Below, one piece after another: positions 1-64,000 of a DNA stretch of 64,000 bases (the first letter of the stretch is position 1; each line of letters opens with the position of its first letter). The position numbers and the translations under genes are program-made. The notes below the pieces were generated by a model. That model did not search any database. It had not been told where the DNA came from and saw only the letters and a list, made by a program, of their open reading frames with translations. This DNA is from Nitrospinaceae bacterium (GTDB lineage: Bacteria > Nitrospinota > Nitrospinia > Nitrospinales > Nitrospinaceae): the NCBI GenBank assembly GCA_024644405.1, contig JAHELC010000038.1, positions 1-64,000 on the forward strand. The letters run 5' to 3'.

Positions 1-606
1 CCCTTGATCGGTATTTTTATCATGGGAGTTTGGGGAGTGACCGCCGCGGCGGATCGTTGGAAAATTCCCGTGAAGACGTTCCGATTCGCGAGCGTGATAC
101 TGGTGGCGGTGTTGATGTTCGTATCCTGGAACCAGACCCGTGTCTGGAAAAACAGTGTGACGTTGTTTCAACACACGGTGGATCACACGGAACGCAACGA
201 CTTCGCCCACAACAATCTGGGCTATGCCTTGATGCAGAACGGGCAGGCGGAAGAAAGCATACTCCATTTTCAAAAAGCACTGGAGATCAGTCCGCATCAT
301 GTTTTGGCACGCCTCAACCTCGCCAAAGCGTACAGAAATCTAAACCGGCCGCAGGAGGCCATACTTGCCTACAGGAATATTCTGCAGGTGCAGCGCGACC
401 ACGTGGTGGTTCACTTCGAACTGGGCAAGCTGTACCATAAAGTGGGAGAGGGTTCGGGCGCCGTTCACCATACCCGCGTTGCGCATGCATTGCTGATCCG
501 GAACTATGGGCCGGAATTCGACAAAACCCGTGAGGCCGAAGCAAACCTGAAACATTATTATCAAGTGTATAACCTGAAGCCTGATTCACTGGTCGTTTAT
601 GAATAG
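1..606 (+). CDS. Membrane TPR protein, GT-C/TMTC-like, 3' part only
   Basis: The reading frame is open from the first base, so this is the C-terminal part (about 200 residues) of a longer gene. It begins in a stretch almost identical to residues near 355 of the next protein (PLIGIFIMGVWG), followed by one membrane segment and then TPR units near residues 60-130 with the usual alanine, leucine and proline spacing. Its stop at 604-606 overlaps the ATG of the next gene at 599 by eight bases, which implies translational coupling. The two genes are tandem paralogues. The family is thought to transfer sugars to proteins or lipids at the membrane; the substrate cannot be told here. Confidence 0.8.
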   Translation, partial: PLIGIFIMGVWGVTAAADRWKIPVKTFRFASVILVAVLMFVSWNQTRVWKNSVTLFQHTVDHTERNDFAHNNLGYALMQNGQAEESILHFQKALEISPHHVLARLNLAKAYRNLNRPQEAILAYRNILQVQRDHVVVHFELGKLYHKVGEGSGAVHHTRVAHALLIRNYGPEFDKTREAEANLKHYYQVYNLKPDSLVVYE

Positions 607-2260
607 ACTCTTAAACCTTTCAACATTCCAGATCTCCCTTCTCCTGGTGCTCGCCAACGTGTTGGTCTATGGCCAGGTGATGGGTTTTGAATTCGTCAAC
701 TTTGATGATGCGTTTTATGTCGAAAACGTTCATGTCAAAAACGGTTTGACCTGGAAGGGTCTCGTCTGGGCGTTTTCCATCAAGTATAATTTCTCGCAGT
801 TTTTGAACTGGATTTCCCACATGATCGATGTCGAGCTGTTCGGCCACCACCCGGCGGGACACCACGCCGTCAGCCTGCTCCTGCATGCCGTCAACACGGT
901 CATTTTTTTTCTGTTTATGAACAAGCTGACCGGGTCGCGCAACAAAAGCGCCCTCGCGGCGATTTTGTTCGCCATTCATCCTCTGCGCGTGGAGACGGTG
1001 GCGTGGGTGGCCGACCGCAAAGATCTCCTCGCCATGTTGTTCGCCCTGTTGTCCCTGGAAGCGTACCGCCGGTATACGCTGAAACCGAATCTTCAGCATT
1101 ATGCGATTGCGGCTCTGCTTTTTCTGCTGGCGCTGATGTCGAAACCGGTGATGGTGGTTCTGCCGTTTGTGTTTCTGTTGATCGATTTCTGGCCCCTGAA
1201 TCGAATGCAAGGCGAGCCGGGTTCTTCGGTCATCAATGGGCAGACCCTGCGCAAATTGCTGATTGAAAAAATTCCCTTCTTCCTGATGATCGGATTCTTC
1301 CTTTTTCTGATTGTCAAAGGATTCGAACTGCGGCAGATAGGGGACAACACGGCATCCGTTCCCTTGCTCGTCCGGCTGGCGACGATCCCGGTGCTTTACA
1401 TCAAATATCTGTTCCATATTATCTGGCCGGTCCAGCTTTCGTTTTTTTATCCCGCCAGCAGTGGGATGCCGCCGTTCTGGCAATGGAGCGGGTCCCTGTT
1501 GATTCTGCTGGGTCTCACCTGGGCTGCGCTGTCCGAGTGGAAACGGCGTCCGTATCTCGCAGTGGGTTGGCTGTGGTTTGCAGGATCGCTGCTGCCGCTG
1601 ACCGGTCTGTTCCGCGCCGGCGACCACACCATGGCCGACCGCTACACTTACTTCCCGCTGATTGGAATTTTCATCATGGGGGTGTGGGGGCTTTCCCATT
1701 GGGAGTTCGTAAAGAAGAGGGGTGAGCAGGCCGTGGCGGTGGCCGGCGGTCTGGTTCTGCTGGTGCTGATGACGATAGCGTTTGTGCAGACGTCGGTCTG
1801 GAAAAATAATTTCACCCTGTACCGGCATGCGCTGGCGGTGGACGACACCAACCACGTCGCGCACAACAACCTGGGCATCGCGTGGATGGGCCAACATCAG
1901 CCGGAAAAGGCCGTGCCGCATTTGAAAAAGGCCGTCGAACATTGTCCGCGTTGTATCGAATCCTGGCTCAACCTCGGTGAATCCTACAAGGCCATGCAGC
2001 AGTGGCAGCCCGCCATTGATGCCTTCCGGGGAGCTCTGGAGGTGAACAAAGACAACGTCATCGCTCACGAAGTGTTGGGAACACTCTACCATGTCCGGGG
2101 AGACGGCTGGCTCGCCATCCACCACAGCCTTCGGGCCGAGGCGATTTACTCGCAACTGTTCGGTCCCGGTTACGGCAAAGCGGTCGCCCTCCGGAGGAAC
2201 CTCGAGGTCTACTACCCGCACTACTTCCTCCGCCCCGAAGATTTTGACGTGCAATCGTAA
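599..2260 (+). CDS. Membrane TPR glycosyltransferase-like protein (GT-C/TMTC type)
   Basis: A protein of 553 residues with about ten hydrophobic segments in its first 390 residues and TPR repeats near 405-520. The N-terminal loop holds paired aspartates (FVNFDD, D36-D37), the place where GT-C enzymes carry their catalytic acid. The motif HPLRVETVAWVADRKD near residue 125 is a signature of bacterial relatives of TMTC proteins. Family knowledge suggests a polyprenol-linked sugar donor and a periplasmic active site. Neither donor nor acceptor can be read from the sequence. The ATG overlaps the stop of the upstream paralogue. O-antigen ligase-like function is an alternative. Confidence 0.75.
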   Translation: MNRLLNLSTFQISLLLVLANVLVYGQVMGFEFVNFDDAFYVENVHVKNGLTWKGLVWAFSIKYNFSQFLNWISHMIDVELFGHHPAGHHAVSLLLHAVNTVIFFLFMNKLTGSRNKSALAAILFAIHPLRVETVAWVADRKDLLAMLFALLSLEAYRRYTLKPNLQHYAIAALLFLLALMSKPVMVVLPFVFLLIDFWPLNRMQGEPGSSVINGQTLRKLLIEKIPFFLMIGFFLFLIVKGFELRQIGDNTASVPLLVRLATIPVLYIKYLFHIIWPVQLSFFYPASSGMPPFWQWSGSLLILLGLTWAALSEWKRRPYLAVGWLWFAGSLLPLTGLFRAGDHTMADRYTYFPLIGIFIMGVWGLSHWEFVKKRGEQAVAVAGGLVLLVLMTIAFVQTSVWKNNFTLYRHALAVDDTNHVAHNNLGIAWMGQHQPEKAVPHLKKAVEHCPRCIESWLNLGESYKAMQQWQPAIDAFRGALEVNKDNVIAHEVLGTLYHVRGDGWLAIHHSLRAEAIYSQLFGPGYGKAVALRRNLEVYYPHYFLRPEDFDVQS

Positions 2261-2324
2261 TCCCCAACCCCTGAACGATCTGCTACAATACCCACTTTTA
2301 TGACTCCCCCTTTGGAGCCCTGAA

Positions 2325-4001
<1,677 letters not shown>

Positions 4002-4006
4002 GGTTT

Positions 4007-4750
4007 TTAGGAAAATACGATTCCGACTACATCCTCAATAAAACTGCTGACTTTTTTTGGGCCGGGCTTGTATTTTCCTGGGTGTCCGCATTTATTCCGG
4101 AGCTTCAGAGCTTCTTCAAGCATGTCTTTCTGATTTTTATCGAAAATTCCTAAATCCTGAGCAACCAAAAGAAGCTTCGATTCCTTAATGTAGGTAAGAT
4201 CGTCGACCTTTTTTACAGTGCGAGCCTTGGAATCGAATTTTTGAATGGAGAGGTTCACTTTTTTCGAGTTTTTGGATATGACAAGCTCTTGAATTTCCCG
4301 AACGGCGCCAGCCCAAAGAAAAACGACCGCGGCACGCAATGCGCCAATACTCAGACACTTTACAGCTTCATGGATGTAATCCGCGACCTCAGCGTTCGTG
4401 ATTTTATTAATGACCTTGTCAAGTTCAGAAACATCGTGTTCGATTTCGGCATCAGCTGCTGGAAGGTTGAGTAACGAACGGACCTCACGCTCTCCACTTT
4501 CTGTTAAGGTCCAAAGAAGCCTTGAACCTTTTTTCCCGTCGGTATCAACATGCGGCGCACTTTTGGCAAGCTGGTCTGCCAAGTTGGCCTTTGCCGCTCG
4601 AGGAACACGGCCATTTTTTAAATGGCCTCGGAGCTCCTCTACGGTAGCCGAATCTATTTGACGGTACCTCTTCAGAAAATATAGTGTGGCGAGGCAATTG
4701 TCACGAATCGGATTTTTATTGAGAGGATGTAAAAACTCGACCAAAGTCAT
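4007..4750 (-). CDS. HEPN-motif protein with winged-helix-like N-terminus
   Basis: An unrecognised protein of 247 residues. The first 95 residues resemble a winged-helix module ending in LLWTLTESGEREV. The C-terminal helical part ends in LRNKCGHPGKY, an RN-x3-H motif (R218, H223) typical of HEPN domains, many of which are RNases in toxin, CRISPR or abortive-infection systems. Its ATG overlaps the stop of the upstream gene by four bases (4747-4750), so the two are translated together. The base composition is clearly more AT-rich than glnS and gltX on either side, suggesting acquisition. RNase activity is inference; a DUF4145-like non-catalytic role is possible. Confidence 0.6.
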   Translation of the reverse strand: MTLVEFLHPLNKNPIRDNCLATLYFLKRYRQIDSATVEELRGHLKNGRVPRAAKANLADQLAKSAPHVDTDGKKGSRLLWTLTESGEREVRSLLNLPAADAEIEHDVSELDKVINKITNAEVADYIHEAVKCLSIGALRAAVVFLWAGAVREIQELVISKNSKKVNLSIQKFDSKARTVKKVDDLTYIKESKLLLVAQDLGIFDKNQKDMLEEALKLRNKCGHPGKYKPGPKKVSSFIEDVVGIVFS

Positions 4751-5274
4751 TTAGGTTCTTTCTCAGGCAAAGAGTTTTTACCTTTTCCGATTTTATATGT
4801 TTCCTTAACATAAAGTTCACCAGAAACGGTCCACTGCCACCCCTTGCCGTTTTTCCGAAAAAGTGATTGGCCTTTTTTCTTTTTGTCCTTTGCAAACCGC
4901 ATAGTGTTGTCTGGACGATCTGGTACGATTCTGCCTAAATCGATTGCTTCTTTGCTGATCATTTCATTTGTAATTGGAACAACTCCATACTGTGAATAAA
5001 ACCAGGCTGCAATATGTCTAACATTTTCTGCAGGTTTGTCTTCAAGGGATGAAAAAAATTGTTCCCGATCTTCTGTTGGAGCAGGGTTGGCTTCAGCCCC
5101 GGCCTTGTTCCCATTGTTGCCGTTGGGAAGGGGCTGTCCGTCATCGAAATACATAGGAGCTAAACGTTTGACTGCCTCCGGTTGAATTGCGGGGCCAAGT
5201 TTGGAAACGATGCCATCAAGTTCGTTGAGTTTATTTATGGTTTCTTCGATGAGGGAGGAATTGCTTTGGTCCAT
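4747..5274 (-). CDS. Unknown partner protein with winged-helix-like C-terminus
   Basis: An unrecognised protein of 175 residues. The N-terminal 40 residues look helical, followed by a polar, proline- and asparagine-rich linker near 48-70. The last 90 residues resemble a winged-helix fold ending in WQWTVSGELYVKETY. This echoes the LWTLTESGEREV segment of the downstream partner, so the two may share a related module. A good ribosome binding site (AAAGGAG, 5281-5287 on the complement) stands before the ATG. It is the first gene of a two-gene operon with the HEPN-motif protein and shares its AT-rich composition. It could be an antitoxin or DNA-binding regulator; nothing proves either. Confidence 0.55.
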   Translation of the reverse strand: MDQSNSSLIEETINKLNELDGIVSKLGPAIQPEAVKRLAPMYFDDGQPLPNGNNGNKAGAEANPAPTEDREQFFSSLEDKPAENVRHIAAWFYSQYGVVPITNEMISKEAIDLGRIVPDRPDNTMRFAKDKKKKGQSLFRKNGKGWQWTVSGELYVKETYKIGKGKNSLPEKEPK

Positions 5275-5307
5275 ATTGATCTCCTTTGAAAAGGTTTTTT
5301 GAAATCC

Positions 5308-5337
5308 TTGACAAAGAAGGTCAGGCCGTAGTAAAGT
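5308..5337 (+). promoter_or_regulatory. Candidate sigma-70 promoter for a small RNA
   Basis: TTGACA at 5308-5313, then 18 bases, then TAAAGT at 5332-5337 (four of six matches to the -10 consensus). It points away from the HEPN cassette and toward the hairpin at 5387. The strong -35 and the terminator about 50 bases beyond the likely start make a short transcription unit plausible. Confidence 0.4.
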
Positions 5338-5343
5338 CCGGCT

Positions 5344-5420
5344 GTTTTTCGGACTCCCTTGCCAAGGGATTCTAAAAGAGGTAAGAAGGACCGTAGCTGA
5401 TACCTACGGTCCTTTTTTTT
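5344..5420 (+). ncRNA. Candidate structured small RNA next to the HEPN cassette
   Basis: Between a promoter-like sequence and a strong terminator lies about 75 bases with no convincing reading frame. It can fold into a short hairpin (TCCCTT/AAGGGA, 5354-5370) and the terminator stem. A further pairing, AGTCCG at 5335-5340 with CGGACT at 5350-5355, would need a transcript starting slightly upstream. It runs opposite to the accessory gene pair and starts about 70 bases from its first codon. It may be an independent small RNA, or simply the reverse complement of a structured leader for that operon. Confidence 0.35.
5387..5420 (+). terminator. Rho-independent terminator
   Basis: A perfect ten-base-pair stem AGGACCGTAG/CTACGGTCCT with a seven-base loop, followed by a run of eight or more T. 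The T run lies only on the plus-strand side. No plus-strand protein gene ends here, which is the main reason to suspect a small RNA upstream. Confidence 0.8.
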
Positions 5421-5581
5421 GCCCAAAACATACACCTACAATATGTTGGGATTATCCCGAATTATGACTACTACCTGTTGTGGTGTCAATGTTTAATTTT
5501 TTTGGTCATAATCTCCGTAATTTCAAATAGTTATGGCTTGTAGCTCAAGTGGCAAGTTGTAACTTTTTGGTTTTTTGTGGT
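5421..5581. other. AT-rich spacer without recognised gene
   Basis: The spacer between the terminator and the end of gltX. It is AT-rich and holds no reading frame of note. The text near 5530-5560 has a faint likeness to a tRNA D-arm (GTAGCTCAAGTGGC), but no acceptor, anticodon or T-arm follows. Confidence 0.5.
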
Positions 5582-6982
5582 TTAAAGGGCGTTCTTCAAC
5601 CTTTCAATGGTTCTTTTTTTCCCCAGAAGGAGGACGACGTCATAGATACCGGGGGAGGCGGTTTTGCCGGTGAGGGCGACGCGGACGGGCTGGGCGAGTT
5701 TGCCGAGTTTGAGGCCGGCGTCTTCGACGGTCTTTTTGAACAGGAGTTCGATGACGTCGTGATCCAACGGCTCCTCCATCGTTTCCAAGCCCGCCACCAG
5801 TGTTTCAAACAGCGGCTTTATTTCCGGTTTCAAAAATTTGGCTTTCGCCTTCTCGTCAAACGTCACTTCATCCTTCAGATAAAACTCCGCGCCGTGGGCC
5901 ATCTCGATCAGCGTTTTTGCGCGTTGCTGGAGTGACGGAATGACTTTGACGAGATCGTCCTTCGATTTGCCGTGCCCCTCCTCCAGGAGTCCTTCTTGAA
6001 TGAGTGCCGCTTCAAAAGGGTCAACCAGCTCCGACGGCGTCAATTGTTGAATCCACTGCTCGTTGACCCAGAGCAGTTTATCCGGATTGAACACGGCGGC
6101 GGAAGTGGTGACGTGCTGAAGTGTAAAGTGTGCAATCATTTCATCGATGGTGAACAGTTCCTGATCGCCGTGCGACCAGCCGAGGCGCGCCAGGTAATTG
6201 ACCAATGCGTTGGGCAGGTAGCCCATGTCGCGGTAGGCGAGGGTGGCCGTCGCGCCGTGACGTTTTGACAGGCGTGATTTGTCGGTGCCGAGGATCATGC
6301 TGATGTGCGCGAACTGCGGCCGCGGAAAATTGAGAGCGTCGTACATCAGCGCCTGTCTTGGGGTGTTGGACAGGTGGTCGTCGCCCCGGATGACGTGGCT
6401 GATGCGCATGTCGGCGTCGTCCACCACCACCACGAAGTTGTAGGTCGGGGTGCCGTCGGTGCGCAGGATGATGAAGTCGTCGAGCTCCGCCACGTCGAAC
6501 TCGACGTTGCCGCGCAGGAGGTCTTTGACCACCACGTTGCCCGTCGGCGGGCACAGGAAGCGCACCACGTGCGGCGCGTCCGGCTGGTCGGTGCGGCCGC
6601 GGCAGGTGCCGTCGTATTTCGGTTTGGCGCCCTGATCCTGGGCCAGCTTGCGGCGGCGTTCCAGATCCTCAGGTGAGCAGTAACAGCGGTAGGCCTTTTT
6701 CTCGCTCAGCAGTTGATCGACTTTTTCCTTATAGAGGTCCTGCCTCTCCATCTGGCGGAACGGGCCTTCGTCCCAGTCGAGTCCCAGCCATTGCAGAGAC
6801 TCGATGATCTCCTGGATCGAGTCCTCGGTCGAGCGTTCGCGGTCGGTGTCCTCGATTCTCAGAATAAAGGTGCCTTTGTGGTGGCGGGCGAACAGCCAGT
6901 TGAACAGGGCGGTGCGCACCCCGCCGATATGCAGGAAACCGGTGGGGCTGGGCGCGAACCGGACGCGTACGTCTTCAGTCAT
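5582..6982 (-). CDS. gltX: Glutamate--tRNA ligase
   Basis: Charges tRNA-Glu. This class I synthetase of 466 residues, the normal length, has its HIGH equivalent HIGG at 18-21 and its KMSKS equivalent KSRLSKRHG at 235-243. Cysteines at 100, 102 and 127 match the zinc-site region of many bacterial GltX proteins. The start ATG at 6982 is preceded by AAGGAG. Whether this enzyme is discriminating cannot be decided by eye; with GlnRS also encoded, a discriminating form is likely. It is a single gene running toward the accessory patch. Confidence 0.97.
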   Translation of the reverse strand: MTEDVRVRFAPSPTGFLHIGGVRTALFNWLFARHHKGTFILRIEDTDRERSTEDSIQEIIESLQWLGLDWDEGPFRQMERQDLYKEKVDQLLSEKKAYRCYCSPEDLERRRKLAQDQGAKPKYDGTCRGRTDQPDAPHVVRFLCPPTGNVVVKDLLRGNVEFDVAELDDFIILRTDGTPTYNFVVVVDDADMRISHVIRGDDHLSNTPRQALMYDALNFPRPQFAHISMILGTDKSRLSKRHGATATLAYRDMGYLPNALVNYLARLGWSHGDQELFTIDEMIAHFTLQHVTTSAAVFNPDKLLWVNEQWIQQLTPSELVDPFEAALIQEGLLEEGHGKSKDDLVKVIPSLQQRAKTLIEMAHGAEFYLKDEVTFDEKAKAKFLKPEIKPLFETLVAGLETMEEPLDHDVIELLFKKTVEDAGLKLGKLAQPVRVALTGKTASPGIYDVVLLLGKKRTIERLKNAL

Positions 6983-7071
6983 TGATACTCCTTAGCGGTG
7001 GAATGTTCTGGGAAATCTTTCATAAACAAAAGCAAGAGGAGGAATCCCTCCAGCCCCCTTTACAAGGGGGA

Positions 7072-7105
7072 GGCGGAGTACCTCCGCGGGTAACTTTAAA
7101 ACCCA
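7072..7105 (+). repeat. Dispersed palindromic repeat, family A
   Basis: GGCGGAG-TAC-CTCCGC followed by GGTAACTTTAAA. The same unit, with a variable base after CTCCGC, is at 27792, 47329 and, reversed, 56001; a shorter variant is at 54650. All copies are intergenic. REP-like hairpin element. Confidence 0.7.
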
Positions 7106-7172
7106 GATCTTTAGATAGAGCCTGTCCTGAGCTGGTCGGAGGACTCAGGATGACAGGATGAATAATTTTTCT

Positions 7173-7190
7173 GCCGGGCCTTGCCCGGTC
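7173..7190 (+). repeat. Dispersed GC hairpin, family B
   Basis: GCCGGGCCTTGCCCGGTC folds into a tight hairpin. Near-identical units occur at 15490-15510, 27874-27896 and 40708-40732. Confidence 0.6.
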
Positions 7191-7404
7191 ACGCTGGGCG
7201 CACAGTTTAACCGATTGACGGGCGCTTGATAAGCCTCAAAACAGGTCGCTGAGGCGAACCCCTTCCTGGGTCTGAAAGACAAAAATGGGCGGCAGGGACG
7301 ACAGGAATTGTCAGAATCCGGGCCCGGCGGGCCGGCCGGGAAAATTTATTTTTCCTTATCATATTGAATATTTAAGGCAAACCCAAAGGGGTAGTTTTTG
7401 GGTA

Positions 7405-7433
7405 TTGACGGCATAAGACTTGCTTATTACTAT
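7405..7433 (+). promoter_or_regulatory. Sigma-70-type promoter
   Basis: TTGACG at 7405-7410, 17 bases, TACTAT at 7428-7433, about 60 bases before the small gene at 7496. Confidence 0.5.
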
Positions 7434-7495
7434 AACAGTAAAGGTGTAGGTAATTTCCTGATAAAACGTTATTTTAAGAGTTTGAGGTAAGTCAG

Positions 7496-7687
7496 ATGAG
7501 CCAGCCCAGGCAACCCGAAAAGAAAGCGCGCGATCAAATTAAAAGCAGCAAGAAGAATGCCCGCATCGGATTCTTGGAATCGATGGGGGACAGTGGTTAC
7601 GACAACCGGACCGACCCGAATTACTGTTTTGAGGCTTTGCGGAATTTCATCAAAAAAGAAGAGCCCGATGAAGAGAGCCTCGGCTGA
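7496..7687 (+). CDS. Small hypothetical protein, 63 residues
   Basis: A soluble, highly charged small protein: a basic N-terminus (PEKKARDQIKSSKKNAR), a central GFLESMGDSGYDNRTDPNY stretch, and an acidic tail (KKEEPDEESLG). No known motif. Support comes from its setting: a promoter-like sequence upstream, GAGGTAA before the ATG, and a strong terminator 70 bases after the stop, so it looks like a monocistronic unit. Function unknown. Confidence 0.6.
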   Translation: MSQPRQPEKKARDQIKSSKKNARIGFLESMGDSGYDNRTDPNYCFEALRNFIKKEEPDEESLG

Positions 7688-7754
7688 GCCGGGGAATCCT
7701 TGGAACAAGCCACACGAGTTCAAGGAGGGGTACCCAGGGAAGGGGTAAAAAAGG

Positions 7755-7790
7755 AAACAGCCGGCTCAGGGGAAGCCGGCTGTTTTGTTT
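7755..7790 (+). terminator. Rho-independent terminator
   Basis: Stem ACAGCCGGCT/AGCCGGCTGT with a seven-base loop, then TTTTGTTT. Ends the small gene at 7496. Confidence 0.8.
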
Positions 7791-7857
7791 CGGGGTGGGA
7801 TTGATCTACGTGAGTCAACCCCCAGCGGGAAGGACACGCCTGAGGCGTGGTTTCCGA

Positions 7858-8298
7858 TTAGTTACAAGCAACCGTCACTGGATTGGTCCCGGTGTTGGTA
7901 ACGGTTACCAAACCGCTGATGTCGCCAATGGAGTCACCGCGGCTGAAAGACGGCTGAGAGTTCAAAGTCACTTTACTGCGACCCATGGTTCCCATGCGAT
8001 CCAAGCCGGTTTTACCGCCGTCGGTTCCGTTTAACGAGCGATTGTCATCGTTCGGTCCCAGGCTGATGGGAACGGTGGTGGCGTTGGAAGATTTCCAAAC
8101 CACAACGTTGCCGGTACCCCGGTCATTGGTGGTGTAGCCGAATTTTCCACCAGCTTGATTGGCGATTTTAGCAACAGAAATCGTGATGGATTTAGCATTG
8201 TTGCAGGTAGCCGTTTGACCGGTATTGATGCTTCCGGCAAATGCAGTGGCCGTGAAACCTGCAAACAGAACAACAGTTAACAAAGTTACTTTTTTCAT
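7858..8298 (-). CDS. Secreted hypothetical protein
   Basis: A protein of 146 residues with a clear signal peptide (MKKVTLLTVVLFAGFTATAFA, cleavage after AFA near residue 21). The mature part is rich in Thr, Asn, Ser and Gly, probably beta-structured, and carries two cysteines (near residue 32 and the penultimate residue) that could form a disulfide linking both ends. AAGGAG precedes the ATG. No family recognised. It lies downstream of the cupredoxin-like gene in the same direction with 85 bases between, so the two may be co-transcribed. Confidence 0.7.
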   Translation of the reverse strand: MKKVTLLTVVLFAGFTATAFAGSINTGQTATCNNAKSITISVAKIANQAGGKFGYTTNDRGTGNVVVWKSSNATTVPISLGPNDDNRSLNGTDGGKTGLDRMGTMGRSKVTLNSQPSFSRGDSIGDISGLVTVTNTGTNPVTVACN

Positions 8299-8383
8299 TC
8301 CCCACTCCTTTCAAAGTAAGTAAAACCACTGGTTTTCAACAACTCAAATAAAACGATTGCTCCCCACGCGCGCTGGATAAAGG

Positions 8384-8794
8384 TTACGCGGTTTGGAGCG
8401 GAACCACGTTAATCTGCAAACAAATCGGATGGGTTGAATCCGTTTTCGGTTCCAACCAATAACAAATTGAGTAAGGGCCTTTTTTGGAAAATTGCAGGCC
8501 AAACGTTTGACCGGGTGCAAAGGATTCTATACTCACAAGTTTTTTTTCCGAAAGATCCGTAATAATCGATGTCTTATACAACTCCTGTGAGTAATTGTTG
8601 AGAAAGGTGACCGAAGAACCCACAGGAATGCGAATATTTGTTTCCTGATCGGAGGCTTCCAGGGAAATGGTTCGAACCAATGATTCCCCAAAGAGATTTG
8701 CGGGAAGGCTCAGGCAGGCAACCCACACCGCAATACCGACGACTTTCAAAGAACGAAATGAGATTATTTTGAAATAATTTTTTTCGAGACTCAT
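8384..8794 (-). CDS. Periplasmic cupredoxin-like protein lacking copper histidines
   Basis: A protein of 136 residues with an N-terminal signal anchor (hydrophobic near 15-35, then ANLFGES). The body follows the cupredoxin pattern: VTFLNN early, FAPGQTFGLQFSKKGPYSICYW late. The usual copper ligands are not all there: the cysteine region (C near 110) remains but the first histidine after the N-N strand is replaced by tyrosine or lysine. It may be a structural relative that does not bind type 1 copper. A regulator palindrome lies about 150 bases upstream (8942-8956). Confidence 0.6.
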   Translation of the reverse strand: MSLEKNYFKIISFRSLKVVGIAVWVACLSLPANLFGESLVRTISLEASDQETNIRIPVGSSVTFLNNYSQELYKTSIITDLSEKKLVSIESFAPGQTFGLQFSKKGPYSICYWLEPKTDSTHPICLQINVVPLQTA

Positions 8795-8941
8795 AGAGAG
8801 AACCGCCTAACATCAATTCTGCTGTCGCGTGGTAGCAAGACCTTCTGGAATTAGTGCAGTTAGTACGGTCTTTGGAGGGGAGTTTAGATGATCCGGGTTA
8901 CCGGGGGTATCAGTTGAAGTCTTAATTTCATGTAGGAAAAA

Positions 8942-8956
8942 TACCTAGTTGAGGTA
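8942..8956. promoter_or_regulatory. Palindrome resembling a NarL/LuxR-type regulator site
   Basis: TACCTAGTTGAGGTA: arms ACCT and AGGT around a five-base centre. A related palindrome (TACCTAATTTAGGTG) stands at 45103. In both places it is preceded by a run of A and followed within about ten bases by TCTTCT. NarL heptamers have the form TACYYMT. The site lies between the response regulator gene and the divergent side of the cupredoxin-like gene. Confidence 0.5.
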
Positions 8957-8997
8957 GGAGTCTTCTCCCTGGCGGGAAGTGGAGGCAAGAGGCAAGC

Positions 8998-9651
8998 TCA
9001 GAGCAATTCGTGCTGAATGGCGTAGTGAATCAATTCCGCATTTTTTTTCATTTTCATCTTTTCCAGGATGCGGGTGCGGTGGGTGCTGATGGTTTTGACG
9101 CTCAATGACAACTCTTTCCCAATCTCGGTGAGGGATTTGCCGGTCGCAATCATGGAAAAAACCTGGTATTCGCGGTCGGACAAAAGCTCGTGCAGAGGTT
9201 TGTCGACATTCAAAAAATCAAAGGCCAGTTTCTCGGTGATATCGGCACTGGCATAATTTCCGCCCTGGGCTACTTTCCGCACCGCATCGAGCAGGGTGTC
9301 GATGGAACTTTCCTTGGTCAGGTAACCGGAAGCCCCGGCTTTAATAAACCGTACCGCATACTGGCTTTCGGGGTAAACACTGAGGATCAAAACCGGGATT
9401 TTGGGGAACTCGGACTTCAACTGCTTGAGCACTTCCAACCCGCCTTTTCCCGGTATGGAGATATCCAGCAATACCAGGCTCAAATCTTGTTCCCGGACTT
9501 TTCCCAGGACATCGTTGCCGTTTTCAACTTCCCCCACCACCTCGATATCCGAGGTGTCGCCGAAAGCGTTCTTCAGCCCCTGCCGGAACAAGGGATGGTC
9601 GTCTGCGATGAGAATTTTAATTTTGGATTTGCATTCGGTTGTCACGTTCAA
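8998..9651 (-). CDS. NarL/FixJ-family response regulator
   Basis: A protein of 217 residues. Receiver domain at 11-125 with the acidic pair D17-D18, phosphoacceptor D63 (LLDIS) and conserved lysine in YLTKES. LuxR-type helix-turn-helix at about 150-212 (LSDREYQVFSMIATGKSLTEIG..., VKTISTHR). It acts as a DNA-binding transcription factor when phosphorylated. Its ATG overlaps the stop of the sensor kinase by four bases (9648-9651), so they are a coupled pair. The kinase has a GAF domain, so the signal may be cytoplasmic (redox, gas or small molecule). Targets are unknown; see the palindromes at 8942 and 45103. Confidence 0.92.
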   Translation of the reverse strand: MNVTTECKSKIKILIADDHPLFRQGLKNAFGDTSDIEVVGEVENGNDVLGKVREQDLSLVLLDISIPGKGGLEVLKQLKSEFPKIPVLILSVYPESQYAVRFIKAGASGYLTKESSIDTLLDAVRKVAQGGNYASADITEKLAFDFLNVDKPLHELLSDREYQVFSMIATGKSLTEIGKELSLSVKTISTHRTRILEKMKMKKNAELIHYAIQHELL

Positions 9652-11249
9652 CTCCTGCTGATTTGGACCACAACGGTCGTTCCTTTTTGGGATTCGGTTT
9701 GAAAATCAACTTGTCCTCCCCAAACCCGGGCGCGTTCCCGCATGCCCAGAATTCCCAGGGATTTTCCATTAAGATGTTTGGAGTCTATGCCGATTCCATC
9801 ATCCTGCACCCGGAGAGTGAGCAGGTTCGACTCATCCTCCAGATTAACTTTGACATGACGCGCCTGGGCATGACGCGCCACATTGTTCAGGGTCTCCTGA
9901 AAAATACGAAACATGGTGGTGGATCGGGCGCGGTCAATCTCGGGTTCAATCAGGTTCAGCTGTAAATCGCAGCGGATCCCGGTACGCCGCTCAAATTCCT
10001 TACCCTGCCAGGAAATGGTTTCCGCCAGACCCAGATCGTCCAATATAGGCGGTCGCAGGTCTTGAATCAATTGTTTTACGGTGGGAATGGTTTGATCGAC
10101 CAGACTGAGAATCGTTTTCGCGTTGTTTTGCAGGGCCGGGGCTTGATCGCGCAGTTTTTTCTGCAGTAACGAAATTTCCAGTTTCAAAGCCGTCAGCACC
10201 TGCGCCAGTTCGTCGTGAATTTCGCGGGCGATGCGGGTGCGCTCCTCTTCCCGGACCATTTCAAGTTGATGATATAAATTGAGCAACTGCTGCCGGGAAA
10301 GGCGGTCTTCCTGCTCCGCCCGCTCACGCTCAACCACCCGCCCCAACAGAGTCCCGATATGGGACATGATCTCCAGCAGTTCACTTTTGGGTTCGGCGGC
10401 CTCTTCGGAAAAAAATTCCATGACCCCCACCACCTCTTCCCGGATCAGCACCGGAAATGCAAAACCCGCCTTCACCCCGAGGTTTTTAGACAGCCGTGCG
10501 CGCGGAAAATTCGGATCCTGCGTCACGTCGATGATCCACGCCGGTTTACCGCTCACCAGCACCCGGCCGGGAAGCCCGATGCCCGGATCGAACGCAGTCG
10601 CTTCGGATATTTCCCGAAATGTTTCAAACTGGTCCAGATCGTCTAAATGCCAAATGGTCGATGACACCAAAGGAGATTTGGCGTTATCGTCCACCAGATA
10701 CAAATGCCCCACCGGCCATCCGGTGTGTTTGCAGATGCGCTGGAGGCAGTATTGAAAAGTTTCGGTTACGTTGCGGGCTTCGTTGGAGGCCACCGCAATA
10801 TCTTTGTGCAATTGGACAAAAGCGCTCTCCTGTTGCAACAGACGGTTGGCCTCATTCAATTGAATTGTTCGATCCTTGACCCGTTCTTCAAGATGAAGGT
10901 GAGCCGCAGCGAGTTTTTTTTGAGAACGATTTTGAAGCTGGCAGAGAAAATAGGTCATCCAGAGTGTGAAGATGGATAAAAAGCGGTTGAGCAACACCTT
11001 CCAGATTTCACCGCCGGCAGGAGACAATAAAAACCCTGCTATGATGAGAAGCGTACCCAGAATGGCTCCTCCCAGAAGCAACTTCCGGTTTCCGGCGAGC
11101 AGACCCAACAACACCAGAAGGATATAAAGCATGCCATCGGCCACCCCGGTGGGAATAAAGGTATCGGCTAAAAATATAGAAACCGCTAAAAAGATCCAGA
11201 CGGCCGTGGTGAGCATAGGGAATTGTCTGAACTTGTTCTTCATGGGCAA
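9648..11249 (-). CDS. Sensor histidine kinase with GAF domain (NarX/HisKA_3 class)
   Basis: A protein of about 530 residues. Four or so hydrophobic segments lie within residues 12-115, followed by a coiled coil, a GAF domain near 160-300 (FDPGIGLPGRVLVSGKPAWI), a HisKA_3 dimerisation helix with the phosphorylated histidine in REIHDELAQ near 345, and a HATPase_c domain (ETLNNVARHAQA, DDGIGID). It phosphorylates the adjacent NarL-type regulator. The frame opens with TTG at 11249; the ATG six bases inside, at 11243, is the more usual start, and neither has a strong ribosome site. The membrane part is short on periplasmic loops, so sensing probably uses the GAF domain. Confidence 0.9.
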   Translation of the reverse strand: MPMKNKFRQFPMLTTAVWIFLAVSIFLADTFIPTGVADGMLYILLVLLGLLAGNRKLLLGGAILGTLLIIAGFLLSPAGGEIWKVLLNRFLSIFTLWMTYFLCQLQNRSQKKLAAAHLHLEERVKDRTIQLNEANRLLQQESAFVQLHKDIAVASNEARNVTETFQYCLQRICKHTGWPVGHLYLVDDNAKSPLVSSTIWHLDDLDQFETFREISEATAFDPGIGLPGRVLVSGKPAWIIDVTQDPNFPRARLSKNLGVKAGFAFPVLIREEVVGVMEFFSEEAAEPKSELLEIMSHIGTLLGRVVERERAEQEDRLSRQQLLNLYHQLEMVREEERTRIAREIHDELAQVLTALKLEISLLQKKLRDQAPALQNNAKTILSLVDQTIPTVKQLIQDLRPPILDDLGLAETISWQGKEFERRTGIRCDLQLNLIEPEIDRARSTTMFRIFQETLNNVARHAQARHVKVNLEDESNLLTLRVQDDGIGIDSKHLNGKSLGILGMRERARVWGGQVDFQTESQKGTTVVVQISRS

Positions 11250-11431
11250 TACTCGAGTTCTTGTTTTGGAAAAAGTATAATCAAAATTCTAACTTAAGAT
11301 ACCGGGTCAATACCAGCAGGAACCGTACGGTTCTTGATTAATAATGAGTTGGGAGATTTAATATTCCCCCCGGGAACCCGTGTGTTCCAGGTTTCAACGG
11401 GCAAAGTGAACGGTTGTTCCCGGCCGGGAAA

Positions 11432-11440
11432 TGGTATAAT
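11432..11440 (+). promoter_or_regulatory. Extended -10 promoter
   Basis: TGGTATAAT, an extended -10 with a perfect TATAAT at 11435-11440, 46 bases before the ATG at 11487. The -35 region (GGTTGT) is weak, as is common with extended -10 sites. Confidence 0.5.
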
Positions 11441-11486
11441 TTTCCAATAATCTGTTGATACTATTTCCAATAAGGAGAAAGGCGCC

Positions 11487-11981
11487 ATGCAAATCAGAAT
11501 CCTTGTTGTTTTGAGCATGATCGGTTTTCTGGCAGCCCAGGCCCAAGCCACCGAACAACGCGGAGCGCTGGTGTTAAACAAAATCCCCATTCTCGAATTC
11601 GAAGATCCCCGCAAAAATGTGTGTATCGCCATGTATGATGTTAAATTTGGCCGGGATGTAGCGGATATGCGCGAATTTCGCGACTTCCTGTGCCAGGGCC
11701 GTTACGAAATGACGGTACGGGGGGAACCCGGACGGACGGTGACTCTGTACGCTCAATTCAATTACGGCAAGAGTAACGGTTTCCTGGTGGTGCGAAAAAA
11801 GGATGACCGGAAAGTTTGGATTCTTGATCTGGAAAGCCTACCCCCGGGGCAATGGACTACCATCCCGGCAAGCCGTGACTCGGGGGGTTATGAAGCGTTT
11901 TACCGGCAAGCGCCCTTGTTCGACCAGAACATTTCGTCGGTGAAGTGGGGCAAGTGGTGGCAGGGAGATAGCCCGAAATAA
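11487..11981 (+). CDS. Secreted hypothetical protein
   Basis: A protein of 164 residues with a signal peptide (MQIRILVVLSMIGFLAAQAQA, cleavage after AQA). The mature part has two cysteines (KNVCIAMYD and FLCQGRYE) about 25 residues apart and a predicted beta-sandwich pattern with many aromatic residues near the end (KWGKWWQG). AAGGAGAAAGG precedes the ATG. It is 14 bases upstream of the radical SAM gene and likely shares its transcript. No family recognised. Confidence 0.65.
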   Translation: MQIRILVVLSMIGFLAAQAQATEQRGALVLNKIPILEFEDPRKNVCIAMYDVKFGRDVADMREFRDFLCQGRYEMTVRGEPGRTVTLYAQFNYGKSNGFLVVRKKDDRKVWILDLESLPPGQWTTIPASRDSGGYEAFYRQAPLFDQNISSVKWGKWWQGDSPK

Positions 11982-11995
11982 AACAGGATCACCCC

Positions 11996-12853
11996 GTGAC
12001 CATTAGCGAAATCCAGTGCCGATCCATCCTCACCCGCGCCGGCGGGTATTTGCATGACGTGTGTTCGCATTCATTAAATCCCTACGTCGGTTGCGGGTTC
12101 GGGCGGTCGGCCTGCGGGGTCGGTTGTTACGTCCGGCACAATGCCTGGTTGACGAAAGGGCGGGATTGGGGAGCTTTCGTCGAGGTCAAAACGAATGCCC
12201 CGGAAGTGTACGTTCAAACCTATGAAGCGGAGCAACGCTGGGCGCATCGGAGGGACCAACCCTTCTCCATATTCTTCTCCAGTTCCACCGAACCCTGGCA
12301 GCCGGTCGAAAAACAATACCGCATTACCCGCCGCCTGTTGGAGGTGATGCGGACGCATCCGCCGGATGAGCTGATCCTGCAAACCCATACTCCCGCCATG
12401 CTTGACGATCTGGATTGGGTCGCTGCATTAACCCGGCAATGCCGATTGCGCGTGCATGTGTCCATTGAAGGCGATACCGAACGCCTGCCCGGCCTGCCGC
12501 CGCCACCGGCGACAGTGCAGGCCCGTATCGAGTTACTGCGCCAATTGAGTTCCGCCGGAATTTTCGCGGTGGCGTGTCTGTCGCCGCTCTATCCCATGCA
12601 GAATCCCGCCGCCTTTTTCGAGCAACTGGCCGGAGCCGGGGCCTCGGCGGTGGTCATCGATCATTTCATTTTAGGCGACGGCACCCGCGAAGGGTCCCGC
12701 ACCTGGAAAACGGATCTGCCGCGTTCCATGGAAGCAGTCGATACCGCATCGACACGCCTCGAGTACCGCGACCGCATCGCCGCCATTGCACAAACTTATC
12801 TGCCGGTCGGCATCTCCGCCGCCGGTTTCGCCGGCCATTATTCCAGTCAGTGA
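11996..12853 (+). CDS. SPL-family radical SAM-like protein
   Basis: A protein of 285 residues starting at GTG. The segment NPYVGCGFGRSACGVGCYV near residues 28-46 matches the cluster region of spore-photoproduct-lyase-like radical SAM proteins. However, the cysteines are spaced C-x5-C-x3-C, not the standard C-x3-C-x2-C. Later parts fit the barrel: FFSSSTEPWQPVE, LILQTHTPAMLDDLDW, VHVSIEGD, and a histidine in FAGHYS at the end. Family members are thought to bind a 4Fe-4S cluster and act on nucleic acid or unknown substrates. Substrate unknown. Whether the altered spacing still binds a cluster is open. Confidence 0.7.
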   Translation: MTISEIQCRSILTRAGGYLHDVCSHSLNPYVGCGFGRSACGVGCYVRHNAWLTKGRDWGAFVEVKTNAPEVYVQTYEAEQRWAHRRDQPFSIFFSSSTEPWQPVEKQYRITRRLLEVMRTHPPDELILQTHTPAMLDDLDWVAALTRQCRLRVHVSIEGDTERLPGLPPPPATVQARIELLRQLSSAGIFAVACLSPLYPMQNPAAFFEQLAGAGASAVVIDHFILGDGTREGSRTWKTDLPRSMEAVDTASTRLEYRDRIAAIAQTYLPVGISAAGFAGHYSSQ

Positions 12854-15058
12854 TTACTTTGGCTTGAACGGAACCAGGGGAGGGCGTTTGGGCAATTGAT
12901 AGTTGCCTGGGTGGAAAATTTTCATCAGGCCGATGCGTTGCGCGGGCCAGGTGCCTTTGTGCACGTTGGTGGGTGCTTTGCCTTCGAACACCAGATATCC
13001 GTACTTGCCGTAATGCGGCAGTTTGCGGATCAGGCCGGGAATGCTGTCCGGGTCGTCGGCGATGATCCAGGTGGCGGCGCGTTCCGGGTCGTGAGGATGC
13101 GGTACGGTGAACACGAAACTGTGATCCTTCCACGCAAACGTTTTGCCTTCAATCGTAACCCCGTTCTTGTTACTTGTCACTTCGAATTGTTTGAGCGCGG
13201 GTATCAAGGATTGCGCCACGACGTTGTCCCTGCCGAACAGCCAAAGTGCTGCATCCGGTGCCGGCAAATAGGTGGTGTCGTCAAATAACCGGGTCGGTTT
13301 GCCCAGGGTCTGGGCGAACCGGGAGTACGCTTTCTGAAGAGGTTGCGAACCGTTTTGGGGAAGCACAGCCACAGCCATTGGCGTGCCGTAACTCTGGCTG
13401 ATGCTCGGCGGTACTTCGCGCGGGTCCAGTTTGCGGAACAAATCAGTATAAGGGTCGAGCATCACCGCTTGCGGTTTGCCTTTTACAAATAATCGCAGTT
13501 CCTGACGGGCTTTCGATGCCAACGTCAGGTTTTCGATTTGGGGCTTATCCGATCCCTCCACCCACACCGCTACCGGCAGGGTCATGTCGAACAGCGGCCG
13601 CTTCTGTTTCTGCAAAACGTTCAAAGAGAGTCGGTATTCGTCCTGGAAATTTTCATAAGAGGCGTCAGCCAGCTCCAGCTCCGGCGCTCCCTTGGCGCGC
13701 ACCCATTGCCGGAAAAAGACGTCCAGCTTTTTGCCCGACGCCGCTTCGAAATGGCCGCGCAGTTCGTCGAACCCGGCGTGACGGAATTTCTGGGTGACGA
13801 AAAATTCGCTCAGGGCTTTTAAAAAAACCTTGTCTCCCAACTCCAGCCGCAGCATGTTGAGCACCATCACCCATTTGCCGTAACCGATGGCCTGCGAGGC
13901 CATGTCGGTGCGTTCTCGAAATTTTTCGAGAGGGAAATCGTTGTCGGCGTTCACGTAGCTGGCGTACTTCATCAATTCCTGAAAACGATAGCGGTCGCCA
14001 TTGCCCTCCAAATCCGGAAACAGGTGATCCGCCAGGTAGGTGGTGAGTCCCTCCGACCAATTGCCGCTTTTGCGGTCGATGTACACGCCGTTGCCCCACC
14101 AGTTGTGGAGGATCTCGTGCGGGTACGACGTGTGCAGAATGAACGGGAAGCGGATCACACGCGAGCCCAACAGCGTGAACGACGGCATGCCGTATCCTGT
14201 CTGCAACGCGTTCTCCACCACCGCGAACTTCACGAACGGATAGGCGCCGATCAGTTTTTGGTAAAACGCGATGTAGGATTTGGCGGCCTCCAGGTATTTC
14301 CGCGCCAGCGCTTTTTCCTTCCCGCGCAGAAAAACATAGAGTTTGACGTCCTCAAACCGGTCGTTGTATTCCTGAAAATGATCGGCGATCAGGAAAATCT
14401 CCTCCATCGGGTCGTCACACTGCCAGAAGGTGTGGCGCGGTCCGTTCACCGTGGTTTCGCGCACGCGCTTGCCCTGGCTGACCACTTTCCATTCGCTGGG
14501 CAGATTGGCCGACAGGGAGAACGTAATCAGAAACTTTCCGCCGGGATCCTCCACCGCCGGATAAAAGTAACTGGCCCCGGATAAAAAGAGACCGTGATCT
14601 TCTTCTTCTCCCGAAGTGCCGGGCGGCGATTCGCCGGATTCCCGCAGGGCGTCAACGTATTTTCCGTGGTAACGGAATTTGATCTGCAGAAAATCCGGCC
14701 ACGGCTGGCCCTCCGGTTTGGAAACGGTGATTTTCTGCAGACGCGTTGTTCCTTCATTTGCGGCCGTCGCGGTCACGGTCCAATTTCCTTTGTGCGGAAT
14801 TTCAGTTTTGTCGATATGGTAATTCGCATGCAGTAGAAAACTGATTGCCGGTTCCCCGCGCTTTCCGGGATACAGGGTTACCAGGTCCTCGATGTGCGCC
14901 GAGTGGTTCGCCGGCTCGAGGGTTACCGACAGATCGTGGTGGGCCGGCCGCACCCAGGGGGCAGCTTCCGCACTTTCGGGCAATCCAGTAAATACACACA
15001 CAAGAACCGCCAGCGTCCACCGGTAGTTTAAAGCTGGTTTTGGAGGAGATTTCACCAC
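12854..15058 (-). CDS. Secreted M1-type metallopeptidase
   Basis: Taken from GTG at 15058 (734 residues), because translation from there gives a signal peptide (ALNYRWTLAVLVCVFTG...AEAA). The longer open frame, which runs into the next gene, gives only arginine-rich sequence. Zinc site HEILHNWWGN with H314, E315 and H318, and a glutamate 18 residues later (GNWSEG, E336), so the spacing is HEXXH-x17-E, one shorter than the classical M1 motif but seen in bacterial relatives. The N-terminal M1 beta domain and a long C-terminal part are present. It probably cleaves peptides in the periplasm. The gene upstream ends 21 bases before the start. Confidence 0.85.
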   Translation of the reverse strand: MVKSPPKPALNYRWTLAVLVCVFTGLPESAEAAPWVRPAHHDLSVTLEPANHSAHIEDLVTLYPGKRGEPAISFLLHANYHIDKTEIPHKGNWTVTATAANEGTTRLQKITVSKPEGQPWPDFLQIKFRYHGKYVDALRESGESPPGTSGEEEDHGLFLSGASYFYPAVEDPGGKFLITFSLSANLPSEWKVVSQGKRVRETTVNGPRHTFWQCDDPMEEIFLIADHFQEYNDRFEDVKLYVFLRGKEKALARKYLEAAKSYIAFYQKLIGAYPFVKFAVVENALQTGYGMPSFTLLGSRVIRFPFILHTSYPHEILHNWWGNGVYIDRKSGNWSEGLTTYLADHLFPDLEGNGDRYRFQELMKYASYVNADNDFPLEKFRERTDMASQAIGYGKWVMVLNMLRLELGDKVFLKALSEFFVTQKFRHAGFDELRGHFEAASGKKLDVFFRQWVRAKGAPELELADASYENFQDEYRLSLNVLQKQKRPLFDMTLPVAVWVEGSDKPQIENLTLASKARQELRLFVKGKPQAVMLDPYTDLFRKLDPREVPPSISQSYGTPMAVAVLPQNGSQPLQKAYSRFAQTLGKPTRLFDDTTYLPAPDAALWLFGRDNVVAQSLIPALKQFEVTSNKNGVTIEGKTFAWKDHSFVFTVPHPHDPERAATWIIADDPDSIPGLIRKLPHYGKYGYLVFEGKAPTNVHKGTWPAQRIGLMKIFHPGNYQLPKRPPLVPFKPK

Positions 15059-15078
15059 GTCTATGGAAAAGTAGGAGG

Positions 15079-15462
15079 TTAGCTGAGTACGGCGTCGATG
15101 CCGCGATGCGCGCCGCCGAGCACGCGCACGATCACCCGGTTGGGCAGGCAGGCGGCGAACCGGTCGGCGTACTGGATGTATCCGGATTTGATGCACAGTT
15201 TGCGGTTGCAGGGCGATTTCAGCACGCGCGCCTTGCCGTCTTTGATCTCCACTTCCGTTTCGCCGATGGGACCGGTGACGTGTACGACCCGGTTCTCCGA
15301 CAACGGCAGGCGTTCGACTTCCTTATGGTCGACTTCGATGACTACCCAACTGCCTTTGCGCTTGCCCAGATCCACCTGTGCGAACAGAAAAATATTCAGC
15401 GCAAACAGGCAGGCGATCAGAATTTTATCGGCTCGCGTGATTCGCATGCTTAAGTCTACCAC
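15079..15462 (-). CDS. NusG domain II-containing membrane-anchored protein
   Basis: A protein of up to 127 residues; the second ATG (MRITRADK, 15447) is a likely alternative start. One membrane segment (ILIACLFALNIFLFAQ) is followed by a NusG domain II (DUF1312) fold: RVVHVTGPIGETEVEIKDG, then SPCNRKLCIKSGYI, CLPNRVIVRV. Such small proteins are common beside RnfG/ApbE or cell-envelope genes and probably face the periplasm. Three cysteines sit in the usual places (PCNRKLC...ACLPN). It is 21 bases upstream of the M1 peptidase, in one operon. Role unknown. Confidence 0.85.
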   Translation of the reverse strand: MVDLSMRITRADKILIACLFALNIFLFAQVDLGKRKGSWVVIEVDHKEVERLPLSENRVVHVTGPIGETEVEIKDGKARVLKSPCNRKLCIKSGYIQYADRFAACLPNRVIVRVLGGAHRGIDAVLS

Positions 15463-15489
15463 CTCTTTGTAAGTGAGGCTAAATATTCT

Positions 15490-15510
15490 CTCCGGGCATG
15501 GCCCGGTTAT
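15490..15510. repeat. Family B hairpin at the recG stop codon
   Basis: CTCCGGGCATGGCCCGGTTAT. Read on the recG strand it is TAA, then CCGGGC-CAT-GCCCGG. The recG stop TAA is the first three bases of the unit. The same arrangement is at yebC (40708-40732). Confidence 0.6.
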
Positions 15511-17684
15511 AGAATATCCATAAAATCCAAGCGGTCGCCGAGGTATTCCTGAAATGCTGTTTTCAGGTTCTGATGCTCGGGGTCTGTGAGTTTGGGGTCG
15601 CGGTCGATCAGGGCGAAGGCTTCCTTGCGCGTGGTCTCGATGATTTTGATGTCGCGGATGATGTCGGCGAACCGCAGTGACGGCATGCCGGACTGGCGCG
15701 TGCCCATGAAGTCGCCGGGACCGCGTATTTGCAGATCCTGTTCGGCGATTTTGAATCCGTCGCAGGAATCCATCATGGCCTTGACGCGCAGTTTGCCGTC
15801 GTCGGTCAGGGGCAGGTAGGCGACCAGCAGGCAGAACGAGTTGTGTTTCCCGCGCCCGACGCGTCCCCGCAGTTGGTGCAGTTGCGCCAGGCCGAATCGT
15901 TCGGAATGTTCGATCAGCATCACCGTAGCGTTGGGCACGTCAATCCCCACTTCGATGACGGTGGTGGCGACCAGGATATCCGATTTTCCCTCCTTGAACT
16001 CGGCCATGATGCGCTGGCGTTCTTCCTTTTTGAGTTTGCCGTGGATCAGGGCGACCGCGACCTCCGGAAACCGTTTCTGGAGATCCTCGTACACTTCCAG
16101 CACCGTTTTCAAATCCTTGGTTTCCGATTCTTCAATCAGCGGGCAGACCACGTAGGCCTGCCGCCCCTTACCGATTTCTTTTTTCAGAAAGGCGTACGCC
16201 TTGTCGCGCTGGTTTGCGTAATAGCGTTTGGTCTGGATGGGTTGGCGGCCCGGCGGCATTTCGTCGAGCACCGACACATCCATATCGCCGTACAATGTCA
16301 TCGCCAGCGAGCGCGGAATGGGCGTGGCGGTCATCACCAGCACGTGCGGATAGACACCTTTCTTGCTGATCGCTTCCCGTTGCAACACGCCGAAGCGGTG
16401 TTGTTCGTCGATCACTGCCAGTCCCAGTTGTTTAAACTCGACCCCTTTCTGGATCAGCGCATGGGTGCCGACAGCGATCTGCGTCTTTCCTTCCCGGATG
16501 TTTGCGAGCAGGGCTTTCTTTTCTCTGGCGGGCATGGCGCTGGTCAACAGTTCCGCTCGAATGCCCAGCGCTTCGCAGAAGGGCTGGATGTTCAGGTAGT
16601 GCTGTTCCGCGAGTAATTCGGTGGGCGCCATCAGCGCGCCCTGCATGCCGTTGTCGACGGCGGTGAGGAGCGAGATGAGGGCGACGATGGTTTTACCGCT
16701 GCCGACATCGCCGTGGAGCAGGCGGTTCATCGGACGGCTTTGCTCCAGGTCGTCCATGATATGCCCCAGCACCTTGATCTGGGCACCGGTCAATTCGAAG
16801 GGCATGAGCCGCATGAACCGGTGGATGGTATCGCCGCGGGTTTTGAGTGGCGTGCCCGGTTCCTCCTGCTGGGTGTGTTTGCGTTTGAACGCCAGGCCGA
16901 GTTGCAGGAGAAACAATTCCTCAAACACCAGCCGCACCTGGGCCTCGGTGCGGAATTGTTTCAGCAGGTTCTCCTGGGTGCCCAGCGGCGGGAAATGGGT
17001 TTCGCGGAACGCCGTGGCGCGGTCGGGCAGATGATTGCGCCGCCGGATGTCTCCCGGCAGAAATTCCTCCAGCAGGGATGCGTACTGATCCACCAGAACT
17101 TTCATAATGGCGCGCAGGGATTTTTGATACAGCCCTTCGGTGGTGGAGTAGATGGGGATGATGCTGCCGATGTCCAGTGGATCGGCTTCCTCCTCCAAAC
17201 TGATATCGACATCCGGGTGGATGATTTCCAGACCCTCGCCCGCATACCGGTTGCGGGTCGGCTTGCCGGACACGATCAACAGCCGCCCGATCGCGTAGCG
17301 TTCCTTCATATATTTTTCGTTGAACTTGAACCACTTGATGGGTATGGTCCCGGTGTCGTCCTGCACCGAGACTTCGAGAATTTTCCTGCGGCGTCGAAGT
17401 TGCTGGATATGGACGTCGGACACCTTGCCCTGAAAGGTGATCTGCTCGCCTTCAAGCAATTCCCCGATTTTTTTGACCCGGCTCCGGTCTTCGTAGCGGT
17501 GCGGAATGAAATAGAGGCAGTGCTCCACCGTTTCCAACCCCAGTTTGTGGAGCAGGAGAGAGCGCTTGGGGCCGACTCCCTTGATGTACTGGATGGAATC
17601 GTCGAGAGACCGGCTTGTCTTTGTTTTTTCCGTTGTTTGCATGAACGGTTCGTGTTGGGGGAGGTTGACCTGTGCAGAATCCAC
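15507..17684 (-). CDS. recG: ATP-dependent DNA helicase RecG
   Basis: Regresses stalled replication forks and unwinds branched DNA. The frame encodes 725 residues; ATG at residue 15 (17642) is an alternative start. A helix-hairpin-helix-like N-terminus (YIKGVGPKRSLLLHKLG, about 33-50) is followed by the OB wedge domain near 70-160, Walker A GDVGSGKT at 325-332, the DEQH box at 426-429 as usual in RecG, and the C-terminal helicase motifs (ATTVIEVGIDVPNA, QLRGRVGRG). Length is normal. The gene stands alone and ends in a palindromic repeat. The divergent neighbour is rsh, with a 183-base gap. Confidence 0.97.
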   Translation of the reverse strand: MDSAQVNLPQHEPFMQTTEKTKTSRSLDDSIQYIKGVGPKRSLLLHKLGLETVEHCLYFIPHRYEDRSRVKKIGELLEGEQITFQGKVSDVHIQQLRRRRKILEVSVQDDTGTIPIKWFKFNEKYMKERYAIGRLLIVSGKPTRNRYAGEGLEIIHPDVDISLEEEADPLDIGSIIPIYSTTEGLYQKSLRAIMKVLVDQYASLLEEFLPGDIRRRNHLPDRATAFRETHFPPLGTQENLLKQFRTEAQVRLVFEELFLLQLGLAFKRKHTQQEEPGTPLKTRGDTIHRFMRLMPFELTGAQIKVLGHIMDDLEQSRPMNRLLHGDVGSGKTIVALISLLTAVDNGMQGALMAPTELLAEQHYLNIQPFCEALGIRAELLTSAMPAREKKALLANIREGKTQIAVGTHALIQKGVEFKQLGLAVIDEQHRFGVLQREAISKKGVYPHVLVMTATPIPRSLAMTLYGDMDVSVLDEMPPGRQPIQTKRYYANQRDKAYAFLKKEIGKGRQAYVVCPLIEESETKDLKTVLEVYEDLQKRFPEVAVALIHGKLKKEERQRIMAEFKEGKSDILVATTVIEVGIDVPNATVMLIEHSERFGLAQLHQLRGRVGRGKHNSFCLLVAYLPLTDDGKLRVKAMMDSCDGFKIAEQDLQIRGPGDFMGTRQSGMPSLRFADIIRDIKIIETTRKEAFALIDRDPKLTDPEHQNLKTAFQEYLGDRLDFMDIL

Positions 17685-17867
17685 GTTGCGCCAACGCGTC
17701 CCACATCCTACACAGAAACGGCTGGGGGATAAAAGTAAATTGACACCCGGCCCGGTTAGGAATATTCTTTCAATGGGGTTAAATCTATTAAAAATAAGGG
17801 TTTTGTTTATAAAGGCCCCTGATCGGTACGTTCAAAAAATTTAAGAGCCTGCGAGGTTGTAATACCC

Positions 17868-20114
17868 ATGCGTCAGTTGGATGAAATCACCGAGGCCGTT
17901 TTGGCCTATCACCCGGAAGCGGACGTCGACATTATTCTGGATGCCTACCTCTTTTCCGCGAAAGCGCACCGCGGCCAGAGCCGGCAATCCGGAGAGGCGT
18001 ATCTGTCGCATCCGGTAGAGGTGGCGTACAACCTGACGCGGTTGAAGATGGATGAAAAAACCGTGGCGGCGGGACTCCTGCACGACACGCTGGAAGACAC
18101 CCTGGCCACCGAAGATGAAATCAAAGAGCTGTTTGGTGATGAAATTTACCACATGGTCGACGGGGTGACCAAGATCAGCCAGGTCCAGTTCGCCAGCTGG
18201 GAAGAAAAACAGGCGGAAAACTACCGCAAGATGATTCTGGCCATGGCGCATGACATCCGCGTCGTTTTGATCAAGCTGGCGGACCGCGCCCATAACCTGC
18301 AGACCCTCGAATCCCTTTCCCCCGAGCAACAGGACCGTATTTCCAGGGAAACCCTGGACATTTACGCCCCCATCGCCAACCGTCTGGGCATTGGCTGGCT
18401 GAAGGCGGAATTGGAGGACGGGTCCTTCCAGTATGTCCGCCCGGAAAAATACAAATCGATTGTGGACCGCATGCACCAGGGGGAGGACGAACGCAACGCT
18501 CTGGTTAAAAACGTTTGCGAAGCGATGGAAAAGGAACTGGTCGTCGCGCAGATAAAAGGGGTGGTGACCGGGCGGTCCAAGCATTATTACAGCATCTATA
18601 AAAAAATGATGCTCCAGCAGATCGACCTGGAAGACGTGTACGACCTGATCGGCGTCCGGGTCATCACCGATTCACTCAAGGATTGTTACGCGGCGCTCGG
18701 TCTGGTGCATTCGTTGTGGCGTCCCATTCCGGGAAAATTCAAGGACTACATCGCCATGCCCAAGCCCAACATGTATCAGTCCCTGCACACCACCGTCAAC
18801 GGTCCCAACGGCCAGCGGGTGGAGGTGCAGATCCGCAGCAAGGAAATGCACAAGGTGGCGGAGGAAGGCATCGCGGCGCATTGGCAGTACAAGGACGGCG
18901 ACAACAAGACCAAAAAGCAGGAAGATCACTTGAGCTGGGTCCGGCATCTGCTGGAAGCGCAGTCGGAAATTCAAAATCCGAAGGATTTTCTCAATGCGTT
19001 CAAGGTGGATTTATTTTTCCAGGAGGTCTACGTGTTCACCCCGGAAGGGGATGTCATTGCCCTGCCGCGCGGCGCCACGCCGGTGGATTTTGCCTATCAG
19101 GTGCACACGGACATCGGCAACCATTGCCTGGCGGCCAAGGTCAACGGCAAAATCGTTACTCTGAAATACAAAATGAAAAACGGCGACCGGGTGGAAATTC
19201 TAACCTCCAAACAAAAACACCCCAGCCGCGACTGGCTGTCGTTTGTCAAAACCTCCAAGGCCCGAAGCAAAATCATCCACTACGTCAACCACCGGGAGCG
19301 GGAGAAGAGCCTGGAATTGGGTCGGGAAATTCTGGAAACGGAGATTCGCAAATACGGGTTCAATCCTGCTGAAGTATTAAAGGGCAAAAACCTGGACGAG
19401 GCCATTCATGCGGCCGGATTCAATACCCTGGATAATTTGTACATAGGCATCGGGTTCGGCAAAACTTCAGTGCGCCATGTGGTGGACAAACTGTTACCCA
19501 AGAAAACGTTGGAGGAATTTGCAAAGCAGAAGCCGACGGTCAAGGTCAGCGAACCCACTGGGGAGAGCCGGGGCGGGGGCAGCGGCATTAAGGTGAGAAG
19601 CTTCGGCGAGGACATGATGCTGAGAATCGGTAAATGCTGCAATCCAGTGCCGGGGGATACGATTATCGGATACATCACCCGCGGCCGGGGAGTGTCGATC
19701 CACAGCGTGGATTGCCCCAGTATGATGTCGCTGGCTGGAGAAACCGAACGCCTGGTGGAGGTGGAATGGGATACCACTCATAAAACGCCGTTTCCCGCGC
19801 GCATCTCCATTGTCACCGAGGACAAGCCCGGCCTGTTGGCGAAAATCAGCAGCACCGTTTCCGAGTGCAATGTCAACATGACTCGTGCCAACGTTCAGAC
19901 GAGTGCGTTGAAACGCGCCTATTTTGATTTGAGTTTGGAAATTCTGGACCTGGATCACCTCAACCGAACCCTGGAAACCCTCCGTAAAATACCGGGCGTG
20001 ATTCACGTTGAGCGCACGAAAGAATACAGCAAAAAGATGTCCAGAAAAAAGTCGGGGGACAATCAAGGGGACAATGCGGGATCTTCGGAAGGAACGGGTG
20101 TTTGGGTTAACTGA
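17868..20114 (+). CDS. rsh: Bifunctional (p)ppGpp synthetase/hydrolase, RelA/SpoT family
   Basis: Makes and probably degrades (p)ppGpp, the stringent-response alarmone. 748 residues: HD hydrolase domain with HD at 72-73 (GLLHDTLED) and H48 in YLSHPVE, synthetase domain near 230-350 ([23 protein letters not shown]), TGS near 387-450, and a C-terminal ACT domain near 650-720. The intact HD motif argues for hydrolase activity. The last 30 residues are a low-complexity tail ([15 protein letters not shown]) beyond the usual end. The stop overlaps the convergent rpmB by eight bases. Confidence 0.96.
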
Positions 20115-20304
20115 CCGGGACTCGCACAACTTTGCTGGATTTGAGGCAACGGGTACAGACCTTCATGGTTTTCACCGCCCCCTTAAACAACACCCGCAAT
20201 TTTTTCAGATTGGGGTTCCACCGCCGTCGGGTGGTATTCTTGGCGTGACTCACGTTGTTCCCGAACATGGGACCTTTGTCACACACTTCACATCGTTTGG
20301 ACAT
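20107..20304 (-). CDS. rpmB: 50S ribosomal protein L28
   Basis: A protein of 65 residues with the L28 pattern: [33 protein letters not shown], and [11 protein letters not shown]. Two CxxC pairs (near residues 5-8 and 50-53) mark the zinc-binding C+ form. Part of the large ribosomal subunit. No rpmG accompanies it. Its last codons overlap the stop of rsh on the other strand by eight bases (20107-20114). Confidence 0.96.
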
Positions 20305-20395
20305 TAGAAAGCACTCCGAATACTTTGTCTGGAAAAGGGAACAATGCTAACATACCGGAACGGCTTGGGCAAGGGGTTTTAAAGGGCGGTTCCGA

Positions 20396-20725
20396 TTACT
20401 CGATGAACTGGGATTCAGTGAGGATCTCCCGCAGGATTTTCTCCGCGAGCGCTTCGCTGTCCACCTGGTAGGTGTTGCTGGCGATCTGGCTCTTGATTTC
20501 AGCCACTTTTTCGGAACGGATATCCGGCGAGGTTTGGACCGTCTCCAGGGCTTTTTGGATTCCCTTGGCCTTGGCGGACAGGGCAATCTGCTCCCCTCCG
20601 GACGTCTGGCCTGCGGGTTCGGATTTCTGGTGAGCCGGTTTCTTGCCGGCCACGTCCACCCGGTCCTGTACGGTTTTATTTTTGATTCGAATGTCGTTGC
20701 CTGGTATTTCCATGATTTTGACCAC
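20396..20725 (-). CDS. flgM: Anti-sigma-28 factor FlgM
   Basis: Binds sigma-28 (FliA) and holds back late flagellar genes until the hook is complete. Up to 109 residues; the second methionine (MEIPGND, 20713) is a likely start. The C-terminal half matches FlgM: IALSAKAKGIQKALETV, SPDIRSEKVAEIKSQIASNTYQVDSEALAEKILREI. The N-terminal half is disordered and polar, as usual. No other flagellar gene is in the window, so it is an orphan here. A near-perfect sigma-28 promoter lies 70 bases upstream, which would make the gene part of its own feedback loop. Confidence 0.9.
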   Translation of the reverse strand: MVKIMEIPGNDIRIKNKTVQDRVDVAGKKPAHQKSEPAGQTSGGEQIALSAKAKGIQKALETVQTSPDIRSEKVAEIKSQIASNTYQVDSEALAEKILREILTESQFIE

Positions 20726-20794
20726 TCCACACGTTTAGGAGAACATCGGTCTGTCCCGCCGGCACCAAGCCGGTCAGGTGTACCTTCAGAAAAT

Positions 20795-20821
20795 TTATCG
20801 GCTTCTGAGGCCAAAACTTGA
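20795..20821 (-). promoter_or_regulatory. Sigma-28 (FliA) promoter for flgM
   Basis: On the minus strand: TCAAGTTT, 11 bases, GCCGATAA. The FliA consensus is TAAAGTTT-N11-GCCGATAA, so 15 of 16 positions and the exact spacing match. The predicted start is about 60 bases before the flgM frame. Confidence 0.8.
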
Positions 20822-21011
20822 GCCCGGAGGCCTTTAATTTATGGGATTTTCCCCATATTCAGACCCCACCCAGTCAAGATAACTGTAATTGGGGGCGTTG
20901 TCAATACGGGGTAAAATAGGGGGTATTTCCTCCAGGAATATTTGCCGAAATCAGTGATTATCACCCGCATCGGCGGGTTTAAAGTTCTAACTTTCAAAAT
21001 ATCAAATAATT

Positions 21012-21422
21012 ATGGCTTATAAAAATCCGGTACCAGCGGTCGACCTCATTATTGAAATTGAGGGTAAGGGCCTGGTGCTGATTGAGCGGAAGAACCCGCC
21101 TCCGGGCTGGGCGTTGCCGGGCGGATTCGTGGAGGTGGGCGAATCGCTGGAGCAGGCGGCGGTCCGCGAAGCCAAAGAGGAAACCTGTCTGGATGTGGAA
21201 CTGCTCGGGCAGTTTCATACCTACTCCGACCCCAAACGGGACCCCCGCATGCATTGCATTTCCACCGTTTTTGTCGCCCGGGCGACCGGAACGCCGAAGG
21301 CGGAGGATGACGCCAAAGCGGTCTCCCTGTATCCCAAAGACCAGCTTCCGGATGTTCTGGCTTTTGACCACCGGAAAATCCTGGACGACTATTTGAAATC
21401 CGAGTGGTGTCAAGAACGTTAG
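21012..21422 (+). CDS. Nudix hydrolase
   Basis: A protein of 136 residues. The Nudix box spans about 37-59: G-F-V-E-V-G-E-S-L..., with R-E-A-K-E-E at the catalytic helix. The glycine of the REUXEEXGU pattern is replaced by cysteine (EETCL). The form resembles ADP-ribose or nucleotide pyrophosphatases ([37 protein letters not shown]). It acts in the cytoplasm; the substrate is not decidable by eye. The M28-like gene starts three bases after its stop, so they share a transcript. Confidence 0.9.
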
Positions 21423-21425
21423 CCC

Positions 21426-22373
21426 ATGAAACTCCGCACCGACAAGCCCATATTTATTAAAAAAATTCTGAGTTGGAACGCTCTTCTGGCGGTTCTGTTG
21501 ATTTTCGTCCTGCCGAAGACAGCGGGTTCGCAGGACCTTCCTGGATACAAGCCGATTCTCTGGAAATATCTGGAATCAGTTGTTACCTTCGGTCCCCGCC
21601 ACCCAACTAGCCCCGGGCACATGATGCTTCAGGCCTACATCAAAGCCGTGGGCGGGAAGTATGCCGACGAAGTCCGCGAACAGAAGTTCACGTTCCAGAA
21701 ACCGGGACAGCCTGCTGTGGAAATGGTCAATATCGAACTGGTGTTCCACGGGAAAACAAAAAAAGCGCCGCTGCTGCTAGGCGCGCATTACGACACCCGC
21801 CCGTTTGCGGATGAGGAGGAGGATGCCTATTCCCAGCGATTCCCCATTCTGGGGGCGAACGATGGCGGGTCGGGCACGGCGGTACTGCTGGCGCTGGCGC
21901 AATATCTGCACGCGCATCCGCCGAAACGACCGGTGCGGCTGGTGTTTTTTGATGGCGAAGACTATGGCGTCAAGCATTCGTCCGATTATTTTCTGGGGTC
22001 CAAACATTACGTAGCCCAACTCGAAAAGTCCGACCGGAACGAATGGCCGTATGGAGTGCTGATCATCGACATGGTGGGCGACAAGGATTTGCAGATCACG
22101 CGGGAAACATATTCCGCCGAGAACGCTTCCTGGCTGTTGAAAATGATTGACGATTCCGCCCAAAAACTCAAGGTCACCCAGTTTTTTAATCCCCCGAAAC
22201 ACACGGTACGGGACGATCACCTGCCGTTTATCAAAATCGGCGTCCCGGCGGCAGTGCTGATGGATTTCGATTATCCGTACTGGCACACGCATCAAGACAC
22301 ACTCGACAAGTGCTCGCCGGAAAGTTTGTTTGCGGTGTTTTCCGTGGTGGTCGATGCGATGGGGAAGATTTAG
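21426..22373 (+). CDS. M28-type peptidase / glutaminyl-peptide cyclotransferase-like protein
   Basis: A protein of 315 residues with a signal anchor (residues 12-36). Zinc ligands and active site of M28 are visible: GAHYDTRPFADEE, ILGANDGGSGTAVLL, VFFDGEDYG, IIDMVGD and HTHQDTLDKC near the end. The pattern YFLGSKHY and the length fit secreted glutaminyl cyclases, which form pyroglutamate, at least as well as an aminopeptidase. The protein is probably periplasmic or outer-surface. ATG at 21426 follows the Nudix stop by three bases, with the ribosome site inside that gene. Confidence 0.85.
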   Translation: MKLRTDKPIFIKKILSWNALLAVLLIFVLPKTAGSQDLPGYKPILWKYLESVVTFGPRHPTSPGHMMLQAYIKAVGGKYADEVREQKFTFQKPGQPAVEMVNIELVFHGKTKKAPLLLGAHYDTRPFADEEEDAYSQRFPILGANDGGSGTAVLLALAQYLHAHPPKRPVRLVFFDGEDYGVKHSSDYFLGSKHYVAQLEKSDRNEWPYGVLIIDMVGDKDLQITRETYSAENASWLLKMIDDSAQKLKVTQFFNPPKHTVRDDHLPFIKIGVPAAVLMDFDYPYWHTHQDTLDKCSPESLFAVFSVVVDAMGKI

Positions 22374-22478
22374 CTCAGAATACCTAGAAAACACTAGACA
22401 GGATAACAGGATAAAATCTGATTAATCATTCCTCTCCCCTTGAGGAGAGGGCTAAGCTAAGAGGTGGTTTGAGTAGTT

Positions 22479-22500
22479 GCCCCATTTATGGGGCGGTTTT
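22479..22500 (+). terminator. Probable terminator after the M28-like gene
   Basis: GCCCCAT-TT-ATGGGGC followed by GGTTTT. The T run is short. A convergent minus-strand hairpin follows at once. Confidence 0.45.
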
Positions 22501-22522
22501 AAAAACGCTCGATGATTCGAGC
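22501..22522 (-). terminator. Terminator after the protease-TPR gene
   Basis: Minus strand: GCTCGA-ATCA-TCGAGC then GTTTTT, 22 bases beyond the stop of the gene at 22545. Confidence 0.6.
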
Positions 22523-22544
22523 AACTACAAATCAACCGGTTAAA

Positions 22545-23930
22545 TTAGGGTTGGGAGGACTGCAGTTCTTTAAGTTTCTTATTGGCGTCGGGGTGCTGCG
22601 GGTCCATCTGCAGAATGATTTGCAGTTCGTTGATGGCCTGCTGGCGCCGTCCTTTTTTGAGATGGATTTCGTGTAGTTTCCAATGCAGGGATAAAAAGTC
22701 CACGCCCTTTGCAACGGCGGTATGGAAGGCTTTTTCGGCCTCATCCAGATTCCCTTCCGCAAAATGAGCGTTTCCCAGGTTGTAATAGGCCACCGCAAAC
22801 TCCGGGTCCAGTGCCAGCGCCTTTTTTAAATGGGGCAGGGCCTGCTTCGAGTGCCCCAGTTTGTTGAGTGCCGCGCCCAGGTTGGACAGCGCCTGAATGA
22901 AATTGGGATACACTTCGATGGCCCGTTGAAAGTGAGCCACCGCCTGTTTGACGTCCCCCTTCCTGAAATATTGTCCGCCCAGGTTCGACAGGGCTTCCGG
23001 AAACCTGGGATTGATTTTCAAAGCCTTTTCATATTCCGCAATCGCCTTGTCGACTTCCCCCAGTCCCCGGTAAGTCACCGCCAGATCGTACCGGGCCAGT
23101 ACAAAGTCCGGGTCGATTTTGAGCGCGCGTTGATACAGGTCGATGGCGCGGTCGGCTTCCCCGAGCGCATACAGGGCGAAGTTGCCGCGGTAGTAGAGCG
23201 CTTCCTTGGACAATTGATCGGCTGTCAACAATTGCTGGAAGGTCATCAGTGTTTGAGGGTTCAGGTGCGGCTTGACGTAATTAATCGGCAAGGCCAGATT
23301 GATGGACCGGCCTTCCAGCGTCGCCAGCCCCACCACCTGATTCTTCTTGTTGACCAGCGGGCCGCCGCTGAATCCCGGCTCAAAAGGAGTGGTGGTGTAG
23401 AGGAAAGAAAATTCGGGCAGCGCCTGCGGGTGGATTCCCAGGATGAACCCGTAAGTCTGAAGGAGAGCCCCCTTCAGTCCGCCGCGCTCCATTTGCACCG
23501 CCTGGGAGGGATACCCCAGGGCGCTGGTGTAATCATATTCCTTGAGTTGGTCCGAGTCGCCGATCTCCAGGGTCGAGTACAGGTCGCCCTCCAGCTTGAG
23601 AATGCTGAAATCCCGGCTCCGGTCAACGTTCACCACGCCTTGCACCGGTACCCGGTCGCCGTTGCGGAAAATGGCTTCCACCGATACGGCATCCACCAGT
23701 ACATGATAGTTGGTGATCAGCGTGCCGTCGGGCTTCACGATAAAGCCGGTTCCCGTCCCGAGAGTCTGTCCCTTGTCTCCCTTGGTGATCAGCAGGACAA
23801 TGGCATTCTTGTTGACTTCGTGGCTCAGCGTTGCCGACGGCTGGAGCAGGAATACCGCGGCCAGTGCGAGAATCCATAAAAGGTACCGGAAATTTTCGTG
23901 AATTTTGAATTTGAGTGCGTGCATCAGCAT
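22545..23930 (-). CDS. Secreted trypsin-like (S1C) protease with TPR domain
   Basis: A protein of 461 residues (ATG at residue 3 possible). It has a signal peptide or anchor near 15-36. The protease domain spans about 45-240 with the catalytic triad visible: H in TNYHVL, D in SRDFSILKL, S in GFSGGPLVNKK. There is no PDZ domain; instead about six TPR units fill residues 255-455 (YYNLGNAHFAEGNLDEAEKAF). This is a DegP/HtrA-like serine protease joined to a protein-binding helical domain. It probably acts in the periplasm. Substrate unknown. Confidence 0.9.
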   Translation of the reverse strand: MLMHALKFKIHENFRYLLWILALAAVFLLQPSATLSHEVNKNAIVLLITKGDKGQTLGTGTGFIVKPDGTLITNYHVLVDAVSVEAIFRNGDRVPVQGVVNVDRSRDFSILKLEGDLYSTLEIGDSDQLKEYDYTSALGYPSQAVQMERGGLKGALLQTYGFILGIHPQALPEFSFLYTTTPFEPGFSGGPLVNKKNQVVGLATLEGRSINLALPINYVKPHLNPQTLMTFQQLLTADQLSKEALYYRGNFALYALGEADRAIDLYQRALKIDPDFVLARYDLAVTYRGLGEVDKAIAEYEKALKINPRFPEALSNLGGQYFRKGDVKQAVAHFQRAIEVYPNFIQALSNLGAALNKLGHSKQALPHLKKALALDPEFAVAYYNLGNAHFAEGNLDEAEKAFHTAVAKGVDFLSLHWKLHEIHLKKGRRQQAINELQIILQMDPQHPDANKKLKELQSSQP

Positions 23931-24018
23931 CCTGTGAATCGTTTGCCGGGGCGGAGTCTGCCCTGGAAAATAAGTTTATATATTGTGGATTGTATAAACA
24001 GGGGTGGGGGATTACAAC

Positions 24019-24047
24019 AAAAAACCCTCTCCCCATGGGGGAGAGGG
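24019..24047 (-). terminator. Rho-independent terminator
   Basis: Minus strand: CCCTCTCCCC-CAT-GGGGAGAGGG followed by TTTTTTG. Ends the DUF4399-like gene. A very similar stem stands at 56063. Confidence 0.85.
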
Positions 24048-24082
24048 TTGGATGAGGGGCGATCCCTCGATACTGTAAAACC

Positions 24083-24499
24083 TTACTTCACGTTGACGAT
24101 CACCGTTGCCGTAATCGCCGGATTGTAAGGAACATGATTCCCCTTGGCGAACAGAGCGCGGATGACATGGACGCCGGCATCCAGCATCACTTCCTTGCAC
24201 CGGGAGCCGTCTCCCATGTGGATATGCTGGGCGTCTTTGCCAATGCCCTGGCTCAGATCCATGGGCAGATCGGTGTCTATCAGGATGTGGTGATGGCCTC
24301 TTCCGTCATTCACACCTTTTTTGGCCGGTTCTACCATTACATCATGAGTGACCATGCATACTTTAACCGGGCTGGAAACGGTCGCGCCATTGGCCGGCTC
24401 GGAGATGGCAATCGCCCGGGTTCCCGCCAGAGCGGTGGAGATGCTGAAAACCAGCAAAGTCAACAAAAGAGCACTTAGATTAAAAAACAATTTGTTCAT
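24083..24499 (-). CDS. Periplasmic DUF4399-type protein
   Basis: A protein of 138 residues with a signal peptide (MNKLFFNLSALLLTLLVFSISTALA). The body has the DUF4399 pattern: ISEPANGATVSSPVKVCMVTHDV, a His-rich GHHHILIDTDLP, AQHIHMGDGSRCKEVMLDAGVHVIRALFA. Two cysteines and a histidine cluster suggest metal binding, but the function of the family is not known. A strong terminator follows. The 430 bases upstream hold no gene. Confidence 0.8.
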   Translation of the reverse strand: MNKLFFNLSALLLTLLVFSISTALAGTRAIAISEPANGATVSSPVKVCMVTHDVMVEPAKKGVNDGRGHHHILIDTDLPMDLSQGIGKDAQHIHMGDGSRCKEVMLDAGVHVIRALFAKGNHVPYNPAITATVIVNVK

Positions 24500-24930
24500 G
24501 AAAATACTTCCTCCGTAGTGAAGTTAAGAAATTAAATTCTGCCCTGACCGGGAAAGGGAGACTCTCCAGCCGGGTTTCATGGGCCACTCTCTCCGCTGCA
24601 CCGCTACGGTGCAGGCAGTGTAACTATTTAAAATATAAGAGAATATGGAAATCAGGGGGCAAGGGAGAACCGCATTGACCTTCCGATAAAAGCAGCCTTT
24701 AAGGGTTCCGCCTTCTGATTTAAGGGTTTAGAGCGGGCTCATTATAAAACGGATTCAATTAATTTTCAATCCGCTTTGGCTTCCGGGTTTCCCGGGTAGA
24801 CCTTTTTATTTCTTTCCATCTGGGGAAAAATAATTATATACTTGCGGTATCCATGGCCTTAAAAGGTTAATAATTCAAGATTAATGAGCGAAAGCTTTAT
24901 TTTTACTAAAAGGGAACACGGGAGGATTTA
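24500..24930. other. Gene-free spacer
   Basis: About 430 bases between two divergent genes. It has a short hairpin (TGCACCG-CTA-CGGTGCA, 24598-24614) and an AT-rich stretch at 24640-24920 that probably holds the promoters of both genes. No convincing small gene or RNA was seen. Confidence 0.5.
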
Positions 24931-25842
24931 ATGGATTTGCCTGTTACCGGAGAATGTCGATTGCTTCACACCTGTGAAATGTGTGAATACAATAACGATA
25001 ACGATTGTAAAGCCGATCATAACGAACACAACCGCTGGCTGGTCAACCACCGGATGAACGATATCAAATATAAATTGATCGTCGGCAGCAACAAAGGCGG
25101 TGTCGGGAAAAGCACCGTCACCACCAATCTGGCCATCGCGTTGGCCGAAAAGGGATTCAAAGTTGGACTGGCGGACGCCGATCTGCATGGCCCCAACATC
25201 CCCAAACTGCTCAACGCCGAGAATATCCGCCTGAAAGCCGAGGATGACGGGATCCTTCCTTATGAGACCCGCAATGGTCTCAAGGTCGCGTCTTTGGGCT
25301 TTCTGATCGAAGATCCCAACATGCACATCGCCTGGCGCGACGCGGTAAAATATGATTTCATCATCGAGCTCCTCGGCAACATCAACTGGGGCGAGCTGGA
25401 TTACCTGTTGATCGACCTGCCGCCCGGAACCGGGAACGAGCAGATCACCATCATCGACTTCATCGGAGAGGTGGATGGATGCGTGGTGGTCACGACACCG
25501 CAGGATTTGGCTCTTCTGGATGCCCGCAAGATGATCTCTTTCGCCCGCGACAGCAACGTTCCTATTGTTGGCGTCATCGAGAATATGAGCACCATGAATT
25601 GTCCGCATTGCGACGGGGAAATCGATGTGTTCAAGCGCGGTGGCGGCAAAAAGCTGGCCGAGGAACTGGTGCTTCCCTACCTGGGGAGTATTCCGCTCGA
25701 TGCCGAAGTGGCCATTCGGTCCGACAGCGGGGAGCCGGTGGTTCTGTCCCGTCCCGATTCCGCAGCCACCAAGGCGTTTCTCGATTTGGCCGCAAACTGT
25801 CACAAGTTTTTGAACCCGGAAGAATCACTCAAGGCGAGTTGA
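24931..25842 (+). CDS. mrp: Mrp/NBP35-family ATP-binding Fe-S carrier
   Basis: Holds and transfers 4Fe-4S clusters to target proteins. 303 residues: a cysteine-rich N-terminus with C9, C15, C18 and C26, a deviant Walker A GSNKGGVGKS at 52-61, DADLHGPNIPK, LLIDLPPGTGNEQ, and the cluster-binding CPHC at 224-227. There is no MIP18-like domain in front. The four N-terminal cysteines recall eukaryotic-type Nbp35 more than E. coli Mrp. GGGAGGATTTA precedes the ATG. A terminator follows, so it is a single-gene unit. Confidence 0.93.
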   Translation: MDLPVTGECRLLHTCEMCEYNNDNDCKADHNEHNRWLVNHRMNDIKYKLIVGSNKGGVGKSTVTTNLAIALAEKGFKVGLADADLHGPNIPKLLNAENIRLKAEDDGILPYETRNGLKVASLGFLIEDPNMHIAWRDAVKYDFIIELLGNINWGELDYLLIDLPPGTGNEQITIIDFIGEVDGCVVVTTPQDLALLDARKMISFARDSNVPIVGVIENMSTMNCPHCDGEIDVFKRGGGKKLAEELVLPYLGSIPLDAEVAIRSDSGEPVVLSRPDSAATKAFLDLAANCHKFLNPEESLKAS

Positions 25843-25894
25843 TTGCAAGGGAGATGAAATCCCTGATCCAAAATTGGTTGTGAATGGCATTTGA

Positions 25895-25920
25895 GGGGCG
25901 GCACCTGCCGCCCCTTTGTT
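25895..25920 (+). terminator. Rho-independent terminator
   Basis: GGGGCGGC-ACCT-GCCGCCCC followed by TTTGTTGT. About 50 bases after the Mrp gene. Confidence 0.75.
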
Positions 25921-26091
25921 GTATAAATTGCGGAAAATCCTGCTTTTTCTCTTTTGACAATCCCATTGCGATTGATGGTTCAAATGTTGGATAATAGAGT
26001 AATCTCAATAAGAGATTGCGATAGGCATCAGACCTTGATGTGCGGACCTCTCCGGGCCCGGTATTAATTTTAGAAAGTTTTAGGATCAGTC

Positions 26092-27174
26092 ATGCATGGT
26101 ATTTTGAAAGCCGGTTTCCCTCTTTTTTTGGCTACGTTCCTCTTTAATTTCTCCTTCTCTGGCACGATTCTGGCGCAACCTCAAGAAGAGGAGAAAAAAG
26201 AAAACTTCATCCGCTATTCCAACAATCCCGTGGTCGCCCTGGCCGAAGGTCAACCCATCCTCCTGGACGATCTCAAAAACGCCCAGATTCATGAAATGAT
26301 GATGCGTCTGTATCAAATGCAGAGAGCGCTGTTGAAACAGAAGGTCATGAAATCCCTGATTGAAACCCACCCCGAACTTGAATCTCATGATGATCCACAA
26401 ATCACACAAAAAGACGTTGAAGAGTTTTACCTGAATGAACCGGGGATCAAGGAGTTGGGCAGTCTGGAACAGCTCCAGGGCCAGATTCGAAACTACCTGG
26501 AGAAAATGCGTCGCCAGGGTAATTTGAAGAATTTGGAAGCCCGGTATCAGGAGGCTGTGGAAAAAGGGTGGGTGGTGGATTACTTCAAACCGCCCAATGA
26601 TTTTCGTCTGAAAGCCAGTGTCGGTACGGCCGTGTTATGGTTTAAAGGAGATAACGCCCACGGTCGCAAAGTTTTCGTTATGGAATATTCCGATTTTTTA
26701 TGCCCCTTTTGCAAGAAAGTACAGGGAACTCTGAGGGATCTTCGCAAAAAATACGCCGACACGGTACAGTTCGGCTACCGGCACTTTCCGCTTCATCAGG
26801 AAGCGAGGGGTTTGTCGGAAGCGGTGGAATGCGCCCGCGACCAGGGCCGGTTCTGGCAGTTTCAAAACCTCGTTTTTCTCGATGCCCGCCGTCTTCAGCA
26901 AAGCAAACTGGAGCTTATTAGAAACGCCCGGCGGGCGGGCGTCAAGGACATCCCTTCGTTTGAAAGGTGTCTGGACTCCGGCAAATACCAAAAGCGCGTT
27001 CAGAACGATTTCGAAGAAGGTATTGCCCTGGGCATCCAGGGGACGCCTACCTTTATCATAGGCACTTATAATCACTCGACGGCTACGATCAACGGAGAAA
27101 TGTTTTCCGGTGCCATGGCCCCCTCAAAATTCATCCATCTCATCGAAAAGTACCTGAATCATTCCGCAGAATAA
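26092..27174 (+). CDS. DsbA/DsbG-like thiol-disulfide protein with helical N-terminal domain
   Basis: A protein of 360 residues with a signal peptide (residues 1-28, ending ILAQ). Residues 45-165 are helical and acidic-basic mixed, like chaperone or SurA-type helices. The C-terminal half is a thioredoxin fold of the Thioredoxin_4/DsbA type: YSDFLCPFCKKV with active-site C204 and C207, and a cis-proline in GTPTFIIG. The likely role is periplasmic disulfide chemistry on a bound client. It lies 19 bases upstream of a DsbD-alpha-like gene, which supports a redox pair. Confidence 0.88.
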   Translation: MHGILKAGFPLFLATFLFNFSFSGTILAQPQEEEKKENFIRYSNNPVVALAEGQPILLDDLKNAQIHEMMMRLYQMQRALLKQKVMKSLIETHPELESHDDPQITQKDVEEFYLNEPGIKELGSLEQLQGQIRNYLEKMRRQGNLKNLEARYQEAVEKGWVVDYFKPPNDFRLKASVGTAVLWFKGDNAHGRKVFVMEYSDFLCPFCKKVQGTLRDLRKKYADTVQFGYRHFPLHQEARGLSEAVECARDQGRFWQFQNLVFLDARRLQQSKLELIRNARRAGVKDIPSFERCLDSGKYQKRVQNDFEEGIALGIQGTPTFIIGTYNHSTATINGEMFSGAMAPSKFIHLIEKYLNHSAE

Positions 27175-27193
27175 TTCAAAGAGGTCGTTGGCA

Positions 27194-27790
27194 GTGTTCG
27201 ACTCCCGATTAAGAAAAACGTCCCGGTCGCGTGCAACCGGTTGGTTTCGTTCCGTCGCATTGTCCTTCATTTTTGGATTGGGTGCGTTGAGTGTTTTTCC
27301 CGGGTTTGTGTCTCCGGGTTACGGGTTCGATTCCTATCAGAAATTTGAGAATTCCAAAAAGCAACACCAGCCGCTGCAACTGGAAGCCATGCCCGACAAG
27401 GAAAAGGTGCGTCCGGGAGAAATTTTCTGGTTGCACCTGGTGACAAATTTGGAGGAAGGCTGGCACATGTATTCCCTCGAGAAACAATCGGAGGATGAAA
27501 CGGTGGCGACGCGGATCGTTCTGGAACCCCTGGTATTCTCTCCCCGAGGCCAATGGCAGGAGACGCCGCCCAAGCTGGTCCGTGACGAAGTCATGGAAAA
27601 AATAATGAAGACCCATTCCAGTCATGTCGAATTCACCCACCTCTTTTCCGTACCCCGGGGATTGAAGCCGGGCGTGTATCCCCTCTCCGGAACCCTCCGG
27701 TTCCGGTCCTGCGACAACCGTATTTGCACCCTGCCCCAGGCCGTGAAGTTTCAAACCCGTGTTATAGTGGAAGCGGGCGAACCCGGTTGA
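27194..27790 (+). CDS. Periplasmic DsbD alpha-domain-like protein
   Basis: About 198 residues. GTG at 27194 is preferred over TTG at 27188 because GAGG at 27181 is spaced for it. An N-terminal basic stretch and a membrane or signal segment precede the domain. The body matches the N-terminal domain of DsbD: VRPGEIFWLHLVTNLEEGWHMYSL, FRSCDNRICTLP with two cysteines in C-x4-C arrangement near residue 175. There is no membrane part of DsbD, so it is a stand-alone domain. It could pass electrons to the neighbouring DsbA-like protein. Confidence 0.8.
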   Translation: MFDSRLRKTSRSRATGWFRSVALSFIFGLGALSVFPGFVSPGYGFDSYQKFENSKKQHQPLQLEAMPDKEKVRPGEIFWLHLVTNLEEGWHMYSLEKQSEDETVATRIVLEPLVFSPRGQWQETPPKLVRDEVMEKIMKTHSSHVEFTHLFSVPRGLKPGVYPLSGTLRFRSCDNRICTLPQAVKFQTRVIVEAGEPG

Positions 27791-27791
27791 A

Positions 27792-27821
27792 AGCGGAGTA
27801 CCTCCGCTGGTAAATTTAAAC
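27792..27821 (+). repeat. Dispersed palindromic repeat, family A
   Basis: AGCGGAG-TAC-CTCCGC then TGGTAAATTTAAAC. Lies directly after the stop codon of the DsbD-like gene. Confidence 0.65.
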
Positions 27822-27873
27822 TCTTGGTATGCGAAAGTAACTTTTCCGTCGCGCCCCAATGCTTTGGCAAAAT

Positions 27874-27896
27874 CAGCTCCGGGCCTTGCCAGGGCC
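27874..27896 (+). repeat. Family B hairpin
   Basis: CAGCTCCGGGCCTTGCCAGG. The first 17 bases match the copy at 40708. It sits upstream of the CCA-type gene and explains part of the apparent longer open frame. Confidence 0.55.
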
Positions 27897-27924
27897 TCCT
27901 GGCACCCACAATTTTTTAAATAAC

Positions 27925-30561
27925 ATGCAGGTCATAACCACACATTTCAGCGCCGATTTTGATTGCATGGCCGCGATGGTGGCCGCGCATAAGTTGTATC
28001 CGCATTCCAAGATGGTGTTTTCCGGTTCCATGGAAAAACCCCTGCAGGATTATCTGAAAGCCCTCAACCCCCCCTTCCAGTTTTCCCGGATCAAGGATGT
28101 GGATCTGAATCAGGTCACCTGCCTGATCGTGGTGGACACCCAGGACCCGGAGCGCATCGGCATTTTCAAAAGTCTTCTCAATAAGGAAGACGTGGAAGTT
28201 CACGTCTACGACCATCATCTGGACGTGGCCAATCCCCTGAAGGCCGATCGGTCCGTGATCCGCAAACGCGGTTCTTCCGCCACCATTCTGTGTGAAGAGT
28301 TGAGTGAACGCGGCTTCGACTTGTCCCCCGAAGAATGCACTCTCATGGCTTTGGGCATTTACCAGGACACCCAATCCCTGACATCCGTGTCCACCACCCC
28401 GGAAGATTTTCATACGGTGGGTCGGTTGGTAGCCCAGGGCGCCGACTTGATAACGGTTGCCGGGTTCGTTGAAGCCCGTTTGAATGAAGAACAACTGGGA
28501 GTGATGAACGATTTGATCGAGAGCCTGGAAGTTCACAACTTCAACGGGGTGGATGTGGCGCTGAGTACCGCCTCGGTGGATACTTACGTCGGGGACCTGG
28601 CGGTGGTGGTGTCCCGGTTGATGGAACTGGAAAACCTGAACGTCGCGTTTGCCCTGATCCTCCTGGAGTCCCGGGTATATATAATCGGCCGCAGCCGGAC
28701 GGAGGAAATCAATGTGGCCCACATTGTGCGGAAATTCGGCGGCGGCGGACATGCCAATGCCGCGTCCGCCAGCTTGCGCGACCTTACCCTGATCCAGGCT
28801 CGGGAAAAACTCATATCCGTGTTGAGCGACAAGGTGGAACCGCTCAATCGCATCAAAGAGGTGATGCACTACCCGGTTATTTCCGTGAAAGCGGGAGACA
28901 CGCTCGAGCAAACCGAAAAAAAGATGACCCGGTTCAACCTGAACACCCTGCCGGTGCTTACCGGGAAAAAGCCCGTTGGTATCATCACCCGGCAGACGGT
29001 GGAAAAAGCCCTGCATCATAAAATGGCCCGGAACAAGACCGAAGAGGTGATGGCCCGTGAGTTTGCGGTCACCACGCCGGAGGCGTATTTCAATACCATC
29101 ATCCCGACGATCATCGAGGACAAGCAGAAGGTGGTGCCGGTGGTGAATCCCAAAACCGGTCAGCTCGTGGGAATCGTGAGCCGGGGGGATCTGCTGCGGA
29201 TTCTGCATCAGGATTTGTCGCGGTACTCGACCGGGACCTATGCGTCGTTGCTGGAGCGCGGTGAGGTGACTGTCAAGAACGTCAAAAGCATGATGGCCGA
29301 ACGCTTGCCCAAGGAAATCATGTCGCTGTTGAACACCGTCAAGAAGGTGGCCGATCGCCAGGGCGTGTCGGCCTACGTCGTAGGCGGATTCGTGCGCGAT
29401 CTGCTCCTGCGCATCGACAACTATGACATGGATATTGTGATCGAAGACGATGGCATCCAGTTTGCCCGGGCCCTCGGAAAAGAATTGAATGCCAAGGTGG
29501 TGAGCCATCAAAAATTCGGCACTTCGGTGATCTGCCTGCCGGACGGATCCAAGGTGGACGTGGCGACGGCACGAACCGAGTACTACAAGCACCCTGCGGC
29601 CCTGCCGACGGTGGAGATGAGTTCCATCAAGTCGGATTTGTTCCGCCGCGATTTCACCTTCAACAGCCTGGCCCTCAAGGTGAATGGCAAGGATGCGTTT
29701 GCCCTGCTCGACTTTTTCAAAGGTCAGCGGGACTTGAAGGACAAGGTGGTTCGGGTGCTCCACAATCTGAGTTTCGTCGAAGACCCTTCCCGCGCGTTTC
29801 GCGCCATCCGCTTCGAACAGCGGCTGGGATTCCGCATCGGCAAGCAGACCGAATCGTTTATCAAGCACGCAGTAAAGAAAAAGTTCATCGAGAAGTTGAG
29901 CGGCGCCCGACTCTACAACGAGCTGGTGTTGATCCTGAAGGAGCCCAATCCGCTGAACTGTCTGCGGCGGATGAAAGAGCTGGACCTGCTCCAGTTTATT
30001 CACCCCAAGGTGTTGAAGCACAAGAAGGATTTTGAAGTGATCGAACGGGTGCAGGAGGTGTTCTCCCTTTCCCGGATCGTGCATCTCGTGCAGGATTGCG
30101 ACGAGGGGTATGTCTACCTGCTGGCGATGCTGTATTCCCTCGACGGCCGGGAAATTTCGCGGGCCGCAACAAAACTCCACCTGTCGCTGAAACAGCGGCG
30201 GCGGATTCGGGAGGACCTGGATCACTGCAAATCGCGGCTCAAAACTTTTAAGAAGAAATCCAAACTTCAACCCAGCGAAATATACAATCTGCTGTCCGAG
30301 CTTTCGCCTGAAGCGGTGTTGTTGCTGATGGCGGTTTCCGGGAGCGAGCAGATCAATAAACACATTTTGCTTTTTTTCACCGAGTATCACGACTCGGCCC
30401 GGTTGTCGCTCACCGGCGACGATTTGATTCACATGGGCATTAAGCCAGGCCCGGTGTTCAAGACGGTGTTTAAAACCCTCCGGGACGCGCGGGTCAACGG
30501 CCTCATCCATTCGCGGGAAGAAGAAGTAACGCTGGTGCAGAACCGTTTTCTGGGCGCGTAA
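27925..30561 (+). CDS. DHH-DHHA1/CBS/CCA nucleotidyltransferase fusion
   Basis: 878 residues from ATG at 27925; the frame extends to 27859, but that part is palindromic repeat. The N-terminal DHH phosphoesterase has D at 10-12, YDHH at 95-98 and GGGGHANAAS near 272. Next come two CBS domains near 310-440 (MHYPVISVKAGDTLEQ, VMAREFAVTTPEAYF), then a class II poly(A)/CCA polymerase domain with GGFVRD at 487, the metal pair D501 and D503 in DMDIVIEDD, and HFRRDF-like SDLFRRDFTFNSL. Such fusions in deep-branching bacteria add part of the tRNA CCA end and may also cleave oligonucleotides. Which nucleotides it adds is not decidable here. Confidence 0.88.
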   Translation: MQVITTHFSADFDCMAAMVAAHKLYPHSKMVFSGSMEKPLQDYLKALNPPFQFSRIKDVDLNQVTCLIVVDTQDPERIGIFKSLLNKEDVEVHVYDHHLDVANPLKADRSVIRKRGSSATILCEELSERGFDLSPEECTLMALGIYQDTQSLTSVSTTPEDFHTVGRLVAQGADLITVAGFVEARLNEEQLGVMNDLIESLEVHNFNGVDVALSTASVDTYVGDLAVVVSRLMELENLNVAFALILLESRVYIIGRSRTEEINVAHIVRKFGGGGHANAASASLRDLTLIQAREKLISVLSDKVEPLNRIKEVMHYPVISVKAGDTLEQTEKKMTRFNLNTLPVLTGKKPVGIITRQTVEKALHHKMARNKTEEVMAREFAVTTPEAYFNTIIPTIIEDKQKVVPVVNPKTGQLVGIVSRGDLLRILHQDLSRYSTGTYASLLERGEVTVKNVKSMMAERLPKEIMSLLNTVKKVADRQGVSAYVVGGFVRDLLLRIDNYDMDIVIEDDGIQFARALGKELNAKVVSHQKFGTSVICLPDGSKVDVATARTEYYKHPAALPTVEMSSIKSDLFRRDFTFNSLALKVNGKDAFALLDFFKGQRDLKDKVVRVLHNLSFVEDPSRAFRAIRFEQRLGFRIGKQTESFIKHAVKKKFIEKLSGARLYNELVLILKEPNPLNCLRRMKELDLLQFIHPKVLKHKKDFEVIERVQEVFSLSRIVHLVQDCDEGYVYLLAMLYSLDGREISRAATKLHLSLKQRRRIREDLDHCKSRLKTFKKKSKLQPSEIYNLLSELSPEAVLLLMAVSGSEQINKHILLFFTEYHDSARLSLTGDDLIHMGIKPGPVFKTVFKTLRDARVNGLIHSREEEVTLVQNRFLGA

Positions 30562-30607
30562 GCTCCCGGTGGTAACTTTCCTTTAGCTGAAAACCAGGGG
30601 TTTCCTC

Positions 30608-31945
30608 ATGCCGGACTTTCAAAAGATTCTCGACCGGTTTTTCAGCATCAGCGAAAACCAGAGCACAGTGGGCACCGAAGTGCGGGCGGGACTGGTCACG
30701 TTTCTGACCGCGTCGTACATCATCTTCGTGCAGCCGGCCATCATGGTGCAGGCGGGAATGGATTTCGGCGCGGTGATGACCGCCACCTGCATTGCTTCCG
30801 CCATCGGTTGTCTCATCATGGGACTGTGGGCGAATTACCCGATCGCCCTGGCGCCGGGGATGGGCATCAATTTTTATTTTACGTTCAGTGTGGTGCTGGG
30901 GCAGGGCATCAGTTGGCAGGTGGCGCTGGGCGCGGTGTTCCTTTCGGGAATCGGCCTGATCCTGCTCACCCTCCTTCGATTCCGCGAAGTCATCATCAAC
31001 AGTATCCCGGATGACCTGAAAATCGGTATCGCCGTCGGCATCGGCCTGTTCATCGCTTTCATCGGCTTGGTGCAGGGAGGACTGGTGAAGGATCATCCGG
31101 GTACACTCGTGCAACTCGGGTCCCTGAAGAGCCTGCCCGCCCTGTTTACTATCAGTGGAGTGATCCTGATCGCCACCCTCCTGCAACGAAAAGTGAAGGG
31201 CGCCATTTTGATCGGCATGGTTGTCATGGCGGTTCTCGGACTTCCTCTGGGGCTGGTTCAGTACCAGGGCCTGTTGTCGGCGCCGCCCAGCCTCGGCCCG
31301 ACCTGGATGCAGCTTGATATTATGGGAGCTCTGGATCTGGGACTGCTCACCATCGCCGGAGTGTTCCTGTTCGTGGATCTGTTCGACACCGCCGGGACGC
31401 TGGTGGGGGTGGGGCATCAGGGAGGATTTTTGAAGGACGGCAAACTACCGCGGGCCCGCAAGGCGCTGATGCCCGATTCGGTGGGCACCACCGCCGGCGC
31501 TATGCTCGGCACCTCGACGGTCACCTGTTACATCGAAAGCGCCGCCGGCGTGGCGGAAGGGGGACGCACCGGTCTCGCCAGCGTGGTCACGGCTCTGTTG
31601 TTTCTTTTGGCATTGTTGTTTTCGCCGCTGGCCCGCATGATCGGCGGCGGCTATTCCCCCACGGAGGGGGTCACGCTGTATCCCATCACCGCCCCGGTGC
31701 TGATCATCGTCGGCAGCATGATGGCGGCCAATGTCGCCCGCATTCGCTGGGGGCAGTGGGACGATTCCCTTCCCGCGTTCCTGATTCTCATCGGCATGCC
31801 GCTGACCTACAGCATCGCCGACGGCATGGCGTTGGGATTCATCGCTTATCCGGTGATCAAACTCCTGTGCGGCAAGGTTCGGGAGGTGCACTGGTGCATG
31901 TGGGTTATCGCCCTGTTGTTTGTAGCGCGTTACCTGACCCTCTAA
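30608..31945 (+). CDS. NCS2 permease, AzgA/GhxP-like purine transporter
   Basis: A membrane protein of 445 residues with about 13 hydrophobic segments. Motifs of the AzgA branch: TFLTASYIIFVQPAIM near 30-45, LAPGMGINFYFTF near 77-90, VDLFDTAGTLVGV near 258, GTSTVTCYIESAAGVAEGGRTGL near 302. It imports adenine, guanine or hypoxanthine with protons; the exact base cannot be told. The gap of 46 bases from the CCA-type gene leaves no room for a riboswitch, so they are likely one transcript. No typical purine riboswitch was seen. Confidence 0.9.
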   Translation: MPDFQKILDRFFSISENQSTVGTEVRAGLVTFLTASYIIFVQPAIMVQAGMDFGAVMTATCIASAIGCLIMGLWANYPIALAPGMGINFYFTFSVVLGQGISWQVALGAVFLSGIGLILLTLLRFREVIINSIPDDLKIGIAVGIGLFIAFIGLVQGGLVKDHPGTLVQLGSLKSLPALFTISGVILIATLLQRKVKGAILIGMVVMAVLGLPLGLVQYQGLLSAPPSLGPTWMQLDIMGALDLGLLTIAGVFLFVDLFDTAGTLVGVGHQGGFLKDGKLPRARKALMPDSVGTTAGAMLGTSTVTCYIESAAGVAEGGRTGLASVVTALLFLLALLFSPLARMIGGGYSPTEGVTLYPITAPVLIIVGSMMAANVARIRWGQWDDSLPAFLILIGMPLTYSIADGMALGFIAYPVIKLLCGKVREVHWCMWVIALLFVARYLTL

Positions 31946-32083
31946 TTTTCGGGCGCCAAACCGCCCTTCGACCTGTGGTATACTTCCCCAAATAACCGAT
32001 TATCTTAAGAATCTGCCACCCATTAGCGAGGGAGGCAACTTGCTGACAGTTAACGGCAAGCGATGAAGGAAGGGAATTAACTT

Positions 32084-32611
32084 GTGGCCAGTACTGAATA
32101 TTTGATCAAACAGTTTCTCAGTCCGGACAAACGGAGTCTGGACCTCAGCAATTATAACCTGGGCGACAAGGGTGCCCGGGAGATCACCGAGTCGCCCCAA
32201 TTGAAGCGCGGCAAACTGCGGTCGCTGCGCCTGCCCAACAACAGCATCAGCGATGAGGGCGCGAAGGATATCGCCAACTGCGAGCATTTCAAGAACCTGA
32301 CCGAACTCGATCTGTACGGCAACGTGATCAGCGACGACGGGGTGAGGGCGATTGCGACGTCACCTCATTTTGCCAAGCTGAAAAAGCTGGGGTTGTACGG
32401 CAATCTGATCGAGGACGAGGGAGCCATCGCTATTGCCGAATCCGAAGTGCTGAACAAGGTCACCCACCTCTACATCAGCGCCAACCGCGTGCGGCGCGAG
32501 GGCATCGAGGCGTTGAAAAAGGCGAAGTGCCGGACCCGCTTGTGCCACCTGTTTGTCGACGACCTTGACGAATTCGAGTATGCCGAACCCGAAGACGATG
32601 ACGAGGATTAA
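32084..32611 (+). CDS. Leucine-rich repeat protein, cytoplasmic
   Basis: 175 residues from GTG (ribosome site GAAGGAAGGG). Four or five LRR units of the ribonuclease-inhibitor type (LxLxxNxIxDEGAKxIA) in residues 20-150. The tail is very acidic (EYAEPEDDDED). No signal peptide. Probably a protein-protein interaction scaffold. The next gene starts three bases downstream, encodes a similar repeat and has a signal peptide, so the pair may be an inside/outside duplicate. Confidence 0.75.
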   Translation: MASTEYLIKQFLSPDKRSLDLSNYNLGDKGAREITESPQLKRGKLRSLRLPNNSISDEGAKDIANCEHFKNLTELDLYGNVISDDGVRAIATSPHFAKLKKLGLYGNLIEDEGAIAIAESEVLNKVTHLYISANRVRREGIEALKKAKCRTRLCHLFVDDLDEFEYAEPEDDDED

Positions 32612-32614
32612 CCG

Positions 32615-33199
32615 TTGACCCGCCAGAGAAAACTACTTCCCAACCTGATAACGGTCGCGCTGATCCTGTTAATTCCTTGGACGGGCGCTCAGGCGCAGTT
32701 TTTTGACCAGAAAGATGTGTTCGACCAGTCGGAGTTGGATTACGAAAAAGTTTTCAAGGAAGGATTGTCGGCGAACGGCAAAACTTTGAACCTTTCCGGA
32801 AAGAAAATCGGAGACAAGGGTGTTAAAATTCTACTTGCACAAACCTTCCTTGAAAAAGTCACCAAACTGGATTTGCGTTACAACAAAATTTCGGAAAAAG
32901 GGGCGAAGCTGATGGCCGCCTCCAAAGCCTTCGGCAAACTCAAGTCGCTGGAATTGAAACACAATTATCTGCTGGACAACGGAAGCGTGGCGCTGGCGCA
33001 ATCGGGGGGATTCCCTGTATTGGAAAAATTGAGTCTGGGATGGAATGAGATTCGGGATGCCGGGGCGCTGGCGTTTGCCAAAACCAAAACTTTTCCCAAA
33101 TTGAAGAAGCTGGACCTGCGCGGAAACTTTCTGGCCGACGAGACCAAGAACACCCTCAAAAAAGATTTGGCTCACCTGAAATCGCTGAAACTGTTTTAA
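32615..33199 (+). CDS. Secreted leucine-rich repeat protein
   Basis: 194 residues starting at TTG three bases after the upstream stop (coupled). A signal peptide (NLITVALILLIPWTGAQA) is followed by five LRR units (NLSGKKIGDKGVKIL, LDLRYNKISEKGAKLM, LELKHNYLLDNGSVALA, LSLGWNEIRDAGALAFA, LDLRGNFLADE). Likely periplasmic or surface protein that binds other proteins. Related to the preceding cytoplasmic LRR protein by repeat type. Confidence 0.75.
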   Translation: MTRQRKLLPNLITVALILLIPWTGAQAQFFDQKDVFDQSELDYEKVFKEGLSANGKTLNLSGKKIGDKGVKILLAQTFLEKVTKLDLRYNKISEKGAKLMAASKAFGKLKSLELKHNYLLDNGSVALAQSGGFPVLEKLSLGWNEIRDAGALAFAKTKTFPKLKKLDLRGNFLADETKNTLKKDLAHLKSLKLF

Positions 33200-33220
33200 G
33201 GAAGGAATAGAACAAACCGT

Positions 33221-33463
33221 TTACAGCTTGACGATTCCCGTGTCTTCATCAAATGTATAAATTTCCCCCTCGGGCGCCCGGAAGGTGATCTCTTTAACCT
33301 CCCAGATATGTTTCTTTTTGATATCCGCTTCGGCGGCATGAAACCGGCCGTTGGCCTCCCTCTGCAACAACATGAATTTATTGGAATCGTTGCACACAAT
33401 CTGCCATTCATAGAAGTCGCTCTGGACGATTCCCTTGTCGTAATCGATGTTGATGATATTCAT
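33221..33463 (-). CDS. Hypothetical protein, 80 residues
   Basis: A small soluble protein with alternating beta strands (IVQSDFYEWQIVCND, KFMLLQREANGRFH, HIWEVKEITFRAPEGEIYTFD). AGGGAG lies about ten bases before the ATG. No family recognised. It starts 46 bases after the S41 protease stop in the same direction and may be the last gene of that operon. Confidence 0.55.
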   Translation of the reverse strand: MNIINIDYDKGIVQSDFYEWQIVCNDSNKFMLLQREANGRFHAAEADIKKKHIWEVKEITFRAPEGEIYTFDEDTGIVKL

Positions 33464-33509
33464 TCCTGCATCACTCCCTGTTTCAATCTGCTGTTTTTTG
33501 GTTTAAGGA

Positions 33510-35084
33510 TCAATAATGGTGCATGCCTTTTGCCAGTTCCCGGGCTTTGGCCAGGGCGTGGCTCTTGGTCGGTTGGGGCGGATTGTTGATCGCCATTTTG
33601 GCAAACGCGACTAGCAGATCGGTATCGTCGTTGATGGATTCACCCCGTTTTTTGAGGAATTTCTGAAGTTCCGATTCTTTCACGACAATCGGTTTGACCA
33701 CCGGGGTTTTAGCGTCCTGGGACTTGCCGGAGGGAGTGTCATTGGGCAGGCCGGTAATATCCCGCTCGATTTGAATTTCAGGAACGATGCCGTGGACGGT
33801 AATGTCGATACCCGAGGGGGTGTAATATTTGGACGTGGTGAGGCGCAGGCCGGACGAATCGCTCATGCGGAAAATGGTCTGCACCGATCCCTTGCCGTAA
33901 GAGCGCTCTCCCAGGATCAATGCTTTGCCGGCGTCTTTGAGAGAACCCGAGACGATTTCCGATGCGCTGGCGCTGTGGTTGTTGATCAAAACCGCCAACG
34001 GTTTTTTGCTCCAGCGGTCGTCGTACACGGACTCGTATTGTTGCGTATCATAGCGGTCACGTCCCTGAGTGTATACCACCAGCTGACCTTCCTCAAGAAA
34101 GTGGCTGACGACTTTGACCGATTGACCCAGCAGTCCGCCGGGGTTGTCCCGGAGGTCGAGGATGAATGCCTGGACCCCGTCTTTTTCCCCTTTTTCGAGG
34201 GCTTCTTCCAACTGGTCATTGGTTTGCTTGGAAAAACTGCTGATGCTGATGTAACCCGTTTGGTCCCCGAGGTATTTATATTGCACCGTTTCGATGGAAA
34301 TGATTTCCCGGGTGAGCGTGGTGAGCTGAGTGACTTTGGTGGAAGGCCGGAAGATATCGATGTCGACCTGGGTATTGGGGTAGCCCCGGAGTTTCGCCGC
34401 CAACTCATGAATCTGCATTCCCTTGATTTCCTGCCCGTCCACCCGGGTGATGATGTCCTGCGGAAGAACTCCCGCTCGCGCGGAAGGCGAGTCTTTCAAC
34501 ACACGCACCACGGTCAACCGGTTGTCCACCAATGTGATGACCATACCCACTCCGCCGTATTGACCTTCGGTATCTCTCATGGACGCCTCAAATTCTTCCT
34601 TGTCCATATAAAGCGAATAGGGGTCCAGGGAATCCATCAACCCGTCGATGCCGGCCTTTTCCAGATCCTTTTTTTTAATCTTACCTTTGAGCTCCCGATT
34701 GATGAACTCATAAACTCCCTGCAGGGCCTGCATGTTCTCATTTTTGTTGAAGCTCAACCGGTAGCTGAATTTCTTCCCATTGACTTCGAGGGTCTTGCCC
34801 GAATTTACGGAAGTCACGGTGAGGTTTTCTTTTTCCACCATTTTCACCATGGCGTCGATTGCGGCGGTGAACAGTTTTTTGAAATCCGGTGGGTAAACGT
34901 AGTTGTCGGCCACCAGTTCCAGGACTTCGTCGAAGACGTCCAGATCGTCATCGAAGAAACCGGCGTAAGCGGGTTGGGCCTGGAAGGGACCGGTGGATTG
35001 AAACCCAATCGGACTGACCAGGAAATAGGCCAGGAGAACGAAGCTCGTCCCCATTAAAAGTTTTAAGTTGAGTTTTCTTCGCAT
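33510..35084 (-). CDS. S41-family C-terminal processing peptidase
   Basis: 524 residues with a signal peptide or anchor (9-27). An N-terminal helical domain is followed by PDZ near 160-240 (YGGVGMVITLVDNRLTVVRVLKDSPSARAGVLPQD) and the S41 catalytic domain with nucleophile serine in NHSASASEIVSG and lysine in SYGKGSVQ. It trims or degrades periplasmic proteins from their C-termini, like CtpA/Prc. The C-terminal extension of about 100 residues carries proline- and lysine-rich linkers. It follows the DsbA-like gene by ten bases. Confidence 0.93.
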   Translation of the reverse strand: MRRKLNLKLLMGTSFVLLAYFLVSPIGFQSTGPFQAQPAYAGFFDDDLDVFDEVLELVADNYVYPPDFKKLFTAAIDAMVKMVEKENLTVTSVNSGKTLEVNGKKFSYRLSFNKNENMQALQGVYEFINRELKGKIKKKDLEKAGIDGLMDSLDPYSLYMDKEEFEASMRDTEGQYGGVGMVITLVDNRLTVVRVLKDSPSARAGVLPQDIITRVDGQEIKGMQIHELAAKLRGYPNTQVDIDIFRPSTKVTQLTTLTREIISIETVQYKYLGDQTGYISISSFSKQTNDQLEEALEKGEKDGVQAFILDLRDNPGGLLGQSVKVVSHFLEEGQLVVYTQGRDRYDTQQYESVYDDRWSKKPLAVLINNHSASASEIVSGSLKDAGKALILGERSYGKGSVQTIFRMSDSSGLRLTTSKYYTPSGIDITVHGIVPEIQIERDITGLPNDTPSGKSQDAKTPVVKPIVVKESELQKFLKKRGESINDDTDLLVAFAKMAINNPPQPTKSHALAKARELAKGMHHY

Positions 35085-35094
35085 GGTTGCAGGG

Positions 35095-35763
35095 TCAGGG
35101 TTTCAAAATGCTGTCAAAAATTACTTCCAGATTGTCCGTCATCAGGTCCACACTACCGCCGGAAATACTCGGAGTCACTCGCAGGGTCTTGTTGATAATG
35201 ACCGTCGGCGTTTCATTGGCTTTGTATTGTTGGGCCAGTGCCAGCGAATTTTGAACCTTGGTTTTTATGGCGGGCGATTGCATGCCCTGCATCATTTCTT
35301 GCTCAATGCCGTAATCCCGGGCCAGGAGTTTGATGACGCGGGGTTGGAAAATATTGACGTTCAACTGAAAATTGGTGTCAAACAGTTCCTGGGTGAATTT
35401 TTTTTCCACTCCCTGTTCGTCCGAAATATAAAATGCCATCGCCGGGTAAGGGGTCTGTTGCCCCCAATAGATGGGAGACTTCTTGTGCAGGAGTTTGCCC
35501 TTGTATTTTTTGTGGAGCCGCTCGGAAGTTTGCAGAAACTTATAGCAGTGGCCGCAGGAATAATTGAAAAACTCGACCATTTCAATCTGCCGCGCCCCTT
35601 TGAGCCCGTCCGCCTTGCCCACCAGTTGGTACTTGCCTTCGATTCCAGGAACCTGGTCCAGTTTTACCTCCGGGCGCTGGCCTTTTTCAGCGGATATCGC
35701 CACGGTCCCGGGGGTCGGGAATGCGAGTAATATACATAAAATGAACGCTGTAGCGTATCTCAT
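35095..35763 (-). CDS. DsbA-like thiol:disulfide interchange protein
   Basis: 222 residues from ATG at 35763, where GGGAG precedes it; the longer open frame upstream is arginine-rich noise. Signal peptide 1-25, active site FFNYSCGHCYKF with C70 and C73, cis-proline in NETPTVII. The CGHC form is that of oxidising periplasmic DsbA. It oxidises cysteine pairs in exported proteins, probably with a DsbB not seen here. Ten bases upstream of the S41 protease and 80 bases after the cytochrome gene, all in one direction. Confidence 0.9.
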   Translation of the reverse strand: MRYATAFILCILLAFPTPGTVAISAEKGQRPEVKLDQVPGIEGKYQLVGKADGLKGARQIEMVEFFNYSCGHCYKFLQTSERLHKKYKGKLLHKKSPIYWGQQTPYPAMAFYISDEQGVEKKFTQELFDTNFQLNVNIFQPRVIKLLARDYGIEQEMMQGMQSPAIKTKVQNSLALAQQYKANETPTVIINKTLRVTPSISGGSVDLMTDNLEVIFDSILKP

Positions 35764-35843
35764 GGAAACTCCCAATAAGATTGAATGTCCATCTATTATA
35801 GGTGAAAAGGGGGCCCTTGTGCCATCCCTTCGACCGGAAAATT

Positions 35844-37178
35844 TCAGTGGCGAATCCGCGGCCAATACCGGCCAAAATTGAACTTCGGGCTGTGTTTTTT
35901 GACATGGCATTGACCGCACGCCGCGTTGGCCTCTTCCGCGAACCCTCCTTGCGGGTTCTGGGTATGCTCCAGTCGCGCCCCGTGGCACATTTCGCATTGC
36001 ACGTTCTTGAGTTCCGGCGTGTCGATTTCGCTGATGAATCCGCCCGGCTGGCCGAAGCCGGTGGTGTGGCAGGCCAGACACTCCGGATCGAACGCTTTGT
36101 TCACTTCCTGAAGCGCCGCATACGCCCGGCCGTGTCCCGTTTTCGACCAGATGTCATGTTCCTTCGCGTGACAGGTCAGGCAGGTCTGGTCGGTCGCGTA
36201 CACCCGGTTCTGTTTTTGCCTGCGCTTGGCGGCCAGGGTGGCCATGAACAATTCTTCCACTTCCGCGTTGTACGCGTCGTAGAGTTGTGTCATTTCGGGA
36301 TCCATGGGGGCTTTGGATCCCAGTCGAACCATTTTCTGCTGGAACGTTTTTCCGCCGTCCGGATGGATACGAACCCGCAACTCCCCCATTTTTTGTCCCA
36401 GCGGGCCGGGTTGAACGAATATTTTCCCTTCTCTTTCGACCGGAGTCATATCGATCACATCGTTATCTGTTTCTATGTGACCGTTGATGACGACATCGAC
36501 ACCGGCAACGCCCAGAAACGACAGACCTTTTGCGCGCGGCATGTGGGTGAGGACCACGACCAGGTCCGGCGAAACGCTTTTGCGAACGGCGTCGATCTGT
36601 TGCTGTAACGCCGTCCGGGGATCGGTCAGTTTGATGTTGGAGTCGGAAGACGCATAAAACAGGTCGGGATCGGCCACCGCGGTGATGAACACTTTCAAAC
36701 CGTTGGCCAGCACCCGGGTCCGTGAAGGCGGCAGGGTGAGTCCCTCCAGGTGCAAGTTGGCGGCCACCCACGGGATATTTTGTATGTCCTTGAGGAACCC
36801 GTTGCCGTACAGCAGGTCCTTGTCGCCCAGGGTGATGGCGTCGTAGTTCATCCGCGCCAGGGCTTTCATCAGGGTCTGTGCCTTGAGCTTGCCCTGCCGG
36901 GTCGATCCCTTGAAGTTGTCTCCCAGATCGACCCGCAGTGTGTTGGGTTCCTTCACCTGTTTCAGATAACTCATCCGTCGCTCAATACCGCCCTGGTCTT
37001 CCTCCTTGTCACAGCCGCAGGGTTTGAGCTCGCCCAGCGCGTTTCCCGAGTAGACGATGAGCACCTCCCCGGATCGGGAAGGGGGGGTATCGGGAAGCGG
37101 GGTACAGCCCGTTAGGAGCGTTAATAGCAGGCCTGTGGTTGTTCTCAGAATTTTTGTGTTTCGGTGATGTCGGCGCAA
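35844..37178 (-). CDS. Lipoprotein fusion: metallophosphatase plus tetraheme cytochrome
   Basis: A frame open to 37211 (455 residues). TTG at 37178 is preferred because AGAGGA stands upstream and it gives a lipoprotein signal with lipobox LLTGC (C25). Residues 38-300 resemble the UshA/5'-nucleotidase metallophosphatase fold (VLIVYSGNALGELKPCGC, LRVDLGDNF, YDAITLGDKDLL, GVDVVINGHIE). The C-terminal 110 residues hold four CxxCH heme motifs (CLTCH, CLACH, CEMCH, CGQCH) with spacing like cytochrome c554. It is probably held at the outer face of a membrane and carries electrons. Whether the phosphatase part is active is unknown. Confidence 0.85.
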   Translation of the reverse strand: MRRHHRNTKILRTTTGLLLTLLTGCTPLPDTPPSRSGEVLIVYSGNALGELKPCGCDKEEDQGGIERRMSYLKQVKEPNTLRVDLGDNFKGSTRQGKLKAQTLMKALARMNYDAITLGDKDLLYGNGFLKDIQNIPWVAANLHLEGLTLPPSRTRVLANGLKVFITAVADPDLFYASSDSNIKLTDPRTALQQQIDAVRKSVSPDLVVVLTHMPRAKGLSFLGVAGVDVVINGHIETDNDVIDMTPVEREGKIFVQPGPLGQKMGELRVRIHPDGGKTFQQKMVRLGSKAPMDPEMTQLYDAYNAEVEELFMATLAAKRRQKQNRVYATDQTCLTCHAKEHDIWSKTGHGRAYAALQEVNKAFDPECLACHTTGFGQPGGFISEIDTPELKNVQCEMCHGARLEHTQNPQGGFAEEANAACGQCHVKKHSPKFNFGRYWPRIRH

Positions 37179-37374
37179 GGGGTCGTCCTCTGCGTAAAGT
37201 CCCTGGATCAATGTTTCTATAATTTTACATCATGGACCCGGCATTGGGAAATGAAAGAGAGTTGGAGAAAACGGCTGTAATTCGTGGTCATTGGTTTCTT
37301 TTGAAAGCAAAAGAAGTTACTATAGACAAACCAAGCATTGCACGTCTTCAAGCCTCATTCCCTATGTGAGGACC

Positions 37375-38286
37375 ATGACCGCACGCAAATCTGAAATTCA
37401 CATGCACTCGATCTTTTCCGATGGTGAGTTCGCACCGGCGGAGCTGATTGGTATCGGTAAAAAAAACGGCGTCGGCATCATGGCGCTGACCGATCACGAC
37501 ACCTTTTCGGGCCTGCCGGAGTTCATAGACGCCGCGCAGGATTCCGGCATCTTCGCCTTTCCCGGTATCGAGATCACCGTACAGTACCGCGATTTCAACC
37601 TGCACTTGTTGTCCTACTTCAAATCACTGGAATCCATTCTGCCCGACTTGTGGAACCGCGTGGAAAAAATGAAAGAAGCGCGCGAAGAACGCATGCATCA
37701 ACTGATCGAGAGAATTAATGAAGTGATTCCCGAACGTTTTCGCGGAACGGTTACGTTCGACAATGTCAAGAAAGCGTCGGAAGGAGTGCTGGCGCGTCCG
37801 CACCTGGCGCGGGAGATGGTCCGGTTGGGAATCGTCAAATCCACCAACGAGGCGTTCGATAAATATCTGGTCAAGTACAATATCGAAAAGGAAAACCTCC
37901 TGATCGAAGAGGCTCTGAGAATGGTGCGCGCCAGCAATGGGGTGCCTGTGCTGGCGCATCCCGGCGAGCGGACCTACTCGCTGTACAACCCGGATAAGGG
38001 CAGAAAAAAGGAAGCCGTGCCGGGGATGGTGGAGGAATTAAAGGCCCAGGGTTTGCTCGGTCTGGAATGCATCTACCCTCACCACGAAAAAACCGGCAAG
38101 GTGCAATACTTCCTCGACCTCGCCGCTGAGTACGACATGATCGCCACCGGCAGCCGCGATTTCCACGGCTTCACCACCTACCAGACACCGGACATGCTGG
38201 GCACCACGAAAATGGACGACGCTTTCCTCCCACGCTTTCAGAAAGTCTGGGCCTCTTCCCCAGAGGGGAAACTGGCTGACGGTTGA
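37375..38286 (+). CDS. PHP-domain metal-dependent phosphoesterase
   Basis: 303 residues from ATG at 37375 (GTGAGGA before it); the frame runs back to 37291, but the added 28 residues are not conserved-looking. PHP motifs: HMHSIFSDG near 8, LTDHDTFSG near 38, PGIEIT near 62, LAHPGERT near 190, GSRDFHG near 260. It resembles YciV/TrpH-type proteins, some of which are 5'-3' exoribonucleases or nucleoside phosphate hydrolases. Cytoplasmic. A single gene with no clear terminator. Confidence 0.88.
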   Translation: MTARKSEIHMHSIFSDGEFAPAELIGIGKKNGVGIMALTDHDTFSGLPEFIDAAQDSGIFAFPGIEITVQYRDFNLHLLSYFKSLESILPDLWNRVEKMKEAREERMHQLIERINEVIPERFRGTVTFDNVKKASEGVLARPHLAREMVRLGIVKSTNEAFDKYLVKYNIEKENLLIEEALRMVRASNGVPVLAHPGERTYSLYNPDKGRKKEAVPGMVEELKAQGLLGLECIYPHHEKTGKVQYFLDLAAEYDMIATGSRDFHGFTTYQTPDMLGTTKMDDAFLPRFQKVWASSPEGKLADG

Positions 38287-38456
38287 TGCCTGACGATGGT
38301 CCCCGTGCGCAATTCAAAGTTTTTAAATTATCTGCGGCGATTCGCCGCCTCCCAAAAAATTTGACAGGATTACAGGATAAAATCGGAAAAACCCGGAGCA
38401 GGGAATACGGCTAATAATTCTGGGTCCAGCGTTACGCTGGCCCCTCCGGGCAGGAG

Positions 38457-39500
38457 TTAAAATAAGGAACTTTGCGAATCCCGGCTGGGCTGGGTTATGC
38501 CGAAATGCGCGAACGCCGCGGCGGTGGCGACGCGTCCGCGCGGGGTGCGGTGGAGGAATCCCCGTTGCAGGAGAAACGGTTCGTACACGTCCTCGATGGT
38601 TTCGCGTTCTTCGTGGATGGAGGCGGCGAGGCTGTCCACACCCACCGGACCGCCCTTGAACTGGTTGATCAGCGTCAGAAGCAGTTTGTGATCCATCTTG
38701 TCCAGCCCGGCGTGGTCGACTTCCATCAACGCCAGCGCCTTGTCGGCGATCTCCGGGTCGATGATGCCGTCACCCTTCACCTGGGCGTAATCGCGCACGC
38801 GTCGCAGTAGACGGTTGGCGATTCGCGGGGTGCCGCGCGAGCGCCGGGAAATCTCCTGGCACCCCGGTTCGGTCATGGCGACCTCCAGGATTTTGGCTGA
38901 CCGGTGCAGAATGGTGCTCAGCTCTTCCGCCGAGTAAAAATCGAGACGGTGCACTACGCCGAAGCGGTCGCGTAACGGGGAGGTCAAAGACCCCGCCCGC
39001 GTGGTTGCGCCGACCAGCGTGAACGGCGGCAGATCGAGTTTGATCGAACGCGCACTCGGACCCTGTCCGATCATGATGTCGAGCTGGTAATCTTCCATCG
39101 CGGGATAAAGAATCTCTTCGATTTGTTTCGGCAGGCGGTGGATTTCGTCAATGAACAAAATGTCGCCCGCCTGCAGATTGGTCAGCAGGGCCGCCAGGTC
39201 GCCCGATTTTTCGATCACCGGGCCCGATGTGGTTTTCAAATTCGATCCCATCTCCGACGCGATAATGTGCGCCAGCGTGGTTTTGCCGAGTCCGGGCGGC
39301 CCGTAGAACAACACGTGGTCGAGGGGTTCCTGCCGCATCTTCGCGGCGGAAAGTGTGATCTCCAGGTTCTGTTTGATCTGTTCCTGGCCGGTGTACTCGA
39401 CGAACGTAGTGGGCCGCAGGGTAGACTCGAACTGTGTTTCCTGCGGAGACACGCCATAGTCCAGGTCGCGTTCGGGTGGGATGTCGCGTTCTATCGCCAT
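38457..39500 (-). CDS. ruvB: Holliday junction branch migration ATPase RuvB
   Basis: AAA+ motor of the RuvABC resolvasome, 347 residues. N-terminal [24 protein letters not shown], Walker [12 protein letters not shown], Walker [10 protein letters not shown], sensor [18 protein letters not shown], arginine finger in the expected region, and a C-terminal winged helix with [14 protein letters not shown]. Full length. The last gene of yebC-ruvC-ruvA-ruvB, ten bases after ruvA. Confidence 0.98.
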
Positions 39501-39510
39501 GCTGTTTCCT

Positions 39511-40104
39511 TCAAGACAGACAGTTCAAACTGTCGCGAATCAATTCTTCCAGCGAGGGCTTGGCTTCGTCCCGCCAGACTTTTTTGAGCGCCTGCTCGGC
39601 CGCCGCTTTTTTGTATCCGAGATTGACCAGCGCCGACACCGCGTCGTCCTTGAGACCGCTGCCCGGCATCGTGTTGGCGGCGGCTTCCGGTTGCAAATTC
39701 AATTCCGATAACTTGTCTTTCAGTTCCAGCGCCAGCCGCTCGGCGGTTTTGCGTCCCACGCCCGGAATGGTACTGAGGGTGGAGATGTCGTGATTGAATA
39801 CCGCCTGCGTGAGGTCCTGCGCCGTCATGCCGGAGAGAATCGCCAGCGCGATTTTCGGGCCGACTTTGCTGATGCGGGTGAGCAGTTCGAACATCTGCTT
39901 GTCCGCTTCGTTGACAAACCCGAACAGCTTGAGTGAATCTTCACGGATGCGGGTATGAATGTAAAGCGAAACTTCCGCGCCGCTTTCCGGCAGGTTGTAA
40001 TAAGCCGTCAGCGGTATGAACACCTCGTAACCCACGCCCTGCACGTCGACCACGAGCGAGACCGGGGACTTCTCAATCAACTGGCCTTTGAGATGGGCAA
40101 TCAT
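39511..40104 (-). CDS. ruvA: Holliday junction DNA-binding protein RuvA
   Basis: 197 residues with the three RuvA domains: OB fold ([28 protein letters not shown]), helix-hairpin-helix pairs ([15 protein letters not shown] and [20 protein letters not shown]), and domain III ([21 protein letters not shown]). It binds four-way junctions and guides RuvB. Four bases separate it from ruvC. Length is normal. Confidence 0.98.
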
Positions 40105-40108
40105 ATCT

Positions 40109-40606
40109 TTACGCGCCCGCTTTCAGCCGCGCCTTGGCCTGGTACGAATGCAGGTGGCAGATGGCGACCGCCAGCGCGTCCGAGGCGTCGAGCGGTTCCG
40201 GTTTCTGTTGCAGTTTGAGGATCGCCGTCACCATGTCGCGCACCTGATGTTTGTCTGCGCGGCCGTAACCGACCACCGACTGCTTGACCTCCAGCGGCGT
40301 GTATTCCGCGAGGGTGATGTCCGCCTTGACGGCGGCGAGCAGGGCGACCCCGCGCGTCTGCCCCAGCTTGATGGTGGATTTGGCGTTGGCCGCGAAAAAC
40401 ACGTCCTCCACCGCCACCGCGTCGGGTTCGTATTCCGCCATCACGTCGGCCAGCCCGTCGTAGATGGTTTTCAATCTCTCTGCGAACGGGTTTTTCGGTT
40501 TGCTGGCGATGCTCCCGAAGTGGACGCTGGTCAGCCGTCCGCCGGTCTCTTCGACAATGCCGTAACCGGTGCAGAGGCTTCCGGGATCGATTCCCATGAC
40601 GCGCAT
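40109..40606 (-). CDS. ruvC: Holliday junction resolvase RuvC
   Basis: 165 residues starting at the methionine in MRVMGIDPGSLCTGYG, where AGGAAA is well placed; the frame is open to 40642. Catalytic acids lie in GIDPG, AVEDVFF, and DASDALAVA (RNase H-like fold). Cuts Holliday junctions. Second gene of the yebC-ruvC-ruvA-ruvB cluster. Confidence 0.97.
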   Translation of the reverse strand: MRVMGIDPGSLCTGYGIVEETGGRLTSVHFGSIASKPKNPFAERLKTIYDGLADVMAEYEPDAVAVEDVFFAANAKSTIKLGQTRGVALLAAVKADITLAEYTPLEVKQSVVGYGRADKHQVRDMVTAILKLQQKPEPLDASDALAVAICHLHSYQAKARLKAGA

Positions 40607-40707
40607 ACGCTTTTTCCTGTTGTTGGAGTGGCGGTTCGCCACTGGTGATTTAAAACCTGGGTTGGTGACAATGAATCATTGATCGCGCCCTGATGCTCCA
40701 GGGAAAT

Positions 40708-40732
40708 CAGCTCCGGGCCTTGCCCGGTTAAG
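40708..40732. repeat. Family B hairpin at the yebC stop codon
   Basis: CAGCTCCGGGCCTTGCCCGG followed by TTAAG. On the yebC strand it reads TAA-CCGGGC-AAG-GCCCGG, with the stop codon at the edge. Same layout as at recG. Confidence 0.6.
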
Positions 40733-41483
40733 AATCGGCCTCGATAGCGGCCAGGACTTCGTCGGAGATATCGAAATTGGAATAGACTTTCTGCACGTCG
40801 TCGTGATCGTCCAGCAGGTCCATCAGCCGCAGCAGGGCCTTGCCGTTTTTCTCGTCCACCGGCACGGTGTTGCTCGGAATGGCGGTCAACTCGGCGACCT
40901 CCATTTTAATGGATTTGTCCTCCAGCGTTTTGTGGACCGTGTCGAAGTTTTCCATGGCGGTGACGATTTCGTATTTGCCGTCGACCTCCTGCAGGTCGTC
41001 CGCCCCGGCCTCCAGCACCAGTTCCATGAGTTCGTCCTCGTCCTTCGTATCGGCGGGCACCACGATGTATCCCTTCTTCTCGAACATGTAAGCGACACAG
41101 CCGGATTCCCCCATGTTGCCGCCGTTTTTGCCGAGGATGGCGCGGACTTCGCCGACCGTGCGGTTCTTGTTGTCGGTCAGCGCTTCAATGAGGATGGCCG
41201 CCCCGCCGGGCCCGTAGCCTTCGTAGGTGATCTCTTCGTAATTGACGCCTTCCAGGTCGCCGGTGCCCTTTTTGATGGCGCGCTGGATGTTGTCCTGCGG
41301 CATGTTCTGGGCCTTGGCGCCGGCCACGGCCGTGCGCAGGCGCGGGTTGGCGTCCACGTCGCCCCCACCCATGCGGGCGGCGACAGTGATCTCTTTAATG
41401 AGTTTGGTGAAGATCTTGCCGCGCTTGGCGTCGGCGGCGCCCTTCTTGTGCTTGATGGTGGACCACTTGGAATGACCGGACAT
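40728..41483 (-). CDS. yebC: YebC/PmpR-family protein
   Basis: 251 residues from ATG at 41483 ([27 protein letters not shown]), the standard YebC start; the frame extends 29 codons more without support. Three-domain YebC form with [24 protein letters not shown] and RKxxxNxxGxGxxG-like [19 protein letters not shown]. Family members are either DNA-binding regulators or factors that ease ribosome stalling at polyproline. It leads the ruvC-ruvA-ruvB cluster with a gap of about 120 bases to ruvC, as in many bacteria. Confidence 0.95.
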
Positions 41484-41669
41484 GGGGCGAAGTACCTCAA
41501 AAATGACTAATACCGCAGCTAATTTAGCACAGTTTCCCCACCCCGGCAACCAGCGTGACGCTGGAACCAAACCTTTGAAAATAGAGCTGTCATCCGTGTT
41601 TATCTGTAGTTGATTATTCTGTCAACACCGGGTTTCATCAGGATGAAGAGGGCCGTGATTGATCTGTTC

Positions 41670-42212
41670 CTAAAATATTAGAATATAAACTCCGCCGCCA
41701 ATTATAAAAGTTGTTGCCAAAAGAGCTGATGTGAATTGAATCCATTGTTTTCTGTGCTTAAACCATGCTGCCCAACCAAATACAACCAATGTAAGCCAGG
41801 CCACCCAGAGAATAATCAAAAACCCATTGACTGCGATGGCGACATCCCGGAAAAGAGCATCCCAATACAGCTTGGGATTACTATCAACGATAAAATCCTG
41901 TTCTCCCCCATCCTTAATTTCAATTAATTTATTGTACTTGTACGCATAATCATGGATAAGGCCGGGAATTAAAAGAAGACCTACCGGGGAGAGAATCCAC
42001 CAGAAGGGGCGCGGGATGGAGGCCCCATCAAATTCAAAGTTTGCGGGAATCCTGATCTTTGGCCCACCGTTGGGGAGTTGAAAGTTCCAGTCCCTGACCA
42101 CCCGAAATCTCCGCGTTGAAAAGATCCAAATAAAAAGTCTGATCCAATAACTTCTGGCTTTGGTAATGATGGGTATCGGTTGCAAGATGGGCATATCTGA
42201 TGGAGCAGTCAT
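41670..42212 (-). CDS. DUF1353-type membrane protein
   Basis: 180 residues. A DUF1353 core (FEFDGASIPRPFWWILSPVG, IPGLIHDYAYKYN, YWDALFRDVAI) is followed by two membrane segments (FLIILWVAWLTLVVFGWAAW and ALLATTFIIGGGVYILIF). DUF1353 is common in phages and prophages, with function unknown. Composition is AT-richer than ruvABC. No promoter or partner is clear. Confidence 0.75.
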   Translation of the reverse strand: MTAPSDMPILQPIPIITKARSYWIRLFIWIFSTRRFRVVRDWNFQLPNGGPKIRIPANFEFDGASIPRPFWWILSPVGLLLIPGLIHDYAYKYNKLIEIKDGGEQDFIVDSNPKLYWDALFRDVAIAVNGFLIILWVAWLTLVVFGWAAWFKHRKQWIQFTSALLATTFIIGGGVYILIF

Positions 42213-42470
42213 TTTGCCTGTTCTCCCTTACTGATGCGTGACTCTGCTGGATACCCTAACTTTATTTCAGCTTGCCGATATTGTCAATCAGCCCGATTGC
42301 AGAGTGACAAACCGGTGTTTGCAAACGGTTGTTAATGGGATTAGCATGGCCGGGTGGAAAATTTAAATGAAACTCAAGGCAGGAAGGCGCAGGCGGGAAG
42401 GGACCGGATTTTAAAAATTATGGGCCTTCCTCATCAATTTCAGGAACGTCATTACTCCCGGGACTGAAAC

Positions 42471-43124
42471 ATGTGCGGAAGATACACGCTGACCCAACCG
42501 TTGAAATCGGTCATGGCGCATTTCGAGGCGCAATCGTTTAAAGGCGAGTACCTGGAGCGCTACAATATCGCCCCCACCCAATCCATGCCGGTGGTGGTTG
42601 CGCCCGAGGGCCACCGGGAATTGGAAGTCATGCGCTGGGGATTGATCCCCTCCTGGGCCAAGGACCTCAAAACCCAATCCCCGCTGATCAACGCCCGCGC
42701 GGAAACCGTTCAGGAGAAACCGAGCTTCCGCAGTTCCTTCAAATCCCGAAGGTGCCTGGTGCCCACCGACGGTTTCTACGAATGGGTTAAAAGAGACGGC
42801 GGCAAAGTTCCTTACCGGATATTTCTGGCAGGCGACGGGTTGTTTGCGTTCGCCGGGATCTGGTCGGAGTGGGGAACGGGGGAGGACAGCCTGCGGTCCT
42901 TTTCAATCATTACCACCGAGGCCAACTCCAAATTGAAACCCCTGCATCACCGGATGCCAGTGATTCTGGATCCGACAAATTACGATCACTGGCTGGATGC
43001 TTCTCACAGCAACCCGGCATCGCTTTTAAATCCGTATCCCTCGGAAGCGATGGCGTATCACGAGGTTTCACTCAGGGTCAACTCGCCCAAAAACGATGAC
43101 CCGGAATGCCTGGCCCCTGTTTGA
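42471..43124 (+). CDS. yedK: SRAP-type protein YedK (abasic-site DNA-protein crosslink)
   Basis: 217 residues. Cys2 (MCGRYT) is the nucleophile that traps abasic sites in single-stranded DNA. Other conserved parts: RYNIAPTQSMPVV, RWGLIPSWAKD, INARAETVQEKPSF, RRCLVPTDGFYEW, and HHRMPVIL with the active histidine. Cytoplasmic DNA damage tolerance. The start is fixed by the required Cys2. A direct repeat flanks it (42264 and 43206). Confidence 0.92.
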   Translation: MCGRYTLTQPLKSVMAHFEAQSFKGEYLERYNIAPTQSMPVVVAPEGHRELEVMRWGLIPSWAKDLKTQSPLINARAETVQEKPSFRSSFKSRRCLVPTDGFYEWVKRDGGKVPYRIFLAGDGLFAFAGIWSEWGTGEDSLRSFSIITTEANSKLKPLHHRMPVILDPTNYDHWLDASHSNPASLLNPYPSEAMAYHEVSLRVNSPKNDDPECLAPV

Positions 43125-43312
43125 TAAGGTCTATACTCCCTCTGCATACCCCAGCGGCTACTGGAGGCAACCGTCACCGGTTTTCAACAGGTTACAGTTT
43201 CGCATTAATTCAGCTTGCCGAAAATATCAATAATTTGGTATGGTTAGCTGGCTGGAGAATGATAGTGAGGTGAGTTTACCTCCTATATAAACTATTGGCA
43301 CTTGGAGGCATC

Positions 43313-43753
43313 ATGTTGGGGGATAAGATTCAAACAGACCCGAAGATCGGGGATGTCAGTCATAAAGACCCTACCATCGTCCAGCGGTCGTTGGTTGTCG
43401 CTGTCGCTTTAACTTTGATACTAGGATTTATTATTCTTCTGTCGGGCGGAATTTCCCAGGCCCAGGAAGAAAACCTCATCGCGGACGAACCGTTTCAGGT
43501 CACGGAGCCTGAGTTTATGGGAGTCTCGGAGCCTGAGTTTATGGGAGTTACCCCACCGGAATTTATAGGGGTATCGGAACCGGGCAACCTCGGGATTTCG
43601 GAACCGAAATCGCTGGAATCCGGTCTCTTCCCGGAAGGGGAGTACGCTCCCGCGAAACGGGCAAATCCCGCGTATGACCGTTGCGCACAACTGAAAGGAT
43701 TCAGCGCCCGGCAGAATTGTGCGCTCGAGGCTCTGGGTACGGCACCGGAATAA
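43313..43753 (+). CDS. Anchored protein with octapeptide repeats
   Basis: 146 residues from ATG at 43313, with GGAGG before it. One membrane segment near 28-50 (VVAVALTLILGFIILLSGG), then about four units of an eight-residue repeat (TEPEFMGV, SEPEFMGV, TPPEFIGV, SEPGNLGI). The first two are near-identical in DNA (43503-43549), so recently duplicated. The C-terminal part has two cysteines (YDRCAQLKGF, RQNCALEAL) in a short helical pattern. Unknown function; probably periplasmic. Confidence 0.65.
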   Translation: MLGDKIQTDPKIGDVSHKDPTIVQRSLVVAVALTLILGFIILLSGGISQAQEENLIADEPFQVTEPEFMGVSEPEFMGVTPPEFIGVSEPGNLGISEPKSLESGLFPEGEYAPAKRANPAYDRCAQLKGFSARQNCALEALGTAPE

Positions 43754-43813
43754 ACCTCCTGACCTCTCCGTGAGGAGAAAAGCAGCGAACCGCATCTTGA
43801 ATCCTGACGGCTC

Positions 43814-44023
43814 ATGAAGACAACCATCACCGGTTTCCATCAGGATGAAGAAGAGTCTTGGGTGGCGGACCTGGCGTGCGGGCATACCCGTCACTTCCGG
43901 CACAACCCACCCTGGCAGGAGCGGGAATGGGTCACCACGCCAGCAGGGCGCGACCGGTTTCTAGGCTCCGAACTGGATTGCCAGGAGTGCGATTCACCCA
44001 TCCAAACCCCAAACTCTTCATAA
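43814..44023 (+). CDS. DUF3565-type small protein
   Basis: 69 residues. Matches DUF3565: ITGFHQDEEESWVADLACGHTRHFRHNPPW, REWV, GRDRFLGSELDCQECDSP. Cysteines and histidines (CGH...H, CQEC) suggest a zinc site. Family function unknown. Stands 60 bases after the repeat protein, same direction. Confidence 0.8.
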   Translation: MKTTITGFHQDEEESWVADLACGHTRHFRHNPPWQEREWVTTPAGRDRFLGSELDCQECDSPIQTPNSS

Positions 44024-44278
44024 ATTTTTAATTTTCAAGCTGAAACTCCTTTTCAGCCGGCGTCAGTTACATCGCGGATGTCGTCTCATCCCAGTCGCGA
44101 TGCCGGTGCCTTCCTGGAGGCTGAAAGCAACTTTTGAAAACCGCTACAGGCTCCCAAAAAATAAGTAAATCTTTTGAAAAGATTTGTAATCTTATCTTTA
44201 TTCAGCTCAAAGGTAAAAGGCGGGAAGGCGGTTTGAGGCCACAGAAAGCGGGTTTTCTGCTTTCAGAAGGAGGCCGTT

Positions 44279-44656
44279 ATGAAGAAAGTGATGTTTTCCG
44301 TCTTGGCTTTAATATCCATTTTGGGTTTGTTGGCTAACGTTGTTTTTGCGGAAGAGGTAGCGTTCCCTTCCAAACCCGCTGTTGCGATTGCAAACAATGG
44401 CAGCACGGTTGAACCGGGGACCGTTTTAACCGAAGTATCCAGCCGGGACTTTAGTTCCAGTCTTCCTTATGTTTTACAGCAAGACTATAAAGTCTGCCTG
44501 GATCAATGTACTCAGGATCACAGTTCCTGTATGAGCAAGGCTGGGGGAAATCCCACTGCTGAAAACCAATGTGATGAAATGCAGTGGCGATGTACTCGAG
44601 GTTGTGAGGACAAGTTTTACGGGTTAAATCCTATCGATTCTCTGAATCGTTATTAA
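44279..44656 (+). CDS. Secreted cysteine-rich hypothetical protein
   Basis: 125 residues with a signal peptide (MKKVMFSVLALISILGLLANVVFA). The C-terminal half has six cysteines in a mirror pattern, C-x3-C-x6-C then C-x6-C-x3-C (CLDQC, SSC; NQC, RC, GC), suggesting a helical hairpin tied by disulfides. AAGGAGG precedes the ATG. No family recognised. Several Dsb-type proteins are encoded elsewhere in the window. Confidence 0.65.
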   Translation: MKKVMFSVLALISILGLLANVVFAEEVAFPSKPAVAIANNGSTVEPGTVLTEVSSRDFSSSLPYVLQQDYKVCLDQCTQDHSSCMSKAGGNPTAENQCDEMQWRCTRGCEDKFYGLNPIDSLNRY

Positions 44657-44722
44657 CAATAAACTCTCAAGCCGTTTTCCTGTCACTGTTGTGGGGGGAG
44701 TTTTTATCAACGGCTCCTCTCA

Positions 44723-44803
44723 TCAACCGCCCATCATTTTGTAAAGAATATAGAGGACCAACACCACGCCCATCATGATTTTTTTATTCTGGTCCAGCTT
44801 CAT
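44723..44803 (-). CDS. Tiny membrane protein, 26 residues
   Basis: MKLDQNKKIM then a membrane helix (MGVVLVLYILYKMMGG). AAGGGA stands seven bases before the ATG, inside the end of the preceding tiny gene, whose stop lies 15 bases upstream. Single-helix small membrane proteins are often subunits of larger complexes. Function unknown. Confidence 0.5.
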   Translation of the reverse strand: MKLDQNKKIMMGVVLVLYILYKMMGG

Positions 44804-44818
44804 AGGCGATCCCTTGAA

Positions 44819-44938
44819 TTAAAGCGGTGCGCGGGGAGCGATGGTCGGCTCTCCACTCAATCCCATAAAAAGCATGACGAACAAAGCCACCAGGAAAAAC
44901 AGGGATGCCACCAGAATTACAATCGAAGATTTTTTCAT
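44819..44938 (-). CDS. Tiny membrane protein, 39 residues
   Basis: MKKSSIVILVASLFFLVALF and on to VMLFMGLSG form one or two membrane segments, then a short proline-rich tail (EPTIAPRAPL). GGGGGAAGG is placed before the ATG. First of a pair with the gene at 44723. No match recognised. Confidence 0.5.
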   Translation of the reverse strand: MKKSSIVILVASLFFLVALFVMLFMGLSGEPTIAPRAPL

Positions 44939-45102
44939 TCCTTCCCCCGATTTAGGATAGGCCTATTATAGGCTTCGCCAGACGAAGTGTCGATGGCGTT
45001 CGATCTTTATCCAATCCTTTGATTTCATCACCTCAATTTTCGGCCTGTATGTCAAACTTCAGGGTATGCAGTATGGAGGAAATCCGATTGCGTGTAAAAA
45101 CC

Positions 45103-45117
45103 TACCTAATTTAGGTG
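45103..45117. promoter_or_regulatory. Palindromic regulator site upstream of 45212
   Basis: TACCTAATTTAGGTG, a near-perfect ACCTA-ATT-TAGGT palindrome related to the one at 8942. Its centre is about 41 bases before the start predicted from the TATAAT at 45139, the usual position for a class II activator. Confidence 0.55.
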
Positions 45118-45138
45118 TGTCTCTTCTGATTTTTTCGG

Positions 45139-45164
45139 TATAATAAATATTAGCAAGATATAAT
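45139..45164 (+). promoter_or_regulatory. -10 elements before the gene at 45212
   Basis: Two perfect TATAAT boxes at 45139-45144 and 45159-45164. No -35 match stands in front of the first one; the palindrome takes its place, so the promoter may need an activator. Confidence 0.5.
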
Positions 45165-45211
45165 ATAAGCATACCGAATTAGAGGCTCATTTTCCGGGAA
45201 AGTAGGTTCTA

Positions 45212-45625
45212 ATGTTTACCAAAAAACAGCAACCCAAAAAAACTCCGGTTAAGGAGGACGAGTATCTTTTCTCGGTGAAAGCCCGGGAAGGTGTTAGAGG
45301 GGGTTCTCATGAATCGTCGGTATCAAGAATGTCTCCTTTCCTGGGTGCACTGTTATTTTTTTCCGGCGGTTTTGTTTTATTGTTTTCAGGGGTCTACGCC
45401 CTTACCGTCTGGTGGCGGATCATACCTCAATTTGAATTTTGGGGATTTATCGTTTCGGTCGTTTTATTTCCGATCACCATCCCCCTCTCCCCGGTTTATC
45501 TGGGTGTTGAAGGGGATTGGGGACCCGCCGCCGTCATTCTCTCCGGATGGGTCCTGGGATATCTATTAATGGTGACCGGCAACAGGTTTTATAAGCTTTT
45601 CGGAGGTGCCCCACCTCGTCGTTAA
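45212..45625 (+). CDS. Membrane hypothetical protein
   Basis: 137 residues. A basic N-terminus (MFTKKQQPKKTPVKED) and three or four hydrophobic segments: FLGALLFFSGGFVLLFSGVY, FWGFIVSVVLFPITIPLSPVYL, AAVILSGWVLGYLLMVTG. No known family. It has a palindromic regulator site and AT-rich promoter region upstream, so its expression is probably controlled. Confidence 0.65.
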   Translation: MFTKKQQPKKTPVKEDEYLFSVKAREGVRGGSHESSVSRMSPFLGALLFFSGGFVLLFSGVYALTVWWRIIPQFEFWGFIVSVVLFPITIPLSPVYLGVEGDWGPAAVILSGWVLGYLLMVTGNRFYKLFGGAPPRR

Positions 45626-45757
45626 CTTCCCCGGATTATTCCTTTTCCCCTCTACCAGAACCTTACAACACCTCCTTACCCGTGTTTTTCAAAAGTTGTT
45701 GAAATTATATGACCCTTTCTTGCAAGTGTCCCCCAACCTGTTTAACATGGCGGGATT

Positions 45758-46594
45758 ATGGAAGGGACGAATGCAAAACCCTGGCAGGGACTGGGCGCGG
45801 ACATCGACGCCCAACTGTCGCCGCACGAGATGCTGGTCAAGGCCAAGCTCGATTTCAAACGGCCGTACAAATCCCCTGCGAACCACGAGACGTTCCGGTT
45901 CTTCAAGTCCTTTGCCGAAGGGGGAGAGGCGCACATCCAGACGGTCGGGCAACTGGACAATGGCCGCGTCATCTGGGCGCTGGCCGGGTTGAACGCCCAG
46001 TTCACGTTGAACGGAGCGGACCCGGTGGCCGGGTACCTGCTATTTTCGTCCCGCGACGAAAAACGGGATACGGTTTCCATGCAGGTGACAGCAGTCCGGG
46101 CAGTGTGCGGCAACACCTTCCAGGTCGCGAGTGAAGGAAGATCTCTGTTCAAAAACACCTTTCGGAGGAAGTTCATACCCACGCCTCCTTTTCTCTCACC
46201 CGCAGCCACTCACCTCGACGACAAAATGATCCATAAAGCCAAAGAGAATATCGGCCTGGCCCGGGAAGCAATCGCCGCCTTTGCCGCCGATGCCGAACGC
46301 CTGGCCGATCTAAAAGTGGATGACGCGACAGCGCGCCGGTATATGTCCGAGGTTTTTCAGGCAGAAAAATCAGCCGAGAAAAAAACCGACAGGGCAATTG
46401 AAGCGATGCACAAGGCTCCGGGGCAAGACCTGGTATCCTCCTCCATGACGGCCTGGGGCCTGTTGAACGCGGTGGCCTACACAGTCGATCACAAACTGGC
46501 AAATAATCAGGATTCGCGCCTGCGCTTGGCCTGGTTCGGGTCGCACGCGGACATCAAAAAAAGGGCGTTCGATCTGGCTCTGAAATTGCTATAA
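45758..46594 (+). CDS. DUF932-like protein
   Basis: 278 residues. The pattern of DUF932 phage/plasmid-like proteins is visible: PWQGLGADIDAQLSPHEMLVKAKLDF near the start, then GRVIWALAGLN, YLLFSSRDEK, TAVRAVCGNTF, and a long helical C-terminal part. The short first domain and the end AYTVDHKLANNQDSRLRLAWFG fit the TIGR03299 type. Function unknown. Composition is not strongly different from that of its neighbours. Confidence 0.7.
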   Translation: MEGTNAKPWQGLGADIDAQLSPHEMLVKAKLDFKRPYKSPANHETFRFFKSFAEGGEAHIQTVGQLDNGRVIWALAGLNAQFTLNGADPVAGYLLFSSRDEKRDTVSMQVTAVRAVCGNTFQVASEGRSLFKNTFRRKFIPTPPFLSPAATHLDDKMIHKAKENIGLAREAIAAFAADAERLADLKVDDATARRYMSEVFQAEKSAEKKTDRAIEAMHKAPGQDLVSSSMTAWGLLNAVAYTVDHKLANNQDSRLRLAWFGSHADIKKRAFDLALKLL

Positions 46595-46626
46595 GGGATT
46601 AGGATGAATGATGTGGGAAAGAGGCA

Positions 46627-47319
46627 ATGAAGCCTGATTCAGAATCTATGGAACCGAAGACAGTGGAAATAACGGTTGCCGGAAAAGCAATCCAGGCGCG
46701 GGAGGGGGAGACGATCATCCACGCACTGTGGCAGGCCGGGCGGGGCCATGACATCCAGACTGGTTGCGTTGGCGGCGTGTGCGGCGCGTGTACGGTGACG
46801 CTCCGTTTCAAGGACGGACGCCGCGGAGGCACCGACCTCGCCTGCCTGCGCCCCGTCGAGGAGGGTATGGAAGTCTTCCCGTTTCCGGTAGACGCCCTCG
46901 CTTCGCCACCGCCCGTGTCCGATCCCGATGAAGACAAACTGCGTGCCGAGTTCCCGACCGTCGACCGGTGCACGAAATGTGACAACTGCACCATCGCCTG
47001 CCCAATGGGTATCCCGGTGATGGACTCCGTCCTGCGCATGCAAAAAGGGCAACTCGAGGCGGTGGCGGAGGATTTCACCACCTGCATCCATTGTGGATTA
47101 TGCAGAGCCGTTTGCGAAGACAAAGTGTTGCCGCACACCATGGGCATCTGGGTCAGGCGTTCGCTCGGACTATCGGTGGATCACCCGGCCCTCGACCAGA
47201 CCCGTGAAGCGACGATGAGCGATCAGGAAGAACAGGAATGGGAGCATCTGCTCAACTGCGATGACCAAGAACGATTGCAACGCGCCAAAGCGTTTCGCAA
47301 GGAAGGAATCATCGCATGA
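46627..47319 (+). CDS. Fumarate reductase-like iron-sulfur subunit
   Basis: 230 residues. N-terminal 2Fe-2S domain with TGCVGGVCGAC and a fourth cysteine in LACLRP. Then two complete 4Fe-4S motifs, CTKCDNCTIACP and CIHCGLCRAVCE. Ordinary SdhB/FrdB has one 4Fe-4S and one 3Fe-4S site, so this is a variant. It passes electrons to the flavoprotein encoded next. No membrane anchor gene (SdhC/D) is near, so the complex may be soluble. Confidence 0.85.
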   Translation: MKPDSESMEPKTVEITVAGKAIQAREGETIIHALWQAGRGHDIQTGCVGGVCGACTVTLRFKDGRRGGTDLACLRPVEEGMEVFPFPVDALASPPPVSDPDEDKLRAEFPTVDRCTKCDNCTIACPMGIPVMDSVLRMQKGQLEAVAEDFTTCIHCGLCRAVCEDKVLPHTMGIWVRRSLGLSVDHPALDQTREATMSDQEEQEWEHLLNCDDQERLQRAKAFRKEGIIA

Positions 47320-47328
47320 TGGATTGGG

Positions 47329-47363
47329 GCGGAGTACCTCCGCAGGTAATTTTAAAACCTAGA
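47329..47363 (+). repeat. Dispersed palindromic repeat, family A
   Basis: GGCGGAG-TAC-CTCCGC then AGGTAATTTTAAAACC. Lies between the Fe-S and flavoprotein genes of one putative operon. Confidence 0.7.
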
Positions 47364-47446
47364 TCCTTCACTTCGTTCAGGATGACAATTCCGGGCTTTA
47401 ATTTGTCATTCTGAGGAACGGAGTGACGAAGAATCTGGGTTTTTAT
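47361..47446. repeat. Imperfect inverted repeat between two operon genes
   Basis: AGATCCTTCACTTCGTTCAG, then GATGACA on the left arm, and TGTCATTCTGAGGAACGG with GACGAAGAATCT on the right. The arms are imperfect complements and could form a long hairpin. Related text (CAGGATGACAGGATGA) is at 7135-7160. Resembles widely scattered small non-coding elements. Confidence 0.55.
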
Positions 47447-47461
47447 GAGAAAAGACAAATA

Positions 47462-49135
47462 ATGGACTGGGCAAAAATATCTCTCGATAAAGTGAAGGAC
47501 ACGCGCAAGGAGCGCGTGGACCAGACCGCGCCGTCCATCAGCGATGACGAGGCGCAAAACCTGATCAAGGAATACCACCCCGATTACGTCGGCAACGAGC
47601 GCAGGATTCACGTCGGACCCAATGCAGACTCCGACCCGTTTCCCATGGAGCTGGCCGACCTGCTGGAATCGGACAGTCCTGTTCCCAAAAATTTTGAACC
47701 GACAGTCGATATTGAAACCGATGTGCTCATACTCGGCGGCGGCGGGGCGGGAGTAACGGCGGCCCTGGGTTTGGCGGATTCCGGTTTGACCGTGCATCTC
47801 GCCACCAAACTGCGCCTCGGCGACGCCAATACGGTGATGGCCGAAGGCGGCATCCAGGCGGCACTGGGTGCCGATGATTCCACCCGGCGGCATTTCGCCG
47901 ACAGCTATGTCGGGGGACACGGCAAAAACGACACCGGTCTGCTGCGTCATTTGTGTGAAGAAGGACCGGCGGGTATCCGCTGGCTGACGCGGCTGGGTAC
48001 GCTGTTCGACCAGAATGACGACGGCACGTTCCGTTTTCGCTCCGGCGGCGGCACCTCGACGCCGCGCGTACTGGCCTGCCGCGATTACACCGGCCTCGAA
48101 ATCATGCGTGTCCTCAAAAACGCGGTGATGTCGGGCAAAACCCAACTCCTGGAACATGACGCGGCGGTGGAATTGACGGACGACGGCAAGGATCGCGTCA
48201 CCGGCGCTGTATTATGGAATACGCAAACGGGGAAACTGGTGACGGTTTCCGCGCGTGCGGTGATCCTGGCGACAGGGGGCAGCGGTCAGTTACGGCTCCA
48301 GGGTTATCCCACCAGCAATCATCTGGGTGCGACCGGCGACGGACTGATCCTCGCGTACCGGCAGGGTTGTTCACTCGTGTTCCCGGGGAGCCATCAATAC
48401 CATCCTTCCGGTTCCAGTTATCCGGAAGCGCTGGTGGGTCAGTTGGTGACCGAATCGATTCGCAGTGCCGGGGCGCAAATCCTGAACGTCAACGGCGAGC
48501 GGTTCATCGACGAGATGACCTTCCGCGACGTGGTGGCGGCGGCGATTATCCGCGAGGTGGTGGAAGGGCGGGGCATCGAAACGCCGACCGGGCGCCGCGG
48601 CGTATGGCTCGACACGCCCCTGATCGAACAGACAAAGGGGAAGGGCACCCTCACCCATCAGTTTCCCGGCCTGATCCACCGTTTCAAACGCTACGGGATC
48701 GATCCCACGACGCAACCCCTGCTCATATATCCGACCCTGCATTACCAGAACGGCGGCGTGCGCATCGATACCGAATGCCGGACCGAGCGTGCGGGATTGT
48801 GGGCGGCGGGGGAGGTGACGGGCGGGGTGCACGGCACCAATCGCTTGATGGGCAATTCCCTTCTTGATATCATTGTATTCGGCCGCCGCGTGTCGGAAAG
48901 CGTCCGGCAAAATGTACCGGAGCGCGGCGCGGTGACGCTGACCCGGTTGAAGCGATACCGGGACGAGTTGAGCGGGTTGCCGCACAAGCCGGAAACAACG
49001 GCACCGCAATTGTATCCACGGGTTTCCGGAATGAAATTTGAATTGAAGGAAATCCCAAAACCGGGGCCAGGGGCCGAGGCTTCACCTGATGCCGTAAAAA
49101 GTTTTGAACCGCCGGATCCCTTTGCTTCCCGCTGA
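47462..49135 (+). CDS. Fumarate reductase/succinate dehydrogenase-like flavoprotein
   Basis: 557 residues from ATG at 47462; the longer frame runs through repeat DNA. FAD-binding ILGGGGAGVTAALGLADSG near 92. The motif ANTVMAEGGIQAALG sits where FrdA has the histidine that binds FAD covalently; here it is asparagine, so FAD should be non-covalent. Further conserved parts: TPTGRRGVWLD, THQFPGLIHRFKRYGIDP, PTLHYQNGGVRID, GEVTGGVHGTNRLMGNSL. It works with the Fe-S protein at 46627. L-aspartate oxidase is a less likely alternative. Confidence 0.85.
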   Translation: MDWAKISLDKVKDTRKERVDQTAPSISDDEAQNLIKEYHPDYVGNERRIHVGPNADSDPFPMELADLLESDSPVPKNFEPTVDIETDVLILGGGGAGVTAALGLADSGLTVHLATKLRLGDANTVMAEGGIQAALGADDSTRRHFADSYVGGHGKNDTGLLRHLCEEGPAGIRWLTRLGTLFDQNDDGTFRFRSGGGTSTPRVLACRDYTGLEIMRVLKNAVMSGKTQLLEHDAAVELTDDGKDRVTGAVLWNTQTGKLVTVSARAVILATGGSGQLRLQGYPTSNHLGATGDGLILAYRQGCSLVFPGSHQYHPSGSSYPEALVGQLVTESIRSAGAQILNVNGERFIDEMTFRDVVAAAIIREVVEGRGIETPTGRRGVWLDTPLIEQTKGKGTLTHQFPGLIHRFKRYGIDPTTQPLLIYPTLHYQNGGVRIDTECRTERAGLWAAGEVTGGVHGTNRLMGNSLLDIIVFGRRVSESVRQNVPERGAVTLTRLKRYRDELSGLPHKPETTAPQLYPRVSGMKFELKEIPKPGPGAEASPDAVKSFEPPDPFASR

Positions 49136-49179
49136 ATTCTTTCGGGGTCCATTAACCTACTTAAGCCGGAGAACTCCGC

Positions 49180-49545
49180 ATGGAAAATGAATCTCCCAAT
49201 CCCCAGCGCAAAACCCTGAAGACCGTCATCTTGCGGCGCGGGGAACAAGTGCTGCTTTCCGTCTCCACCCGCAAACTGGTTCCGGGCATTGAGCAGGCCA
49301 AACTGTATCCCACCGACGAAATTTCAAGCGACGGCCTCGATTGGGTGGAATTGGGCGAGCACAAGCAGTTGCACGCCTGGTTTCAAAAAGCCGAGCAACA
49401 GCCGACCATTGATGAGGGTGCTGTTGATCATGAACTGGACAAGGAATTTTTCAGCGACGGTTCCGGCGAAGAGCATCTCCCGCCTCCCCTGATTCAGAGA
49501 ACCCTGGACGAAATGTCCAAACTGATCGACGAAATCAACGAGTGA
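49180..49545 (+). CDS. Hypothetical protein, 121 residues
   Basis: A soluble acidic protein with an early beta-rich segment (KTVILRRGEQVLLSVSTRKLVPG) and a helical tail (IQRTLDEMSKLIDEINE). No motif recognised. Starts 44 bases after the flavoprotein stop and six bases before the NERD gene, so it shares their transcript. Confidence 0.65.
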   Translation: MENESPNPQRKTLKTVILRRGEQVLLSVSTRKLVPGIEQAKLYPTDEISSDGLDWVELGEHKQLHAWFQKAEQQPTIDEGAVDHELDKEFFSDGSGEEHLPPPLIQRTLDEMSKLIDEINE

Positions 49546-49551
49546 TCCCTC

Positions 49552-50076
49552 ATGGATCCATGGACGATAACCGGGAGTGCGGTTGCGGTTCTGGCCGCGG
49601 TGTATTTTGTCACGCGGAACCGGTCGCTCCGCCCGGAAGTTTCGGTCGGGTCTCTGTTGAAGCAGCTGGATGACAGCTATACCGTTCTCACCGGTGCCAT
49701 CGTACAGGGCGAGCACGGGATGATCCGGCTCGACTATACGGTGGTGTCGCCTTATGGGGTGTTCATCATCAAGGAATGCCGGGAGCCGGGCCGGGTGGAG
49801 GTACGGCTCAAGCAGGAAGAGTGGCGGGTGTCAGGCGGTGGACCGAAGAAGATGTACAATCCGGTGTGGGATATCCGCAAAGTGATCGGGAAGCTGGAGC
49901 GGCTGGTCGGGAAGTATCCGTACATACCGCTGGTGGTCTTTACCCGCGCGCGGCTGACGGGCGACAGCGATTTCAATATTATGGATGCGGGAAAACTGGT
50001 CGGCCATATCCGAAGCTTCCGGGAGCTTCGGCTGTCCGACGACCGGCAGGAGAAAATTGTGGGAATATTAAGCTGA
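49552..50076 (+). CDS. NERD-domain protein, atypical active site
   Basis: 174 residues with a membrane anchor at 6-22. The NERD (nuclease-related) pattern is visible: DDSYTVLTGAIVQG, IRLDYTVVSPYGVFIIKECRE, NPVWDIRKVIGKLERLVG, LVVFT. The metal-binding E-x-K of the PD-(D/E)xK fold appears as E-C-R, so catalysis is doubtful. Anchored NERD proteins are of unknown role. Confidence 0.7.
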   Translation: MDPWTITGSAVAVLAAVYFVTRNRSLRPEVSVGSLLKQLDDSYTVLTGAIVQGEHGMIRLDYTVVSPYGVFIIKECREPGRVEVRLKQEEWRVSGGGPKKMYNPVWDIRKVIGKLERLVGKYPYIPLVVFTRARLTGDSDFNIMDAGKLVGHIRSFRELRLSDDRQEKIVGILS

Positions 50077-50154
50077 GCGGCAGGACTTAATAAGATACAA
50101 TGGCGCATACGCATAGAGATTATTGAATCCGGATTGGAAAGGAAGGACGCACCG

Positions 50155-50697
50155 ATGAAATCTGTAACACGGATAGGGATGGCCTTACTGGTACTGGGGT
50201 TGCTGGGAACACCGCTGGTTGAGGGAGAGGCGCGGGAGGATTACGTTCCCTCGGGATGCCAAATCGAAAAGACCACCATTTGCACCGTGGAAATCTGGCT
50301 GGCCCACCCGCACAAGAAAAACAACCGGAATATCCGCAAGGAACTGAAAGAGAAGTCCATCAAGGTGTTGCGGCACACCATCCAGTACTGGAAACCGCGC
50401 GGAGGGCATCCGCCGACCAATATCGCTCTGGGTTGGGGATTGAGCGCCGAGGACGCGCGCTGGGCCATCGACTTTGCCCTCAAGTACAACGACAGCATCA
50501 ACGGTCTCATTTTCCAACGGCTGAACCCGCCGCATTATGTCGCCATCGCCACCTCCGCCTGGGATGACAAATCGGAGACCGAGATCACTCCCGAACAGCT
50601 GGAACAATTGCGCGATCCCAAACTGACCACGAAGGAGTTTCACGCCCTGTACGTCCAACTCACCGGCGAAATGGGCGTCGCGGAAACGTTTTATTGA
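50155..50697 (+). CDS. Secreted hypothetical protein
   Basis: 180 residues from ATG at 50155 (GGAAGGAC before it); an in-frame start at 50134 lacks a ribosome site. Signal peptide MKSVTRIGMALLVLGLLGTPLVEGEA. Two cysteines near the mature N-terminus (SGCQIEKTTICTVE). The rest is mixed alpha/beta with many charges. Not recognised. Confidence 0.6.
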   Translation: MKSVTRIGMALLVLGLLGTPLVEGEAREDYVPSGCQIEKTTICTVEIWLAHPHKKNNRNIRKELKEKSIKVLRHTIQYWKPRGGHPPTNIALGWGLSAEDARWAIDFALKYNDSINGLIFQRLNPPHYVAIATSAWDDKSETEITPEQLEQLRDPKLTTKEFHALYVQLTGEMGVAETFY

Positions 50698-50724
50698 TTT
50701 TTTTGCTTGAACCTTGGCTGAAAA

Positions 50725-51447
50725 TTAATTGGCTTTTTCCTGTAAGGCTAAAACCTGCGGGAAGAGGATTTCGTTTTCCTTCTGGATATGGAGGAGGGTA
50801 TCCACTTCCAGTTCGTCCAGTCCGTTGTATAGGCCTCGATAGCTTTCACAGGCATCCTCTGGGATTTTAAAATTCAGGGTCGTAGCACGGATTCTTTCAA
50901 ACAAGGTGGATACTTGTTCGTGTTCCGCCTGCATGACGTTGATCGGGTTCTGCAAAGGTCCGCAATGCAAATCGGCGGTGCCACCGTTCGATTCCAATTG
51001 CCGGATCATCGGGAACAGGACTTGTTCCTCTTTCATGAGATACGGTTCCAGGTCGGCGCGCAGTTGTGCAAACAGTTCCTGAACCGTATTCAATTCGGGA
51101 TGACGCGCAACGTGAGCGCCCACCACTTTATCCAGTAATGCCGCCAGCCGGGGCAGGGCTTCCTTTAAAAACGTGTGATGGGTTTGCAACAGGTGGTCCA
51201 CCGCTTCCGAGAGCGAACCGTCCATGCCTGCCACCACCGCGGCGACGGGATCGTTTTCCGACGCATCGGCCATCAACCGCTTCAGGACGGCTTCAGGGTC
51301 GATGCCTTTTTCCGCACAGGCCTCAGCGAGGGTCCGGTGACCCCCGCAACAGGAATCGATATTCAATTCCTCGAAAATTCCTGTCCGACGAACATCCTCG
51401 GCGATGAAATCATTGATGGGTGTGTGAATGGTAAAGTGTGCGCTCAA
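50725..51447 (-). CDS. ytfE: Di-iron Fe-S cluster repair protein, RIC (YtfE/ScdA) type
   Basis: 240 residues from TTG at 51447, where GGGGAG is eight bases upstream; the frame continues but lacks support. N-terminal ScdA domain with IDSCCGGHRTLAEAC near 35, then hemerythrin-like helices with ligands HHTFLKEALPRL, EEQVLFPMI, EHEQVSTLF and HIQKENEILFPQ. Repairs Fe-S clusters after nitric oxide or oxidative damage. A single gene facing away from yajC. Confidence 0.9.
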   Translation of the reverse strand: MSAHFTIHTPINDFIAEDVRRTGIFEELNIDSCCGGHRTLAEACAEKGIDPEAVLKRLMADASENDPVAAVVAGMDGSLSEAVDHLLQTHHTFLKEALPRLAALLDKVVGAHVARHPELNTVQELFAQLRADLEPYLMKEEQVLFPMIRQLESNGGTADLHCGPLQNPINVMQAEHEQVSTLFERIRATTLNFKIPEDACESYRGLYNGLDELEVDTLLHIQKENEILFPQVLALQEKAN

Positions 51448-51785
51448 CGTGTGTTCTCCCCGGAGTTTTGGGTTGAAAAAAAATGATACAATACGCTTCA
51501 TCGGCAGAGAGGGTTCAACCCATCACCTGCTGGAACCAACATACAACCTGGATGCGGCGCCTGCAAGCTCAACCCTAAATTTTATAAATGTTTGACAAAA
51601 TAAGGGGGATTTGATAGAAGCATCAATCTTGATCGAAATTCGCTTATGCAATTGGGTTTTTTCAAACGGTTGTTTTTATGTAAAATAAGACGGTCCCGAA
51701 ACGGCGGATTTATGTCCGGACGGGTCAAAAAGGTGGAAACTCTTCAGACCGGATTCCCCGGAACGGAAAATTACAGGATACAGGT
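51448..51785. other. Divergent promoter region before yajC
   Basis: About 340 bases. A sigma-70-type promoter is seen at 51592-51620; no FNR or NsrR palindrome was clear. No convincing small gene. Confidence 0.45.
51592..51620 (+). promoter_or_regulatory. Sigma-70-type promoter for yajC-secD-secF
   Basis: TTGACA at 51592-51597, 17 bases, TAGAAG at 51615-51620. The leader before yajC would be about 160 bases. Confidence 0.5.
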
Positions 51786-52124
51786 ATGATTCATGATTTG
51801 ATAATCGATTGGGTGATTTCCATGTCCCCGCCGCCTTCCCAGGGAGATGGGCAGCCGCAAGGGCCCGGCATGTTGCTGAGTTTTGTCGTTCCCATGGTTT
51901 TCGTGGGCCTCATTTTTTATTTCATCCTCATCAAGCCTCAGAAAAAACAGCATCAGGAAACGCAGAAAATGCGGGACAGCCTGGAAGAAGGGGCGAACGT
52001 GATCACCACCGGCGGCATTCATGGAACCGTCAAAAAGGTGAAGGACGATATTATTACGCTCCAGATTGCGGACAATGTGCGCATCAAGATCAACCGCTCA
52101 TCCATCGGCACCGTAAAAGAATAA
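51786..52124 (+). CDS. yajC: Preprotein translocase accessory subunit YajC
   Basis: 112 residues. A polar N-terminus with PPPSQGDGQPQGPG, one membrane segment (MLLSFVVPMVFVGLIFYFILIKPQKK), then the cytoplasmic part EEGANVITTGGIHGTVKKVKDDIITLQIADNVRIKINRSSI, all typical. Works with SecD and SecF at the Sec channel. First gene of the operon. Confidence 0.96.
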   Translation: MIHDLIIDWVISMSPPPSQGDGQPQGPGMLLSFVVPMVFVGLIFYFILIKPQKKQHQETQKMRDSLEEGANVITTGGIHGTVKKVKDDIITLQIADNVRIKINRSSIGTVKE

Positions 52125-52157
52125 TAACGTTGGCAAAAGAGAACCGAGAGTCATCGG

Positions 52158-53711
52158 ATGCATAAAGAACTGCGCTGGAAAATCCCCTTGATCCTGTTCG
52201 TCGTTGTCGGTTTTTCCTGGCTGGCCTGGCCGTTGGAGGAGAAAATCAATCTCGGTCTGGACCTGCAGGGAGGCGTGCACCTGGTCCTCGAAGTGGAAGC
52301 GGAAGAAGCTGTCGAGTTTTCCATGGAGCAGAGAAAAGAAGATATCAAACACGCCCTGGGGGACGATGATATCGAAGTGGATCGGGTGATCTTGAACAAG
52401 GACACCAACGTCATCCGTGTCATTCTGGTCGATGCCATCGATATCAAGGGGGCCGAAGATGTTCTTAAAAATTATACGGCCCTGGAAAAGAAAGAAACGT
52501 TGCGCGGCGGTCTGGAAATGGTCTACCAATTGCGGGACGATGAATACGAATACATAATGGACAACGCCATTCAACAGGCATTGGAAGTGATCCGCAATCG
52601 TATCGATATTGTAGGATTGTCCGAGCCGACCATTCAGGTGCAGGGCACCCGGCGCATCCTGGTGCAATTTCCGGGTGTGGATGATCCCGAGAAAATCATT
52701 AAGCTGATTGGAGAGACAGCGCGTTTGGAATTCAAGTTGATCGATGAATCCATCAGCGCGGCAGCGGCCAAGACACGTGGCGTGCCCCCGGGAAGTGAAA
52801 TTCTGATTGAAAAGGTCAAGGACAAAGCGGGCAAGATTATTGAGGAAATTCCTCATGTGGTCAAAAAACGGGTTTTACTGACCGGAGACATGCTCACCGG
52901 TGCGGATGTCCGCTTCGATAATCAATTAAACGAGCCTTACGTTGCCATCAATTTCGATAGCTTGGGCGGGTCGATTTTTTTTGAGGTCACTAAGAATAAT
53001 GTTAAAAAGCGGCTGGCGATTGTTCTGGACGATAATGTGGTTTCCGCCCCGGTCATTAATGAACCCATTGCCGGCGGCCGGGCGTCGATTACCGGAGGGT
53101 TTACCACGGAAGATGCGAAATTTCTAGCCATCAAGTTGAGGGCGGGCGCGCTGCCAGCTAAGCTGACCATGCTTGAGAATCGCACTGTCGGTCCGTCTCT
53201 CGGACGCGATTCCGTGGAGGCAGGCATCAATTCCATTATCATCGGTATGGTTGCGGTGGTGGTGTTTATCCTCATCTATTACCGGTTGTCCGGGGTGGTT
53301 GCGGTGGGCGCTCTGGTACTCAACCTGGTTATCTTGTTGGGAGCGCTGGCGTACTTCGGCGCGTCATTGACCCTGCCCGGGATTGCGGGAATTATCCTGA
53401 CGGTGGGGATGGCCATTGACGCCAATGTGCTGGTATTCGAGCGCATCCGGGAAGAAATCCGTGTAGGCAAAACCGTGCGTGCCGCGATTGATGCCGGATT
53501 CGCCAAGGCGTTCCGCACCATTGTCGACGCCAATGTCACCACTTTTATCGCCGCCATCGTTTTGTTTCAGTTCGGCACCGGACCGATCAAGGGATTCGCC
53601 ATTACATTATGTATCGGTATTGCCGCCAGCATGTTCACGGCGGTGTTCGTCAGCCGGGCCACATTTGATACCTTCATGAGCCGGAAAAAAATTGAACGTC
53701 TGAGTATTTAA
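52158..53711 (+). CDS. secD: Protein translocase subunit SecD
   Basis: 517 residues with six membrane segments, a normal bacterial length. KINLGLDLQGGVHLVLEV near the start, the periplasmic head with VVGLSEPTIQVQGTRRILVQFPGV-like text, GRASITGGFTTEDAKFLAIKLRAGALP, and the C-terminal MAIDANVLVFERIREE. Uses the proton gradient to pull exported proteins. 33 bases after yajC and 12 before secF. Confidence 0.98.
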   Translation: MHKELRWKIPLILFVVVGFSWLAWPLEEKINLGLDLQGGVHLVLEVEAEEAVEFSMEQRKEDIKHALGDDDIEVDRVILNKDTNVIRVILVDAIDIKGAEDVLKNYTALEKKETLRGGLEMVYQLRDDEYEYIMDNAIQQALEVIRNRIDIVGLSEPTIQVQGTRRILVQFPGVDDPEKIIKLIGETARLEFKLIDESISAAAAKTRGVPPGSEILIEKVKDKAGKIIEEIPHVVKKRVLLTGDMLTGADVRFDNQLNEPYVAINFDSLGGSIFFEVTKNNVKKRLAIVLDDNVVSAPVINEPIAGGRASITGGFTTEDAKFLAIKLRAGALPAKLTMLENRTVGPSLGRDSVEAGINSIIIGMVAVVVFILIYYRLSGVVAVGALVLNLVILLGALAYFGASLTLPGIAGIILTVGMAIDANVLVFERIREEIRVGKTVRAAIDAGFAKAFRTIVDANVTTFIAAIVLFQFGTGPIKGFAITLCIGIAASMFTAVFVSRATFDTFMSRKKIERLSI

Positions 53712-53723
53712 AACGGAACAGGA

Positions 53724-54632
53724 ATGGAACTGATTAAAAAGCAGACCCATATCGATTTCATGGGCAAGTTCAAGGCGGCCATGGTGTTCTCCGGCCTGTT
53801 GATCCTGACCGGGATCGCGTCGATTGCCATGCACGGCGGGCTCAAGTACGGCATCGACTTTGAAGGCGGCACCCTGGTGCAGTTGAAATTTCCCGAGGCG
53901 CCGGCAATCGATTCCATTCGCTCCGGCCTCAGGGAGATTGGATTCGCCGATAGCACCATACAGGAGTTCGGTTCCCCGGAACATATTCTGATCCGCGTCA
54001 TACGTGCTGAAGGCAAACTGGAGGCGATGGGCACAAAGATCAAGAATGCTCTGGAAGAAAAAAAGGGATTCACTGGAATCATCATCGAGCGGGTGGAGAT
54101 GGTGGGACCCAAGGTGGGTAAAGATCTCCGCATGAAGGCCCTGCTTTCGATTGTCTATGCCATCATTGGAATCGTGATTTACATTTCATGGCGGTTTGAG
54201 CTCCAGTACGCCATTGCCGCCATCATTGCACTGCTTCATGATGTCATGGTGACCATGGGGGCGTTTTCTGTAATGGACAAGGAGTTCACCCTGGTCATTG
54301 TGGCGGCATTTCTGACCATTATCGGTTACTCGTTGAACGATACCATTGTTGTGTTCGACCGCATCCGCGAAAACACCCGCCGCAAAAGCAAGGAATCGTT
54401 GAGCGATACGATTAACACCAGTATCAACCAGACCCTCAGCCGGACCCTGCTCACCTCCGGCACCACGTTGCTGGTGGTGGTCGCCCTGTTTTTTCTGGGC
54501 GGGGAAATCATCCACGACTTTTCGTTCGCCCTGCTGGTCGGGGTGGTTATCGGAACCTATTCTTCGATTTTCATCGCCAGCGTATTTCTCGTTTACTGGG
54601 AATCCCGCGCCCATCCCAAAAGACCAGCCTGA
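53724..54632 (+). CDS. secF: Protein translocase subunit SecF
   Basis: 302 residues. GLKYGIDFEGGTLVQLKF near the start; GPKVGKDLRMKALLS; YSLNDTIVVFDRIRENTR near the end; six membrane segments. Forms the SecDF complex. The end of the gene is followed by GC hairpin text and a short family A-like repeat at 54650. Confidence 0.98.
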   Translation: MELIKKQTHIDFMGKFKAAMVFSGLLILTGIASIAMHGGLKYGIDFEGGTLVQLKFPEAPAIDSIRSGLREIGFADSTIQEFGSPEHILIRVIRAEGKLEAMGTKIKNALEEKKGFTGIIIERVEMVGPKVGKDLRMKALLSIVYAIIGIVIYISWRFELQYAIAAIIALLHDVMVTMGAFSVMDKEFTLVIVAAFLTIIGYSLNDTIVVFDRIRENTRRKSKESLSDTINTSINQTLSRTLLTSGTTLLVVVALFFLGGEIIHDFSFALLVGVVIGTYSSIFIASVFLVYWESRAHPKRPA

Positions 54633-54649
54633 GGCTGGACCCAAAATTG

Positions 54650-54669
54650 CCAGCGGAGGCACTCCGCCC
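54650..54669 (+). repeat. Short palindromic repeat, family A variant
   Basis: CAGCGGAGGCACTCCGCCCT at 54651-54670. Similar hairpin to the longer units but without the GGTAA tail. Immediately downstream of secF. Confidence 0.45.
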
Positions 54670-54789
54670 TGTTGATCCTGCTTTTCCTGTTATCCCGTCA
54701 AATGGTTTACTTATATAAACTTGCAAAAATCCCGTTGTGCATGATACATTCGGACCAATAAATCATTAAAAACATGAATTTGGCGGGAT

Positions 54790-55560
54790 ATGAACGAAGC
54801 AGACGAGAAGCGGGAAAAGGAGCAGGCCCAGCTCAAGAATCTGGTCGAACTCCAAAAAAAAGACAATGAAATCAATGATCTCAAGAAATCCCTGGAGATC
54901 ATCCCCGGCCAGATTGCCGCGGGCCAAAAAGAGCTGGAGGGGAAAAGGGGCAAGATGAACGCCCTGCAGGAAGAAATCGATTCCCTGAAAAAACAGCGAA
55001 ATCAATTGGAGCAGGACGCCAAGGCTGAGGCCGACCACATGGCCAAAACCAAATCCAAACTCCCCACGGTTAAGACGAACAAAGAATACACTGCGATTCT
55101 TCACGAGACCGACGCCATCAAAGCCAAGATTACGGAAATCGAGGACAAGGAACTGGAGGTCATGGAGCTCCTGGATGCGAAAGATCAGGAAATTCCCGGT
55201 CTCGAAGCGGAGTTCAAGGGCGAGGAAGACCAGTTCAATCAGTACAAACAGAAGAAGGAAGCGGAGCAGGCACGGGCCCAGAAGGAGTTGGAAGAAGCCG
55301 AGGCTCAACGCGCCACGCTGGTGCAAGACATCGATCCGAAGTTTGTAGCGCATTATGACAAGATAAGAAAAGCGCGCGAGAATCTGGCGGTGGTTTCGAT
55401 CAAGGGAGAAACGTGTCAGGGGTGCCACCAGAACCTGCAACCGCAGGTGGCATTGGAGGTGCGGACTGGGGTGAAGGTGCATCAGTGCCAGTCCTGTAAC
55501 CGTTTCCTGTGCTTCATACCCGAACCGGAACCCCAAACCGAAACGGCAGTGCCGAAGTAG
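54790..55560 (+). CDS. Coiled-coil protein with C4 zinc ribbon (DUF164 type)
   Basis: 256 residues. A long charged coiled coil (about 5-185), then a zinc ribbon with CQGCHQNL and CQSCNRFLCF. Typical bacterial DUF164/CT398 protein; function uncertain, possibly in envelope or RNA-related processes. Its final codons and TAG stop form the 5' strand of the rnpB P1 helix. Confidence 0.85.
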   Translation: MNEADEKREKEQAQLKNLVELQKKDNEINDLKKSLEIIPGQIAAGQKELEGKRGKMNALQEEIDSLKKQRNQLEQDAKAEADHMAKTKSKLPTVKTNKEYTAILHETDAIKAKITEIEDKELEVMELLDAKDQEIPGLEAEFKGEEDQFNQYKQKKEAEQARAQKELEEAEAQRATLVQDIDPKFVAHYDKIRKARENLAVVSIKGETCQGCHQNLQPQVALEVRTGVKVHQCQSCNRFLCFIPEPEPQTETAVPK

Positions 55561-55929
55561 ACCAGGCAGTCGCTGTTCCGGCCTTCGGGCCGGGAGAGAG
55601 GAAAGTCCGGGCTCCACAGGGCAGGATACTCCGTAACGCGGAGTGGGGGCGACCCTAAGGAAAGTGCCACAGAAAAGACACAGCCCACCCGGGGAAGTCC
55701 GCTTCTCCGGAGGCAATGGTGAAAAGGTGGGGTAAGAGCCCACCAGTATCCCCGGTGACGGGGGTAGCTTGGTAAACCCTATCCGGAGCAAGATCAAATA
55801 GGAAAGTGATTGAGGGCGGCCCGTCCGATGCTTTCGGGTTGATCGCTCGAGCCTGCCGGCAACGGCAGGCCTAGATTGATGACTGCCGCCTCTTTGAGGA
55901 ACAGAACCCGGCTTACCGGTCTACTTCGG
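55552..55929 (+). ncRNA. rnpB: RNase P RNA
   Basis: RNA subunit that trims tRNA 5' ends. Conserved blocks in order: GAGAGGAAAGTCCGGGCTCC (55595-55614), GGTAAGAGCCCACC, ACCCTATCCGGAGCAAGATC (55778-55797), GATGACTGCCGCC, and ACAGAACCCGGCTTAC near the 3' end. Bacterial type A architecture is likely. Strand ends CCGAAGTAGACC (55552-55563) and GGTCTACTTCGG (55918-55929) are fully complementary and make a 12-base-pair P1. No promoter was found between it and the upstream gene, so it may be processed from a shared transcript. Confidence 0.95.
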
Positions 55930-56000
55930 CTGCTCGCCGCAGGGGCAACTTGGCTGAGGCGAAATGTCCCGATTCCACAGTTGGCTTCGCAGACCTAAGT

Positions 56001-56029
56001 ATTAAATTACCTGCGGAGGTACTCCGCCC
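56001..56029 (-). repeat. Dispersed palindromic repeat, family A (reversed)
   Basis: Reads GGGCGGAG-TAC-CTCCGC then AGGTAATTTAAT on the minus strand. Placed after rnpB. Confidence 0.65.
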
Positions 56030-56062
56030 AGTCTTAGGCTGGAAGCAACGGTTCCCAGAATT

Positions 56063-56096
56063 AAAAACCCTCTCCCCGTTAGGGAAGAGGGTTTTT
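56063..56096. terminator. Bidirectional terminator
   Basis: AAAAACCCTCT-CCC...GGG-AGAGGGTTTTTT. T runs on both strands. Separates rnpB from the convergent lipoprotein gene. Confidence 0.75.
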
Positions 56097-56130
56097 TGAG
56101 CTGTAAAGAGTACTGGTGGAATTCGTCCGC

Positions 56131-56640
56131 TTAATCCTCGTACCGTTCTTTCTGGTAGTCCCGTTCCTCTTCCCACCGATCGCGCCGCCTGTCTTCCCAG
56201 TCGTCATCATAATCGTCGTCATGGTCTTCATAATCTTCCTGCCATTTTTTGTTCCTTTTCTTGTGTTGCTTGTGTTTCATTTTTTCCATTTTCTTCTGGT
56301 GTTTCCGCTGCTCTTTTTGCATTTTCCTCTGATGCTTCATTTCTTCTTTGGCAAGCTTTTCCTCCATCTTATAGTGCTCTTTTTGCATTTTCTGCTGATG
56401 CTTGAGTTGCTCCTTCTCCATTTTGTGCATTTGCTTGACGGATTCCCTGTACTGATCGTCGTCGTAATAGCCGTCGTCGTGATGCACCCCTTTATCTATA
56501 TAGACCGGTTGACCTTGTGGCGGGGGACCTCCGTAGGGACCGCCCTGCGGCGGGTAACCTCCACGGGAATGAGCCACACAACCTGCAGCCCACAATAAGG
56601 CAATAGCGCAAACAAATAATCGAACGATTGGTCGAGGCAT
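56131..56640 (-). CDS. Charged lipoprotein with His/Met/Lys-rich coiled region
   Basis: 169 residues. Lipobox LLWAAGC with C21. Then Gly/Pro-rich text, DKGVHHDDGYYDDDQY, and a helix of about 70 residues made of K, H, M, Q and E (MKHQRKMQKEQRKHQKKMEK and on), ending in an Asp/Glu/Arg-rich tail. Unknown; metal-binding or envelope linkage is possible. Low-complexity text makes any similarity unreliable. Confidence 0.6.
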   Translation of the reverse strand: MPRPIVRLFVCAIALLWAAGCVAHSRGGYPPQGGPYGGPPPQGQPVYIDKGVHHDDGYYDDDQYRESVKQMHKMEKEQLKHQQKMQKEHYKMEEKLAKEEMKHQRKMQKEQRKHQKKMEKMKHKQHKKRNKKWQEDYEDHDDDYDDDWEDRRRDRWEEERDYQKERYED

Positions 56641-56972
56641 ACTCTTTTATCCTTTAATAAATTTATAATTTATGAATTTGATGTGGTGTGGTCGGTGCTT
56701 TGAAATACTTGGTTAAAGCTTAAGGGAAAACAGATGAATTTCAAAGGGGTATTGTCGGGGGAGATAGATAAAGGGCTGATATTCCTCGTTAATTCAGTGT
56801 CGGGATTCGTGGGAACGAGGGTTTTGGATCAACTCAAATCAAATTTCAGTTTGAGTTCCTTGAGTTGTTTGGGAATGGTGTTGGAATGGCTGACTGTAAT
56901 AGGATGAGATGCGTTTCAAAAACCACGTGAAGCCTTTACGTCTCTGGATTCACTTTTTTTTGATAAATGGTT
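56641..56972. other. Gene-free stretch holding the second aspS tail
   Basis: About 330 bases, AT-rich. Contains the 63-base duplicate of the aspS end at 56808-56870 and little else. Confidence 0.6.
56808..56870 (-). pseudogene. Duplicate of the aspS 3' end (att-like direct repeat)
   Basis: The minus strand encodes KQLKELKLKFDLS then TGA, identical to the last 13 residues of AspRS at 58772, and continues about 20 bases past the stop in matching sequence. Five of 39 coding bases differ, all at synonymous positions. Upstream of the lysine the match ends. Together with 58752-58813 it forms a direct repeat around an AT-rich insert. Confidence 0.75.
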
Positions 56973-57323
56973 TTAAATGGAGTTCCTGGTTTTCTCAAAA
57001 ATTTCGTTAACAATATCTTTCACTTTGGTTCGGTCCGCAGGCGACCCCTTGGTAAAAATAAATCTGAGTTGATCGAAAATAAGGTTTATCTCCTCCTGAT
57101 CCATATTGGAAACGATTCGCTTGGGTTCGGTGCCCTCCATAATCCATTCGTAACGGAGGTTGTAGCGCCTGGCCACTTTTTCGGCCCAAGCCCTGGGAAA
57201 CTGACCGCGTTTTTTTGCCCCTGAAACGGAAGCCTGCTTGATCCCAAGGAATGAGGCAAGCTGTTCCTGGTTTTGAATCTCGGTTTCCAAACGGATTCGG
57301 TTGAATGCGTCTATGAATTGCAT
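56973..57323 (-). CDS. Phage CI-repressor-like HTH protein
   Basis: 116 residues. Helix-turn-helix at about 10-60: QNQEQLASFLGIKQASVSGAKKRGQFPRAWAEKVARRYNLRYEWIMEG, like the DNA-binding part of phage CI or Cro-type repressors with a LexA-like start (IRLETEIQNQ). The remaining 50 residues are an acidic helix. No peptidase domain. Lies inside the segment flanked by the aspS duplicates. Likely regulates the mobile element. Confidence 0.8.
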   Translation of the reverse strand: MQFIDAFNRIRLETEIQNQEQLASFLGIKQASVSGAKKRGQFPRAWAEKVARRYNLRYEWIMEGTEPKRIVSNMDQEEINLIFDQLRFIFTKGSPADRTKVKDIVNEIFEKTRNSI

Positions 57324-57591
57324 GTTCTCTCAGCTGGAAATTCATTGTTCCGGCACACTACCTGGGTGTCTTCTGTCGATCCAAAATTGTTCTTCTCAGC
57401 TTGTGATAGACTCAATTTTAAAATCCGAAGCTCATTAAATTAACTTAAGCCTAAATAAATTAGGCATGTCCTTCAGAAAATGCACAACTTGGTTTGGTTT
57501 TGATTGTATTTTTGTTAGGAAGTTCATAGAATTTAAACAGATCAAGTTGATAAATCGATAGCATTTTGTCGCACGCCCTCGGAGGTGTCTT

Positions 57592-57759
57592 ATGAGAAAT
57601 TTCAATTGGCTGGTTTTATGCACATTGTTTGTATTCTTAGTTGGAGTTGGTTGTTCCACTGTAGCGCCTAACCAAATCGCGCCCACTCAAACAGCTGATT
57701 CAAGCAATGGGTCAAAATACTGTTTTGAAGAAGACGTTGAAATGGATTTATGCGATTGA
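57592..57759 (+). CDS. Small lipoprotein, 55 residues
   Basis: MRNFNWLVLCTLFVFLVGVGC is a signal peptide with lipobox GVGC, then STVAPNQIAPTQTADSSNG and a short C-terminal part with two cysteines (YCFEEDVEMDLCD). GGAGGTG precedes the ATG. Too short for most gene finders. Inside the AT-rich insert. Function unknown. Confidence 0.55.
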   Translation: MRNFNWLVLCTLFVFLVGVGCSTVAPNQIAPTQTADSSNGSKYCFEEDVEMDLCD

Positions 57760-57890
57760 CCTTAAAAGCTTCGATCAGGGTTTAACGCTGAAGTCGCCAA
57801 TAAGGTGAACCGGAAAATCCTGAGAGCAATCTTCTTTTAATTCATTAGTTCCCAGAGGGCCAGGTTTGTATTTGAGACTTGGTCCTCTTG

Positions 57891-58568
57891 CTATTGAAAG
57901 GATGCTAGTTTTTTGATCCGATTGATTCTTTCAATAATCGGAGGATGTGTTGCCAAATCGGAATGCGGTGCATCCTTAAGATTGCTTTTCATCCATTTTA
58001 AAAAGTTTAAATAATCTTCCCGGTGATATCCCGCCTTTTCCATATATTGGACAGCCAGCATATCCGCTTCGATCTCATGTTTTCTGCTTACCCTTGCTAC
58101 CGCCTTAAGCCTTTTTTCCCGATAAGTAAAAGGATTTGTGTCTTGAGATCCTATGGAAGAAACATATGAAAGGGAGGCCTTGCGGGAATAGTGGTCGGAT
58201 CGAATATGGGCAATCTCATGAGCACTCACGCTCAATAGATAAGGATCGCCCAATAAGATAAGTTTGGTTAACAAATCTTCAGAAATATTGACATTGGTGT
58301 CATGGGTCGTCCATGCATTATTCAATCGATCGGAATAAACTCTCCCATAATATTGTTCTTCGGGAAAATTCTTAGCAACAATACGGTCAATGGCTTTTTG
58401 CCAAATATCCTGTCCAAAACATTCATCGACTGCGCATGGATGTTGGCCCAATTGTGTGGCGCAGCCCGTTTGCATGAATAATAGAATTGAGAATATCAGG
58501 GCATGGAACACCAATCCTGAATTTCGGTTTTTTAAGCCTGGAGTCTGAGATTCTTTGTGTGTAGACAT
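57891..58568 (-). CDS. M48-family metallopeptidase lipoprotein
   Basis: 225 residues. Lipoprotein signal FHALIFSILLFMQTGC (lipobox MQTGC). Zinc motif SVSAHEIAHIRSDH with a third ligand in RKHEIEADMLA. Resembles BepA/LoiP-type periplasmic proteases that clean up the outer membrane. Inside the AT-rich segment next to aspS, and more AT-rich than core genes, so it may be foreign cargo. Confidence 0.85.
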   Translation of the reverse strand: MSTHKESQTPGLKNRNSGLVFHALIFSILLFMQTGCATQLGQHPCAVDECFGQDIWQKAIDRIVAKNFPEEQYYGRVYSDRLNNAWTTHDTNVNISEDLLTKLILLGDPYLLSVSAHEIAHIRSDHYSRKASLSYVSSIGSQDTNPFTYREKRLKAVARVSRKHEIEADMLAVQYMEKAGYHREDYLNFLKWMKSNLKDAPHSDLATHPPIIERINRIKKLASFQ

Positions 58569-58751
58569 AAATTATAGATTTGGGCGATTGGAAATACTTC
58601 CATTATTTATGTCTATAACTATCCATAGCCTGGGGCAGATTTTGATTTGAGAATTGTTAGATTTGTGTTTGTGGGTGTTGCAGGCTTTTTGGGGCAGGCA
58701 GGGGGTCAGGACGGCGTCCTTAAACCGCTGTTTTTAAAATGTCAGCGACGC

Positions 58752-58813
58752 CGTGGGAACAGGGTTTTGAATCAGCTCAAATCAAACTTCAATTTCAGTT
58801 CCTTGAGCTGTTT
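58752..58813 (-). repeat. aspS end copy of the direct repeat
   Basis: Holds the last 13 codons of aspS and 20 bases beyond the stop. Matches 56808-56870 with about seven differences. Probable insertion boundary. Confidence 0.75.
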
Positions 58814-60547
58814 TTTGTCGACTGCGGAGGGAGCTTCGGTCATGAGGCACGTCGCTTTCTGGGTTTTGGGGAAGGCGATCACGTCGCGGATCGATGTCGA
58901 TCCGGTGAGGATCATCGCAATGCGGTCGAGTCCGAATGCAATCCCGCCGTGCGGAGGCGCGCCGTACTGCAAGGCTTCCAATAAAAATCCAAATTTGGCT
59001 TCGGCTTCTTTTTTTTCGATGCCCAACAGCTTGAACATTTTCTGCTGAACGTCACTCTGGTGGATACGGATGCTGCCGCCGGCGATCTCGTTGCCGTTCA
59101 GCACCAAGTCGTACGCGCGTGCTTTGAGGGAACCCGGATCGCTCTCCAGTTTGTCGAGGTCTTTCGTCAGCGGTGCGGTGAACGGATGGTGCATGGCGAT
59201 GAATCGTTTTTCCTCCTCCGCGTATTCCAACAGGGGAAATTCGGTGACCCACGCCAGGCTGATTTTGTTTTCGTCGATCAGGTTCAGCCGTTTGCCGATG
59301 TCGAGCCTGAGATGCGCCAGCGCATCCGCCACCACTTTCGGTTTGTCGGCAATGAAGACGATGGTGTCGCCGGCTTCCGCACGCAGTTTCTTCATCATCG
59401 CGTCCAGCATGTCCGGCTTGAAAAATTTGGTGATGGGCGACTGCAGGCCGTCGGCGTTGACCTTGATCCACGCCATGCCTTTCGCGCCATAAGTCTTGGC
59501 GAGTTCCGTCATATCGTCCAGCGCCTTGCGCGACAGGGCTTCGCCGCTGTTCTTGGCGTTGAGTGCGCGGATCTGCCCGCCCTTTTTGAGCACGTCGGCG
59601 AAGACTTTAAACTCTGTGCCCGCTACTGCGTCCGCGAGATCGACGATCTCCATGCCAAATCGGAGGTCCGGCTTGTCGCTTCCGAACCGGTCGATGGCGT
59701 CCTGATAATTGAGAATGGGAAACGGCGTTTCAATAGTGATGTCCAGCGTTTCCTTGTAAATGGCGGCCATCATGCTTTCGACCAGCTGAAACAATTCCTC
59801 TTCGTCGATAAACGACATCTCCATGTCGATCTGGCTGAACTCCGGTTGCCGGTCCTGCCGAAGATCTTCGTCGCGAAAACATTTGACGATTTGAAAATAG
59901 CGATCCAGGCCGGACACCATGAGAATCTGCTTGAACAACTGCGGCGACTGCGGCAGGGCGTAAAATTTTTCCGGGTTGAGGCGGCTGGGCACCAGGTAAT
60001 CGCGCGCGCCTTCCGGCGTGCTTTTGGTGAGGATTGGTGTTTCCACCTCGGTGAAGTCCTGCGCGTGCAGTATCTTTCTCACCACGCGGGTGATCTGGTC
60101 GCGCAATTTCAAATTACGCAACAACGTGGCGTGGCGCAAATCCAGGTAACGGTGCTTGAGCCGCAACACTTCGGAAACCTCCTGATCGTCCCATCCCTGA
60201 AAAGGGGGTGTCTGCGATCTGTTGAGGATTTCCATTTCGTCCACATACACTTCGATCTTACCCGTGGCGAGTTTGGAATTGATCATGTCGTCCGGCCGGG
60301 CGCGCACCTTGCCGGTCACCGCGATCACGAAGTTGTTGCGCAGGGCCTGCGCTTCCTGATGCGCCAGCTGATCGATCTGCGGGTTCAGCACCACCTGGGT
60401 GAGGCCGTGTTTGTCCCACAGGTCGATAAAAATGAGGCCGCCGTGGTCGCGCCGGGTATGGACCCAGCCGCACAGAGTGACGGTGTCGCCGACTTGTCCG
60501 TCGCTCAATTCGCCGCAATGGTGCGTTCTTCGGAATTTCTGCGTCAT
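58772..60547 (-). CDS. aspS: Aspartate--tRNA ligase
   Basis: Class II synthetase of 591 residues, bacterial type with GAD insertion. N-terminal OB anticodon domain (GWVHTRRDHGGLIFIDLWD), motif 2 region CFRDEDLRQDRQPEFSQIDMEMSF, and motif 3 GIAFGLDRIAMIL. Length is normal. Its 3' end is duplicated 1.9 kb away. If the insertion model is right, the last codons came with the element and keep the protein intact. Confidence 0.97.
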   Translation of the reverse strand: MTQKFRRTHHCGELSDGQVGDTVTLCGWVHTRRDHGGLIFIDLWDKHGLTQVVLNPQIDQLAHQEAQALRNNFVIAVTGKVRARPDDMINSKLATGKIEVYVDEMEILNRSQTPPFQGWDDQEVSEVLRLKHRYLDLRHATLLRNLKLRDQITRVVRKILHAQDFTEVETPILTKSTPEGARDYLVPSRLNPEKFYALPQSPQLFKQILMVSGLDRYFQIVKCFRDEDLRQDRQPEFSQIDMEMSFIDEEELFQLVESMMAAIYKETLDITIETPFPILNYQDAIDRFGSDKPDLRFGMEIVDLADAVAGTEFKVFADVLKKGGQIRALNAKNSGEALSRKALDDMTELAKTYGAKGMAWIKVNADGLQSPITKFFKPDMLDAMMKKLRAEAGDTIVFIADKPKVVADALAHLRLDIGKRLNLIDENKISLAWVTEFPLLEYAEEEKRFIAMHHPFTAPLTKDLDKLESDPGSLKARAYDLVLNGNEIAGGSIRIHQSDVQQKMFKLLGIEKKEAEAKFGFLLEALQYGAPPHGGIAFGLDRIAMILTGSTSIRDVIAFPKTQKATCLMTEAPSAVDKKQLKELKLKFDLS

Positions 60548-60649
60548 ACGCTTGAAATCGCTGAAAATGATGGAAAAAAAGGACCCATCAAATTACTGGA
60601 AACATGGCCTGTTTGCAAGGGATTATTATTGAGCCGGGGGGATGTGGGC

Positions 60650-62020
60650 TTATTCGGAGGCAGAGGGGGAATCAGTCTCGGCTTCTGTGTCTTCAGTGGA
60701 ATCATCAGCGGTTTCAGTGGCGACCGCCTGTTGCTGTTCGGCAAGTGCCTGGGCTTTGCGCTCGGCTTCCAATTCCTTTTCCTTTTCTTCCATGGCTTTT
60801 TTGCGGATCTGCCATTCGATGACCATCTGCGGTTTGATCTTGATCGCCACGGGAATGTTCACCGTACTGCAGGAGCGCACGCACACACCGCAACCGGTGC
60901 AGATATCTTTATGGAATATCGGTTGCTGTTCTTTGTTCTGGGTGATGGCGCCGGGAATCGGGCAGTCGATGATGCACTGCTGGCAAAAGGTGTGGCCGTA
61001 GGCCTGGCACTTTTTCTTGTCGAGGATGGCGTAGCCCATCTCCACGTCCGCCGGGCCGCCGGGTACGGGCAGTAACGCCTCGTCCTCGCAGGCGGAGATG
61101 CACGGCAGGTCGTCGCACATCACACAGGGTACTTTTATGGGATCAATGTACGGCGTGTCCATGATGAGGAATCCCATCTTCTTGGGTGCCCGCTGGATGG
61201 CGTCCTTCGGGCAGGCATGAATGCATTTGTCGCACCGGGTGCAGGCCTGCAGAAACGCCCGCTCGGAAATGGCGCCCGGTGGCCGCAAGAGAGGTACACG
61301 TTTGGTGATTTTGTCGACGGTCTCGTTGACCTTGTCAATTTTGCCCTGGATCTTGTCCATCGTCGGCCTGGCAAACATGTGCATGCCGTGCCGAATCAGG
61401 TTGCGCCGGCTCATATCCTTATCGTCGTCGCTCTCCACTTCGGAAAGTTCGCCGGACTCAGCTTCCACCGCTTCCGCCATTTCGCCGGAGTCGGGTTTCG
61501 CTATGATGGGTTTGGGAGGGATTTTTTCTTCGTAGTATTTCGGAAAGAAAAATTCGTAAGACCGGCGGAAGATGTTTCCCTTGGGTTTTTCCCCGGTTTC
61601 TTCCGTCGTTCCTTCTGTGGATTCTTCAAGTGCCGTGTCTACGTCGGATTCCAGCTCCGCTTCAGTCTCAACGCCTTCTTCGTTCTCTTCCTCTTCTTCT
61701 TTTAAATTGATTTTAATCTTACGCTGTTGCTTATCGAGCTTTTTGAGCTCCCGGGCTTTCTCGTCCGATTCCTTGGCGTATTCCTTGAGCTTGGTGAGTC
61801 CTCCGAAAATTCCTCTCCGGGAAAACTCCATCTCCTCGATGGGTTTTTTGAGGTTGGTTTTGATCCGGTCGATGTCGACGAGGTGCGGGTCGGCGGAGGT
61901 GTGGTCGCCGCGCTGGTCGGGACTGTTGGTGTCTTCGTTGGTCCGGATTTTGGGCGGCAGTTTTTTGCCCTTGAACCGGTCCTTGTCCAGCAGGTAACGT
62001 AATGATTTATTTTTATCCAT
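60650..62020 (-). CDS. NapG/MauM-like multi-cluster ferredoxin
   Basis: 456 residues. Four cysteine groups in the C-terminal 200 residues: CTRCDKCIHACP, CVMCDDLPCISACE, CQQCIIDCP, CTGCGVCVRSCS, like NapG or NapF. The first 230 residues are unusual: very acidic and lysine-rich with no cluster motif, and no Tat signal is seen (SRRNLIRHG appears but lies at about 210). It probably transfers electrons between a quinol-linked complex and a reductase. The partner is not in the window. Confidence 0.75.
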   Translation of the reverse strand: MDKNKSLRYLLDKDRFKGKKLPPKIRTNEDTNSPDQRGDHTSADPHLVDIDRIKTNLKKPIEEMEFSRRGIFGGLTKLKEYAKESDEKARELKKLDKQQRKIKINLKEEEEENEEGVETEAELESDVDTALEESTEGTTEETGEKPKGNIFRRSYEFFFPKYYEEKIPPKPIIAKPDSGEMAEAVEAESGELSEVESDDDKDMSRRNLIRHGMHMFARPTMDKIQGKIDKVNETVDKITKRVPLLRPPGAISERAFLQACTRCDKCIHACPKDAIQRAPKKMGFLIMDTPYIDPIKVPCVMCDDLPCISACEDEALLPVPGGPADVEMGYAILDKKKCQAYGHTFCQQCIIDCPIPGAITQNKEQQPIFHKDICTGCGVCVRSCSTVNIPVAIKIKPQMVIEWQIRKKAMEEKEKELEAERKAQALAEQQQAVATETADDSTEDTEAETDSPSASE

Positions 62021-62065
62021 CTTGGGAATTCCCCGTAATACGAGCCCTGATCATCCGAAGCGGGT

Positions 62066-62569
62066 TCAGTCTCTCGGGTCCCAGCGCATCTCCTGCGCGA
62101 GGTTTTTATAATCGTGCCAGTTCTGGGCGTCGGCGTTCTCCAGCATGTACTCGTCAGTGGCCAGCACCAGGGGGTGCCCCTTGTTCACGAACGACTGGAC
62201 GCTTGGAAACCGGAGCAGGAATATGGTAACGGCAACACGCCCCAGCGCTTTGATATCCGGATCGTCCAGGATTTCTTTCAATACTTCATCGGCATTGTCG
62301 GCGTTCACCTTTTGGAACAGTTCTTCGGTTTTTTGTTCGAGTTCCGGATTGGTGTCGCAGACTTTGGCGGCCTCCAACTGCAATTCCAGAATGCGGTTGT
62401 AATCCGCTTCATCGAATTCGCCGTCCATCTTGCCTTCTTCCCAGCCGGAGCCGTCGAGTTTCCGGTCATTGGGCTCGTCTTTACGTTCGGCGGTTTCACT
62501 AAATGTCAAGTTTGCCTCATCCAGGATGATTTTTGCTTTGATTTCTGAACTCATGATTTGCTGTGACAT
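62066..62569 (-). CDS. Hypothetical acidic protein
   Basis: 167 residues from ATG at 62569 (MSQQIMSSEIK); the open frame reaches 62671, and ATG at 62554 is another option. Soluble, helix-rich and acidic (DEPNDRKLDGSGWEEGKMDGEFDEADY). Ends TDEYMLENADAQNWHDYKNLAQEMRWDPRD. Located 45 bases upstream of the ferredoxin gene in one direction, so functionally linked at least by transcription. Not recognised. Confidence 0.6.
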   Translation of the reverse strand: MSQQIMSSEIKAKIILDEANLTFSETAERKDEPNDRKLDGSGWEEGKMDGEFDEADYNRILELQLEAAKVCDTNPELEQKTEELFQKVNADNADEVLKEILDDPDIKALGRVAVTIFLLRFPSVQSFVNKGHPLVLATDEYMLENADAQNWHDYKNLAQEMRWDPRD

Positions 62570-62927
62570 GGGTGTTCTTGTGCTCCCTATACGGTTCAAA
62601 ATCCGGCTGTTTCTGAAGGGGCCGTTTTCCGCCGCCTGCCCAGAGCCGGATATGGATTCAAAAAATTCCACTTTAAAGATGGCTTCATACTATCACAATC
62701 CAAGTCTGTCTCTACAGAAAACCAGGGAATCGGTTTGATTTTCTTGCCCTAATTCCCGATTTTTATCCTCTGGCTCCGCCGGCGGAAAATCCTGATTCTG
62801 GGTTTCACCCCCCTTGATTTTCCAGACATTATGATACCATAGGGCCCAAAAGCTGGAAGCCTGTTGAATAGTTGTGTCACCCTGAGTCCGTCGAAGTAGG
62901 GCAGTCGGGGGTCCGAGGATATACGTT

Positions 62928-64000
62928 ATGAAAAAAGTGATGTTGATTTTTCCGCCGGAGTGGGTACCCACTGCACCGTACCTGGCCCTGCCCAGCCTGA
63001 CGGCGGTTCTGCGCCAGAACGGCATCGAGGTGGTGCAGAAGGATATCAGCGTCGAGGCGTTCGATCATTACTTCACCCGGGAATTCATCGAATTCGTGGG
63101 CGCCCGTATCCAGAACCGCCTCAAGGAACTGCGCGTCAAAAAGCGGGAGCAGGGACTCAACAAGGAAGACCGGCAGCTCAAGGATATGCTGACGCAGTAC
63201 ACCTACGCCGACCTGCCGTACCACATCGAAAAAGTCCGTCGCGCCAAGGAGATCGTTCGCTGTGAGGAGTTTTACGAGGTCGACAAGCTGGAGTGGGCGC
63301 TCAACGCGTTCCGCGAAGTGATGGAGTTCGTTTCCGCCTCCTATTTTCCAGCGGCCATCAATTTCTATCCGGTGGAAAGCAACCTCAACAAGTACCGGCC
63401 TTGGGTGTCGGAGGATTTGTTCGCAGCGCCCAGGGATGAAAACGTCAATATCTACATCGACCTGTGCCGGCAACTGGTCTTCCCCGCCATCGAAAAAGAC
63501 AAACCGGAGATCATCGGCATCTCCATCGGCACGCCGGTGCAGCTCATGTCCGGCATGACGTTCGCGCAAATGATCCGCGAACAGTATCCGGACATTCACA
63601 TCACTGTCGGCGGCAACATCACCACCCGCCTCAAAGACGAAATCAGTAAAAATAAGAAATTTTTCGAAAAAGCGTTCCACTCCATGATCTCCTACGAGGG
63701 CGAGCACGCCATGGTGGAACTGGTGCAGGCGTTGTCGGAGGGCAAGCCGCTGTCCGAGGTCTCCAACCTGATCTGGATGGACGATGCGGGCACCGTACAG
63801 GTCAACGAAAAGCTGTACACCGAGCGGGTGAACGAACTGCCGATCCCGGATTTCGACGGCATCCCGTGGGACAAATATTTTGTGCCGGAGAAAATCGTGC
63901 CGTACCTGGGCACGCGCGGGTGCTACTGGGGCAAGTGCACGTTCTGCGACCACGGCGCGGGCTACATCGATCAGTTTCGCGCCAAACATGCCGACCAGAT
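62928..64000 (+). CDS. B12-binding-type radical SAM protein, 5' part
   Basis: Truncated by the window end; 357 complete codons are seen from ATG at 62928. The N-terminus MKKVMLIFPPEWVPTAPYLALPSLTAVLRQNG and text like EIIGISIGTPVQLMSGMTFAQMIREQYPDIHITVGGN fit a cobalamin-binding Rossmann domain, though its usual D-x-H-x-x-G is not clear. The radical SAM cluster C332-x4-C337-x2-C340 (RGCYWGKCTFC) follows at the edge, near GTRGCYW. An unusual helical insert lies at about 50-190. Substrate unknown. Confidence 0.8.
   Translation, partial: MKKVMLIFPPEWVPTAPYLALPSLTAVLRQNGIEVVQKDISVEAFDHYFTREFIEFVGARIQNRLKELRVKKREQGLNKEDRQLKDMLTQYTYADLPYHIEKVRRAKEIVRCEEFYEVDKLEWALNAFREVMEFVSASYFPAAINFYPVESNLNKYRPWVSEDLFAAPRDENVNIYIDLCRQLVFPAIEKDKPEIIGISIGTPVQLMSGMTFAQMIREQYPDIHITVGGNITTRLKDEISKNKKFFEKAFHSMISYEGEHAMVELVQALSEGKPLSEVSNLIWMDDAGTVQVNEKLYTERVNELPIPDFDGIPWDKYFVPEKIVPYLGTRGCYWGKCTFCDHGAGYIDQFRAKHADQ

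Follow-up and report, generated by a model that had tools for sequence, protein, structure and literature searches.

Does the palindrome TACCTAATTTAGGTG at 45103-45117, in the 64,000-nt stretch of Nitrospinaceae DNA analysed here (the window), act as an activator site for the adjacent gene 45212, and is it bound by the NarL-type response regulator encoded at 8998-9651? The first-pass annotation of this DNA had proposed both, pointing to the distance between the palindrome and a TATAAT, and to a related site next to the regulator gene. To answer these questions, we consider the palindrome and the segment that holds it, then the conserved elements near the regulator, and finally how the one compares with the other.

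The palindrome at 45103 and its promoter letters

Direct reading of the letters confirmed the palindrome, a feature without strand, whose core at 45104-45116 reads ACCTAA-T-TTAGGT, two perfectly inverted arms around a 1-base loop. It is followed on the plus strand by two TATAAT hexamers, a possible -10 of gene 45212 at 45139-45144 and a second putative promoter element at 45159-45164. The palindrome centre, 45110, lies about 41.5 bases upstream of the start implied by the first hexamer, in agreement with the ~41 bases originally given, and about 61.5 bases upstream of the start implied by the second. The claim that a -35 is absent also held, as a consensus scan of 44700-45900 listed no plus-strand promoter with a -35. 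Relative to its implied start, the TATAAT at 45139 would place the palindrome at the distance of a class II layout, with the two TATAATs competing for that role.

How unusual is this arrangement? Counting arms of 6 with loops of 0-8, nested repeats included, the window holds 254 inverted repeats, 33 of them with a loop of 1. A repeat of this class is found at -45 to -38 of one of the 19 perfect TATAATs in the window, against a mean of 0.52 such repeats per bin near TATAATs (58 bins of 7 bases, -200 to +199). The proposed distance to the implied start stands; the geometry is not over-represented, and with so many such repeats in the window the arrangement is neat yet not improbable. The motif put forward in the first-pass annotation, with up to 2 mismatches, gave 17 matches in the window compared to 7.9 ± 3.15 in shuffled sequence (palindromic places are counted twice), a number attained by one of 100 shuffles. 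In the 2.98-Mb genome, ACCTANNNNAGGT occurs at 4 places, of which two fall inside the window, and its 5 oriented matches compare with 69 for the reversed control pattern, so that the suggested genome-wide scan finds no enrichment. A search for a leader hairpin at 45151-45215 yielded nothing notable (z-score -0.86). We conclude that the palindrome at 45103 is ordinary, most likely a chance occurrence that happens to precede a lineage-specific gene and its presumed promoter.

Elsewhere in the window, an intergenic inverted repeat, GCCTAA-N5-TTAGGC at 57449-57465, lies ~125 bp upstream of the minus-strand gene 56973-57323, which encodes a Phage_CI_repr helix-turn-helix domain (PF07022, E 2e-5) and of which the repeat is possibly the operator.

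An unshared segment with an orphan gene

Comparison with related genomes (blastn to loci L038 and L043, together with reading of L038) delimited a segment of ~718 bp, 45013-45730, to which no strand is assigned and which holds the palindrome, the presumed promoter and gene 45212. In the same-genus genome G009, 16 bp replace the whole segment, and in G011 its place is taken by a different gene, TPR-like by eye; the site, the presumed promoter and the gene therefore form an unshared segment. The gene itself (45212-45625, plus strand) is an orphan ORF of 137 aa, likely a membrane protein with three hydrophobic stretches and weak support from codon usage. Its coding signal of -0.07 per codon exceeds that of the other plus frames and is unconvincing because one minus frame scores higher (-0.05). 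No homologues were found in Pfam (at cut-off), NCBIfam, PHROGs, plasmids or viral contigs, and a search of 77 genomes of the phylum returned the gene itself and two weak matches (E 4.6e-4 and 8.9e-4) within larger ORFs, with no clear ortholog among them.

Lineage-specific genes can carry their own control sites along, and the palindrome, a perfect inverted repeat directly upstream of a TATAAT, could be an operator linked to this inserted segment and bound by a repressor or activator other than the NarL-type regulator. Two results argue against this: no regulator gene was recognised in 45013-45730, where 45212-45625 and a 92-aa frame that overlaps it are the only complete ORFs of any size, and ACCTANNNNAGGT was matched on both strands at no further place in the genome besides the palindrome itself. 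We therefore regard such an operator as improbable.

Just outside the segment, on the minus strand at 44724-44937, are two tiny membrane-type ORFs of 39 and 26 aa, matched wholly or partly in G011, G009 and G004, with a sigma-70-like promoter at 44993-44965 that agrees in 11 of 12 positions.

A conserved half-site array beside the regulator

The gene at 8998-9651 (minus strand) had been described as a NarL-type regulator, and profile matches to a receiver domain (PF00072, E 4e-28) and a GerE domain (PF00196, E 4.7e-17), together with its PDB relatives, among them EvgA structures, bear this out as a NarL/VraR/EvgA-like response regulator. It overlaps by 4 bp the gene of a sensor histidine kinase on the same strand (9648-11249; GAF, HisKA_3 and HATPase_c domains, HisKA_3 with E 3.1e-16). 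Receiver, GerE domain and HisKA_3 partner are those of the NarL/FixJ family with its LuxR-type helix-turn-helix; the best NCBIfam model for the regulator is UvrY/SirA/GacA, with a score far under the cut-off. Orthologs with 90-92% identity are present in four same-genus genomes, and the genome itself encodes three more relatives at 50-53% identity. No close ortholog was found in G004, G006 and G007, genomes that are 72-78% complete, and inspection of a distant receiver-domain match in G006 and G007 gave no result.

Between the regulator gene and two genes for small proteins, we found a tandem array of half-sites, TCCTACCTCAACTAGGTATTTTTCCTACATGAAATTAAGA (8920-8959, minus strand), which reads CCTA-N7-TAGG-N7-CCTA-N8-TAAG and is conserved across orthologs. 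The first of the two genes past the array, P0004 (8384-8794, minus), encodes a protein with a hydrophobic N-terminus, and the second, P0003 (7858-8298, minus), one with a signal-peptide-like start; the predicted fold of P0003 has a mean pLDDT of 65 and no PDB match at E <= 0.001. The related site reported beside the regulator, the palindrome TACCTAGTTGAGGTA at 8942-8956, 42-56 bases past the end of the regulator gene on the minus strand, falls within the array. It was right in that a conserved, presumably protein-bound element is present, and wrong as to the conserved unit, which is the half-site array. Indeed, the palindrome ACCTA-N3-TAGGT was considered as the conserved unit and rejected, as it is absent from the same place in the four same-genus orthologs, even allowing 1 mismatch.

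In the five-way alignment of these arrays the half-sites are invariant, and the same-genus copies keep TCCTAY-N5-YTAGG, TAGG-N7-CCTA and CCTAY-N8-TARG. The tandem pattern CCTA-N7-TAGG-N2-T-N4-CCTA gave 8 matches with up to 1 mismatch in 12 family genomes (62 for the reversed control); the exact pattern occurs once each in our genome (G000), G005, G008, G009 and G010, always directly past the regulator stop, and the three one-mismatch matches fall elsewhere. The exact array is thus present in every same-genus genome found to have a close regulator ortholog, five in all with our own.

The conservation extends to the promoter. Among the 20 loci returned, we retained 13 from close relatives in Nitrospinota and excluded 7 more distant ones. 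A CCTAY half-site precedes CTGATAY in all 13, by 45 bases in 12 and by 44 in L100, and a second CCTAY lies 23 bases before it in six (L085-L088, L090 and L100). CCTAC and CTGATA elements also occur past the regulator in L013 and L014, sister-genus orthologs outside the 13 counted. Downstream of the array is a core-promoter-like element, TGATACC-N19-TARACT (8881-8912, minus), always of 32 bases, which is exact in nine of the 13 loci and in the window; L086, L092, L093 and L096 deviate. Its spacing does not fit ordinary sigma-70, and among 167 loci it occurs only at the regulator-adjacent promoter. The P0003 gene lies downstream of the array in 11 of the 13 loci; in the other two, L085 and L089, the contigs stop 202 and 332 bases past the regulator.

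Further down, the regulator operon is followed at 7445-7462 by TGTAGGTAATTTCCTGAT, a near pair of array half-sites scoring 19.2 bits, close to a 63-aa ORF that starts near 7497.

A second array at the P0003 paralog

Of the 12 family genomes, ten encode a paralog of P0003 at another locus, one copy each (L136-L145), and no P0003 match of any kind was found in G005 and G011. Our own copy (G000:C28:16933-17343) is preceded by an array of its own, TATAGGAAA. All ten loci share a TTGACT-N16-TATACT promoter with TAGGA 22-23 bases before TTGACT, and further TAGGA copies occur at 45-46 bases in eight and at 68-69 bases in eight; the paralog-type promoter was not found in the contig-edge fragments L146 and L147. 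In our genome, the last half-site copy forms TAGGAAAAATCCTA, which ends 8 bp before TTGACT.

Scans with paralog-type patterns lead to the same promoters. Among the 12 matches of TAGGAA-N16-18-TAGGAA in the 12 genomes (reversed control 24), ten lie at the paralog promoter, in six genomes, and the others are in L148, upstream of an NHL-repeat gene, and in L158. A scan of our own genome with TAGGNWWWN2-3CCTA found 10 oriented matches (39 with the reversed control) at 6 places, namely the regulator and paralog promoters, two tRNA-Ser genes and two positions between genes. Since these totals, like that of the tandem pattern at the regulator, do not exceed the reversed-pattern controls, the evidence for the arrays lies in where the matches fall and not in their number. 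The two arrays are in phase and differ in orientation, with CCTAY at the regulator promoter and TAGGA at the paralog, a point against the regulator as the binder.

Taken together, conservation, fixed spacing, gene order and the similarly phased array at the paralog gene make it likely that the regulator at 8998-9651 is linked to the array at 8920-8959. Under this model, the phosphorylated regulator, the putative binder, would occupy the half-sites as successive dimers at two-turn steps; the bound dimers would contact the polymerase from a place beside the -35, as in BvgA promoters; and the P0004-P0003 genes would be switched on through the array, activation being in our view a better guess than repression. 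It is rather unlikely that the array instead serves another NarL-family regulator, with the adjacent two-component system controlling other targets. G004, G006 and G007 do have arrays before the paralog gene with no close regulator ortholog detected, so another regulator may bind the paralog arrays, and the three relatives at 50-53% identity in our own genome also speak for this reading. Against this, the array is found wherever the genus has a close ortholog, inside a conserved gene order, and a signature scan of the stretches surrounding the paralog gene recognised no LuxR-type gene.

Several further pairs deserve mention. Half-site pairs at 1501 of L148 (G001) and of L118 (G003) precede the same NHL-repeat gene in a sister genus, and this gene may be a third member of the regulon. 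In our own genome, TAGGTAAATACCCTA (L170, 1501; C32) lies before a gene whose product, by eye, resembles outer-membrane proteins, and TAGGAAATCTCCTA (L173, 1501; C36) lies between two divergent ORFs.

The 45103 site measured against the arrays

Could the regulator, besides its likely link to the array at 8920-8959, occupy 45100-45117 with one dimer at -41.5 and activate a -35-less class II promoter of gene 45212, much like its own downstream genes? One point in favour is a shared unit, CCTACCTAATTTAGG (CCTAC-N6-TAGG; 45101-45115, plus), common to this site and to the array at 8944. The unit is rare, its three oriented copies in the genome being at 8944 and 45101, both intergenic, and inside one gene, and at both 8944 and 45101 it reads toward the downstream gene. 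The position relative to the TATAAT and the lack of a listed -35 also fit. Of the looser patterns, CCTA-N7-TAGG has 6 places in the genome, 45101-45115 among them, and CCTA-N8-TAGG likewise has 6, from which the CCTAC subset was taken further. Over the 12 genomes, CCTACN{6,7}TAGG found 58 oriented matches and its reversed control 936; of the 24 whose contexts were read (L045 and L106-L128), 15 lie inside an ORF of at least 120 aa and 9 do not, and two, L107 and L127, are half-site arrays. One half-site of the 45101 site equals half-sites in L093 and L096.

We also scored the site with a half-site pair matrix built from 51 half-sites chosen by hand from 86, a set that excludes our own regulator copies, keeps our own paralog copies and does not include L092, L094 and L095. 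The 45101 site reached 13.8 bits and ranked ninth in the window, and four of the eight pairs that outscore it are the array at 8920-8959 itself. Leaving the array aside, 5 pairs in the window score this high, compared to 1.7 ± 1.1 per 64 kb in an order-3 simulated background, where the largest count in 30 runs was 4 and none reached 5, a result that favours a role for the site. Column-permuted matrices applied to the real window, however, gave 4.3 ± 3.5 pairs, with 5 or more in 116 of 300, so that the score, like the geometry, is at the level of chance.

There is no array at 45103, only a single pair with no second one in register, and it is flanked by AAAAA where the same-genus arrays have T-tracts. 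Measured by hand from where each half-site starts, the distance to the first TATAAT is 38 bases for CCTA and 27 for TAGG, and to the second 58 and 47 bases, whereas the array at the regulator promoter has CCTA at ~72 and ~50 and TAGG at ~61 and ~38 bases before the -10, and that at the paralog promoter has TAGG at ~44, ~67 and ~90. The phase of the 45103 site agrees with neither conserved array. Along with the absence of the segment from G009 and the lack of a clear ortholog of gene 45212, these findings argue against the proposal that one regulator controls both sites. We consider this binding model quite unlikely and, equally, control of gene 45212 by the regulator unlikely. Still more doubtful is the idea that a newly acquired membrane gene, 45212, was captured into a BvgA-like secreted-protein regulon via a single class II site.

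On balance, it is probable that the palindrome at 8942 is a fragment of a real cis-element, and that the one at 45103 is a chance palindrome and not a target of this regulator. The 45103 site itself thus matters little. The by-product of its analysis is a conserved, promoter-phased cis-array with a two-component system and two unannotated small-protein families in uncultured Nitrospinota, relatives of the marine nitrite oxidisers, and the array motif makes the targets of the regulator testable in vitro without culture.

Comparison with known systems

In the library searched for work on Nitrospinota and Nitrospina regulators, no paper describing such a system was listed. The sites can be compared with those of better known members of the family. 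NarL binds 7-2-7 sites, inverted TACYYMT heptamers two bases apart; at 45103, a single base separates the arms and the seventh position departs from that consensus. The EvgA box has the consensus TTCYTACA-N3-TGTARGA. Its CCTACA-N3-TGTAGG form has the CCTA-N7-TAGG frame of the shared unit, but the inner ACA/TGT bases of the consensus are not conserved in our array.

The UvrY/GacA box, TGTAAG-N6-CTTACA, is the 18-bp inverted repeat recognised by another response regulator of this family (PMC4682653). Compared with that box, the half-site here is CCTAC/GTAGG and not CTTACA/TGTAAG, the arms point the opposite way, and no single 18-bp repeat is conserved in the array alignment.

BvgA is a NarL/FixJ-family regulator of Bordetella, at whose promoters inverted heptad half-sites (primary site of Pfha, TAAGAAATTTCCTA) bind dimers spaced 22 bp, the nearest one abutting the -35 (PMC7250471). 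Similarly, TAGGAAA/TTTCCTA half-sites recur here every 22-24 bp, keeping a constant register with the -35, and the paralog promoter has, as judged from DNA layout alone, the BvgA-type arrangement of in-phase pairs at ~22 bp. In contrast to the BvgA promoters, the paralog spacing is mostly 23 bp, and the half-sites at the 8998 locus alternate in direction 11-12 bp apart, before a promoter without the usual -35; the single pair at 45103, with no repeats in register, does not have this architecture. By its sequence, then, the regulator belongs to a known family, and its putative arrays resemble those of BvgA in layout and the EvgA box in half-site, and are distinct from the UvrY box.
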